This document shows, piece by piece, positions 1-64,000 of a DNA stretch of 64,000 nucleotides. The stretch's first letter is position 1; every line of letters begins with the position of its first letter. The position numbers and the translations under genes are program-made. This stretch comes from Syncephalis fuscata (taxonomy: Eukaryota > Zoopagomycota > Zoopagomycetes > Zoopagales > Piptocephalidaceae). The stretch spans positions 1 through 64,000 of the forward strand of contig JAHLTZ010000063.1 in the NCBI GenBank assembly GCA_025786725.1, in the 5' to 3' direction. The notes below the pieces were generated by a model, which saw nothing but the letters and a program-made list of their open reading frames with translations, ran no database searches and was not told where the DNA came from.

Positions 1-1252
1 AATACTAAATGGCATGTTGGTCATTGAGTAACGTCATGATTATTTGTGCTGTCAGTGCCAATAGTTGCATTGGTATGCTTATAACTGATAGCTACGCTGC
101 ATGATAGTGTTGTTGCACAATAGCTTGTTTTTATGATCGGCCCGAAACTTACCAACTATACTATTATTGAAAATACCGCAGCACTTAATACTCTGGTCTC
201 CACAGGGCACGCTAGGATGACATATTGCTGTACACACGTCATGCTAGCAAAAGCCATACTACTATGCTCCAAAATGGTCGTTTATTGTCTGCTTGCTGTT
301 CAAATCACACATGTGCAGCAGAATGCAGCTTGATAGCATAACATGCACAAATCCATGCACAACTACTATGTGTAAGCAAGCACTAGTCAGGATCATTTGA
401 ATGACGCCAAACATAACACAAATACTTCATACTATGATACGTGCAATCGATCCTTTGTTACTTGTGCATAGTGATACCAGCTCAACAGCAAGTATCAACG
501 ATGCTTGCCTTTGAAAATACAATAATAGAAGCGCATGACTACCTATGCATAGCTGTGGGCACGCGCCACATAGCTATAGGGATGGAGACTCAATCATGCG
601 TAACTGCTGGATGCAGCTATGTGTGTAACGCCATGGTTGTTATTCTAGCCGCTGCTCTAGAGCAATGACAGCAGATAACATGATGTTAGTTTTTGTTTCA
701 CTGGCGCACCTGTCACCTTTCGGCGGTGATACCCGAGAAATGAAAGTAGCCCGTTGCTGTTGATCACTAATGCATGTATACGCGCGCTACTATTCGGCCA
801 ATTCCATCTTGCTGGATGATAGCCACAATGTGCACAATACAAACTATTGTTCTAGGCATGCTACAACAAAAATAGCAACAGCAACACTAATTTTGCTATA
901 AAACTAATTGCATTTGATAATATTACGTCTAGTCGACAATTTTTATTGATCATTGCACAGCACCATCATATTGAAAACTTGTTGCTTCTTTTTTGCTCAG
1001 TATAGATATTTTGCTTCTTTGTGCATTCATTTATTACCAGTTTTTATTTTGTTTTTATTTCTGTCTATTTGACGCTTGTCATTTATAATCGCTGTGCGTT
1101 CAGTTGCTTAAAAAACTATCTTTATTTTAAGACATTTTTCTTGCTTCAAGATAGGCCATACTGGACTGCAGTTTACTATAATTATTAAGCTGGTATATTT
1201 CCCATACTAACTTGGAACCACGTGGCCATTGAAGTCTGTGTATCAACATCAA
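1..1252. other. Intergenic region upstream of the TBC gene
   Basis: I found no supported gene here. Open frames are short and low in coding character. The last 250 bases before the start codon are T- and pyrimidine-rich, as expected for the promoter and leader of the TBC gene. Confidence 0.5.
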
Positions 1253-3914
1253 ATGCCTTGTACCCCTCGACGCCTCAAGGCATTAACAACCATGGAAACA
1301 GCAATATCACCGCCATTGCCACAGCCTTTTTCAACTTCTCCGCCAACAACTCCTGCCAATACCAATATTACTACTTCTACTAGTACCGCTACTTCTACCA
1401 CCACTACCAATACTACTCCTGCTGCTATATCCTCCTTGTCTCAGCCCCTATTAGTCAGCACCTCCTTTTGTCCTTCTTCCTCTTTACGCTTATTACAACA
1501 GCAGCAACGACAACAGCAACGATCCTCTCCTGCACCCTGCAGCGATTCTTTAACTATTATAGAACCTAATAATACTTTTTCTTTGACTCACCAGTCAACT
1601 ACTCCAAATCGCGTATTACCCTCGAGACTTTCGTTTGTCGCAGACTCTGACAACGAAGTTAATTACCTTTCAAAACCGTTACGTTGTAGTCAACGCAACA
1701 GTAGTGACATTTCTATAGACGCTTATTCCACGCTGACACGCACCATAGACCAGGCTACTTGTAATAATATTCTGACCAATATGGGCAACGGCGACAGTCA
1801 CGCGATCGCTGCGCATGGCACACCGCTTGCAATCTCTTTGTCGAATGAAAGCGGAAGAGCAGAGATTTTGGAAGGACCGGCAGGATCCGGTGCTATATCA
1901 ATACGAGCAGTTGGCCGACAAAGCCGTGATACAGACGATAATGCAATTCACTCATTAGCAACTCAGCCGTCTATCACACAACCAGTCGGCCACAATAGCA
2001 GCGGGAACACAGTAGTGGCTAAGCGTAGCTCGGCCCTTGTGGCTGCTCAAGCAGTTCCATTCATTAGTGACTACAACAAAAACTATGATAATGATGATGA
2101 TGATAATGGCAGTACTCATGGCCTTGATGCTAATAAATTAGATCATGACGCAGTAATTAACCAAACTGAAAATAAAACTGCCTCTGGCCGATCAAACATT
2201 AGTAGAAAGAGTAGTCAGAATTGTCGTCATTCTCGCATAGCTACAGATGTTCACCAATCACTCCGAAAGGCCAGTAAATCATCAGGTACTATGGATATTA
2301 GCCAATCAGATGATAATGGTACAGGTGGTGATGTTGGCGGTCCGTCTAGCACACTAGAGGTTGTTGGCATCAGTATACAAAACAATTCAGATGTTGAATT
2401 AAATAATAGTATTCGAGAGGCTTACGCATCTTTACCAGTACCGGAATTACAGAATGCGGTGGAGCTGCATAAGAAACTGGATCGATTTGGATTTGTTCAA
2501 AATGATGAACGCAATGACGATCCAGCGTTTTCGTGTCCCCCACAAACATTATTGTAAGCGTCCACGTATTATATATTGTAAATAGAATGTCTAATAAGTA
2601 ATATTTTAGCGAACAGCAACGCGAAAGCCATCGTGCTGTGAAATGGGCGAAAATGTCAACCAAGCGATGGAGCTCAACTACTAGATCGTTATATTCATTT
2701 AAAATAGCATCAAAAGTAAGTTAATACTTGTTAGCTTTATTCTATCTAACAATAATCCAGTTTACACGACGTGTATACAAAAGTATTCCAGATTGCTGGA
2801 GAGCAGAAGCATGGTAAGGACTATAACACTAATTATAATAGATTGCTAATTATATTTAAAGGCATTTCATGCTTTCCGCCAACAACGTGCTTCCCAAACC
2901 AGAAGAAGAGATTGTGGCCAGCTATTCAGTAAGTAATTTAGCTAAATTTAGAGTAAACAATAACTGATGAATTGAGTCAAGATATTGTTAGAAGAGGTTT
3001 CGTCATATGAACGCCAAATTGATTTGGATGTTGAGCGAACAATGAGATCTCATATAATGTTTTATCAAAGATATGGCATTGGGTAGGTTGCACATTGTAA
3101 TTTAGCTATTAAAGTATTAATTGGTCAAATATGCTACAGACAACGGCATCTATTTAATGTATTACGCGCCTACTCAAATGCCAATCCAGAAGTAGGCTAC
3201 TGCCAAGGCATGTCTACTATAGCGGCCATTATACTGCTTTATTTCGATGAAGAGGTAAGCACCTTTAGTGATATAATCTTCAGCTTATAGTAATACTTTA
3301 TTTTACTGAGTAGACAACTTTTGTTGTGATGCGCATTCTATTCGAAAAGCATAGGCTGAACCAGCTATTTCAGCCACGCTTTCCAGAATTATTGAAAGCT
3401 TTCTATATCCAAACACATATGTTAGAAGCGTGTGCGCCAGATCTTGCTAAGCATATGGTAAGTTGCTTATACAAAATAATTTCAGTTTGTTTACAATGCA
3501 TATTGGCACTATAGGTGGACATTGACGTTGCTCCAGGAATGTACGCGATCCGATGGTATTGTACACTGTTCTCTAATGGTACATTACCCTTCCGTACCGC
3601 TTTACGTGTATGGGATCTATTAATGTTGAAAGGATTTGATGCCTTAATCTGTGTGGCCACCGGATTATTAATACATTTCAAAGGTAATCGTTAAATTAAA
3701 ATATGTAAATACCAGCTAACGTTTATATTATTAAATAGATCGATTATTAGTAGGAAACTTTGAAACCGTTGCACAATTTTTGGCAAATACTCTGCCATTT
3801 AATGATGAAAAGGACGACGATGCCTTTTTCCTTGGTATAGTGCGCCGTCTGCTTGAGCGTCGAAAGTACGTTGAGATGCGTCAACGATTCAGTAGTGAAT
3901 ATCAAGAATCCTAA
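1253..3914 (+). CDS. TBC-domain Rab GTPase-activating protein
   Basis: Predicted GTPase-activating protein for a Rab GTPase in membrane trafficking. Nine exons keep phase: 1253-2553, 2610-2715, 2761-2813, 2862-2928, 2982-3082, 3140-3254, 3314-3457, 3515-3683 and 3739-3914, giving about 743 aa. Residues 1-430 are disordered, with Thr/Ser/Asn-rich and Gln-rich tracts. The TBC domain occupies roughly the last 280 residues. It shows the arginine-finger motif [10 protein letters not shown] (Arg about 483), [13 protein letters not shown], and the glutamine-finger motif EVGYCQGMS (Gln about 565), so both catalytic fingers are present. The ATG at 1253 was chosen; one at 1292 is possible. The upstream open frame has no other ATG. 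The Rab substrate cannot be told from sequence. Confidence 0.9.
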
Positions 3915-4242
3915 TGCCGAATATTACTTAGCTCTATTGCATTTTTACTTTACAATTTGTCGCCTTGTCGACATCAATACAAACTAACCATAACGCTTAT
4001 TTTCTGCTACTATTATGTTGCGCTGCACTACCTGGTGCAAATGGCCTTTTGTTGCCAGTTACAAGTTATCCTATTGCTTTTTTACTTTTATGTCACATAA
4101 ATTGACTTTTTCAATGAATTATTTAAAGCAGTGATTTATATAGAGAATGTATCGTAAAAGTGCTAGTTTTATTCGTTAATATTGTAAAAATGTCGTTATT
4201 TTTAGCCAAAAATGTAGTGCTAGCTATCAAATGTATCAAAAT
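3915..4242. other. Convergent 3' intergenic spacer
   Basis: AT-rich spacer between the 3' ends of the TBC gene and the secreted-protein gene on the other strand. I see no gene in it. Confidence 0.5.
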
Positions 4243-4878
4243 TTATGCTTTAATACATTTAATCTTTGCGCCCTGTTTGCTGCATCTTTGTGCTGCTTCT
4301 GAAAGTGGTCTCTTGGTGATATGGGTTATGGCGGCAGATGCTGGTCCAGATAACCATCCAAGACCAGGGACAAAATTAAAAACAAGTCCTGCAGTCTTGC
4401 CAAGAGCTGTTGCTGCTAATTCTCCGGTCTTTTCTGGATTTGCTGCAACTGCTGCCTGTAGTTGTCCTGGGGCCTTCACGGCAGCTTCCACAACCTTGTC
4501 TTTGGCTTTATCAGTGATATTGGAAATTGCTCCTCCAGCCTTTTGAGAGGTATTGACAACTTCGTCTTTAACCTTATTAACAGCGCTTGCAGCCTTGTCT
4601 TTGGCATCCCCAATGCTATCCTTGACCTTGTTTGATACCTTCTTAAACGGATTTTTAATTTCGCCAATAATATCACGTTTAGCTAATTCGATTGCACCTT
4701 GCGCCGAGTTGTCCAGTAAAACCACCACGTCCCCTTGGTCTATAAAAGACACACTTTGGCTTGTTTCAAATGCATTTGGAAGTGGAGCAGCATTGGTGTA
4801 TGGCGCGATATTGCCGAATGCAGCCAATTGTGCCAAAGCACCAATAATGAAGATAGAGCGAACCGAGAAAAAAACCAT
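4243..4878 (-). CDS. Secreted amphipathic helical-repeat precursor
   Basis: Single exon, 211 aa, family not recognised. The ATG at 4878 was chosen because it starts directly with a hydrophobic signal peptide (about residues 1-31, ending near TNAAP); the frame stays open upstream. A short pro-region ends at a dibasic Lys-Arg at 67-68, a likely Kex2 site. The mature part carries Lys/Asp/Ala-rich amphipathic repeats such as KVKDSIGDAKDKAASA and KAKDKVVEAAVK, which resemble the 11-residue periodicity of LEA or apolipoprotein-type helices. A glycine-rich hydrophobic stretch follows at about 160-185, and two cysteines lie near the C-terminus (199, 208). A good TATA box lies upstream. It may be a secreted helical or membrane-interacting protein; the function is unknown. 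Confidence 0.75.
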   Translation of the reverse strand: MVFFSVRSIFIIGALAQLAAFGNIAPYTNAAPLPNAFETSQSVSFIDQGDVVVLLDNSAQGAIELAKRDIIGEIKNPFKKVSNKVKDSIGDAKDKAASAVNKVKDEVVNTSQKAGGAISNITDKAKDKVVEAAVKAPGQLQAAVAANPEKTGELAATALGKTAGLVFNFVPGLGWLSGPASAAITHITKRPLSEAAQRCSKQGAKIKCIKA

Positions 4879-7375
4879 TTTTGTTTTGAAAATTGCGTGT
4901 TTGTCTAGAAAATCGGTTGATGTTTGTAAGAAAAGACCAGCTTTTCGAGTAAAGTTGTTCGTGAATGAGTAATGGATGAGTGAGTAAGTGAGTAGTGAAT
5001 GAGTTGATGAATTATTGTATATCTGCCATTGAAATGTGGCGTATTTATAATAATTAAATATTAGGTGTGTTATACTGATTATAGTGTAATCATGAAACAA
5101 ATAACAAGGCACATGGCGTTTTGTTTCTTTGTAGTGTCTGCGTTGAAATATAAAAATAGATCTACCTTGTAGTACAATAACACTTGCAAGCACAAAGAGG
5201 TGGCAATAAAACACACAATGTTCATCATTAAAGAAATAGGCATTGTTTGCGTCAGAAAGGCGTTTAACTGTTAGATCGAGTCATTTTACGCAAGTCGTTA
5301 ATAACTAATATAGAAATAGCATGTACTATTTTATTTAAATAATAAATTTTTGTAGCAGTTTTCTTAAGCTACTCGTAGATATATTGACTACAATATAGTC
5401 CATGGCATAATTAGCAATTATAGTTATGCTTTTGCAAATAATGTAAATTTAATTAGAATTTACCTTGCTGCACATAAATAATTTGCAATAAACTTTTATC
5501 AATTAATGATGACTATGAAGTGCATTGTTTATTAAACGAGGTTATGTCTATTTTATTTATTTCATTGTGTAGTATTAGTAAAATTTTTGAAGTTGTAACA
5601 TAACAACCAATTTAATACAAGCAATTTTACTGCCGTACCATTATCAAGTCATGGCTATAAGGAAACAAAGAAAAGAGCCAAACGTATTATGGCTTGATAA
5701 AAACAGCACCCGTGATTTAACTACGCAAGTATCAAACATGGGTTATAATTTAAAACACCTGCTTGGTGTTAAATCCCTTATTGGTCTAACAGGCTTAACA
5801 ATTAATACTTGATTAAACCCTGAAACTTATTTGATATACAACAGCAAGTAAAGCTTTCATAATTAGAATTTTATTGTGTTTATTATTTAAATGACTTGCG
5901 CTTAAATAGATCAAAATTGTTATAGATCAAGACTAAAGCTCATAAGAAATGGTACTGATATAATTAGTAGAAAAACACTTAAAAACATTGTACTGACAGA
6001 AATTACAACCATCTATAAATAAAGTAAAACATATGTTACTATAACCTAATGTCAATAAAAACTTATGAACTGGGTAACTATTGTCTAGATTATTAGATAT
6101 ATTACATTAACAGTTATGCCATTTTGTATTGAAAAAATGTTCTATAATTCTATATTTGCCTATATTGTATACAATTTTCGGAGATGGGTGGTGAGTGGCA
6201 TCAAAGTCTAAACTATTATCATCATAGATTTATTATCAGTATGCGTATATCCAGTATACATATATCCTCACTCACCTATATCGTTAACAATGTATGCCTA
6301 TAGTTTTATATAGCACCCTGCGCTATACGGAATACACCATATTGTTACAGGTTCAATTACATATAACCTGTCAAATGAATGCGGCAAAAGAATGGAGATT
6401 TATTAATAATAGTACTAGAACAAAAATAAAAGTAGCATTAGATACAAAAAGACTATGCAAGTATAGAATGGTATATAAAATGATAAATGAACGGTAAGAA
6501 AGCATATAAAACAATGTCAAAGCTATAGTGCATATAATGCAATAAGGGGAATGAGTAAAGTGTAATGGAACATATAAACAATGGAATATGTCTAGTATAT
6601 CATAAAATGATATATAGTAGTGTGGGACAGAATAAGAACAATATAGATTGATAGAAAATATATGTATACTGAGTATATATATATATATTGGATAATAAAT
6701 CTACGATGATGCGTATTTTGGACCCTGATGTGAATTACTCCTAGTTTCATGTTCAGTAGAAAGAAGGTTTAATTTAAAAGATGAATATTATCAAATGTAA
6801 TCATTTGACCACCAAACAAACAATAAATGACTAGTAAATTGTTTAATGTACAAAGAGATTATTTTTATTTAATTAATAAATGAGATGATACATACAATAG
6901 GATAATAAAAGTCATAAATCAAATGGCATTGTACATAAAAAGCCTATAAACAAATTAAAGTATCGATAGAGTTGTTCAAGTGGTGGGATATAAAAAAGAA
7001 TAAACATCAATTGCATAAAATAAAGTATAATTATAGAACATGTCAGCAGTAAAACAATGATGTATAGGAATAATAGACAACAAACAACAAACAATAAAGA
7101 CAAATATATTCATAGAACAATGTCATCAGCAAAATAACAAGAGTATTTTGAATAGGTTACTATCTTGCTAGCCACGTGTAATGTTGAAACAATGTTTATT
7201 TTAGCTCAAAGTTATCTCTGTTTAGACGGTAAGGTGATACCTTGGCAATAGTGGTCTCAGCTATCAAAACAAACAGATCCTTATTCGCTTTTTCGTTCAA
7301 AAACACGCTCAAATACATTGGTTCTCGTTTCAATCGCTCGTTAACACAAAAGTTGCTGCACAAGCTGATAATATT
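4879..7375. other. AT-rich intergenic region
   Basis: Leader and promoter of the secreted-protein gene at the left, then about 2 kb of very AT-rich DNA without a convincing gene, with a short TA-dinucleotide run near 6677-6690. The last stretch before 7376 is the presumed promoter of the CCDC9-like gene. Confidence 0.5.
5042..5050 (-). promoter_or_regulatory. TATA box of the secreted helical-repeat gene
   Basis: Reads TTATAAATA on the minus strand, 164 bases before the chosen start codon. The leader in between holds imperfect GAGT(A/G) repeats (about 4965-5010 on the plus strand). The identical 9-mer precedes the secreted kinase-like gene at 53177. Confidence 0.6.
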
Positions 7376-8858
7376 ATGGATGACGCGGCAAAGCAGTCCA
7401 ATCAGCATTCTGATGCAGGGGGTTCCGACTCCATTGCAGCTGGCAATAGTTTAGAAGGGGTAACGCTTGATGTTAACGAGCAGGTGCAGCCAAGTTCAGC
7501 GTCTGGTAAGTTATAAGTAGCATAAAGATGCGGAATGTACATTTATTATTTAAATTGTTTTGAATTACAGAAATTAGTCAAAAAATGACCAGAGGAGGAA
7601 GCGAAACATCTATATGGGCCAAGTCTGTTCCTGTCCAGCCAAAGCGTACGGTATCGCCGGCAAATACCAAACGTAACAACAAAAGTAATGCTAATAAGGC
7701 TGGTTCCAGCCTGCGAGCGGTAGGTGCTGTTTTTTTCCAGTAAAGCAGCAAAAACTATTACTAAATATATTAAAAGAAACCAAGCGAAGAGGAATTGCAA
7801 GCCCGAATGAACCGTATTCGTCAGCAAAATCAAGAGCTACTAAAACGTCGCGAAGTAAGTTGCTATAATACAGTTAAATAGCCATTTAACACAATAGTAC
7901 AGGCTATTGAACAGGATGAAGCAGAATTCGCTAAAATCGTGGAACATGACCGTGAAGTGAATGAACAAGCAAGCGCACTTCAAAAACAAAAGGTTGAACG
8001 AGAACGTAAAGCCATGAAAGAAATAAGGTAAATATTGTTACAATTTATCGCAAATAGTGCTAACAATTTATTTGAACTTACTAGAGTGGAACGAGAGGAG
8101 AATGCGCGACGTAAATTGGCTGCTAGCCAACTGCGAGCCTGGGACTCTGAGAAAAGCGACGGCCCTAACAGCCGGCCCGGCTCAACAAGTCCAGGTCCCG
8201 CGTCAAAATCATTTGGTAGTCGAGGCGGTAGAGGTCATCGGTCAAAGGATAAAATGATAATAATTTGGGATCAGGTTCTGAACGATCAAAATCGCCATTT
8301 AGTCCAAAGTTTCCAGCTAGAAAAGTACAAAGTAGCAATGGTGCCTATTTATCAAACGCAGGCCCATTATTTCAAAAAGATAACACTTCTAGATCGAATG
8401 AACACTTGGAACCAGAGGCTGATCGATCCAATAAAATAAATGATGGCGATAGTCATAGTGAAGGTGGACAGACACCAGCATTAGAAGCGTCTACATTGCC
8501 TATAATACACATTCCTGATCACCAGTACGACAGTAATGGCAGTGATAGTAAATCACAAAAAAGTAGAAGTAGAAATAGAAATAATAATAATAGGAATAGC
8601 TCTCGTGATTCACGACACAAGCAGCAGCCTCACTCTTCTACGCGCCAAAGTGAAAGTAGTTTGTCTTCGGCGCAGGATTCACCAACGCAGCCCGAAGAAG
8701 TCAAGTCGCCTATATCAGATGCTGGCGTAAAAAGCGTCGATAACATGGACGATTTGTTTGCTTGGCCTCCCCCGGATAGCGAACGTGTGGCCTGGGGCGA
8801 CGAAGAGGTCTCTGTATTTAAAGCAGGCGCCGAGAAAAGTTTGTGGGCGAATAAATAA
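7376..8858 (+). CDS. CCDC9-like coiled-coil, RG-containing protein
   Basis: Predicted exons: 7376-7505, 7571-7719, 7777-7854, 7903-8027, 8085-8227 and 8275-8858. A charged coiled coil (residues about 93-175) begins with LQARMNRIRQQNQELLKRRE. It resembles the N-terminal region of metazoan CCDC9 proteins, which associate with the exon junction complex. A short segment (SIWAKSVPVQPKR) precedes it. The rest is Ser/Asn/Arg-rich and disordered, with an RGG-like patch, and ends in an acidic/aromatic tail (FAWPPPDSERVAWGDEEV). The junction at 8228-8274 is uncertain: a 47-nt GT-AG intron restores the frame, but a sequence indel would do the same. The family call rests on pattern only; a general RNA-associated protein is the safe reading. 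Confidence 0.55.
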
Positions 8859-9030
8859 ACAATCTATGTGCCAGTATTACATTTTATTGCGTTTTACTAT
8901 ATGAACTTAATAAAGCCTTTTATTTATTTAGCACAAAATAATTATAATCATAATCATATATCTGTATTTTATTTTACTACGATTACAAAGTAAATTGCAA
9001 CACTAATAAAACCATTTACTTATAGCACAA

Positions 9031-9659
9031 TCAAGAAAGTTCAATCAATTCAGCATTTTCTGGCTTTTCGCAAAATAATTCCTTAGCAGGCTGTATCGGT
9101 AGTCTACGTGGTGCTTGGCAATACTGGCACCGAGTAATAATGGCAGGATTGATATTTTCTACTCAATTTAATTACACATTTTATAATTATCTGGTAAACA
9201 CATTATCTTACCTTCAAATTGCAGTTTAAAGGTGATGCCTGGCAAAAGAAGTGTATCACATCGTCGACATAGTGCTCGTTTAAGTGTTGGATCTCTGTTA
9301 AATGAATTATAAATGAATTAAATAAACATGATTGATTAACTAACTTACAAACGCAATACATTACGCTTTGCTATTGTCTTCAGCGAAGACACGTAGAATC
9401 GTCCTAGACCAGCCAATGCTGGACGAGTTGGATTATTTACATCTTTAATTGCTTGTTTCGTTGCTTGTGAAGGACGTGGCTTTGATTTGCGCGTTTTACG
9501 CTTTGGTAGATGGCCTGGAGCTGTATCGTCGGCTATACGGCGTTCAGGCACAACGGCTGCTGTCATTAGTGAAGCAGCCTGGTATAGAAAGTTCATACGT
9601 TGGAACTCTTCTGCATTCTGCAACGGACGTGCTTGTTTTTCTTTTTTTGCTTTACCCAT
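9031..9659 (-). CDS. RPR2: RNase P/MRP protein subunit Rpp21/Rpr2
   Basis: Subunit of nuclear ribonuclease P, which trims tRNA 5' leaders, and possibly of the related Snm1 type in RNase MRP. Exons are 9349-9659, 9212-9294 and 9031-9158, giving 173 aa. A basic N-terminus starting MGKAKKEKQ leads to the conserved segment KTIAKRNVLRLDPTLKRALC. Four zinc-ribbon cysteines are visible as CRRC (113, 116) and CQYC (142, 145), the latter followed by the basic stretch QAPRRLP. This matches the Rpr2/Rpp21/Snm1 family in length and order. It is divergently paired with the glutaredoxin gene, only 132 bases away. Confidence 0.85.
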
Positions 9660-9791
9660 CGTAGTGTTATTAACGCCAAGTAATTGGCGTTGGTCTATTT
9701 CAATTCAAAGTAGAGACAAAACCAAAAGAAGTGTGACGAATCTACTTTTTACTTTGTTTTCTTTTTTGATCACGCCATACTAGTAGTCAGA
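9660..9791. promoter_or_regulatory. Bidirectional promoter Rpp21/Grx5
   Basis: Only 132 bases separate the two start codons, so the promoters must overlap. No TATA box is evident. Confidence 0.5.
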
Positions 9792-10498
9792 ATGCGTAAC
9801 TCGTTAACTCTATGGCGTCAGGTAGATATAACTGCAATTGTTGGTTTGTAGTAACATTGCTAACCAATCTACTACCGATCAGGTACGGCCAACTGCGATG
9901 CGTGGCATAACCTGGACGCCTTTTGGCATCAATATTCGACGCAGTATTACCGATCGGGCTAAGAAGATGATCGAAGAGGTAATACGTGTTGTTTAATACT
10001 AAATAGCATAGTATTTATGTCTGGTTGATTAATGTAGAATATTCAAAGCAATGATGTTTGCGTTTTTATGAAAGGCACTTTAGATAGGCCACAGGTAAGT
10101 GGAGTAGCAATTAGCGTACAATGGCCTGTTTATATTAACTTTATTAAAGTGCGGATTTAGTCGAGCAGTAGCACAAATACTGGATGTTCACGGAGTATCT
10201 GGTGTTAAAGCACTTAATGTGCTTGAAGATCCTGAGCTGCGTGAGGGAATCAAGGAGTACTCGTAAGCAATTAATGGACATGACTATAACACGTAATAAT
10301 CATCATTGTACACTGCCAAATATTTGTAGATCATGGCCAACTATTCCACAGGTCTACGTTAAGGGTGAATTCGTTGGTGGATGTGATATTATGTTTGATA
10401 TGCACAAATCTGGTGCATTAGAAGAAATGCTGGTAAAAGAAGGTATCGTGGAACCATTATCGGAAGAAGAGCCAGAGGCAAATAAACCAACAGCTTAG
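9792..10498 (+). CDS. GRX5: Mitochondrial monothiol glutaredoxin
   Basis: Iron-sulfur cluster transfer protein of the mitochondrial matrix. Exons are 9792-9821, 9883-9978, 10038-10094, 10150-10262 and 10330-10498, giving 154 aa. The first about 35 residues are Arg-rich without acidic residues and fit a mitochondrial presequence. The monothiol active site CGFS is at 62-65, preceded by VCVFMKGT and followed by the conserved [21 protein letters not shown], which contains the cis-Pro and GG glutathione/cluster-binding motifs. Length and motifs match Grx5 closely. The tail is acidic. Confidence 0.95.
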
Positions 10499-11581
10499 TT
10501 TAATTAACTAATAAAGACTTTATCATTAAAGCAATTAAACGCGGCATATGGTTCAACTAACATTTGTGGCGTATAATAAATACAACACTGGTAAAAGCCA
10601 TTTACACACTATAATAAACACGAATACACATAATAATTTGCTTTCCCTTAATCTATTGTGACTGTGACGTATGCCGTATGACGTATGTAAGAAAACTAAT
10701 GGTCAGGCGCCCATAGTTGAGCTATGACTGTTACTATGACTGCTGTTACTGCTACGAAACAACAAGTTCAACATTAATTGAGATCGTTATATAGATAAAC
10801 CAGAGGTGAATAGGAGATGTGATAAAAGAGCGAAAGACTAGGCGCGCATAACAAATGCAAAGTAAATAAGTTTAACAAACTGTAAATAACGCAGAAAATC
10901 CCCCGATGGCATGAAAATGCAATGGATACTCGACAGAGATAATGTAAAAACATACACAAAAATGAAAGTGACAGCCAGAAGGATGGCACATGCGGTGTAG
11001 GCACGCATATATTCCCCGAATGCAGACTGAAGGGCGAGGGGAGCAAAGCAAATAGATGGATGTATAGGCATGAGATGGCATAACCTATAATATATATTTG
11101 CCTGGCGTGTAGAAAAGACGCGTCTTACCTAGAAAGACAAGCTACAACAAATAGAATCATCCATATCGTACTGGTATTCTAGTGTATACAAGAAGAAGAA
11201 AAGAAAAGGCTGGTCCACAAAACTGACTCAAAAGAGTACAATGACCAAAATGGAATGCAATAGTTATTACCAATATGATTGCACCCAGTGAAACAAGAAA
11301 ATAGAAAAAATATCACAAATTGTGGAATGCACGCCAAAAGCGCGTGCAAACTAGCTAGAATGCGGTAGCAAGAGGGAGTAATGCATTGGACTATTCACAT
11401 AGCACGAAAGTCCAAGAAACCGCGATAAAGTAATAAACTAAAATAAAAGTGGCCGTAAAACGTACAAATTGAATAAATGAAATTGATTTAAAAAGTCTAT
11501 AAATGCTATTACTTGAGGTGATTGTGTATATATATATATATGGATATATAGATATATAAAACGTGTCGATAGTTAAAAGCG
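10499..11581. other. Intergenic region, convergent 3' ends
   Basis: Lies between the 3' ends of GRX5 and the zinc-finger gene. I see no gene; open frames here lack motifs. A TA-rich run sits at about 11527-11560. Confidence 0.5.
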
Positions 11582-12701
11582 TTACCATCTTGGAGATGGC
11601 AATGGTGATGGTGGCGTCAATGCTGGTAGTAAAATACCAAGCGGGCTATTGTCTTTGCTTTCGAGGCGTGGTAATGGCGTCTGAGGCGGTGTTTTCAAGA
11701 CGTTAAACGCTTGTGCGCCATCAACCACTGGCGAAGCAAGACCAGTTCGAATGCGCATCTGACCAGCTCGATGCATGGCCTGCACAAATGCCGCATCCAG
11801 CATATCATCATCACTGCTATCATCTTCCCCACCGAGCATGGGTGTCATATTTCTTTCATTCAAATCGGTGCCGCTATTCGAATCAAGTTCAATGGATGCC
11901 GGCATCATGGCGGTGTCCGTTGCAGAGGATGTTTCGGAAAGAGAAGGTGTACAAGGAGCCGTCAGCGATGACGGCATTGGACTGGTGCAGTCCGACTGCG
12001 TGTGGTTGGTGACGGTAACATCCATGGCGACCGGGCCAACGGTTGAAAAGCGTTCCATGACCGCGAGGACATGAGCAGTACGACGATGCTTAGTCAGCGT
12101 TTGTTTGTGGCAGAAACTTTTGCCACAGCCGTCGAACGTGCAGCGGTAAGGCCGCTTCCCGGCATGGACACGACGGTGGCGAGCGAGCGATGAACTATCG
12201 CTAAAAGCACGTCGGCAAGAAGGCTCTTCGCAAACATGCGGGCGCTCACCGGAATGCGTGCGCAGATGGACGGTCAGTGCAGAACGTTGAATAAACGATT
12301 TGCTACATCCGGGTATGGTGCAGGCAAATGGTCTATGTAAAAGGCACACAATAGATATTAGAACTAGCTGGATAATAATGAGGCAAGCTGGTCACACGAT
12401 CTGTACAACGTGTGTGGCTACTGCATATTTCTCCCTGGCTGAACCTTGGTTCATACCGCATCATGACACCTATTATGGAAAGGCTCTACCATGTCGATGC
12501 TAATCCATCCGCATAGCTGCACGTTTCTGCACAAGATAATTTTATAATTGACTTAACTTACCGTTCATTAGTATGGATCCGCAAATGGCGTACAAGATCT
12601 GAGCGGCGTGCAAATGCTTTCGGACAATTGTCCCAATGGCAGGCGTAAGGCCGATGTTCCGGCAATAGCGTATCAAGGTGAATAAGTTCAAGAATATCCA
12701 T
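11582..12701 (-). CDS. C2H2 zinc-finger transcription factor, four fingers
   Basis: Two exons, 12562-12701 and 11582-12332, give about 296 aa. Four C2H2 fingers of the CX4CX12HX3-4H type are in tandem from about residue 18 to 135: YACHWDNCPKAF, FACTIPGCSKSF, HVCEEPSCRRAF and YRCTFDGCGKSF, with linkers of the HTNERP, HSGERP and HAGKRP type. This tight array predicts sequence-specific DNA binding in the nucleus. The intron interrupts the first linker. The C-terminal half is acidic and then rich in Ser/Thr-Pro sites (PPQTPLP, LTPPSPLPSP), possibly phosphorylated. The target genes and orthologue are not identified. A long, complex upstream region suggests elaborate regulation. Confidence 0.85.
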
Positions 12702-14784
12702 TATGACTTTGGTAGATGGAAAATGTAAAAACGTAATATTCTAACCACTGTGTAAATGTGTGCCAATGTATATGAGTAGAGAGTGTGTATATGTGTGTGA
12801 AGAATAGACGGATAGCTAACGATAAGGGATAATGGTGTTGTTGTTGTTGTTGTTGTTGATGGTGATGACGATGTAAGTAAAGGATTGTGTTACAGTGGAG
12901 TTTAAACGGTCACACACATACACACAGAAGCACGCACAGTTCAAGTACCAAAAATGAAAATGGAAATGATTCTAACTAGAAGGGTATTCAGTTGGCGGCA
13001 AAGATGTTTAGGTTAATTCAATAAAGATCCAGTGCATAAGAAATATGCAATCATGTAATTGACAAGATAATAGTAGTGACAATGACAGCAACGATGGCGT
13101 CAAAATTGGTGACAAAGCGGAACAATCAAAATTGGTCGGATGCGTTGGAAAGAAACACCCAAGTAAAGCGATTTTCTTAAATAAAAAATGGGGATTGAGG
13201 GATGGAGACGGAGAGAGGGAGCAAGAATTGATAAAGAGAGATGAGGACGGAGATAGGGACTGAATAAGGGAAGAGAGAGAGAAAAAAGAGAAGGGGAGAG
13301 AGATGTGGCGACGGTCAGCGTAGAAAATCTGACAAAAGAATACAGAGGAGAGGACGTGATGAGTACTGCAAGAACTAAGCCCGGACTATTCAAGATTTTA
13401 TATTAATCGATGCGCGGCACTGTGGATCATTGTGGCCTATCAGACAATTGTACAATAAATTACTTGTAGGAGAATTTATGGCTGCTAAGGTCAATAAATC
13501 CGATTAGTGTGAATAACGCCGAGTTGTAAAAATAAATGGTCCAATGACGCGTCTACACTTTTCTACTACTTTGTGTTTTACCGTTTGCATATGGTGATGG
13601 TGAGAATAATAAAAAAGCGAGCCGAGGAGCGTGAACAGAATCTATGCAACCTATGGAACACCATGCAGTATTACAGGGCGTGGGGTGAGATCTTCGTTAG
13701 CGTCAGGTGTCAAGGGTGGATGGCCACAATGCCAAATACTCGGCCCAGTGCTTTTCTACGCCACCATGATACAAGAAAGTGATGGTGTTGGTGTTATCTT
13801 TAAGTAAAGGCTGTCATACATCCATCAATGGCCATGACTTGATACATCAACCTTGAAATAAATGAATACTTGCAGCTTAATAACACGTGCGTGTGCGTAC
13901 GTGCACTTGTAGTTATTAATCATTGATAATGTAAATAAAATTGGCTATTCGCTATTTCTTTATTAATAACAAACTTATTGGCTAATACAAAATCGATAGT
14001 AACTATTGCAGTATTAATTGAATGAATCTAATTCTACCTATTAGGATGAGTGCAAGGTCACATGGATACAGAGTGTACAATTAACTGATTGGATAATTGA
14101 CCGGCTAAATGATTGGCTAACCAGTCGTTTAGTTTAAGCCATTCTAATAGCAATTGTAACAATAAAAGGGGCAGTCATTTATTAACATTATTACTATTGC
14201 TATCAATGTTGTTGCTCTATTCATTGAGTGTAGGCCATACTATTATCGATTAGCAAGCTCGTTTCTATTGAAACGCGACGCTTGGACCTACACGTGGTGC
14301 GCAAATCCTTTAAATAATTTGTGCTAACATCACGATCAGCATTGGCATCCTTAGCCTTTCCATCTTTAAGCGTCTTTCCTTTTTCCCTCGCTTCCCCTTG
14401 AAATCATTGGCATGTCGTTGCTTATGCACATGCCAATAGCTAATTAGCGTTGTACTAACAACACTCATTAAACTATTGCAGTTTTTAATTAGAAATTATG
14501 CTATATTTCGATAGAACAGCTAGCATCATAGCGATGATATCGATGCTGCTAATGACAATCATAATCATAATAACAATTAATAATTGAATGTATATACTTT
14601 GAAACTGCATAGTCGATCTTATCTGTCTTGCACATTTATATCTATTACAGTATTTTCATCTCAATATGGATGAATTATAATAATTATATATTTTCCAATT
14701 AAAATTACGTAAATATACACTTTATTCAACTAAACACACTTATGCATATATATATATGTACAATTACAGAATGGCCATACTATC
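12702..14784. other. Long upstream region of the zinc-finger gene
   Basis: About 2 kb without a gene. It holds a TGT-trinucleotide repeat near 12836-12857 and a strongly purine-rich tract on the plus strand at about 13190-13310, which is pyrimidine-rich on the coding strand of the zinc-finger gene. Such tracts are common in fungal promoters. The right part lies downstream of the Mug190-like gene. Confidence 0.5.
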
Positions 14785-17700
14785 TTAACCTTCTGTATCC
14801 AACTGGCTTGAATGTTCTCGGTGACGTGGTCGCAGCAAGTGTTTTACCTTGTGACTGCCTTCATCCAGCTTGTCCTTGGCCCATTTAAGTGTACGTACCC
14901 CTTTGTATTTCATTGCGCCTGAACCATAGAAAGCATCGTTAGTGTTGTTGGTTCGTACAGCACATCTCATTAGAAGCGGCCGCTTTTTCAAGTAATACCC
15001 AACTACAACTTACCTTGTTCATCTCGAACTCGTCTGCGATGAACAGAATCGTCGGATAGACTGGTTCGCTCGGGTGTTTCATCTTTATAGTGCTCGTTAG
15101 TTCGACATTCATTTCTATCTTCGCTATTTGTCGTTGCCATTTTGGCAAATGTCTTTGATTTTTGTGAATACTGAGAATAGCCGCTAATACTCGATCGATT
15201 AGAGTTATTGCCTGACTCGCCTTCCATTGTGGATGTTTCATTTTCCAATGATGCTCTTTGAGGATGTCGAAGTTTAACAACTGAATCTAAATACTCTTCT
15301 GAGGTACCAGATATCTCCAACGACTTTCGCAGATCCTCATAACTTGGATCAACCGAATCGGTATTAACTATATTTTCGTCTTGTATAATATCGTGCACTT
15401 CCATGGCTCGTTGTAAAAATGTATTGGTATGTTTGCCTTTTCGATGCTTGTCAGCAATACCACCGCGGAATACAATATTAAAACGGATATGCCCGACAAA
15501 TCGCTCCAGACGAACCTTATCCGGACCCGTTGCCGTCTTAATCATATCGTGTGCCGCCGTACGTAGATTAATAATGTTCGATTGTGGTGTGATATCTCGT
15601 TCAAAAGGTCGAATATCACCTGGAATAAAGATAGGGATATCAGCTGATACCATTTCATCATCAATCAGATCTTTCAGCCATACGACACCAAATGCTACTA
15701 CTTCTCGTCGTAGTTTACGCTGTCGCAACTGTATGATAAGTGCAGTGGTATACCGTGCATTAACCGGCAGTGTAGCCTCGATGTTAGGCCAGCTGGCCTC
15801 CGTTAATAAAGTAGATGCTAAGGATTCAACAGTTGTGGCCGGTACTGGTAATGGCGACACGTCCTTTGTCGTTAGTTTTGCAGTTTCCGTATCAAATGTC
15901 TCACTGTTATCATCAGAGCTTAGTGACAAACGGCAGTAAACTGGCATACCTAGCAAATTATAAAATGTTTATAATATAGCTGATTAATCTGTGTTCATAC
16001 TAACCTTCGGCCAATCCGCTTAAATCTGTAGCACATATATCGCTCACGTGCAATGTGCCTACATCTATACGCAAATAAGAATATTCAATTTAAATATCCC
16101 ATTAGATTCGTTATTGTTACAACTTACTGTAGCCACTTATATGCTTTGGAATGGTAATTTCAATTGGATGAAACACTATACTAATTCTAATTTTTCCATA
16201 GCCTATATACTATCGTCAACTAAACTGTGATATAGTTTAAATTGAGTAATAATCCTTACCAACACCGCCCATTAGTCTAAACCATCGAGTCATTTCCATA
16301 TTTTGTCCCTATTTGTTACAAAATAGTAAGTAAATGGTTTACACTAACCGTACAACTAAATACCTCAGGAATTTGGTTTATTATATCCTTTAATTCAAAG
16401 GCTATAATGCCCAAAACTGGATCACGTTCTCGCGATCTTAAATCTCTGATAACAACGCGTATACGGCAGGTGTGCCAATCACGTATTACTCGATCTGTTA
16501 AACAGTTCCAGTACGGTCGGGGATTTGTTGGTTTTACTCGACTGCGATACGTCAACTCATCATTAACGATAAGTTCAACGTAGCTTGATGGAAATACGCC
16601 ATTATTGCTCTGATTACTATTGTTCAGGCCCAATCTTACAGAGCTAGGTGTACCGAAAATCGACACATCCTCTGGAGATACTTCACGAGGTGCTGTACGC
16701 AGCTCAAGATCTGTACCTTCGTGTACCAAAATTGATAAAATACCAGCCGCTATTGAATACATATTTAAATTAATAATTATCTATTATGTTTATTTGCAAA
16801 TAGTAACTTACATGTACGTTTGTTCTTTGTAGTTTTTGGATAGTAGCCAATACTATAGGTCAGTTCGCCTTTGGACTCGGCATTTCGACTTAGATCCATC
16901 AACGGACTAGTACTATAATATATATATATATATAATTATCAATGCATTCACATTCATACTAACTTACTGTTTTGTTATAATACCAGGCTTAGCTACCAAA
17001 GGTGCCAGTGGTAGATCTATACCACCTAAACCATCGTCACTATTCCATCGATCAGCATCCCATACTTGTAATCGAATCTTTTCTTGATTGCGTAGATCAT
17101 CTCGAGTTACAAGCATAAATCCAGTTTCTTCCCAGACGGGATTAAGTTCGTTGTTTAGAATACGTGTACGGAATCGTGTTTTTCCACTTTGATGCAACGA
17201 TATTGTGGCATAAGCATCAGATTTACCTATTACATCGTTAATAATTAATCGCTTATCTAAATCACCAATAAATACGCATATCTACTTACCTAGCACATCA
17301 GCATTACGTAACGATTTAGCTGAATGGAATGTTACGCAGATTACACCAATAGTCGTAGAATCTATTGATCAAACAATTAAACAATTAAAGCTATATTTGT
17401 TGCCTATAACTTACTGTGTGGTACATCATCGCCTAGAATCAATTTGCTTACATCAAGTGTATAGGATTTAGGCCATACAAATCGATCCACAACGATATTG
17501 ATACAGTGTAGTATATAGTCAGATATTAATGGTAGCTATATAAATAAATAAACAACTAAGTAAATATAAAATACAGGTATTCTGACACTTACATTCATTA
17601 TATTGACAGTACGTAACGGTTTAACGCTAATATCAATTCTTGGCCTTCGCATGAGAGTAAAGTTACCAAGTTTTACAAAAGGAGGATCGGGAGATGGTTG

Positions 17701-19308
17701 TAGTTTAAAACGGCACTACAAGTTAAATAGTATTACAAAATAATATAATTGTAACTATTTGTAGCTTACCGTGCCAATACATGTAAGTAATTCGGCAAAA
17801 GCCGGTACAGTAACTCCTGCAAAGCCTTTGACACCCATAGTCAACGAACAAATCATATGGGCATTTCGCGACTCTTGTTGACGAGTTGCCGCCGGTGCTG
17901 CCTGATAAATAAAGTCGGCCTCTAAATGGATACCATCACCAAATGCCTCAATGTCATCATTAGGCTGAAGGTCCTTTTGCGGCGATAGTACTCGGATACC
18001 CCGTACACGGAATGGATGAACACCTTGATCGACATCCTCGACACGTACAGCATAGACGATACTTGGACACTGTTCCTTAAGTACATCTTCCATTAAATCA
18101 ATCGCTGGTGTAAATAGTTCACGATTAATGAGTGGCCATAGTTTGCCTACAATGTGGTTGACCCATTCTACAGATTCAGCCCGTCGGCCTAGCAATCGAT
18201 TACCACGCTCTATCTCGACTAGATGTGACCATATTGTTGCATCACTTGCATCAAATCGACGTAGTATATAGACCCAGCAAGCAAGTGCAGCTGCTAATAT
18301 CCAAATAGTAATTCCATAGTAGAGACCAAGCCAAACAAGGCCGGCAAATCCAATCATAGATAGTGCATAGCGTGAACGCATACTATTTGCATAATGGCTA
18401 AGAGCCAAGTCAAGATCCAGCGCAGTCTCGTAGTCAAGCTTTCCTCCGTATGGTGAAGATAAAGCGGCCCATTTATCCATGTACGATTTACCAGGCCCAG
18501 TATTTGGAGTGGGCGATTCAAATGTATCCAATGCTAGTGATCTTCGATTCTGGCTATTACCATTTGTATTATGAGGCCAATTTCTAACATCTTCACTATC
18601 ACGACTGAATGTGGCTGACAAAGGAGAGGCCGCTTGAGATGCACTGGGCCAATCAGTACTGGGCCAATCGTCCGGCATGTTTGTTACAATATTACCACGA
18701 TAGCCAACACTAGGCTGCATATTTACATCTGGAAATGATTGTGTGGGTATACCATCATGTGAGTTGTTATTGCTACGTGAGTTATTATGAGAGCGAGTTA
18801 AATTAACTGCCGATAAAGAGCCGAATCGTCGACGAAACGCAGCTGCAATACTTCCGCGTCTTGAATGTCCATGTTCGTCGTCCGTACCATGTCGTGTTAA
18901 ATTTGTTCCTTGGCGCTGTTCCTGCGATATTGAGCCTACCTCGCTGGACTGGCTTCTCTTATGCCTTAACTGACGTATTTGAGGCAAAATAGCCTGGTTA
19001 TCTGTGCTAATATCTGCATCTGATCGACGTCGTTGGTGTAGTTGCCGCTCCTGTGACTTTATACGTTCCGGCATGGTATTAGTAACAGCTATTTTGTCTT
19101 TATTTAATTCATTATCTGTATTCTCAAGTCCTGAGTTACTAGGCTCCAATAAAGGATTCATTGTTTGGTCTAATGATGCGCTTGAATCTGTTTTTGTTAA
19201 TGTAATGAGCGGTTTTAGAGGTCGTGGTGGTAATGGAGGCATGTCAGAAGAAACATTGAGTGCTTCTGACAGCCCGACATCGTTATTATTATCTTCCGGT
19301 TGTGACAT
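14785..19308 (-). CDS. SMP and C2-domain ER membrane tether, Mug190/tricalbin-like
   Basis: Predicted lipid-transfer tether at ER-plasma membrane contacts. Twelve exons keep phase: 17770-19308, 17593-17715, 17415-17535, 17290-17361, 16968-17226, 16812-16912, 16349-16749, 16260-16308, 16128-16202, 16005-16064, 15014-15949 and 14785-14918, giving 1289 aa. The first 300 residues are disordered and Ser/Asn/Arg-rich. A hydrophobic hairpin follows at about 312-350 (GFAGLVWLGLYYGITIWILA). The SMP domain (about 360-550) includes SVEWVNHIVGKLWPLI. C2 domains follow: one with GVICVTFHSAKSLRNADVLGKSDAY and LQVWDADRW, a second ending RWFRLMGG, and a C-terminal one with VGTLHVSDI. The order matches fungal Mug190 more than classical tricalbins. 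A Met 7 codons upstream is an alternative start. One intron is only 40 nt. Confidence 0.85.
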
Positions 19309-20088
19309 AATAAGCAAGAACAATAGCAACAGTAGTAAAAGTAATATTGTGATGTTGCAAAGTTTGTGTTATTGTGTTTAAGGTATCAGTGTTTAAAGGT
19401 GCCAAGAAACATCATGTTTTGTTTTGGAATGATCGACGAAAAGAATTTGGTCCAATATGAATTGTATACTTGACCCAATATTGTTTTGGTTTTACATTTT
19501 TGTATAAAAATATTGTCGTGATCTATTATAGTGTAGTCTTTATTGTTTATTTTATAATAGCATCAGGTTCATGTTGTACTAAGGCAAGCAATTAATTAGT
19601 AATTACTAACGCTTAGGTGATAGAAGTAAGCGTAAACAAGACGCTAGCCATTAAGTTGATAGCTGTTGCAGTAGTCTTTTTTTAATGTAGTATCTATACG
19701 AGTGCTATATATTATTTACCACTCACATAAAATCGGTATAAATCAAGTTGTTTTTAGCGACAGCTTCAAAATTACTTTTATGGATTATTAAAAATTTGAA
19801 ATTCATAGACGGTATTGATTCATCAGCAGTTTTATACACTGTTTTACCAGTCTTTACGGACAACTAAGAATAAAAAGTGTGCTCTGATTTTTCAATGTAT
19901 TACTGCAGTACAGACAATAAATTTTATGCATAAATACTGGTTTGGGTCCTTACTGTGCATATAGGCTTGTAAACTACTGAATTTCAGCTTTTTTTATATC
20001 TTTCACAACAATACTTTATTTATTGCGCATCTTCATATATTTACACTAAACTAACTGCGAGTATATCCAATAGTGGCGCTGTTTTAAA
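19309..20088. other. Divergent intergenic region
   Basis: Promoter region between the SMP/C2 gene and the orphan membrane protein gene. AT-rich; no gene seen. Confidence 0.5.
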
Positions 20089-21104
20089 ATGTCACCGCCA
20101 CAAAATGTGAATACTGCTTATTTATATCCGATGGATGCTTACGAAACTGTGGAGTTATTCTCCACCAGTTTGAAAGAAATGCGAAAACAGCTAACACGTA
20201 TTTGGATACATATTATAGTTCATATTATTATGAGCTATGTTCAAGGGCATAACATCAACATTGCCCTTCGATTGGTTATAGAAAAGCCGCGAGCACTTGC
20301 AAGATGGTGCTGTTTAATGCCTTCAGTTTTATGTATTGGTATATCGATACTTACAATCATGTTCGACTTTGCCAAAGTCTTTTATATGGATACATTAGCA
20401 CTTTACGCTGGATTTACCGTCCCTATCTCCATTATGTGCTACAGTATCATTTTGCTGCAAAAAGCATACACTATGTCCCAGAAAAGTCGTTGGGTACTTG
20501 TAATAGGCATAATGTTAATTATCCTACAAATAATAACTCCCGTTATAATGTTAAACGTTGATGTTATGGCTAATTTTGAATTGTATCGTCGTGGTTTTTC
20601 TCATTATCCAAAGGAATTGATTCTACTATGGTTCTGCACATCTCTTGCTGTCAACTTATTTCTCTCGTCTGTATTCAGCTACACTGCCTATAAACAATAT
20701 CGTAAGTTTGGCTCTAAAACCTGGAGGTACCTAGCTAGCGATGGCATGGAATCTATGTGTCTTGTTATACTTTGTAATACAATATGTACCATTATAATGC
20801 TTTCTAGTAGTTCCAGAATTATTTTTACACTTTCCTATTTTATTGACTGGTAAGCATAAGCATAAGCAATATCTTTTTTATATTTACATAAAATTATAAT
20901 AGCTCAATCTGCTCAATAATCTTGATCGAAAACTGTCGTAAAACACGCAATGTTTTAATGAGGCTAATCGTCCAAAAACCGAGAAAATGTTTTATATTTC
21001 ACAAATACCATCGCCAATGCATGAAGAGACAAATGCTAATACAGCCAGCCAACCGCCTATACCGTATCATAATTAATATGTCTATAATATTATGCGATTC
21101 TTAA
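20089..21104 (+). CDS. Orphan polytopic membrane protein, GPCR-like layout
   Basis: Two exons, 20089-20849 and 20903-21104, give about 320 aa. I do not recognise the family. Six or seven hydrophobic segments are visible, including CCLMPSVLCIGISILTIMF, ALYAGFTVPISIMCYSIILL, WVLVIGIMLIILQIITPVIM, ILLWFCTSLAVNLFLSSVF and LVILCNTICTIIML, separated by short basic loops, with a basic C-terminal tail of about 55 residues. Size and spacing are like a seven-helix receptor, but no GPCR signature (DRY, NPxxY) is evident. It could equally be an orphan fungal transporter-like protein. The start is the first ATG, followed by a short polar N-terminus without a signal peptide. Confidence 0.65.
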
Positions 21105-21855
21105 TAAATATTACACTATTTAATAAACTAATTTAATGATTGCTAAAATGCCTCAACAAAAGTGCCATTATAGTGGACAGAGTATTTATAAGTGCTTGAT
21201 CACACAAACTAGTACAAGCTTTTTATTTAAATACATTCAAACAGATAGATATTTAATGCATGGTTAGTTAAAATTGCATATCAATTCGTTATATACACTT
21301 GAAATAGTCAACAAATACCACAAGCTTTAATTATTATTTACAGTTTATTTTTATGTTTTGATTAAACGACAATCTAGCTATAATTTTATGCTATGTTGCA
21401 CTAGCATTCGTGTATAATTGGTTTGTGTAGCAACTATGTCATAATTCTATTGGGTGCATCACTTGAGTAGATCGACCATCAAAATGTGCCCCTTTTTAGA
21501 GATGGTTACTAGGCATTTGTGACCAACCTATTTGTGACCTGTCTTACGTTGGCTCAGCCAACTTTAATTTATTCTAAAACCTTTATTAACATTAGCGTTA
21601 TTTTATTTAAATTACACCTATTTGGTAAATACGCTGACAACGCTTCAATTTGTTTTAATTAGGAATTTATGGACAGGCCATTGAGATAATTGGGAAATAA
21701 GTAGTCATACCCATCTATAAATAGTCATTTCCGGTTCATCACTGTGCCGTTAAATACTGTTCCATTCTGCCTTGACCCGCTCGTTGTCTAGCTCACCACT
21801 TCACCTGCAATCTTTTCCCACCAGTAATAATACGCTTTACTGTCGATATCTTACC
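21105..21855. other. Intergenic region upstream of the SET gene
   Basis: AT-rich, no gene seen. A TATA-like TATAAATAG occurs at about 21716-21724, some 130 bases before the SET start codon. Confidence 0.45.
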
Positions 21856-22474
21856 ATGACCATCAAAAAGTCCACCAAGTCTTCCGCGGCCGCCGATAAC
21901 TATCAACCTACACACCCGGATCATTTTCGCGTAAAGTATGGCAATAGCGGTAACTACACGTCTCGTTTGGTGGCGACAAAGGATTATCCGGCCAACTCGG
22001 AAATCATTAAACTAGACGCTAAAACACTGGTATCCGTGCCAGACCCTGTGTATACAACTGTGCAAACAGGCGAAAAATCCCACGTAGAACTTAATTGCGA
22101 CCTTACTTTTATGAACCACTCCTGCAATCCAAATGTTCACATAAATACACATACCTGGGAGCTGACTGCCGCACGCGATATTGCAGCTGGTGACGAAATG
22201 ACCTTCTTTTATCCAAGCACCGAATGGCACATGGATCAGCCATTTGATTGCTGGTGTGGCTCCGAAAAGGTAATAGGTAGCAATCGATAGAAATATAGCC
22301 ATAAACTAATACATTATTGTTAATAAATTTTAGTGTATTGGCAAAGTGTGTGGTGCTAAAGATGCACCAAAAGATATACTAAGCCTCAACTATCTTAATG
22401 ATCATATCATTCAAATGCTATCGCAACATGAAGCAAACAAGCATGAGACAGTTGGCGACTTGATATCGTTCTAA
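21856..22474 (+). CDS. Small SET-domain protein with post-SET cysteines
   Basis: Probable protein lysine methyltransferase of the minimal type. Two exons, 21856-22269 and 22334-22474, give 184 aa. The hallmark SET motif NHSCNPNV is at 87-94, and GDEMTFFYPSTEW at about 112-124 supplies the second conserved block. A post-SET zinc cluster is visible as CWC (132, 134), then C139 and C144; the intron falls exactly before C139. The N-terminal SET part (FRVKYGNSG... SRLVATKDY) is short, and there are no pre-SET, chromo or other domains. The substrate cannot be predicted. The ATG at 21856 is the first in frame; the frame is open upstream without an ATG. About 315 bases without a gene separate it from the LETM1 gene. 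Confidence 0.85.
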
Positions 22475-22788
22475 TCTGCACCATTGCTGGGCTACCATAT
22501 TAATAAACAATAAGTTGCATCAATATTGACAGCCTATTATTATTGTCTAGAAGATTATATGCTAAGATGTAGCCCATATTGTCTTATTAATCATTAATAC
22601 ATGTAGCCTTTAATAGTAATCATAAAGTCATTGAAATAGTATCTAGCTACAAAGCACAAAAACTATAACCAACGACTGTGTATTACAGCGCTATATTTAC
22701 ACGGTGACTCACTCTGTTAGTGTTCCGATAAACTCCGTAAGCAGAGCAAGTTTTATTTCCGCTTTTACTTATTCTTTTTTTGTTAACA

Positions 22789-24250
22789 ATGGCTCATTTA
22801 CAATACTCGCTGTAAGCATTAACCATTCTACTAGCCCATACGCTTATCGTCTGTAGATCTAGGGTTGGCGCGTACACCGCGCCATATGTGCGCTATCATG
22901 CTGCTTCGCTGCCTCGCTTCTATTCTGCAATGGCTGGTTCTCGAGTTGCTGCTGCGCCAAAACCGACACAAGTATCGTCTAGTCCACCGGAGTCAACAGA
23001 CATCAATGGCACGAATAACCTATCGATACAAGTGAAAGCAGGCCAGCTAGCTAACGCATACTCGTTTGCCGCGCTAACTGGCGATGCTGAAAAAACACTA
23101 GGCGAAAAGATAAAGTTCTATGCTCGTCATTACCTACAAGGACTTAAGCAGGTGTTTGTCAATCGTAAAGAAGCCAACGCAACGCGTCAGCGTATTGCTG
23201 GAGGTCAAATTATGACACGGGCTGACTATCAAATGGTAAGTATTATATGTATATATATTAAAATATTCGGTAGATATTTATTGCAATATAAACAGATAAC
23301 GCGTGCCTCTGCGGATATTCGTAAACTATTACCATTTATCGGTATTCTTATAATCCTTCCTGAATCAATTCCTCTTCTGCTTATATTTGCGCCTGGTCTT
23401 GTGCCAAGTACTTGTATTCTTCCCTCTCAAATGGTAACTATCGCGATTTCATCTAGAGATGTTTATAGTGCTGACCAATATTTGAACAGGAAAATAAGAA
23501 TAGAAAGGTACAGGAACGACGTGATGCCATGACACGAGCCATTTATGAATCAACTGAGAAAAATAATTTAGTAAGTACCGGTGTAATAACATTAAATAAA
23601 TATGTACTAATTTTTAAATGATCTTGTCTAAAATGCACAGATTCCAGCTAAAGTATACTGCAATTCTGATTCATTACGAGAATTAGCCATCCAGTATCCA
23701 ACAGAATTTCTATTGGACCAACTAAGTAAAGAACACTTGGCCGCCTATTGCCGGTAAGCTACTTATTGAGCGGCATAGTCTATTACTCATCAAGCATTAG
23801 TTTCCTTGGCCTAAGCGATTTTGGATCACTTTATATGTTGCAACGTCGATTCGTCAAACATATGGACTATTTACGATTAGATGACGAAGTAAGCTAACCA
23901 CTTTATAGCTGTACATTATAGCTAACAATTACATTTGTTATAGCTTATTCAACGGGAAAGCATCGAATCATTATCTGAAGAACTACTACGCACTGCAGCA
24001 GAAGAGCGTGGCATGTAAGCATATAACTATTTTTTTACTATACGGCAGAATAATAACTATGTTCAATAGACGATCTCATCAAGTGGAACCAGCAGTACTA
24101 CGGTCAGAACTACAAAACTGGATTGATCTACGTCTTGGTAAACCAACCATTCCAGCTGGCATGCTAGTATTTAGCCGTGTCTTCCGTAATGCCAATATTA
24201 AATCTAGCGTAACGCCGTTTACAGAACAAGAAGTAGCCGAAAAAATATAA
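22789..24250 (+). CDS. Mitochondrial LETM1-domain protein
   Basis: Inner-membrane protein of the LETM1 family, linked to mitochondrial ion homeostasis and ribosome binding (yeast Mdm38). Eight exons keep phase: 22789-22811, 22857-23235, 23296-23433, 23490-23570, 23641-23753, 23801-23888, 23944-24014 and 24070-24250, giving 357 aa. A 23-nt first exon is proposed because it supplies an ATG and an Arg/Tyr/Ala-rich presequence without acidic residues; otherwise the first ATG is at 22930. The membrane segment KLLPFIGILIILPESIPLLL with LVPSTCILPSQM matches the LETM1 hallmark region. The ribosome-binding-like domain follows (LAIQYPTEFLLDQLSKEHL). Length is nearer LETMD1 (about 360 aa) than full LETM1, and no EF-hand is seen. 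Confidence 0.85.
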
Positions 24251-24356
24251 TCTGCATCGTTTTATCGTTTTATCGCTTTATTTTTGACAATAGCACAATT
24301 GATCTTAATAAATAGACTATATACCAATTTATTCAATGTCAAATGACCTATTACAC

Positions 24357-25854
24357 TTAGTATTCTCCTTGATCGGGAAATGAGCCCAATACACGAACTT
24401 CCAAGCAATAAGCTTGAATATCAGATAATGCTTTAGCCAAATTGGCATCTTCTGAATGGCCAATACATTCAATGAAAAAGTAATAATTCCATGGATTCTG
24501 TAGGGATGGCCGTGAATTAATACTTGTCAAATTAATGCCGTTATCTTTAAAGCTACGTAAAGCATCACAAAGAGCACCTGGCTGCCGATGATCCACTGTA
24601 AATTTCACTAGCGTCTTATCTTTACCAGTTGGCTTATCCGACTCGGACCCAATAATAAAGAATCGTGTAATATTGTCTAATTAACATTAGTTGGCTGTTT
24701 ATACTTTCATTGTTATTGCCAACTTGCCTGATCTATCTTGAATATCTTCTTGGATAATGGATAGACCATATAGTTTGGCGCACATTGTACTAGCAATCGC
24801 TGCTGTATTTACTTCAGATGCAGCCATTTCAGCAGCACGTGAGGTAGATGCCACGTTGATACACTCCACCGATGGCAAATGTCGACTTAGCCATTCTTTC
24901 GTTTGACCAAACGCTTGTGGACTAGTAGAAATAGTATTTTGATAAATAAATAAACAATTAAACTATATAATATCATTCCATAATACTTACTGACTATAGA
25001 CACGTTTAATTGCATTTAATTGATAGTTGGATAGTAAGGCTTGTCGCACCTAACTAATTGATTAAAAACGTATAAGTAGCATTTATAACAGCTTACTTTA
25101 AGATAAGTTTCTGCACGAATATGCACAGGTGACGTACGAAATCGATCAAGTGTTTGAATAACTGTGCCAAAAGTTGAATTTTCAAATGGAACAACACCAT
25201 ACGTTGTTTGATTAGTTTCTACAGCGGTAAATACATCTATCGATACAGTTAGTATAAATCACTATAATATAAATACATTTACCATCAATAGTATCACGCG
25301 GTGAATAAGTGACACTATCACCAAATCGTTTATTCGATACCTATTATATATATATATATATATATTAGATACTCATAGCTAACATGGTGATTAATACTAT
25401 AGCTATTGATATTTACCTCGTGCGAGAAAGAACCGCGCGGCCCAAGATATGCTACAATTACTTCTTTTTGCAAAGAAATAGAAGCTGACATGATTTCTCG
25501 GTAAATAGCTTGCAATGCTTGATCCGATAGTGGTCCACTATTCAAACCGGCCACCTAAACGACATTATTAATACTAATTGATATGCTGTTATTAATGTAG
25601 TAAACACGCCTTCACCTTACCCGTTCAAATACTACGCGCTCCTGTGTAGGCACATACACTTGTACTTCACTGTTGCTATATATAAAAAGGTTAGCCGGCC
25701 ATTTTACCATATCTATTACTTACGGGTTTGTTTCTTGTAGTTCGTGTCGCTTTTGCAAGCCTACTTCAAGAGAATAGCTAGCTCTTTCATTAAGTAGCGT
25801 TACAATATGGTCGTCTAACGACGCAATCTTCTGCCGCAGCTGTCCCAAGTCCAT
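24357..25854 (-). CDS. Bifunctional chorismate mutase-prephenate dehydratase (P-protein)
   Basis: Converts chorismate to prephenate and then to phenylpyruvate in phenylalanine synthesis. Exons: 25724-25854, 25621-25675, 25417-25554, 25283-25340, 25097-25236, 24991-25049, 24728-24921 and 24357-24676, giving 364 aa. Residues 1-90 form an AroQ-type mutase helix bundle (DLGQLRQKIASLDDHIVTLL, LEVGLQKR, NSGPLSDQALQAIYREIMSA). The dehydratase domain starts at VAYLGPRGSFSHE, includes YGVVPFENSTFGTV and the catalytic-type NITRFFIIG, and is followed by an ACT domain with the Phe-binding-like NSRPS. The arrangement is the bacterial PheA order. Fungal Pha2 is usually dehydratase only, with a separate Aro7. 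The intron after 24728 is GC-AG. Introns throughout show that it is a resident eukaryotic gene. Confidence 0.9.
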
Positions 25855-26289
25855 AGTGTTCTACTTGAGCATATTAGTCGCTTATTGCCTAGTACTGTTT
25901 ACAATGTATTACTTCTGGTACAAACTATCTCGCAACCGTACACGCTGTAGTGTGAATGAAGGGGTGGTGAGCCAATTTGAGTCCTCCTGAGTCAGGCCAA
26001 TACAATTAGTAAAATATAAAAAAACTGATATTTTCATTCAAATTCTTTTACAACACCACAACTGTTACTATCACTACTACTGCTGCTACTCTACTGTTGT
26101 TATTGTTATTACACTTCTGATCTAGTTTGTAGCTACTATCGCTTCATATTGTTCAGCTAGGCATTACTACAAGTAATACAGCTACTGTTATCGCTTTACT
26201 AGGATACTTATTGCTGTTTTACCTTTTGATCTCGCGTGATCCAGCTATACTATCTTTATCAACCAGTGCTACCACTTGTACCGTTGACT
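25855..26289. promoter_or_regulatory. Divergent promoter region AroQ-PheA/eIF6
   Basis: 435 bases between two divergent start codons, with pyrimidine- and ACT-rich stretches preceding the eIF6 start. No gene and no clear TATA box. Confidence 0.45.
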
Positions 26290-27140
26290 ATGGCTGTTCG
26301 TGCTCAATTTGAGAATACCAACGATGTTGGCGTGTTTGCCAAATTGACCAATGCTTACTGCTTGGTCGCCGTTGGTGGTTCAGAAAACTTTTACAGGTAA
26401 GCTACAAACTCCATTAAATAGCTAGCTTTTTATTTAATTTTATATAGTGTATTTGAAAGTGAATTAAGCGATGTTATCCCTATCGTGCACACTTCAATTG
26501 CTGGCACACGTATCGTCGGTCGTCTTACTGCCGGTATGTTGTCTATTTAATGCTACTGTAGAATAGATGCTAACACTTTATTTATAATATTATAGGTAAT
26601 CGACATGGTCTGCTTGTACCAAGCACGACAACCGACCAAGAGCTACAGCACCTGCGCAATTCGCTGCCTGATAGCGTGGCTATCCAGCGCATTGAAGAGC
26701 GTCTATCGGCACTTGGCAACGTTATTGCCTGTAACGACTATGTCGCTCTTGTCCATCCGGATATTGATCGTGAAACTGAAGAGATTATTGCCGATGTGCT
26801 AAAGGTCGAAGTGTTCCGTCAAACGGTCGCCGATCAAGTACTTGTCGGCAGCTACTGTGCCCTATCAAATCAAGGAGGTCTTGTGCATCCACGCACTTCA
26901 ATTCAGGATCAAGAAGAATTGTCTTCGTTATTGCAAGTGCCACTTGTGGCCGGCACAGTTAACCGTGGTTCCGATGTTATTGGCAGCGGTTTGCTCGTCA
27001 ATGACTGGTGTGCATTCGCTGGTCTAGACACCACAAGTACAGAAATCTCTGTAGTGGAGCGCATCTTCAAACTGCAGAATGCACAGCCTACCGCCATTGT
27101 TAATGAGATGCGCGATTCACTTATCGACACCTACTCATAA
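26290..27140 (+). CDS. TIF6: Eukaryotic translation initiation factor 6
   Basis: Anti-association factor that binds pre-60S ribosomal subunits, acts in their biogenesis in nucleolus and cytoplasm, and keeps 40S and 60S apart. Three exons, 26290-26396, 26448-26533 and 26596-27140, give 245 aa, the exact usual length. Very conserved: starts [20 protein letters not shown], then [48 protein letters not shown] and [20 protein letters not shown], the repeated units of the fivefold pentein fold. It ends in LIDTYS. No anomalies. Confidence 0.98.
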
Positions 27141-27284
27141 ATGATTACAAGCGCTGGCCTATGTCTTTTTTCCCTACAAACTGCGCACAGACTTTCACAT
27201 TATAATACCAACAACAGTATAATATAGAAAAAGAAACAGTTTCTTATTACTATGCTACACCCGTGTACACTCGCGCATTGTCGC

Positions 27285-27326
<42 letters not shown>
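27285..27326 (+). repeat. (ATT)n microsatellite
   Basis: An uninterrupted run of about 14 ATT/TTA units in the short convergent spacer between eIF6 and the Med28-like gene. Confidence 0.95.
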
Positions 27327-27346
27327 GTATCAGCTATGATTGTATT

Positions 27347-27833
27347 TTATAAGTTTGTCAGTGCAGCATTATTTGTAAAGCTATCGTTATTAGTATTAGA
27401 CTGGTGGCTAGCATCCGTTGTAGGCATTTCAAGCCAGGCTTCCCAGCGTATTAATGCTTCATTGGCCTCGCTTAGTAGTTTCTCTTTTAGTTCAATATCC
27501 CGTTGAACACTTTCAATTTCCTAAATGTCAAATAATAAAGCTAATTAGAACAAATGTAATATAGATCTATAGCACGATATACTTACATTTACCAGCTGAA
27601 GTGTAGGTGTCTCTTCAGCCTTTTGACGTGCCAATTCCTGGCTTGTAATCCATTGTTCAAACCATTTGACGCTCGTCATAAACTGGTCTGTAGCCGGTTG
27701 TGTGTCTAGTCGTTTATAGAACAGTTAGTACTCTGCATTCTCACCTGTACTAATAGTGTATACCTGTTCCATTATTGATAGTCTGTCCTAGTAATTGGAA
27801 GGCATTATTCAGCGATTCCAACCGTGCTTCCAT
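27347..27833 (-). CDS. Med28-like small helical protein
   Basis: Three exons, 27764-27833, 27587-27705 and 27347-27520, give 120 aa. It is all-helical: ARLESLNNAFQLLGQTI, then DQFMTSVKWFEQWI, then a coiled coil (LEIESVQRDIELKEKLLSEANEALIRWEAWLE split over the last exon) and a polar Asn/Thr tail. The order of a short helix with NNGT, a KxFE-type helix and a final helix containing an RxW motif resembles Mediator subunit 28 of animals (ELRNELQRKD...LRHWQQVLE type). If so, it is part of the Mediator head linking activators to RNA polymerase II. The similarity is weak and was judged by eye, so another small coiled-coil complex subunit is possible. Confidence 0.45.
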
Positions 27834-28015
27834 ATTGATAGCTTAAAAACAATGTAAATAGAAGGAGGAGAAAAGTCGATAGGCAAGTAATAATATTGTG
27901 TAGAACAAATTTATTGATAATAATCATAGCGCGCTTATTTGAATCTTGGAAATAAATCGTTCTTATTATCATTTGTAACAATGGTAACGCAAGCAGTAGT
28001 CAATGCCATTCAATC

Positions 28016-29333
28016 TTATTCGCGCCCACTGCGATAAAGCGCTTCCTGTGTTACTTGCATCTCATCAATCTCTGGTGCTAGATCTTGCAATAGTTCATAA
28101 GTGTCCTTGAAGTGGGCTAACTGAGCCGCGACCATATCAGCCAAGTTACGTAGTGGTTCAGGCTAAAATGATAATAAATATAGTAGACTATTAGCGTTTA
28201 TAACCAATACAATTCGTAAAACTTACACTTTCAATAACTGCACGCATTACTGAAGTTGCCTCTTCTACTATAGTAACAAATTCATCTTCGGCCTTTTCCA
28301 CTTCTTCTCGTAGCTATAAAAATTTAATGAAATATTGTTGGTATTATCATAGACTATTGAATAAATAGTACCTGTGATTCGCGGTCTGGTGTAGTCGCCT
28401 TGTAGCGTGTCTTGCAAGCATCCAAGCGTACACGGGCCCCTTGTACTCGTTTACGTGCATCCTATATTACATTGCCATTAGCGATAACAGTTGTTGTTAA
28501 TAAATACTTGACTATTTACCATAGCATTTTGAATACCAGCATGAAGCGTTACTTGGAATGGCTGGAAGAATTTGTCCGTAACTTCTTTGCACTAAAGTAT
28601 CATTACTAATAAGTTCTATGGATATATTCATTATTATAATTTACCATCTTCAATTCAGAGTCGCCAATCTTTTCCGAAACAGTAGCGTATTTGAACAGAG
28701 CAGCACCTAGCAAATTGATAAATTAACACCAGTCCAATTATCACTGCTCTATAAACATGAACTACTTACCAAGTGGCTCTTCCAATCCAATTTGATCTGA
28801 ACCTTGATTGCAGGCACGAGCCATGGCTTGGTGTAGATTCTTTGGCTGATCTTCAATACCGCCTTCTTCAGTGGCTGTCACATCAGGTCCCATGGCAAAA
28901 GTCTGCACACGTGTAGCTACACTGCGCATTGTCTCCTGAAACTCTTGTGGTTCTTTGAAGCTAGGTTGAGCATACGAGCGAGTTACTCGTAGCATAGATA
29001 GGTGAAGATTGCGAATAGCATCGACTCGCTAGACATATTCCATAAGTAATAAGGTTTAAGCGTCATCTAATCAGCACAGCTACTTACATGTTCCAAATCC
29101 TTGTAATCTTGAGGCAAATCGGTCAATTGTTCGACATTACCAAGTCTCTCTTCTGTCCACTATACAAGTACAACATATAACGTTTAGAACCCACCCAGAA
29201 AGTATAGTTTTGTACTTGATAGTGCTAGTGCTACTAAGTAGTGTATGGGATTTACCTGTACAGCTTGGTTCAATCCGCGGCTCATCTGCTGAGCAAGCGG
29301 ATTCAGTTTATTAACAAATTGGTTAAAGTTCAT
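28016..29333 (-). CDS. BAR-domain protein, Gvp36-like
   Basis: Membrane-curving BAR protein, probably of Golgi/endocytic vesicles as in yeast Gvp36. Eight exons keep phase: 29256-29333, 29088-29159, 28770-29028, 28645-28706, 28520-28591, 28372-28461, 28227-28313 and 28016-28162, giving 288 aa. It begins MNFNQFVNKLNPLAQQMSRG, the amphipathic start typical of this family. The helical core follows with DYKDLEHRVDAIRNLHL, IGDSELKM, the F-rich CKEVTDKFFQPFQVTL, DARKRVQGARVRLDACK and LREEVEKAEDEFVTIVEEA, and ends LYRSGRE. Length and order cover a full BAR module with no SH3 or other extra domain. Tandem with the Med28-like gene, 182 bases apart. Confidence 0.85.
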
Positions 29334-30576
29334 CGTGGAATGTGGTATCGTTCAAGGAACAGCTGCAGCGGTGGCGATGGCCGTACAAATAGTAGTAGGT
29401 CAAGGAAGGTGGTTAAAGTAGCTGGTTGCCAAGACTAGAGAAGGGTGAAAAGAAGGACGAGCCGAAATGGTCGTCATCAAATTAAATTAAAATTCCTGAA
29501 TAGAACGCTTTCAATACTAAGCCAGCCTTTACGGTACAATTTATTTAATAACAAAAAGGATAACCAGCTTACTACGACATCATTTATTGAATCAGTTTAT
29601 TCTATGGCCGATTTAATGAAACAGATAGTATAGATCAGCACCATGCACTAAATGATTGGATAGTAAAATGGAACTTGCCCAGTAATACTAAATATCCATA
29701 CTATGGCATCTTTAATTAGTAACTTTGTAATAATGATATGCAGATATTATTCAAAATAAAATACAAGTTTAAAACAATACTAAATTATTCCACAAAGCAT
29801 TTCATAGTAGTCTTGGTATACGTGCAGAATATAACAATAAAATACATCTTGCGATATTTCATTGTATATGAACAATGGATTAATGGTGTTATCGCAGTCT
29901 TTATTATTATTTAGTCCAGATCAAGGTGATTCGTCGACTAATGTTACTACAGCACTGTAGCACCAGTCAAACGATGCATTCATGTATAATTATGTGATAC
30001 AACAACAATAAATAGGTTAGTTATTGGTATCCAGTAATTAGTGTAATGGGCATAAATATAAAGTTATTAATTTTATAATATGGAATATTAGCAATTTACA
30101 CAATAATAAGTAGGTCAGTTATTGATAAGCAAATGTGCTTATTTAAATAATAGAATATATAGCGTATACTATTTACTTATTCATTTGGTAAATATATGGT
30201 AGTAGTACAATGATACAAGTACCAAACATTTGAATAAATAGAAATATAAAGCCAAAAAGCATATTTAGTTAATTGGATAATTTATACTTGACTAAATCCC
30301 TACTAATCATGTGTCTTAATCTATTGTAATATGCAGCTTGTGTCGTATTGGGTTTATTTGTGTAAATAGGCGATAATCATGCGTAAACCAATAAAAAGAC
30401 TACCTTTATACTGCCGTGTAACCCACATGATTCTATATTTTGTATCCACAGTTAAATGCCGGTAGTCCAAAGTATGGCACTGTAACATTCAAAGCCTCTC
30501 TTCCTTACTATTATTCGTACATATATATATATACCACTCGTATAAACATCTATTACTGTTGTATTCAAGATCTATA
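29334..30576. other. Divergent intergenic region
   Basis: Promoters of the BAR gene (left) and of the secreted mini-peptide gene (right). AT-rich, no gene seen. Confidence 0.5.
30522..30533 (+). promoter_or_regulatory. TATA element of the secreted mini-peptide gene
   Basis: An alternating TA run of 12 bases, 44-55 bases before the ATG at 30577. The short distance implies a very short leader. Confidence 0.45.
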
Positions 30577-30811
30577 ATGCGGCGTTTCTTCATTGTATCC
30601 TGCACTATTCTACTGTTTGTGCTAGCCAGTATCACTACACTTGATGCGTCTCCCATTGGAGTCGATCCAAACAACGCTCGTGTGATTAGACGCTCACCTG
30701 AAGATGGTAAGTCTTTGAAATAACAAATACATTTGTGACTAAATAGATTGTATCCTCTATATTACCGCCAACAAAAGCTTCCAAGCTACAGCGTACTGCA
30801 ACTTGATTTGA
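30577..30811 (+). CDS. Secreted mini-peptide precursor, two cysteines
   Basis: Two exons, 30577-30706 and 30747-30811, give a 64-aa precursor, too short to be seen as one open frame. Residues 1-24 form a clear signal peptide (basic MRR, then FFIVSCTILLFVLASI, cleavage near DAS). A short pro-region ends in VIRR at 36-39, a Kex2-type dibasic site. This leaves a 25-residue mature peptide starting SPEDD with cysteines at 45 and 61, able to form one disulfide loop of 15 residues, ending NLI. The 40-nt intron splits the Asp codon just before the first cysteine. No family recognised. It could be a signalling or antimicrobial peptide; that is inference from the layout alone. Confidence 0.6.
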
Positions 30812-31262
30812 AAGTAGTCTTTATTTCCTCAATCCTGCCAAATAGCCAGTGTTTATTTTAATCCTACATTATAGTCTGAAATTAAACATCAACTATTTAA
30901 TAATAAACTATTCTAATCGCTGGATTGATACCTATACCTATACCTATACCTATACACATTATTTGAATAACACTTATATTGTATTAATGGTCTACTGATA
31001 AAGATTACAATGCTGACCAATAAATAGGCGCAGTTTTAATTGCTTTGTGACATTAGCAAGAGACATGAGACAAATAAGATATAACAACAAAATACGCCTC
31101 ATGGATACATCACGTCGTAATAGGTTGTTGTCGCCGTAATGGGCGGCGTCATAAGCGATCAATAAGAGATAAGAATATGAAAAATGCCAACAAGATATAA
31201 ACTAGAAATAGTAGGGAATTCGATAATATAAAATGGATTACAGGCGCTTATCAGTCGATTGT
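30812..31262. other. Convergent intergenic spacer
   Basis: Between the mini-peptide gene and the UPF0658 gene. It contains a short CCTATA tandem repeat at about 30930-30955; no gene. Confidence 0.5.
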
Positions 31263-32791
31263 CTATTCAATAGACCAGCGTTGGTCTCGCAAATGCGGGT
31301 CACTGAAAGCATGACCACCATTACCAAGTTCATAATCGGTATGGTCTTTGTTTCGTTGTACTAGATACATATACATTAGCGCTCATGCTTGTTATAGATA
31401 ACTTTTACTACTTACATCGAATTTTCAAACCTTTACCGAAATTCTTCAGAATAAAGAATGAAGTGGCAAGCAAAGCAACGCCCATAAGCAATGTGATGAC
31501 CGCTATCAATAGCAATTTTATAGCAATAGTATATATCGTTAGCCATCTATCTTGATCAAACAAAGTTACTTACCGAATAGTGTAAGAAAGATACGAGCAC
31601 CGGTATATAAGTCGCAGTTATTAGTTTTTCCAGTGCTTGATTTACATGGGTGATCCAAAATAATATTCCTATTATAAATCTTTGCCAAGTAATATATCAG
31701 ATAGGTCATTGTACCAACAACGCCAACCACAAATGCATAGATGCCATATCGGCTTTCTACTCGAGCTGCCCAGAATCCCACAACAAATATAAGAATCGAG
31801 CCACTGATTGAAATGACCGTATGTAGAATCATGTTATTATGATCATCATTGTAGTAAAATAAATACCAAAGCTGTCCTGCAAATGCCAAAAAAACAAATA
31901 TACCAAATTTAAGAATGGTTACAAAAATCTGGTAAAGTCGGTACATGCCTATATTAATAAATAGTCCATCAATCATTGATAAGATTAGTATCCCAATAAC
32001 ATACACACACACATATATATATATATACATACGTCGTATATTAAGATCAGCACCAATTTTCTTATAGATCCGCCAGCCAAACTCTTGAAATAAATGCCAT
32101 GCCTGAAATGCAAAAGTAATAGCCAGAACAGCCATCACAACAATAATGGCGATTTCTAGACCCATCGATGCATGATGAACATAGCTGTTTACGTTTGTCC
32201 GTAGAGTTTGAATATCTTTTTCAACGATCATATTCGATGTTTGCCAAAGTTGTACCACTGAGTAACAAAGACTGAGAAAGTTAAAAATACCAAGTCCAAT
32301 GATCTGAATTGTATCTTGGCGAAACACCTAATAATACCAATCAATATCATCGTATTTACAGTATTACCTAGTAGTAATAATAATACACTTACCGCATCGA
32401 TACAAAGTACAAATTGGAATACTTGAGCCACGATAAAAATCAAATGATAGGCCGAAATAATTGCTACTTTTTGTAGATTTGCATCATTGCCCAGAAGCAT
32501 ATAGTATGTATCAATAAATCCTGATTCTTTTCGATGAATTTTGTAAACGTTGGCCTCCATTGTAATAATCACTACTGCTTGTATGATAGAAGATAGCAAT
32601 GCTAATCTTACATATAATGAATTTTTACCATTCTATAGTGCAAATATATTAGATATCTTGACTAGATATATTAGATAGATAACACTTGCCTGTCCTAAAA
32701 ACCAATGGTTCTCCAATGGTACAAACCGTCCAATCTTGCGAGTAATAGGACTTCGACTGCTACTAGAGCCCGGATTACGGCTTAATGCCAT
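31263..32791 (-). CDS. UPF0658-family Golgi membrane protein
   Basis: Fungal multispanning protein of unknown activity, annotated in fission yeast as a Golgi membrane protein. Exons are 32690-32791, 32393-32632, 31574-32327, 31416-31502 and 31263-31360, giving 426 aa. Seven or eight membrane segments are visible. Family-typical blocks include FIVAQVFQFVLCIDA, VFRQDTIQIIGLGIFNFLSL, AWHLFQEFGWRIYKKIGADL followed by RRMY, and a C-terminal hydrophobic helix (LMGVALLATSFFILKNFGKG) with a cytosolic tail ending RDQRWSIE. The first intron has a GC donor (GCAAGT). A YIYIYVCVYVIGILIL insertion encoded by a TA/CA microsatellite inside exon 3 is unusual; it may instead be an intron that my model retains. 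Confidence 0.85.
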
Positions 32792-33940
32792 CGTTTCCAC
32801 CTATAATAAATAGGGAAACCAACAATAGTTGCTACAATATAACTGCCAATCCTAAATCAATCTAGTATTAATTATATAGAACAACTACATAATATAGTTA
32901 ATATATTACCAATAATGCTATTCAAAGGCCAAAGGCTACCGCTAACTATTCTCTTATCTTCGTTGTCGTTGCAGTGGTTGTTATTGCAGTTGTTGCAGTG
33001 GTTGGTTGGTTATTGCTATTACTACTAATAGACGAATGAATCACTGCGTGTATTATGTCTTCAACAGTCGGGATTTACTTTGATGATCAATTGGCAAATG
33101 CTAATATACAATCCTATAGGTGCGCCTGCGCTACAATAATCAAATGACTATTATTAGTCAAATAGTTGAGTAAATTTGAGTATAGCGTGTCAAATCCATG
33201 TGGAAAAGGAGAAAAGGGGAACATACTATCTATGGCCATGGTGACAAGCAGTACTGACAAGACAACAAATGCCATCAACAACAACAACAGTCCTGCCTAT
33301 TGTTCTACCATTATTGTCACTATTACCACCATGATATACACCATATACGCCATAGAACATGAATAGTTATCACCAAACGAGTATTCACTATCAGGTGTGT
33401 CGTCATTCCGGTTTCTATAAGATGACTTACCACGCTAAAAAGTCCCGAAATGTCAATAACAAAAAAACACGAAGAGTCAACACGCTTCGATAGAGACAAA
33501 AGCAATACAGCCACAACACACTCAAGAATAAGGCCAAAGAAGGAGAGAGAAAAGCTTTAAGACTATGCTATTTAACCGAAAACTCCGACTTTTGAAGATG
33601 TCAGGTCACTTGACCAATAAACGCCTTGTTGTTATCGCCTATGAATAAAGAAAAGTGCTGCTTCACCTGGTTGTAGGGTGTAGGTGTAGTAGTGGTAGTA
33701 GTAGAAACACTCGTCGTAGAACAAGTGGAAGAGGGCTAATAATAAAAATATACCCTTTGGTGTGTGTCTACTAGCACTACTACAAACCAAACGATAAATG
33801 TTTTTGGATAGAGATACACGGCCTATGCTGTATCAGGGAGAGCAGACACGTAAGGAAAGAAAAGGATGACAATGCAAACGTGAAGAAAATTGAATGCCAA
33901 AGTAATTGCGCTACAAGCAATAAACCAGTATGAATATTGC

Positions 33941-33971
<31 letters not shown>

Positions 33972-34850
33972 CTATGAGTATGGTGGTGGTGGTAGTTGGT
34001 TATTGTTGTGGTGGTTGGTTATGTGAGGGTGATAAAAGAAAGAGAATGAAAATAGTGTAGAGGAAATGGATGAATTTAATCATAAACTATTCACTGGTCA
34101 TAACACCTTTGTAGATATAAATATCGATGATATCCTAACTACCCATACACCACTATGTTAAATAGTAACGTGTATTAGATTGACTACGGTGTGGGTATAC
34201 GTTTATAAAGTTGTTGTTTAACTATTACTGTATAGCTTGGAGGATAAAAGGAATGAGGAAGGCGAATGAGAAAGGCGAATAGAGAGGGGAAAGTATTCAA
34301 GACTAGAGTTGAAACAAAAAGACCAGCACTGTTATTTCTTTTCTATATAGTGATACGGATAATAAACTAGGATAGAACTGAAAGTGCCAAGTAAACCAGA
34401 GTATATAAAAGTAAAGAAAGCGGAGCATTGAATACGCTTTTGCTAAATGGTATCCGTGTTTTATCTATTAGTACAATACTTGAAAACATTTTGTACCACA
34501 AACGTGCTAAAGTGTGGCATGGCAGAATTAGCCATTGCATAGACAACGATTGATCAATACAAGTATAAACAAAGAAGTACATCCACTCTTTACAATGATG
34601 TATCTACTGCATAATTATTTCTATTATGTCTAGGCTATAATTAAATTGACAGTATTTGTACTGCACATGAGTTGTTGGTGTAATGGTAATTGTAGTGGTG
34701 GTTGGCTAAGTGTGAGCTTGAATAAAGGAAAAAAGGGTTATAACTATACTTTACCATATAAAGTAATACCATTTATTCTCACCATTAGTTGGCGGAGTTG
34801 TTGTGGTGGTTAAATAGAAAGCTTAAAATGATTGATTTATACTAATTAGA
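32792..34850. other. Long intergenic region
   Basis: About 2 kb without a supported gene. Upstream of the UPF0658 gene it holds GTT/GGT-rich stretches; the right part lies downstream of the AP endonuclease gene. Confidence 0.45.
33940..33971 (+). repeat. (GT)n microsatellite
   Basis: Nearly perfect GT dinucleotide run of about 15 units, followed by GGT-rich sequence. Confidence 0.95.
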
Positions 34851-36662
34851 TCATGTGGATTGGGAAGCCCAACGAAAGTAATTACAGTTATATTCACTAT
34901 TCGTATTGCTATTGGTGTTAGTGGGTCCAATGGGCCTAATTAAATATATTATAATTAATACATGTATTTAATAGTTTCATTAATGAAAAGTTACCGTGAA
35001 CATGTCCAAAAATGTCTTCCTTGGTGTAGACCTTTTTTGCGCACAACTTTTCTTATGCACGGTTCGTTGTGTCCACGGCAATTGGGTGGCACAGGGGGTT
35101 CAAACAGTTGTTGCCACACCTCTTTGTTGGCAGATGCAAGTGATGAGTTGACTTGATTTATAGTACTACTACCACTACCACTATTACTAGTAGATGGATT
35201 ATAAATATTATTAAGGGTTAATTCAGTGGATAACGCTTGTTTTTGCTTCTCGTAATCTCTCTCTTCCTTCTCTGACGTATTCATTCGTTTAGATAGAAAG
35301 TTAAATTTATCTAACGTTGCCTGTTGTGGTTTCATCTTTTTAACGTGACTATTTTGTAGAGAGGATATTGCTATGTTAGAGATGGGACGTTTTGTACTAG
35401 TCTTATGCTCCTTATTAACATTTGCTATTTCTATTGGTTGTGCTTGTGGTTTAGACAATTGGTTGAAATAGGCGGACAATGAGGTTTGTTTGCCCGTATA
35501 CTCGGGGTAATAACGTGTACATAATGCTTGCCAATCATTACCAATAGTTGGTGTTGCAACAATCATGGGTCCTAATAATGAGGAATCTAGTGTAATGGTA
35601 ACGGGACAGTGATCTGATCCTTTTATTGATTGTAAAACATTACATTCTGTAACTGTTTTCATTAATCGAGGACTCATAAGTACATAGTCAATACGGGTGC
35701 CTATTCATATAAGTTGAGTGTATACTAATGGATATAGTCTTACCGAAATTAGAAGCACTAGTCGTAATAATAAATAACTTTTAATAAATAGTTTTTATAC
35801 AAAACAACTTACCGACTATTCAATCTTGTATTCCAACATGTATATAGTTTAGATGAATCATTAGGATAAAAGTGGCGCACTACATCCACTAATAAACCAT
35901 TATCATCCTTATTAAACGATGTTAATCGATGTAGCCATTGTCGAAATGGTTCTTGCTCAAACGAACACGGTTCACTATTTACTTTACTATACTCTTCTTC
36001 CCATCCAATGGGATCACAATGGTCTAATTTTGTAGGTGCAATATTCAAATCACCTACTAAACACACTTCTCTATGTTTTATTCGTATCCAATAATGAACT
36101 ATTTGTTCTAATTGATGACAAAATAACCTTTTAACAGATACACGTTCTGTATCCATCGCAAATGGTACATAAACATTTAATAGAATAAATGGACCTGTAT
36201 CAATCATTATTAGCCGGCCTTCTTTTTCCATAACATCATAGAATTTATCATCATTGCTAAATGGCTGTATTTCTTTTTCTTTCTCTTTCTCCTTATTCTT
36301 ATGGTCGTATATATATTGATATTTTGTTGATGCATATTGTACTTTTAAAGGTGCTGCATTATTGATAAATGTTGCTACACCTGAATAATTGATACGGTGG
36401 CGTGCATAGGCATAATAGGCATCATATTGCGGTACTATAGCTAGTTCCATGCTTAATTGTTCACGTTGCATTTTATGTTCTTGAATACAGCAAATATCCG
36501 CCTTTAATACGTTTTCCAATAATTCCTAGTATTGTTTGCTATATTGACTATACATTGAATGTAGACTAAGTAACTTACATGTAGTGTTGTATTTGTATCG
36601 CACCATGGTGTACGCTTGAATAAAGCACGTAGTCCATTGACATTCCAGGTCACTAACTTCAT
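34851..36662 (-). CDS. APN2: AP endonuclease 2 with GRF zinc finger
   Basis: Class II AP endonuclease and 3'-phosphodiesterase of base excision repair (nuclear). Exons are 36579-36662, 35813-36525, 35744-35757, 34995-35700 and 34851-34935, giving 533 aa. Exonuclease III-type catalytic motifs are visible: WNVNGLR near the N-terminus, CIQEHK (Glu 44), VGDLNIAP, NFGTRIDYVL and GSDHCPV. The C-terminal tail contains a PCNA-box-like segment (QTSLSAYF) and ends with a GRF zinc finger (CRGHNEPC...GRHFWTCSR... CNYFRW). All of these match Apn2/APEX2. A Lys/Glu-repeat insertion (NKEKEKEKE) interrupts the nuclease domain. Exon 3 is only 14 nt but is needed to encode the conserved ASNFG. Divergent to CSTF1, 185 bases apart. 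Confidence 0.93.
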
Positions 36663-36847
36663 AAGTAGTCGTGTAGAAGAGGTAGAAGTAAAAAGTGTTT
36701 ACTGTGTTAATAATAACGGTGTCGTAACTAATAAACAGGTCAATGACAATATTGTAATTAAAACATTTTATTATTGTTATTATTGTTGTTGCTATTATTG
36801 TTTAACTACTTTTCCTGATTACACGTCGGTTGACCAACGATATAATC
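36663..36847. promoter_or_regulatory. Bidirectional promoter APN2/CSTF1
   Basis: 185 bases between divergent start codons, with a TTATTATTGTTGTTGC-type repeat at about 36770-36800. Confidence 0.5.
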
Positions 36848-38884
36848 ATGGATACATCTGACGATATAGTCAATGGTGCTTCGGATCCGATGCAGTCAGT
36901 GGAGACTGCACCACCAACGACTCATATGGCAACGATAGAAGAGCCGGCGACTGCAGATAATTCCGATCGTGAATCCGATTCAGAAGATCCAACTGGTGAA
37001 CACGATCGTCGACGCGGTCTGCCAACTGAAGAGCTCTTGCCACTTATTATCAAGTAAGCTCTAGTATTACTAAAGTGTACCCTCTAATCGATAGACTAGT
37101 CAGTTAGCCGAGATAGGCTATGGTAACTTGGCCATGGTCATTCAACAACATACGGAAACACCAGGCCCTGTGGAGCCAAGTAATCGATTGGCCGAGTTAT
37201 GCTATACAGCCATGTATAGTGGAAATAACCGTGGATCTTCAGGTAAGATTAGTAACTATAGTAATTATAATAATATATAATAAATCTATTTATTTAGATG
37301 GATTACTTTTATTAAATCAAGAATCTACATTGAAAAGTACTAGTAATACACTTGATACTACATCAAAGGATGCATTGGGTACATCAAGTACTGACAATAC
37401 TACAGAGACTACCATCACCACGACAACTACAAATGATGATGGCGCATCATCTACTGAACCAATACCGACACCTGATATACAAATTACTGGTGAACATCTT
37501 GATTTAGATGCACCCATTGAAGAAAAGACACGTAGTACACCGGTGTTTGTTCTTTATTACAAGACAACGCATAAAGGTGAAGCAAAGTGTTCCGCATTTA
37601 GTTCAGATGGACAATTGGCCTCAACAGGCTCGACAGATTCTTCAGTTAAACTTATTAATGTCGATAAGATGCGTAGACATAATGATGCTGACCGACCTGT
37701 TATAAGAACCTTTTATGACCATGCTGGCGTAAGTATATATATATACTATATTATATTATGTTATATAGAAATATAATTTATAATATTAATAATAACAATA
37801 ATAACAATAATGCTTATTTATTTTATTAGCCGGTTAATGATGTAGCATTCCATCCTAATGGCATGGTACTTGCTTCATGTTCTGATGATCGATTTATCAA
37901 ATTATACGATTTAACAAGATCAGGCAGTAAACGTGGTTTCCGTTCATTACACGATGCCTATCCAGTAAATAGTATTGCCTTTCATCCATCGGGTGACTTT
38001 TTAGCAGCAGCCACTCAAGATACACTATTAAGAATACATGATTTACATCGTGGCAATTGCTATATTGTTAATAAGAATAGTTCAGATCAACATCAAGGTG
38101 CATTGCAACAAGTAAGTTAACAACGATCTACTTATTAGTTGATTAACTGCTGGTTGGTTGGTTATAGGTTACGTATAGTGGGTCAGGTCGCTGGTTAGTA
38201 ACTGGATCGGCCGATGGCGATGTACGTGTATGGGATGCCGTGTCTGGACGATCTGTTCGGGTTATCGCCGGTGCACATACAGGTCGTATGGTAACCAGTG
38301 TTAGAATTACCAAGAATGAAAAGTATATATTAACCAGTGGATGTGATTCCATGGTACGTTTATGGGATCTATCCAGTGGTAAGTAGTCTATCAACTATAT
38401 AACTGATGGTGTTTATATTAATCTATTTGTATAGGTCGTATGATATTAACGTATGAAGGAGCCACTCATACGGTAAATACCACTATTATATATATATATC
38501 TGTAATATAGCATATTAATATTATTTATTTAATAGGAACAAATAACACGCGCCACTATGAATTATTCAGAAGATCTTGTACTTGCTAGTGATGAAATTAC
38601 CGGTGAAGTAGTTATCTGGGATGCCCGAACCGCTGCACCATTACAACGATGGCGCGGTAAGTACATAACTGTACTAATTAGATGTACAATTATTAACAAC
38701 TTTTTAATTAGCGGCCGATAATCTTATTCGCAGTGTTAATTCAGCCCCTGATGATAATGCGTTTATTACTTGCAGGCAAGTATAGAATACAAAAAATAAC
38801 CACATAATGTATTTACGTTTAACTAGTGACGACTTCCGAGTAAGATACTATGCACCCGCCACACATACCGGATATGCCATGTAA
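36848..38884 (+). CDS. CSTF1: Cleavage stimulation factor subunit 1 (CstF-50)
   Basis: WD40 subunit of the mRNA 3'-end cleavage and polyadenylation machinery (nuclear). Nine exons keep phase: 36848-37053, 37100-37242, 37298-37728, 37830-38111, 38168-38378, 38435-38472, 38536-38656, 38712-38775 and 38827-38884, giving 517 aa. An acidic N-terminus leads to the dimerisation helix (LLPLIINQLAEIGYGNLAMV). After a Thr-rich linker come six or seven WD repeats, for example KCSAFSSDGQLASTGSTDSSVKLI, VNDVAFHPNGMVLASCSDD, WLVTGSADGDVRVWD, YILTSGCDSMVRLWD and DEITGEVVIWD, ending DDFRVRYYAPATHTGYAM. The order agrees with CstF-50. Intron 8 has a GC donor. Confidence 0.92.
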
Positions 38885-38972
38885 TCAATCGATTGTTCAT
38901 CATCATAAAGTGATTTTAATAAGTGAAGAAAAACGCATTGATGTCTTCTGTGTTACGCACAAATACGCACAA

Positions 38973-39006
38973 CAAACAAACAAACAAACAAACAAACAAA
39001 CAAACA
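38973..39006 (+). repeat. (CAAA)n microsatellite
   Basis: About eight uninterrupted CAAA units in the convergent spacer after CSTF1. Confidence 0.95.
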
Positions 39007-39092
39007 GATAGGCACAAAAGGAAATAAAGGACAAATAAGATAATATAAAGCAAATTATCATTTAAAAAAGAAATAGATAGATTACTTGTCAC

Positions 39093-41962
39093 TTATGTAA
39101 TGTGTTGTTGCAGTAAATGGGATGGCACAGTTGTCACTTCACTTGTTATTGTTGTTAGTGTAGAAAGTGGCAATACTGGCTGTTGTTGTTGTTGTACTTT
39201 TTGTGCTAATAGTGGAGGTGAAAGAGGAGAGGGAGGAGAAGAGAAAATGGTACTAGTTGCAGTAGCTGTAGTAGTAGTAGTAGTAGTAGCTGTAGTTATG
39301 GTTGTTGGTGTTGTTACTACTTTGGGTGGTATTGGTGTTTCTTTACTATGTCCACTGCCATAACCTTCATCTTCTGTTGGTATAGCAATTACCTTTTCAG
39401 CTCTTAAATCACGCCAAATAGCTGCTAGATCACGCCGATTGGATGGTGAACTGGATAGAGCTGTTGTTGTTGTATTGGCAGAAGTAGTTAAAGAGTGATC
39501 CGATACATCTTGAACAGTTGTACTACTAGTTATAGCGTATTGGTTGTTAAAACAGAAGATATTGATGGTGCTGTTGTTGTTATTGTTGATTGTGGTGTAT
39601 TAACAATGCAAGATGGTGTAGTAGTAGTAGCAATAGTAGTAAATGTATTAGTGTTAGTATCTATTATGCTATTTTTTATTAATGCATTACTAATCATACT
39701 ATTACTAATACTATGGTCACTACTATTGTTACTATTACTGTTATTTAATAAAACTGTATCATCAAGAGGCGGTGTTGTAGCAGTGGCTGATAAACATTGA
39801 ACATCTTCTCGAGTCATAGGTGGTTCAGGTGAGGCCACTTTCCATAGACTGTTGCTTGTTGGTGTTTTAGCACTTGTACTTGTACTTGTACTTGTACTCG
39901 TCTCTACTTGTTCATCTTCATCTGGTTCACGGTCAAGACAAAATGAACTTAGTGATATTGGCTTTTCTTCACGACGTCGTCGAAGCATATCGATACTCAT
40001 TCGTTTACGTGAATGATTAGGCAGTCCTTGATGGCGTCGTTGTTGAATGTCGGCCAGTTCACGGGCAATAGTTACTTCAAGTCTACGCACCTTATCACGT
40101 AGATCGTCGTTAAGAAGTGCCGCTTCACGAAGACGATCTTCTTGAAAACGAACAATTTCCCGTAAAGCATGGGCTGTATTACGAGCATGTCCCAATTCTC
40201 GTTCCAACATTAAATTCTGTTGAGCAAGATATTGAGATCGAACACGAGCAAATCCATTTGAAGGGGCCCATGTAGACTCCATATCATCACTTGACATGTC
40301 CTCGTCTAATTGTCGAATAGATCTTGGTGAGTGTAATACAGCTTCTTCTTGAGACGACATATCATTGGTCGTTAATAGTTCGTCTGCTGTTTCAATGTCA
40401 TCTTGTTCTTTTAATAACAATAAAGATGGTGTTGTTGTTGTTTCCACCATTTCATCATCATTGTTATTGTTATTAATAATCACTGATAATGGTTTACGAA
40501 TAAGATGGCAATCATCGGTATCTACTTCTAAATTGCTATTCTCTTCTTCTTCTTCTTCTTCTTCGTTATTATTATTATCGCTAATAAATAAACCATTTTC
40601 TTCTTTTAAATGTTCATCTTCTTCATTATCGTCATCTTGTTTATCTTCATTGTCAGATGGCCATTCATGCACAAAGTTATGTTGCTGTTTTGTTGTCTTT
40701 AAAATATTACCCAATGAATTGGTACGATGACCAGCACTTCCTGCATTAATCAAGCTAGGTAATTCGGGCACATCATCATCTAATTCGGCTTCAATAATAG
40801 AATTGTCGTCATATTCAATGGAATCTTCTTCGTAATAATACAAATGCTCTTCATCTTCATAATCTTCCTCGTCTTCTTCATCATCATAATCGTCGTTGTC
40901 GCCTTCACAGCCACTGGCACACATTTCATTTTCATGTAGTTCCGAGTGCAGTAGATCATTTTGAGTGAGCTCTAAACGACTGGCGTTAATTGTGCTACAC
41001 TCAATGTCATTAGTATTCGCTTGGGCAGCGCAGAATGAAATGGCCGAGTCAGGTGGAGGTGTTGATGGATTATCGTTTAACGATAGTGTCAATAGCTCTT
41101 TAGTTAACTTTAATGGATCCATAGTATTAGTAATAGAAGATGGTTCAGTTAAAGAACGAGAATTGATAGAAAGTTCTTTGGCAAGTGGATGTGACAAATG
41201 ATGCGGCAATAATTGATCTGTCTTTGTTGTAGCGTTATTGTGTTTCTGCTTGTCTTCGTCATCACTACCATTGTACTCTTCTTCTATCACTCTTTCCACA
41301 GAATTGGTACGTTCTAGTAAATGACCAATACGTAAGGGAGAACATGGTCGATTGGTGGTTGAATCACTAATACGAGCATAGACAATTGAAGTGTCTTTTC
41401 GTCGTACATATGATTCACGATGGCTAGTCGTCGTGGTTCCACTAGAACCATTGGTCAAAGCGTGACCAAGTCCAAGGGCGTCCATGCCTTCAAGTTCATC
41501 AACAAGAATAGGTTCCATAGCTGGTGACATGATAGGCGACAGAACAGGTGATAATATGCTATTAGCCGTAGGTGTACCAGGTCGACTGCGACGATCTTCT
41601 GTGTCGCTTGATGCCGTGGTAGACGATGTGAACGAGTAGTCACTTTGAGCATTATCACGAAAAGTCGATCCATTGCCGCTTAGCAAGTCAAGTGCATTAC
41701 GATTCTTTCTACGCTTCTTTCTACGCTTACGCCGGGCCTGTTGGCTAGGCATTGGGCGGTCCGGTACGGAAGATGTACTGCCTGACAGCAAGTTAGATAA
41801 CGACGACATAAGCGACTCTGGTCGAGGTGGCCGTATCAACTCTGCCTGTTGTTGCCACGTATCTGGATTTACAGCCGTAACGGCAACTGTAGGTTGGGTA
41901 TTCACCATAACCGCTATTGATAGGCCTATATATCCGCCTTTATGCATAACAAATTGTGGCAT
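39093..41962 (-). CDS. Large acidic, mostly disordered coiled-coil protein
   Basis: One very long exon (39530-41962, 810 codons) plus a C-terminal part in another frame ending at 39093. The shift lies near 39540-39625 and can be explained by a 79-nt GT-AG intron or by an indel. The protein starts MPQFVMHKGGYIGLSIAV, has a basic cluster (RRKRRKKRRKNR) and Ser-Pro repeats (SPVLSPIMSPAMEP), then several strongly acidic tracts of Asp/Glu encoded by GAA/GAT repeats (about 370-500). A predicted coiled coil lies at about 570-645 (RSQYLAQQNLMLERELGHAR), followed by Thr/Asn-rich low complexity. The C-terminal part contains RDLAAIWRDLRAEKVIAIP. I do not recognise a family. The basic patch may be a nuclear localisation signal. 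Confidence 0.7.
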
Positions 41963-44144
41963 GATTAGTTAAATAGATGCATTGATTTGTTTGTAAGTAG
42001 CTATTAATAAGAAGACTTGAATAGCTAGAGAGTGTAATAAAATAAAAGCTGGATAGTAGTAGCGCAATGAGTGTATTCAAGTCAAGTAATAAACAAAAAA
42101 GTGACTAGCTTAACTCTTGGCAGAGTTACAAGAAAGGTATCGATAATTAAAAGGATAGATATGAGAGAGTAGCGTTGAAACAGATGCGTATTGGTTACAA
42201 AGAAGCCGGCAACTGAGAAGACATCAATAGGAGCGGAATTTTGCTTCGGAGTTTACATAAATAATATCGGAGACTTACCGTTTCAATGGATTGAGAAAGA
42301 AAACAAACGCACTGTATGCTACAGTTGCGCGACTTGTATAGATGTGTGCGTGTATGTATGTATGTGCGTGTGTGCGTACGTGTGTATGCGTATTGGCACT
42401 ATAGCAATAGCGTGACCTTGATAGGCAATGTAGTTAGTAATTGTATAATATAGTTGATAGATGACTGCGTGCTATCGTGATTGTGTATTCAAAATTGTAT
42501 GGTGCGGAGTAAAGTGAAGAAGTAGAGGAGAAAGAGAGAAAGAGAGAAGTGTGCATACACGTGTATGTGCGTAGTGTATCAAAATCGCCCTTCTATAATC
42601 AAGCTATAGTATAGAAGCTGTTACTATGTATAGATATGCAGCAACAACAATAAAAACAACAATAAAAACAGTAAAAACAAACTAGTGTAAACAGCTTAAG
42701 ATGACCATATACAAGAGTGGAAATGGACGTGTAACAACTGTCGTCAATCAATCTCGCCCTCTATTAATACTATAGCCACGACTATGAACAGAATAATCTA
42801 GCATCATTGTAATGTGGTCACTTGATAAAGGCACGTGATTATAATGAGTTACTCGATCCATCTATAGATGCATATAACTACATATTTTGATCTAGCTTAT
42901 AGATTCATGTATCTAACATATCAATTCATATGACCCACTCCTACTACTATCATTATTATTACACTAGCACTAATAAGTAGTATCTATTTCTCTTTTTACC
43001 ACGCATTTATAAGTAGAGCACTTACTGAGTTGAGTTGAGTTATGGCTTAAAATGAAAAAGAAAGTGTCGCAACTCAGATACTAGGAGAGGAAATAACAAC
43101 AAATACTCGTCTTTGTGGAATCACTTTTACGGCAATACAATGACGACGACGACGACGACGACGATAATGCAACAATAACCGGAGATAACACTCGTTTTAT
43201 AGACGATCTGTAGTTTTTAATAGACAGTCAATGAATACACGCATACATAAGTGCGTATATATATATGTGTGTGTGTATATTTAAGTATGTATATATGCAC
43301 GCATATACACATTCATATATATATATATATATATATACGTATATTTACTATGACGCTATTTCTCGTCGTGTAGTTATCCGTGTAAGCAAAAGAGTCAAAA
43401 AGCAAGAAAAAGCAAAGAATGAACGTAACAAAGTAAAAGTGGAAGAAGAAGGAGTAGTAGGAGGTAAAGCGACAATGCCAACTATGCGTAGTGCGGTAGT
43501 GGTGCAAAGAGAAAGAAACAAGAGAGGAAGAGAGAGGAAAAGAAGAAAGAAATACGAGCATTCAAAAAGAAAGAAGAGAAGTGAGCAAATGTGACCGGCG
43601 ATACAAAACACCGCCTACACACAAATACAAACCATTTACGTATATTTACGTATCTATTCATAATCCATTTACGAACTATACCAACACTACTGTATCATAA
43701 ACTAATCCTTATTAGTCATACAGCTATGATAATAATCATCGTCATTTCTTATTTAAGGGGTTAATACTTCTATTGTATATGTAGGTGATCATAGGCGTAC
43801 TACATCTATTCATCTATCCATTATAATGAACACTGCAGATCAAGGATACCAAATAATAAATATATATAATTATATAACTTGGCACTTAATTAGCACATAA
43901 TACATAAATACATTAATTATTAGTAGAATTACTAAAGTTATTAACACTATTCTATCTAGCCTAGTCTAGTCTACTGCTTTAATTCATGTTTTTTATTTCT
44001 CTTATGATTTGTCATAATAATAATAATAAACCATAACAATGATGTCATTTCTCTATGGCTTGTCCTTTTGTCGATACTTGTACACTCGAGAGTAGACATG
44101 CGTAGTAATACGACAAATAAACTAGCCAGTAAACATCATAATTA
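41963..44144. other. Long upstream region with simple repeats
   Basis: About 2.2 kb without a supported gene. It contains TG/TA-rich runs (about 42335-42390), a (GAC)n run at about 43141-43163, TA runs at 43257-43268 and 43314-43336, and a purine-rich tract at about 43380-43580 that is pyrimidine-rich on the coding strand of the acidic protein gene. The right end is the 3' flank of the methionyl-tRNA synthetase gene. Confidence 0.5.
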
Positions 44145-47100
44145 TTAAGATGATGCTGTGGCAGTAATTTCTACTGATGCTGCTTTTTCAGCACTGGCAA
44201 CAGCCGGCGCCGCTTTTCCAGCCGGTGCTCCTCCACGTTTAGCTTTCGTCTTTTTGGCCGCAGTTGATTCGGCGCTTGATCCACTACCGCCACCATATTT
44301 GACCTTCCAGGCTACTTCTTGTTTCGGTTCAATGCGTTGGAATAGATATTCGGTTCACCAATACGATGACCCGGCAATAGATCCATCGTCCATTGATCGG
44401 CCAATTGACGGGGTGGTGCATTCAATTGGCGCCAAATAGCCTCACTCGTCGATGGCATAAAGGGGAAGAAGAGGGAAGCAAGCAAATAGACTAAATTGGC
44501 CGCTACACCCACTACTGTATCACATCGTGTACGTTGATCGGCATACAATGCATTATCTAAGCGCTGGTCTTGCAAGTATTGATTGCCACGGGCTGACACT
44601 TCCATAGCAATACGAAGAGCGGCACGAATCTTTACTTGTTTCAATGCATCGATATACTGGCCTACAAGCGCTTGAATATCCGCCACCATCTTTTCTTGCT
44701 CAACATCCGACTCAATAGAAATGGCTGGCAATACTGAATTATACTTGGGCGAGTCCAAGAATCGAATAACTCTGTTACAGAAATTACCAACATTGGCCAA
44801 TAGTTCATTATTATTCTTGGCAATCATTTCTTTCCACGTAAAGATACTGTCATTTGTTTCAGGTCGTGAGCTGAGTAGATAATAACGCCATACAGAAGGT
44901 GGCACACCCGTCTCTTGAGCATTATCGCCAAATACACCAATATTACGACTCTTGGAAAACTTTGTATCCTCATAATTCAAGTATTCTATCCTATAATTAG
45001 ATATATATATAGCATTTATATCAACTAACCTGTAGTACTTAGATGATGTAATAGAGTCCATGGATCATTAGTACCCATTAAACATGAAGGGAATATAACT
45101 GTATGGAATGGCACATTGTCCTTGCCCATGAATTGATACAATTTAACTTCATCTGGATTCTTCCACCACTTCTCCCAATCAGGTGTGTAGTTGGCCGTAA
45201 TAGATGGATAGCCAATAGGAGCATCATACCACACATAGAACACTTTATCTTCCATACCCTCATATGGAACAGGTGTGCCCCATTTAAGATCACGGGTAAT
45301 ACAACGTGGCTTTAAACCTTCATTTAACCAGGATGCGGTAATAGTGCGACCATTGGATGTCCAATTACCTATTGTTTAATAAATGATATAATAAGTTATA
45401 ATAGCCATATATTTATATTTATATTTATATTTATATATACCTTTGATACTTGATTCTTTAAAAAAGGCTTCACAAGCAGGTTGTAATTTTGGTAAATCAA
45501 CAAATATATGTTTTGAATCACGAGTCACTGGTGCATTGCCATCAAGTTTGCATCGTGGCTTGATTAGTTCATGAGCATTTAATAGCTGACCACATCCATC
45601 ACATTGATCACCACGGGCATCCTATAACAAACATTCAATTATATAAGATACTATAAATACACATTACTGCTATACTTACATCATAGCCACACTTGGGACA
45701 GGTGCCTTCAACATATCGATCAGCCAAAAAGCTATAATAGAATAAAATAGAATACAATTAATTAATATGTACTAATAGATTATACGAATATTGACTTACC
45801 GATGACATTGTTCACAGTACAACTGTGTCATGCTTTCAATCAATGTATATTCATTCTTAACTAATCCTTTAAAAATATCTTGGGCAATACTATATATGTA
45901 TATATGCTAATTAGTTATTTCTATTGTATATAGCTACTTTTAACTTGCACTGTTTGTTGTGGTGTTGTTGTACGGCCAAAGTAGTCAAAATCAATTTCAA
46001 ACCATTTATAGACATCACTATGTAGTTTATGGAATTTATCACATAGTTCTTGACAGGTAACGCCTTCTTCAAGTGCCTTTGTTTCAGTGGCTGTACCATA
46101 CTCATCTGTGCCACAGATATACAATGAATTGATACCACGAATACGGCAGAATCTATAATGTCAGCGATTAGAACGATTAATAATTATAGCGTTACTATGA
46201 ATAATCAATACATACCGAGAATAGACATCAGCACTAAGAACAGCACCAATAATATTGCCCAAATGTGGAACATTATTGACGTATGGAAGAGCACTAGTAA
46301 TAAGAACATTTTCTTGACCAGGAATTGGCAGTCTAAATTAATTAATTAATAATATTATAAAATATTTAATAGCAACTTACTTGATTTGATCGTGGCTCAA
46401 TGAAATGCTGTAATTAGTATTAATTTTACGATGAGATTCATTGGCTATAATCTTTGGTGGTGCTACGTTAACCTATAGATATGATTGTATACACGTATAT
46501 ATATATATTAATATCTTTATTAGTAATAATTGATATACTATTTACCTTGGCAGTTAATGTTTCAATTGCTTTTGCAATAGTTGGTAACTGGCTTAATTGA
46601 GCAATTCTCTTGGATAGAATAGGATATGTATCGCGCACATCACTATCAACAGCAGACCACCATGGATAGAAGCGAGCAAATAGAATAACATCAACAGCTC
46701 TCAATGTACCATTCTATCACCATGTTAATCATTATGTATTAATTCATGTTCATTATATTAATTACCTCTGTATTCTGTCCAAGTGATTCAACAAAGGTGG
46801 ATGCCTTGTTTAATTCATCAGATGAGAAAGTAGGTGGATTATGATACGGCAATGTCTCCTCCCATTCAATCATTTCATTGTGTGTCAATTCACCGGTGGC
46901 TGATTGACCCAAAAAAAATCTAATTATTACAATTAATATAAATTACTTTATACAAATGATATAATTACCGAACAGCTGCATTAGGTACAAAGAATGGATG
47001 TGCTACACCATTCACGTGTAATAGAGGTACTTTGCCATCTATATTAAATAACAGATTAGATTGATCATATTACTTTTAATTATATTTACACTTACTGTTC

Positions 47101-47240
47101 TCGTCAATCGTAATATTGGCATTGCTAACAATAGTAGCTATAAAAAACTTTAATTGAGCAATGTGGGCCGGTGAATTGTAGACAGCCGGTACTGTCGTAA
47201 GGATCGACGAAATAGACGACGATGGTGCGGCAGTAGCCAT
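44145..47240 (-). CDS. Methionyl-tRNA synthetase, cytosolic
   Basis: Charges initiator and elongator tRNA-Met. Start at 47240; first exons are 47096-47240 and 46969-47038, and about a dozen exons follow. An N-terminal GST-like region ([34 protein letters not shown]) precedes the class I catalytic core with the HIGH-type [27 protein letters not shown] and [18 protein letters not shown] zinc-knuckle region follows ([21 protein letters not shown], then CDGCGQLL), then [13 protein letters not shown] and the KMSKS-type [12 protein letters not shown]. An Ala/Lys-rich tail ends the protein. The intron after 45949 is GC-AG. One base appears to be missing near 44347-44356: the conserved GEP...LF..IEP segment is split between two frames. 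This looks like a sequence error or a recent lesion, since everything else is intact. Confidence 0.92.
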
Positions 47241-47652
47241 AGATCTTGCTGTTTTATTGTAGTTTCGTGCACGTTATATATATATATATATATATCAATA
47301 TACGTTGCTATAAAATAGACACAAGCCTAGTTGGTTAATGCGTCGGTTGGTTGGTTGGTTAACTAGAATCAATGCCAATAGCAAAAAAACGAGAGAGTGA
47401 GAGAGATAAGAGGAAGAGAAAACGTCAAAGGCTCGAGAACGAGAACTAGTGTAGCGGTGTTTAATTAACTATAACTAACTAATTATTACACATTTTTTAT
47501 TTATAATAAAAAGTGGGCACATCACTCAATGTCAGCGTGGCGTCATTTTTTCTTTAGATGTCACGTTGATCGATCTACTATATCTGTCTTTTTTATCAGC
47601 TAGTTTATTAGTGAATACTATTATTATTATTATTAAGTAGTATTGATACAAT
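47241..47652. promoter_or_regulatory. Divergent promoter region MetRS/GEP4
   Basis: 412 bases containing a TA run at about 47274-47294, a GGTT repeat at 47344-47360 and a (TTA)n run at about 47620-47635. No gene. Confidence 0.5.
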
Positions 47653-48517
47653 ATGGTACAAAGTTGGAATCCCGCGGGGATTCAACAAGCATTCCGCTTA
47701 TTAATACGGCCTCAATGGACTGTACCTCATTTGCTAGTGAATGGTAAATATAATGTGTATTAATTATTATACTAATTAATTAACTATACTAGATATCAGA
47801 GGTATTGATTTTAATCAATTGTATCAAAGTGGTATACGTGGTGTTGCTTTTGACAAAGATAATTGTCTAACTAGACCTTATGAAGATAAATTGGCTGATG
47901 AATTACAAGTAAGCTGTAGTAACTATCTAATATTGTAGTATTGATTAAATGTATTATTAGGAAGCATGGCAACAATGCCAAACTACATTTTCAAATCATA
48001 TTTGTATTGTCTCCAATTCAGCTGGTACGCTCGATGATCATGAATATCAACAGGTAGATAGCAAATAATATAACAATAAATAGCCGTATAATTAATTTAA
48101 ATAGGCAAAGAAAGTTGAAAAAGATTTAGGTGTGCCTGTATTACGACACCAACAAAAGGTAAATAGATATATGACTAAAAGGCGCAATATTAATTATTAA
48201 TGGCAGAAACCGGCCTGTGCCCAAGAGCTTTGTCAGTACTTTGCTCGTCTTAATGTACAGCCCTCAGAGATTGCCATGATAGGCGATCGCATACTTACTG
48301 ATGTTGTCTATGGTCATCGAGTGGGTGCATTTACAATACTTTGTCGAAAAGTGCTAGGAGAGAATGGAGATAATTGGGCTGCTAAACATGTAAGTTGTAT
48401 AGTTATTTATTATATTTACACTTGCTAATACATTTATAGCTGAGACGTCTTGAACATCAATGGCTTGATTTAGTATGGCCAACAGATCGTAATTCGATTA
48501 CAATTCCAAGTGGATAG
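47653..48517 (+). CDS. GEP4: Mitochondrial phosphatidylglycerophosphatase, HAD type
   Basis: Dephosphorylates phosphatidylglycerophosphate to phosphatidylglycerol in cardiolipin synthesis at the mitochondrial inner membrane. Exons are 47653-47743, 47793-47908, 47961-48053, 48105-48158, 48207-48389 and 48440-48517, giving 204 aa. HAD motif I is visible as FDKDNCLT (Asp 51 nucleophile, Asp 53), motif II as CIVSNSAG, and the motif IV region as MIGDRILTDVVYGHRVGAFTI. The conserved N-terminal segment ends in GIRGVAFDKDN, and the length is close to yeast Gep4 (185 aa). The divergent neighbour is the methionyl-tRNA synthetase gene. Confidence 0.93.
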
Positions 48518-48709
48518 AACTAGCCAATAGTCATTGCCGTATTGTGCCACCTGAACATCCAGTGATGCGCCAATTATTAAAACATTCATTTAATATTAAA
48601 TAATCCATATAAATATATAATAAATATTTATTAGGTGATTTGCTAGTAAGCATCCATGATGAATAGATGTTAATGTAATAGCATGAATAAATACACAATG
48701 TCATAATGA

Positions 48710-51175
48710 TTACAATTGATGGGCAAGCTGTTGATCCAATACGCGTGCTGCATGTTCCACGTCGGTCTCTGCACCAAGTATATTAATGACTGAGGCCATC
48801 TCACGAGCTACAATAAATGTACGAGCAATAAGTGCCGGGGCCATCGATTGATTCGAGCTATTTCCCGTGACTGTTGTTAACATTTCCAGGCATTTTACTA
48901 GTGTACCGGCCAGTCTATCGGTGTCCTGAAGCAGTGCATTTCGCCATTGAATAAGTTCAATTAAGAATTGACGGAGATAAATGCCATGCGATCGCATCGT
49001 TAGACTATTCAATAAAGCAATGGCCAATGCAGGATGAGCACGTATTTCCGGTGACGCTACTCGACAAATATCGAGTGCATCTTTTGGATGACCGCAAAGT
49101 GCCCTTACTATTGCTAGCACCGTTTCTTGTGGTGTATTATCTAAACGATCAGGATTGATATGTAATTCAGCAAATGACGCTTTAAATAATTGAGTATTAC
49201 GTGCAGCCGTCTTTGGCAAATCTTGCGATTGCCATGTATTAATGCCGGCAATAACTCGTAGCCCTTGTACATCATTGACTCGTCCCAAAGCGGCAATCAT
49301 GTTAAAGCAAAATCCCGTGGTATCAATGTTTGAATAGACATGTTATCTGCCGCAACTTGAAGGCATTTACTCGTTGTTTCATTAGAATAAGCCACGTACT
49401 CCATAGACGGGCACGATGTCGATGCATTGCATAGGCAATCTCCTTGCGGTTAATAATAATACCATCGATGGACCAATGGGCCGGCCATCGACCAAATGCA
49501 TATAAAAGTGCTTGTACATCGGCTCGTGTCCATAATTCGCCCAAGCCCATTAGACGAGTGGCCATAGAACGTGCACCAATAACGTTTGATTTGTAGGCAT
49601 AAGCGCAAAGCATAGTGCGATAAGCATCTGGTGAAGCCACACCACGCTTTTCAAATCGTCCTAGCATTGTTTGCCAATAAGCCATAACATCTCGCCAATC
49701 ATTGCTTGCTTTAGGTATTGCTACTTATTGGCCATTGATACACGAATACATGCCTTTAAGAATAAACGCTGTATGGCTGGATTCTTTGTAGGTGCGTTGT
49801 AGAATCTCTTTCCAATAAAGCTCCAACGCTTCAAGTGTAGTTGTTTGCCGTAGTAAAGGAGCAAATGTAGTGGCATTAGCCAATGTGCATCAAAAGGACC
49901 TGCCAGTTGATCTAGCATCTTGAGCAATTGTTGAACACGTACTTCATAGCCAGATTCTAATGGCTGTTGTGCTGCTATTAATGCATTAATTGGCGCTGAC
50001 CTAGGCTGATAGCCAGCGGCAATCATACGCTGTAAATAGCTAAATGCAATAGCTTGTCGATTGGACCGTGCATTGGCCACTATAGCCATGTTAAACACTT
50101 TCATGCTTAGTATTGCACCTGCTGCTTCAACTACTTGAAAGACTAGAGACATTAGTTAGTAAAATATTGTAGTATTGCTCATTCAGCTTCTCACCTGTCT
50201 CTGCTTGATCTAATCGACGGCGACGATACAGTATAAGGACCATTTGTGTGTAGGCTTCTACGGCTTTATGCTGCAAAAGTATATCACCTGCATGTTTGTG
50301 ATGTCGTGCAAATACTGACTCTGCCAAATCAACGCGATTGAGTCTGTCACATGCACACATTAATTGCGATACAAGACGACCAAATAATAAAGGCTGATTG
50401 GCATATTGTTCTCTAAGTTCGCTGTAGATTGTATCTATCATCCGAGTTTGTAAATCTGACGAACTAACATGGCGTAGTAATTCACAGGCTTGATTTAGAG
50501 TGGTAAATGCCTAAACAACATTTAATACAAAGTATTAGCAGACTAATACGACAACGATTTTGCTTAATAGTTACCTGTTGTGCTTCTGTAGGCAGGCGTA
50601 TTGATTTAGATCCTTCTGCTGAGCTTTTTATAGTAGATGCCAATTCTTTTTCTGCTTGATGCTGTCGTAAACGATTCGATAGACGTGATTCTTGATTAGC
50701 AGCTTTTGTTTTTGGTTTTGTTCGTAATGATATATTGGCTTTTTTTTTTGTAAATTTGCCATAGACTGCAGTGACTGAATGATGATATATGGATGGTTCC
50801 CATTTTGCATTAATGGGCAGCGATAAAGGAAATACTGAAAAAGAGTGCTGAGATGTTTGTGCTTGGTTCTTGTCAGTTGACTGCTTGAAAGTAGAAAAAG
50901 TAGAAGTAGAAGTAGAAGTAGAAGCAGGTAGAAGCAGTGGTAGAAGCAGTATTAGATTCATTGTCCAAGATCGTAGTTGGATCTTGTTTGTTAGCATAAA
51001 GCGAATTGGTATTAGTGCCAGGAGCAGCCAATGGTTTGCCGGAAACAAGTGATCGACGCGTCAGTTGTAGTGTTGCTCGCAAGACAAAATTGGTTGGATT
51101 ACCAGACGATATGCTGATCATCGTAGGTGGTCGACTGTGCAGCAAGCATACATACGGCCTCCAACTACGCGTCAT
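48710..51175 (-). CDS. PPR-like mitochondrial protein (frame-broken)
   Basis: Helical-repeat protein, probably a mitochondrial RNA-binding factor. An Arg-rich N-terminus without acidic residues fits a presequence. Identified segments: 50575-51175 with a frame change within a TTCTAC-type repeat near 50905-50945, exon 50195-50510, then from 50142 downward with apparent shifts near 49720-49735 and 49325-49340. Repeat-like helices include FNMAIVANARSNRQAIAFSY, YRTMLCAYAYKSNVIGARSM and FNMIAALGRVNDVQGLRVIA, in the PPR style of a Tyr/Phe-Asn start and 30-40 residue spacing. The introns at 50511-50574 and 50143-50194 are in phase. The three breaks mean either assembly indels or a decaying gene. The specific RNA target is unknown. 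Confidence 0.6.
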
Positions 51176-51699
51176 TCTAGGTGATATTGAGCCGTATAGG
51201 CAATATAATCAACAAGAAAAGAAAAGAGATTGCTGAGAAAGAATAGTTTGGTTGTATTAATTTGAATAAATATTAATGGTGCAGTTTAATATGATCAACA
51301 TCAAAGATCTACAATGTAAATGGATCGATCAATTTAACATTATTTCAATTTACTTTCTATTCATATTGAGTATTTTGTTACAAGTCAAGGCTTTAAAGTT
51401 ATTTATTATTTTACATTGCGCACTATATATTTATTAATATACAATAAAATAATTGAATTGCATACTATGATTGATATAAAGCAACAGGTTAATGTAACAA
51501 CAACAACACCAAATGGAAATAATACATGACTGATTATGAATACTTTAAACAAACATCACATTATAACTCTATGCTAAAGTTGTAATAGAAAAGTATTAAT
51601 AAAACAACAGTTTAATAGATTGTTAAACATCAAATAGTTTATTGAATAAAGGCCTTGTGAAAGCATAATACAGCGCTAGACTGTAATGAGCTATCATAC
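51176..51699. other. Intergenic region
   Basis: Upstream region of the PPR-like gene and 3' flank of the secreted kinase-like gene. AT-rich; no gene seen. Confidence 0.5.
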
Positions 51700-53096
51700 T
51701 TAGAGCTTGGAATTGGATGGCATGGTGGGTACTGGATTGAATATGCTCAGAGTTGCTCTGTAGTTCTTGGCAACCTCTTCTGTCGAAGGGCGCTGTCCAA
51801 TATTGGGATTAAGCATAGTGTTCATAACGGCAATAAGCGGTCTCAATAATGTTCGGGCATTGGCAACCATAGCATCGTAATTCCGCTTGGCACTGTTGTA
51901 AATAACTTGTTGGCTCGAGTCTTTTGCAAGAGATTTAGCCTTACTCATCTCTGTTCGAAGAGAGACAAGTTCCGGCGATTTAAAAAAGTTATCAGGGAGT
52001 GTTGCTTTGGGATTATAATTGCGTTGGCATCTTGTTCAGATAGCATCTTGTATAGCACAGCACCAGTGGCCCAAGCAAGTTTCTTGGTGATAATGTCTTT
52101 TTGTCTCCTTCAACAAGGAAGCCAGGTGTTGCTACATCTTGTATATTTGTCGTTGCTGGAAAGACATACATCGATGCCTCTAGCTTTCCATACTTGTCAG
52201 TATTTAAGCAAATGTCTAAATAACCAGTTAGTTTAATAGGTATGTGCTGTAGTAATGAATAGTAATCAGTTACTTACAATCTGGACCAAAGTTTTTATAC
52301 AAAAGACCTGCATTTCGCATAAAATTTATGCCTATACGTTGATGATTAGAATTGAATAACAACAATAGCAATAATAACAATGGCAATCAAAGCATTACTT
52401 ACCTTGAACAACTTGACCAAATAATGGTCCTAGCTTGTTTGCCTTTTCTTCAATCGACAATCTATTAGTGTAGTCCATGAGTTTGTGGACGCAAGTGTTT
52501 TTTGTAACAAAACATTGGTGAGATTTTTTTGGAGTATCGGTAGTGAGAAGTAGTCCGCTAATGAACTTCAAACCATTAAGATCAATGTTTCTAACGCGAA
52601 TTGATGGATCTACTGGCTTGCCGTTTTTAACATTCTGATAATTGCCCACTCTCTATATTTGCAAGATTAGATGGCGTGACTAGTGACATTAAAATCTACC
52701 TTTGCAACTATGTAACGGTTTGGTACTGTTTTCATTCCAGTAGGCACACATCGGATTTCACCTTTAACTCCATTATATACTGCTTCTGCGCCAGGTATGC
52801 CAAATTCATCAACAGGTAGACGTTTAGTGATTTGTAGCTCAGAATTGCCAAAAACATTAGGCGTGTTAAATTGGACTGAGGTAAATGGATCTGCGACTAG
52901 CACAATATTTATTAGTTAGCTGATATCAATGTAGCCTTGGTCAGCTATACTTACCGTCATCGTTAGTAATAGCACCAGACTTGGGTGTATTGGTTGTGGA
53001 TATAGGGTTGGTTGTGGCCACTTGTAGACCGTCAGTTAGGCCTGCAAGGCATATGGCCGCAACAATAGAGAGAAGCGTAATGTTTTTGGTAGTCAT
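51700..53096 (-). CDS. Secreted pseudokinase-like protein (two apparent frameshifts)
   Basis: Exons: 52955-53096, 52700-52896, 52403-52652, 52278-52331 and 51700-52215, about 386 aa once the frame is followed. Residues 1-24 form a signal peptide (TTKNITLLSIVAAICLAGL). A Lys-Arg at about 72-73 precedes a region that follows the order of a protein kinase fold. It has a degenerate glycine loop (AVYNGVKGEIRCV), a VAIK-like NRYIVAKV, GPLFGQVVQGINFMRNAGLLY leading to YKNFGPDYICLN where HRDLKPENILL is expected, VATPGFLVEG near the activation-segment end, KLAWATGAVLYKML like the DxWSLGxxLYxM block, and a final MLNPNIGQRPSTEEV. The catalytic HRD aspartate is Asn and no DFG is seen, so an inactive kinase is predicted. 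Two single-base shifts lie near 52098-52102 (five-T run) and 52010-52030. Confidence 0.65.
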
Positions 53097-54150
53097 GATA
53101 ATCTATTATTGATTTAATGGAGAAATGTTGTGGTTAATAGAATTGCTGAAATAAAGAATGCTGTAAAATTGATGGATATTTATAAAGAAACTTCTTAACG
53201 TCTTTACTCCACGAGTATTGACTCCTGTTTCAAAAGTACTAAAGCAAAACATACAGCTACTTTATTTGGATATAAGGCTTTTAAAAAGATAAAAAAATAA
53301 ATTGGAATTGACTAATAAACCAATAATACTATGCTTTTAAATTGCAATATACATAACAGATGCGGGATGTAAATAGAATGTTCTAGTTTAACGGCAAACC
53401 AGTCGGACTCACTATTTTACAAACCCAGCTAAATTATGGATGTTCTTTCGGCTTTATTGCTTATAACAAGTCATATCCTATAAGCGTGGTCTTGCTAAAT
53501 AAATAACAAGTTTGCACATGGCCACACTACACTGTTTTAGATGGTTTTAATTAACAATACTAATGCATTATATACGTCATATTTAGCCCAAAATCGATAA
53601 CACTTGGTCTACTTTTCTTTTACACTCAATATATTATTTGTTAAGCCAAATGTATTTTTTTTGTCAATATACATACACACACATATATATATATATAATA
53701 AAAGTAATAAACGAAATGAACAAAACACATTAAAACATATAAATAACAGAATGCGTATAGTATATTATTTATAATATATAATAGTTTGATTATACAATGG
53801 GAATGATATGAATGAATAGTGAGTATATGTGTACTGCATAATAAATATATGATATGTATTTTGACAACTGATTCTATCCAACATCCAGTATCATGTTCGA
53901 TAGAAAGAATATCTAGTTCGATTGCGCGTATATTATTAAATAAGGTCATTTGGCACTAAGTTACATTAAATGATTAATAAGCTGCTACATATTAATCCAA
54001 TAATCATAACACAATAAAAATAAAATAAACCAAATTTAATTAATTAAAACAAAACAGATAATCACAGTATTCACAAATATAAAGAATTTAAAAAGAAGAG
54101 CGTAAATATTAGAGGAAAAGAGTAGCGTGGCCACAAGTGGGCGTTTTAAA
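53097..54150. other. Intergenic region
   Basis: Promoter of the secreted kinase-like gene, then AT-rich sequence with a short CA/TA run at about 53670-53697, then the 3' flank of the cyclin gene. No gene seen. Confidence 0.5.
53177..53185 (-). promoter_or_regulatory. TATA box of the secreted kinase-like gene
   Basis: TTATAAATA on the minus strand, 81 bases before the start codon. Identical to the element before the secreted helical-repeat gene at 5042. Confidence 0.65.
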
Positions 54151-56442
54151 TTAAACACTAACATCTAGTCCAATGCTTTTAAGCATCTTTGAGCCATGCA
54201 GACTAAGCCAGTAGTCTGCAACCAAAGACACGCGCAAGTTTTCGCGCTTTGCGTATTTGTGAAAGACCTGTCGACAATCGGGTTGGCTTTTGAATAGAGA
54301 GTGCACTAGTGTAAAGCTAGTATTGTACAACTGGCGCACTTCAAAGCCGGATGCTTTGGCATGGTTTTTTGTCTATTGTTCCATATAAACAATAGTGATT
54401 AGCCTATTGTATAATATCACCATTGCTAATAATTACTTACCCATTCTTGCTTTCCTAAAATGCCACGGGCCAGATAATAAGCACTGGCCGCAAGAGTGGA
54501 GGTGGACACTAAAAGAAACCGATGATCCAGTAGAGCTACTTCTAGTAGATATTTAGCCATAGCACGGATTTCCTTGTCCAAACTGTCAACGATCGATAGC
54601 TGACGTATAAAGTTGAGTGGGCTAGGCCAGCCAAATTCGTAGCCTAGTATGCTAGCAATGTATCGTTCGGACGATTTTAAATCTTCAACGGTAAGTGTAT
54701 TTCCACTCAACTCTGCAAATGTGCTAAATGCTGGCACACAACGTTCTTCGTACTTGCAAGCCAATATTAAACTGCCAGCACCGACTAATTGTAGTCGCTG
54801 TATTGATGCGTTCTTTTTGCTCAAAAAGCGGTCAAGAATATTAACACTAAGAAATAGTGTTTCTGGTAGCAATTCTAGCTTATGATGGACTTCAACCATC
54901 CAATCGATCAACTGTGTTCGCATATGCCATTCCAACTGTGTCTGTCGACTCATATAATTAGGATCAGGATGGTATTTTTTCTAAATAAACGTTAATCGAT
55001 TAGTTATTAGCCTGATTGTATACTTACTTCTAGCTCAAGCATGTATTTAATAATGTCCTTGGCATATTCAGCGACATACATTGGATCATCTTCAATGTCC
55101 TGTTGATTTAAAGATGGCCGCTCATTACGTGTTCTTGTTTCTGCCGCTGCTTCTTCTTCTTCTGCTGCCGCTGTTGCCTTATTATTAGTAGTAGTTGTAA
55201 TAGTTTTTCTAATTGGCCGTTGAGGCTCAGTAGTTGTAGTGGTAGTTTTTGGCGTTTTGCTTTTAGTAGCTTTTGGACTATCTGTTTCACTGGTAGCATA
55301 TCCAGCATCCGAGTGAGTTCGTGCAGCTTTATTGGTGGCATGCGACGACATTGAATCAATACTTAGCATTGATAATCGAGATGATGGACAAGGACGTGCA
55401 TTAGGTAGTAGTCCATCCTTGTAGGTAGCTATATATCCTGGCGATAGCTCTTCTTCCACTTCGTAATCAGAGTCAGGGTCTGACGAGTGGCCAGGTGGTG
55501 GAGAGGATGCCGGCGTAGTGGCCGGCTCTTTGCCTTTACTATTACTATCCGCAGCGCAATAAGGGATGACTCCATTGGCTGTACTGAATCATGTCCAGTC
55601 GATGTGGACGGGCGATGGACTTGTCGACTCACTCGAGATACATTTGGTGAAATTATCATGTTGTCGGCCGAGTCAACCGACTGATAAAGCTGCTCGTAGC
55701 ACTCTGTTTCGTTTGAGTAGTCTTTTGTTTCGCCTGCTTGTTGGCATAAGGTTTGACAATTCTAATTGGGCGAGGCACACCATTAATTGTTTCGTACGTC
55801 GTTTGAGACGTTGCTGAATTATGCGATGATAATGGCTGTTGTTGACCTTGTAATACTGCACGACTCTGAGTAGGCTTGCCAATTTTTTGAGAACGGGTAA
55901 AATCACACGACTTTTTTAGCTAATTAATAATTGTTAGTAATATGTTATTTTGTTTTCTTTATTACTTACTTCTGATTTGGGTGCCGTAAACTTGCTATCA
56001 AACTGGTGACCGTGGATATATTGGCATAAACACCGCTTTTGCTTTCAATAGCATAGCGTTTTGCAGATGGTTCAGCATCATTTTCTAAATCAGAACGCGC
56101 ACGACGTACTGCAGGTGCAAGAGTGATCGTGGTCACAGGCTGCTGCGCCTGCTTGCTTACTTGATTGCTTTCCGCTGCAGTGGCGGTATCTTTTGCTGCA
56201 CTGGACACGGCCAATGTCAATGCAGCTGCAGCAGAATCTTTAACTTCAAAACGGCCAGCGACCATTTGAGGATAAACAGCTTTACTTGAAGCTTGATCAA
56301 AACATTGATTTGACGTGTTGTCGTTCTTGTGTGCCAGACTGGCGGAGACTGGCGGAAAGCTACTGCTGGCTGGGCGGCCTTGCAATTTTCTCGTCGACGA
56401 TGGAGAGAATATGTTTAGAAAGCTAGTACTGCGACTAAACAT
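54151..56442 (-). CDS. B-type (mitotic) cyclin, N-terminal region unresolved
   Basis: Regulatory partner of the mitotic cyclin-dependent kinase. The cyclin box is clear. Exon 54441-54980 carries YHPDPNYMSRQTQLEWHMR, LIDWMVEVHHKLELLPETLF and LSVNILDRFLS, with LVGAGSLILACKYEERCVP and PLNFIRQLS in the C-terminal fold. The last exon, 54151-54372, ends LKSIGLDVSV. An upstream exon ending at 55028 supplies YVAEYAKDIIKYMLELE. Farther up, acidic and Thr/Glu-rich low complexity is in frame to about 55480, but the segments 55480-55920 and 55970-56442 (start MFSRSTSFLNIFSPSS) do not join in one frame. At least two single-base shifts, near 55555 and 55740, are needed. No RxxL destruction box could be assigned with confidence. 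Confidence 0.85.
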
Positions 56443-57465
56443 GGTGTAAACTAGATAGAAAAGCGTGTAAGCACTCTTATCTTAACCGAGCTAAAGAGGC
56501 CTCATCTGTGTTACACCATTATCGTTTTGGATAGCTGATGCCACGCGTGCAATGTGCCCATTGGTTTTCACTGAAATGAAGCTGGGAGAGAGTCCGTTTG
56601 TATTGGCACATCCACCCACCCACACAGATACACGCACACGCACACGGACACAAATTACTTTGACAGCTACGTATAGTAATCGTAGTAACAGCAGTAGCAA
56701 CAGAAGACGGGAAATAACGACAATAACGATAACAATAATAATAAGCAGTATACCAGCCACGCACATAGCCAAATATTGTTTACTGCACACGTATGTATAA
56801 AATGCCATAGCACAACCAATCAGTAAAATAAAAATAAAAACTCACCAATTCAATTGGTTATTGGTGATTAACAAAAATGACAAAACTGGTGATATTGCTG
56901 TTCTTGCAAGGTGTTGTGCGTAGTTTGTAGAGTGTTTATAGACAAAAAGAATGATATATTGCAAATAGGTGTGGTATGGTGTGATGGTGTTGAGTGAAGA
57001 CGACGCGTAGTTGAAAAGAAACGAGTGGCGTGTGCAGCGATAAAAGTGAATGAGTGTAAAAGTGTGCCCCGCGTGCAGTAAATTGGTTATATACGCATAT
57101 CTAAAATAAGCCTTTGATAATGATTGGCTGGCAAGTAAATGTATATGGACTTGTTTAAATACAAGCCATTAAAACAAAGGTGGAGTTGTAATTATTTCTT
57201 ACGCTTTTTAGTTTTTTATTTTCTTTTTATAACTCCTATTCATTGCTAAAATAGAGAAGTAGCTTATAAACTAAACAAAAAATGGATATAAATACGTTTT
57301 ACGTATATGCACAAGAATGCCAATATAGATTAACTATTACTCCCTCCAGGGTAGTAAATAATTTTACGCGATCAATTGTAATGATTTAAATAATTGACGA
57401 GTTAATTAAATGTAATTGAACATTGTGTCATAATAATATTAAACATTTAAATAAAGAATGTAACA
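56443..57465. other. Upstream region of the cyclin gene
   Basis: About 1 kb. It includes a CA/CG-rich stretch (about 56615-56650) and AT-rich promoter sequence. Open frames here are low complexity and not supported as genes. Confidence 0.5.
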
Positions 57466-57840
57466 TGCTATTTGATTTCATTAAACATTTGGGGATCATT
57501 ATTGTTGTTGGCCATGTGTAGAAAGGTTGATCGAATATTAATAAAGCCATATAATTGCAATTCCATATCGTTCCGCAGTTGTTATTGTTGTTACTACGTA
57601 CAGTGTGGTTTCTTGCATCTAAATGGTCTCTTCTATTTCCAACCTTCTACTGTTGCATTTTAGGCATATTTGCAATGTAAGATACTCGTCTATGATGACA
57701 AAGGAAATTACTTCCACCATATGCACTAATGATAGGTTGAGTGTCGTTACCAGGAAGATCTTGTAGTGAAAGTTGTAACCAGAAGATACGGCATGCCGTT
57801 GAGGTTACTTGAACAGGTGTTGATGTAAATAAGGAAAGTA
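57466..57840 (-). pseudogene. Decayed gene fragment, copy A of a local duplicate
   Basis: On the minus strand a coding-like stretch at about 57655-57820 reads VTSTACRIFWLQLSLQDLPG then AYGGSNFLCHHRRVSYI and stops. The part at 57467-57600 is about three-quarters identical by eye to 61144-61286. With one base inserted, the end would read NIRSTFLHMANNN... before a stop. No intact frame joins the pieces and no ATG or signal peptide is apparent. Family unknown; likely a dead paralogue of the unit at 61.1 kb, or the two 3' ends of related genes with unrecognised introns. Confidence 0.4.
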
Positions 57841-58214
57841 AAGGCTAGGGATTGAATAGTGTTTTTTATTGATGTTCAGATACGCATGTTATTTATATTG
57901 TTATATTCTGCATTATCGTATAATATATTACTGAATAGAGCAATAAGGTAGCGATAAGAAAAAGGTAGTGAACTGAGTAAATAAAAATGTGGGAGTCAAA
58001 GTACATTAGAAATATTAAAGCCATTTAATACTAAGTCACTGTTATAAAACATACTGCCAATAAATTACTGAGTGTAATAGAAAATACAATAAAAGTCTAT
58101 GTTTCTTAAATACAAGCGTAGCCATAGAAGGTGTTATTATTAAATAATAAAACATTGTTACTAATTTACCTGTATAACTATGGTGTAAATTGCGCTATTT
58201 ACTAAATGTGGTAA
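57841..58214. other. Spacer between gene remnants
   Basis: AT-rich; nothing recognised. Confidence 0.4.
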
Positions 58215-58510
58215 ATAACTTAATTAGCAATAATTACATCACGTGATTGTTCCCATTTCTGGTAATCGTCAGGGTCCTTACAAAGATAGTCGTGCTTTCA
58301 GCCAAGATACGACGATCATACTATTATAATTGCTTCTAATTCGTAGCAGGAAACACAGCGCCTATAAATATTTGCGATCCACGGCCCCATATTACTTATT
58401 AAAGTAACACTGGCCCCATATCGCTTGAAGAAGAAATTGAACAGACAAGCCGTTCAAGTTCTTCCTTCGCAGTATTCAAGACCATTTACTATAAAATGGC
58501 AACTATGTTT
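58215..58510 (-). pseudogene. Possible gene remnant with cysteine-containing segment
   Basis: On the minus strand, two neighbouring frames look coding: one with KRYGASVTLISNMGPWIANI followed by YRRCVSCYELEA, the other ending KHDYLCKDPDDYQKWEQS and a stop just after. GC content is higher than in the flanks. The frames are separated by stops and shifts, so this is either a decayed gene or exons with an intron I cannot place. Family unknown. Confidence 0.3.
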
Positions 58511-59177
58511 CTTAATCTTAATAAACATTATCTTATCTTGGTTTAAATTCTTTTTTTATTTTATTTGAATTTTGAACCTTTTGATCATTTCAGTCTTGCA
58601 GTGATTGCTAGACTGAACTGATCTTTTTATCTGAGCTAACAATATTCTAGTCATTTATTCTACTTCTGTAGAAATTATTAATTAAAGGTTGATAATCTTT
58701 ATTAATAAAAACAATTAAGTAAGTCTTATATAACACTAATTACTAACATTATAGGTCACTCAAGACCAAGCATAATATTAGTAATCCGTTTATTATTCTA
58801 CTCTTAGTGGAATAGTAACAACATAATTATATTTTAGAAGATGAACCAATAGACCAATAGTTTAAATGAATGAATAAATAATATTTAGTATTAAAAACTG
58901 ATTAACGGTTTTATTATTATTTAAATGAGATTATAGGTCTATTACTATAAACTTGCACAGTTGAATAGAAACAACTAAATGCAAGCTTGTCAGTAAAATA
59001 ATGATTCTATTGATTGCAGAGTGAGTAAACCGGAGCATTGGCCAAAACTTGGTATACAAATGGACTATGCGGCGTAGTTGTCAAATGGGCTTGCTTTTTA
59101 CCGAATATATACCTAAAGTGTATTGGAATAGCGGTTTGATCGCACTACCAATGCTAATGTCTTGAAATCATAGATTA
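58511..59177. other. AT-rich intergenic region
   Basis: Nothing recognised; 3' flank of the cysteine-rich peptide gene at the right end. Confidence 0.45.
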
Positions 59178-59390
59178 TTAGCAATAACCCATTTGTTGAC
59201 AATCTTCGTGACACTTCCACTTTCTAATAAGACGAGTGCAAAGCTTATTAACGCATGTATCGCAGTCCGCAGCACCACGACGAATTAAATCTGATTTATC
59301 ATCCACCATAGTTGGTTTAGCATCCACAATGGCTGTAGCGGCTATCAAAGCCACAACGACGGTGCAAACGACGGCAATAGAAAGCTTCAT
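59178..59390 (-). CDS. Secreted cysteine-rich peptide precursor, six mature cysteines
   Basis: Single exon, 70 aa. A textbook signal peptide occupies residues 1-24 (KLSIAVVCTVVVALIAATAI, cleavage near VDA). A short acidic pro-region ends in LIRR at 35-38, a Kex2-type site. The predicted mature peptide of 32 residues (39-70) is basic and holds six cysteines with spacing C-x2-C-x4-C-x8-C-x3-C-x5-C, ending on the last cysteine. Three disulfides are therefore likely. The spacing is not the classical CS-alpha/beta defensin pattern, and I do not recognise a family. Defence, competition or host-interaction roles are all possible inferences from the layout. The A/T-rich TATA-like element at 59527 lies upstream. 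Confidence 0.8.
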   Translation of the reverse strand: MKLSIAVVCTVVVALIAATAIVDAKPTMVDDKSDLIRRGAADCDTCVNKLCTRLIRKWKCHEDCQQMGYC

Positions 59391-59526
59391 GGTAATATTA
59401 ATTTGTTAAGACAAACAAACAGAGCAGGCAATAGAGCGTGGTTGGTATAGAGTGAAGAGTAGTGCGTGTATAGCAAGAAGTAGAATGTAATGATGATATT
59501 GCAGTTGGTTGTGTGTATTTTGTGGG

Positions 59527-59535
59527 CTATTTAAA
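59527..59535 (-). promoter_or_regulatory. TATA-like element of the cysteine-rich peptide gene
   Basis: Reads TTTAAATAG on the minus strand, about 137 bases before the ATG. It is weaker than the TTATAAATA elements of the other secreted genes. Confidence 0.4.
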
Positions 59536-59679
59536 CTTATGGCTTATTGAGATGCTAGTATGCTGTAGTATATGAGGTACACCATTGATGTGTGATACGA
59601 GCCAATAAAGCAATCCGGGTAATGGTTTGAGGTACGCGTGTACCAATAGATTCAGGGTGTGATAGCATGCTTCCTAGGC

Positions 59680-59742
59680 TTAATTTCAACCTGCCCAGTC
59701 TTGATTTTAACCTACCCGGTTTTTGCTTCAACCTGCTAATCA
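59680..59742. repeat. Three imperfect 21-bp tandem units
   Basis: The core AACCT(G/A)C recurs at 59688, 59709 and 59730, exactly 21 bases apart, with similar flanks (TTTCAACC, TTTTAACC, CTTCAACC). The period is a multiple of three, so each strand encodes a heptapeptide repeat (for example LNFNLPS/LDFNLPG on plus, GRLKSRL/GRLKLSL on minus). No convincing gene surrounds it. Confidence 0.7.
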
Positions 59743-61134
59743 TTTGCACGAGTACTGTAACAGTGTTTATAATCCAGTACATATGCGATAAAAATAGGCA
59801 TATTAGTCTGTATTTCCTATTGCACAATCTAACTATTGGCGAAAACAAATATATTGTTTGGTTTTGTAAAAATTATAATAATGTTTTTGCTGCCATTTCT
59901 ACCGATTCGGTTCTCAGTATTTGCATGCATACAAAATAACACACAACACTGATACAAAAACAAGTTTAATGCATCAAACCGGTGTTTTTATACAAGCTTT
60001 TACTGTTATACATAGGTTAGCTATATTTTAAATTATAAATGTATTGATTGGTACATGCATGCATTTCATTCGACACTATGCCCATTGTTATGGGGTAATC
60101 ATTGTTTCGAATTCACAAATGTATCACATCCAAACATATCATGCCACATGTTGTGCAATTATCATCGTTCAAATGGCGGCTAATCCAAATCATCTGAACT
60201 TGACTATACGATAAGTACTATTTGCAGGATAATGCATCGTGGCATTTTAAGCAATGGGACATTCCAACAAGTCATTTTTAGCAGTTTTTCGGCTGTAAAC
60301 CAAATCGCATCGGCTAGATTACACACAATACAATATGCAGACACTAGCTAGACACGCCAGAAAGCACTAGACACTTACCAGTAATTTCGAGTATATTGTG
60401 GCTGCAGATCACATATAAACTGATAATCGTCCAAGGCCTAACTGCTGCTTACCTTTCTGAAACTTGATTTTGACAAGTTAAATAAGATGGAATATAGAAC
60501 AACAAGCCAAAGCTGAAACCAATGGAAAAACAAACGGCAGCCCAAAGACCTACTGTTTTAACCTATAACCTATAGCAAACCATTATAGTTATGCTAAGCT
60601 AAACTGCATTTATCAAAAGCTGGCTGTTGCTGATGCAGCCAGAACAGCAGCAACGTTAAACCGAGATAACACACAGAAAACAGAGAAATGTAAATAGAAC
60701 TAAATCAATGAGTTTTGGTAGTTAAATAACTTATTATTGTCGCTATAATTATAATGCTAGTTGTTTGTACGGATAAATATTTACAATCATATTGTAATCT
60801 CTTATATGCTCACATTTACACGATCACCAATTAAGCCAACTATTGTAAGGCTTAATTTAATTATTTATCAAAGTAAGCAGCCAATGTCATACATTATTAC
60901 ATTGATAGAAAGACAAATCAATTGTATTTATTGGCCATTAATAAAAGCTGTATAGCTATATATTAAAATAAAACAAAACATTGGATTGAGCGCATAATAT
61001 TTATATGATCAAATCATTTTTACCTTGACTTACATATTTTGACCTCAAAGTAAAGCTCGTTTTAATTGAAGTCGCACTGCTATACACAACACAGTTAGAT
61101 TGCTTCCTGATAAAATGTTGGCAATAAATTGATT

Positions 61135-61400
61135 TAGATAAAAGAACGTAACATACTATTTAATTTCTTTGAAACATTTGAGGTTTGTTGTTGACCATGT
61201 GTAGAGAGATTAATCGAATATCAATAGAAGCCATATGATCACAATTCCATGTCATTTTATATTTGTTGCTGTTGCATCTACGTACAGCATTACTTTACAG
61301 TTATTAAAATTTATAGTTATTGTAATGTCGGACTTGGACCCAATGGCATCATAAAACGGAGTCCGAATACTTAATATAATTGTTTACAATTCCACTTTCA
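61135..61400 (-). pseudogene. Decayed gene fragment, copy B of a local duplicate
   Basis: Same orientation as copy A at 57.47 kb, about three-quarters identical over 61144-61286. On the minus strand one frame reads TPFYDAIGSKSDITITINF and continues NNCKVMLYVDATATNIK to a stop; another reads IDIRLISLHMVNNKPQMF to a stop. No start or intact frame was found. Either a dead paralogue or the 3' end of a gene whose introns I cannot place. Confidence 0.4.
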
Positions 61401-61748
61401 GATTTTATTTATTCTATTATTCATTGTTTACTAATAATATCAAGTTCGTGATAGTTAAGTGTTTATGGCTTAATTGTTACATTTGCTCTATCTAACTTCC
61501 ATATACTCCACCAATGCGACAGTTATTAAATAAAATCTTTTTTGCCGTATGTTATATTATTTATATTGAGTAAAGTAAATGATTTGTAAATGCTTTTAAT
61601 TGAATAAAATCATAGGGAATATATTAAAAATACAGAAAAAGCAGCCGTGTTAATGTATGAACTTGACCCAAAATAAACAAATGTAGTTGCCAGAGACCAT
61701 TATCTACAAGTCAATCAATCAAACAAACAAACGAACATCCAATAGCAG
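61401..61748. other. Intergenic spacer
   Basis: AT-rich 3' flank of the PCL-like cyclin gene; no gene seen. Confidence 0.45.
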
Positions 61749-62119
61749 CTACAGTCCAGCGACAGCACTAAGACCTCGTGTATTGGATCTGCGAAGTAAA
61801 CGGCCTATATGATCTGCTGGATTGACAACGGTCACCTTTGAAATGTTGTTATTGCTTCCTTCAGCGAGGCTATCTTTGACGCCACGTGATGATAAGCCCG
61901 TCCCAGTCGGGAACGGGACCACCGGGAGGTGGTTGGTCGTGTTGTTGATAGCTCTCCCGTTTGACGACTGGTAAGCTGATTCTGAATAGATGGATTGTTG
62001 GTGTTGATACTGGTGTGGCTTTTGTTTTTGTTGCTGTTCGGAATGTAAATGGTTGGGAAATGAATTGTTGGAAGGCCACTGAAAGGATTGCTGGGTGTTA
62101 TTGCCGGTGTGAAACGAAT

Positions 62120-62150
<31 letters not shown>

Positions 62151-63210
62151 TGATTTATAGTCTGAAATCGTTTCTGTTGGCTGAACACGTGAGTTAAAGT
62201 TTAATGGTACATTCTCTCGTGTGTTATCAGTAGAAGTGATTTTAGATTCACCTGTGTCATAATACATATCATCGCTATTTGTGCCATGACTGGATGACAG
62301 TGCTAAATGATGACTGGTTGGATAAGAGCTGGGGGTAATTGCCTGGCTTTTGACGCTATTTTTGCTATTGGGCGAAATAGTGTTGCAAGCATTTACAGCG
62401 TGCAGTTGGGACGATTCACCGGGTATGGACGTCGATGATGCCCTTCGTGCGTATGAATGCTGAGACAATGTGGTGGCCAACATGGTGCGGTGAATAGCGT
62501 GAGTTGGCGGTAGCATTCGTATAGCTACTGAAAATAAATGCGATTCATCAACGGCCAGTGAGAAATCGAGTAAGCGTAGCATTTGACGTTCCATTAATGA
62601 AATCTCCGATGCTGGAAAGCCAATATGATGCTGATCCCAATGATTGTTATTTGGCCAGTAGTCGCTAATATACTTGCCGGCGATAACTAACGAGGCCAAA
62701 AATAGGCGATGTGCTGTACATGTTTGGCCACGCGCCTCTTTGGGCAAACGTGATCGCAAACGATCCAAGAGAACGACAACACACATCAGTGTGCCGGTGC
62801 GCACTCTAGAACATCTCGAGACAAATGCAATAAATGCCTCCAAAGGTGGAGGGGGAAGGCCGGAACGGAATGCACCAATAGAAGCGTCGATTGGCTTATT
62901 GCTGGATGCAGACGAAAGTCGATGAGAGCTATTGCGCGACCCTGACGACAAGGAATTAAGAGCAGCAGCGGGTAGCATCTCAGGAACTACGCGATTAGCA
63001 GATTCGGCCACCAGTCCTAAAGGTAAAATATATTGGTTAATACATGTTGCGATTTGGCCCATATAGTAATAGCAACTTACTAATAAGATTATCGGAAATA
63101 TCTGCAGAACACACCTCTCTCAACATTGTCGAATCAATCATGGGATTAGGCAGATTAAAGGTGTTGCCTTCGTGACCCATAGATGCTTTAGCGCTTGATC
63201 CAGGTACCAT
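61749..63210 (-). CDS. PHO80/PCL-type cyclin with poly-Gln tail
   Basis: Cyclin of the Pho80/Pcl group, which activates Pho85-type kinases (CDK5-like) in nutrient or polarity control. Two exons, 63081-63210 and 61749-63016, give 465 aa. The 64-nt intron contains an in-frame ATG, so a single-exon reading from 63062 is misleading. The cyclin box spans about residues 80-210: LEAFIAFVSRCSRVRTGTLM, VVLLDRLRSRLP, TAHRLFLASLVIAGKYISD followed by YWPNNNHW, and MERQMLRLLDFSLAV. These match PCL cyclins, including the Asp/Tyr-rich turn after AGKY. The C-terminal half is disordered, Ser/Asn-rich, with a ten-glutamine run encoded by CAG repeats. The specific PCL subtype is not decidable. Confidence 0.88.
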
Positions 63211-64000
63211 GTTGAACGAATTGGTGTAGTTAAGTAGCCAAAAGCAGCTGTACAGCTTAAAGTGTGCTTATTGATAAGCTGTCTACAAATAAAATAGTAA
63301 TAATAATTAAGGTTTAAGGTTAGTAAATTAGAAATTGAAAAAAATGATTGGCAGAAAAGACGATGAGTAACATAAACTAAGGTAAATACAGGTAAAACGT
63401 TTACGAAAATATATTAGAGTCGAGTACACAAGTAATAAATATCAATAAAGGCTCGGTTTGCTAGCTGAGCAACCTTAACGTTTACGCTAATACTAAATGA
63501 GATGATGGTTATCAAATCACTGTACGGCAATTATTAATTGATATACAGACGGTGTTACAGTCGCAATTGGCCAAAAAGGAAAGGGGAATAATAGGGAGAC
63601 ACAACAAACTGTGTTGGATTAGCCAAGTGTGTGAAGGAGACAACGCACAAGCGTCAATGTAGCCTAAAGGGGAGAACGCAAGAGCAAAACTGAAATAGAG
63701 ATAAAGAAATAGAACGAAGGAAATAAGAGGATAGAATAGTAGTATACGTGCGTTTACAATTATGTGCATATAGGAACATATGTAGTGTATATGTGTGTTC
63801 CAACAAGCAAAAGGAGATCGATCCAAGGAGAAACAGATCCTGTATACAAACAGCTTGGAAGAATATACAAACACCGTAGAAATCAAAATGCCAGAAAATC
63901 GGGGCTGAGAAAGTGTAAACGACGTGGAGTGAATGGAAATACTAAGTATGATACTTGCATGTTAAACAATCGATTAAAAACAAACGTCTATTATGATTCA
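63211..64000. other. Upstream region of the PCL-like cyclin gene
   Basis: No gene seen. A purine-rich tract on plus at about 63575-63735 is pyrimidine-rich on the cyclin's coding strand. Confidence 0.5.

Follow-up and report, generated by a model that had tools for sequence, protein, structure and literature searches.

Kinase-fold enzymes that act in the secretory pathway together with pseudokinase partners are familiar from animals as the FAM20/VLK-type kinases, and early-diverging fungi of the Mucorales carry the CotH proteins, which are secreted, kinase-related surface proteins. As a tool set of parasites, secreted kinases and pseudokinases are best known from Toxoplasma. About half of its rhoptry kinase family (ROPK) is altered in the catalytic triad, with pseudokinases spread over the family tree, a disulfide belonging to the family, and some inactive members acting through other proteins, as described in the accessible part of PMC3682881. 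Here we analyze a window of 64,000 nucleotides from Syncephalis fuscata that contains a gene predicted, with high confidence, to encode a secreted pseudokinase of a Syncephalis family. S. fuscata is a soil fungus that parasitises other fungi, and taxonomically the genus lies within the Zoopagales; the single-cell genome study PMC6784888, in the portion available, treats its Syncephalis species as an obligate mycoparasite.

The gene runs from 51700 to 53096 on the minus strand, exactly from ATG to stop codon as a preliminary description of this DNA had placed it, and consists of five exons (Table 1) separated by GT-AG introns of 58, 47, 71, and 62 nt. Its product is deposited as BDF19DRAFT_499577 of S. 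fuscata (P0002, 339 aa), and its closest relative, here called the paralogue, is BDF19DRAFT_445966 (P0001, 349 aa). These two were the only proteins with E <= 0.01 among 3679 candidates scored in a protein search that requires five-letter words in common. Our own splice model of the paralogue is identical to the deposited P0001 (100% over 100%), which supports the exon model.

Table 1. Features of the pseudokinase gene, numbered from the first letter of the window
Feature	Position	Strand	Basis
Exon 1: start codon, signal-peptide-like stretch, Thr/Ser-rich linker	52955..53096	-	Gene model; N-terminus identical in deposited P0002
Signal-peptide-like stretch MTTKNITLLSIVAAICLAGLTDG	53028..53096	-	Hydropathy 2.99
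Exon 2: N-lobe beta1-beta3	52700..52896	-	Gene model, alignments
Arg-Cys of GEIRCV: place of the VAIK lysine (now Arg) and family beta3 cysteine	52748..52753	-	Alignment
Exon 3: alphaC region to alphaE	52403..52652	-	Gene model
Codon of the beta5 cysteine (SHQCFV); Cys in 44/44 family-table rows	52512..52514	-	Alignment
Exon 4: end of alphaE and catalytic-loop equivalent	52278..52331	-	Gene model
YKNFGPDY replacing HRDLKPEN; motif split by intron 4 (52216-52277)	52214..52299	-	Gene model, alignment
Exon 5: C-lobe, three frames	51700..52215	-	Gene model; paralogue exon continuous
MYVFPA, equivalent of the DFG motif	52154..52171	-	Alignment
Stretch between the two frame changes (KDIITKKLAWATGAVLYKMLSEQDAN); 85% identity to paralogue over 26 codons; dN/dS 0.08	52021..52100	-	
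Stretch beyond the second frame change (NYNPK...SKL) to the stop codon; dN/dS 0.26	51700..52020	-	

Consistent with the chain of degenerate kinase motifs proposed initially, kinase landmarks occur in order in the window protein, with QVVQGINFMRNAGLLYKNFGPDYICLN covering alphaE and the catalytic loop, WATGAVLYKML corresponding to alphaF, and RPSTEE lying near the end. Alignment confirms that HRD has become YKN, and the KPEN place reads GPDY. The lysine of IVAKV had been taken for the VAIK lysine, a reading that the alignment overturns: the equivalent position falls in GEIRCV, where lysine has given way to arginine, and IVAK lies further on, near alphaC. The DFG motif is missing as described, but its place, for which no equivalent had been seen, can now be located at VFP, with valine for aspartate. 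The paralogue has arginine at the VAIK lysine, YTN, GPDY, and ILQ (DFG Asp to Ile), and neither protein keeps any of the three residues of an active kinase (0/3 for the VAIK lysine, HRD aspartate, and DFG aspartate). A dibasic site proposed behind the signal peptide exists insofar as KR occurs at three places in the window protein (72, 113, and 327 of the joined row), but none of these is matched in the paralogue, where KR is found only at 347.

The strongly hydrophobic N-terminus of the window protein agrees with the signal peptide first proposed, and by hydropathy the feature is also strong in the paralogue and most relatives. Hydropathy exceeds 2.0 in 40 of 43 family rows (exceptions L066, L077, and P0006; P0010, without a start, is omitted) vs 8 of 118 control proteins, and as the exon-1 choice of our automatic models favours hydrophobic starts, this count is not independent evidence. 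The deposited models are independent: where the start is present the hydrophobic stretch comes first, with P0006 having it further in, and the deposited models of P0003 and P0010 start inside the domain. The stretch lies beyond residue 45 in two rows, L083, whose model starts upstream of a better start, and P0006, which has an N-terminal extension. These N-termini suggest that most of the family is secreted.

A pair of N-lobe cysteines is likewise shared. The beta3 cysteine, directly after the VAIK position, and the beta5 cysteine occur together in 41 of the 42 family rows in which both columns are aligned; singly, the former is present in 42 of 43 rows having that part and the latter without exception. 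Among the control proteins (n = 118), a motif search located the VAIK motif in 60 and, within these, a hinge in 44; cysteine followed the VAIK lysine in none of the 60 and occupied the beta5 place in none of the 44. This motif search replaced a check of ordinary kinases with the family profile, which aligned just one control domain, with cysteine at the beta3 place (at the alignment edge) and none at beta5. A pattern scan for the beta5 motif was dropped, having returned 57 and 54 matches vs 39 and 38 in the control. Because beta3 and beta5 are neighbouring strands in the kinase N-lobe, a disulfide between them is plausible, and from their position we infer that the two cysteines form one, suiting an oxidising environment.

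Searching the genome for paralogues, a step that had been suggested, revealed a large family that the preliminary description had missed. Exon-by-exon genome searches, with gene models built at the fetched loci, gave 38 modelled S. fuscata kinase-like loci, a number that is a lower bound for candidates, while near-copy contigs could inflate such counts. From 40 stretches, 42 automatic models were obtained, two stretches giving none. Nine models were omitted from the family table as fragments and poor joins (L060, L067, and L081), as copies (L070, the second L051, and the second L077), or in favour of a better model (P0005 for L045, L019 for L052, and P0004 for L082). Of the 44 rows in the table, 38 are S. 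fuscata loci and the other six are proteins from S. plumigaleata and S. pseudoplumigaleata, all six with HND or HHD and DFD, and P0010 without the beta3 part. The window protein has the features that define the family, namely the hydrophobic exon 1, the N-lobe pattern F...LN....FG...L.I, and the beta3 and beta5 cysteines. With the S. fuscata model at C226:218507 as query, 10 proteins reached E <= 0.001 among 3775 candidates, nine from Syncephalis and one a kinase. A protein-database profile search with a 14-member alignment returned 180 matches; among the 120 listed, the only new Syncephalis protein besides P0005 was P0013 (identical to L078), and the remaining 118, taken to be ordinary kinases on the basis of their Pfam column, serve as our controls. 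Deposited family proteins are named just "hypothetical" or "kinase-like domain-containing". A plasmid search gave no match. At L051 (C289:48500-55000), two near-identical kinase-like genes lie in inverted orientation a few kilobases apart, and tandem copy pairs are present at L077 (C223) and L050 (C289).

Intact and degenerate members coexist in this genome: 25 of the 38 loci keep the lysine, the HxD aspartate, and the DFG aspartate, typically with HND, HGD, or HSD and DFD or DYD, and 13 are without at least one of them. L065 was rejected as a degenerate member since an exon missed by its model holds IIDYD, and the automatic model L050p1 misses the loop asparagine through an exon join. The other degenerate members (L055, L063, L066, L069, L072, L073, and L075-L079) show HGG, TLRN, HNH, YGN, HSN, QYY, TDKE, NNS, and HNN as replacements at the HRD place; L076 keeps an aspartate there (MSD) without the lysine and the DFG aspartate, and L073 has lost the DFG aspartate alone. 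The pseudokinase state thus appears to have been reached by several routes within the family. On a tree of the quick kind, the family (43 rows, two identical) stands apart from nine ordinary kinases (SH-aLRT 99) and the window protein pairs with P0001 (SH-aLRT 99). The fewest intact/degenerate changes on this tree are five, implying that catalytic state has changed repeatedly, a conclusion to be read with caution given the many long branches. With a single genome holding 25 intact members alongside 13 degenerate ones, the drift towards the pseudokinase state is open to direct comparison.

Having a kinase fold without catalysis, a secreted pseudokinase would work by binding a partner, either a host protein or a secreted, active member of the family that it would tune. 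The family would most likely serve the parasite–host interface, as rhoptry kinases and pseudokinases do in Toxoplasma. Taken whole, this reading of a secreted, partner-binding pseudokinase from a family placed at that interface seems to us slightly better than an even bet, and a host-directed role of the family is one that we would put at even chances. More tentatively, and with doubt prevailing, one may propose that an arsenal like that of the rhoptry kinases arose in Syncephalis independently of Apicomplexa, made up of about forty or more kinases and pseudokinases that are secreted, stabilised by disulfides, and directed at the parasitised fungus from within or without, with fully degenerate members such as the window protein tuning the active ones or serving as decoys for host kinases.

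The main rival, somewhat unlikely in our judgment, has the family acting on the fungus itself, with secreted kinases phosphorylating its own wall, surface, or luminal proteins and pseudokinases serving either as structural proteins of the surface or as allosteric partners. That secretory kinases can have pseudokinase partners is well established, FAM20A serving FAM20C in animals, and CotH proteins coat Mucorales spores; moreover, a signal peptide alone does not imply a host target. Against an own-fungus role stand the lack of a KDEL-like retention signal in the family table (0/44 rows) and the strong diversification of the family in copy number and sequence within one genus, as strong diversification is more typical of host-interaction families. 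If the host-interface reading is true, this large, diversifying family of a mycoparasitic fungus would have converged on the Toxoplasma arrangement, and its members would form a list of candidate interaction proteins for the mycoparasites of the Zoopagales. No such secreted kinase-like family was found in the literature searched (mostly without subscription papers), nor in the available portions of PMC6784888, PMC10386755, and PMC8778642. The accessible text of PMC6784888, which covers S. pseudoplumigaleata, takes proteases, chitinases, and secondary metabolites as its topics, with "kinase" used twice and no word beginning with "secret" or "effector".

The last exon of the window gene raises the question of whether this copy still works. 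Two frame changes are needed, near 52100 and 52020 (reading to about 52103, then 52100-52021, then 52020-51700), otherwise the frame ends early, whereas the last exon of the paralogue is uninterrupted. These breaks could be real and the window copy a decaying pseudogene, the paralogue alone working, and it counts in favour of this that the deposited P0002 is without the stretch between the frame changes and more, jumping from EAS to ICQRNY and thereby losing the DFG and alphaF region. The jump is evidently an extra intron in the deposited model; we rejected it as a real intron, the skipped stretch being coding in the paralogue and conserved. Comparison of window gene and paralogue gives dN/dS of 0.40 (239 codons), 0.08 (26 codons), and 0.26 (81 codons) for the three frames in turn, vs 2.67 for the middle stretch shifted one base in both genes as a wrong-frame control. 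Values below 1 throughout indicate that each of the three stretches remained coding after the two genes diverged and argue against decay, though a very recent loss of frame may be compatible with them. A 15.7 kb contig carries a second, near-identical copy of the paralogue; over 3216 bp, its comparison with the long-contig copy shows 14 substitutions and 19 one-base gaps, 6 of the 19 gaps falling inside the gene span. Because 15 of the 19 are bases absent from the small contig, one-base losses look like a common assembly error, as judged from this one copy pair. We therefore regard the pseudogene explanation as improbable, and the frame breaks of the window gene are probably assembly artefacts. 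Further small contigs repeat loci of long contigs with near-equal matches (C125 vs C135, C162 vs C289, C25 vs C90, and C205 vs C223), and the pair that was examined, C125 vs C135, has many one-base gaps. Such contigs probably represent copies that were left uncollapsed, their read errors uncorrected; gene counts would be inflated and frames broken as a result.

Homology to kinases was evident from profiles. Using a family profile built without the window protein and the paralogue, the first 253 residues of the window protein score 101.9 bits, compared with <= 4.4 bits in the 767 of 1000 shuffles of this protein that got a score with the same profile (in the shuffle sets of 1000 each, 767, 969, and 706 scored), placing the resemblance beyond chance. 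The Pfam model Pkinase (PF00069) was matched at E <= 0.01 by 14 of 14 divergent family members and by the paralogue with an E of 8.5e-4, below the curated cut-off; Pfam called no kinase in the window pieces, the sole match (0.11) being to an unrelated model, and gave no match at all for the family member L011 (locus of L077). A profile search against kinases, as suggested initially, matched the degenerate pair to 17 ordinary kinases in the C-lobe only (probability 92.5, E 5e-7) and to nine motif-keeping Syncephalis kinases with an E of 2.6e-12. The predicted structure of the paralogue resembles kinases, though with low confidence (pLDDT 56, pTM 0.53) and with kinase relatives in its input alignment, and its Foldseek matches have TM-scores of only 0.34-0.42 by query length; a model from the two degenerate sequences alone had a pLDDT of 32 and no confident fold. 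That the protein keeps catalytic or nucleotide-binding activity by unusual chemistry, as some so-called pseudokinases do, is very improbable: migrated active-site residues are suggested for some pseudoenzymes in the accessible part of PMC10211241, but here the lysine, both aspartates, and the loop asparagine are all replaced, in window protein and paralogue alike. A chance resemblance hiding another fold, which could appeal to the lack of a Pfam kinase call in the window pieces and of a confident fold for the degenerate pair, is hardly credible against the family-profile score, the PF00069 matches, the profile-profile matches, and the series of intermediates in the same genome. The best reading is still that initially given, an inactive kinase-like domain behind a signal peptide, in view of the Pkinase and profile matches and the loss of three catalytic residues, with secretion predicted from sequence only.

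Several neighbouring frames in the window are also of note. A cyclin gene (54426-54980, minus strand; Cyclin_N 1.4e-37) lies directly upstream of the pseudokinase gene, and a second cyclin-like frame was identified by eye at 61749-63119 (minus strand). In the open frame at 4243-5280 (minus strand), which has no Pfam match, an internal Met start precedes a hydrophobic stretch and a sequence rich in Lys and Ala that looks helical and contains a KR site; the frame may encode another small secreted protein. Two frames at 20074-20853 (plus strand) and 31566-32327 (minus strand), both strongly hydrophobic, with multiple helices and no match in Pfam, are perhaps divergent membrane receptors; a similar-looking frame adjoins the kinase-like gene at L017 85-852.

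Finally, these comparisons bear on how the family relates to described systems. The Syncephalis proteins P0004-P0011 are direct relatives, alike in N-terminal layout, in the cysteine pair where that part is present, and in the C-lobe (BLASTP of the window row vs P0004: 22% over 348 columns, E 1e-8), but they keep the lysine (P0010 is without that part), HND or HHD, and DFD, of which the window protein has none. The CotH profile gave no match in Pfam for window pieces at E <= 10 or the paralogue at E <= 1, and, unlike CotH, the Syncephalis family matches the ordinary Pkinase model. Pkinase_fungal (PF17667) is matched at E <= 0.01 by 7 of 14 divergent family members, but PF00069 outscores it wherever both match in the tables examined in full, and the paralogue matched PF00069 alone. 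No FAM20/VLK-type family was among the Pfam hits listed for the window pieces, the paralogue, or the divergent members, and, in contrast to that type, most Syncephalis relatives keep ordinary HxD and DxD kinase motifs. ROPK is apicomplexan (coccidian, with rhoptry export) and the Syncephalis family fungal; the kinship seen is that of the kinase fold only. The ROPK disulfide joins the end of alphaF to an alphaG-alphaH insert, as given in the available part of PMC3682881, whereas the Syncephalis cysteines lie in beta3 and beta5; the "WC" feature of the ROPK disulfide in alphaF is absent from the window protein, whose four mature cysteines all precede the DFG place. Both are nonetheless expanded, lineage-specific kinase-fold families of parasites, secreted in ROPK and, by its N-termini, presumably secreted in Syncephalis, and by this analogy, with no claim to ROPK membership, the rhoptry kinases would be the closest counterpart of the Syncephalis family.
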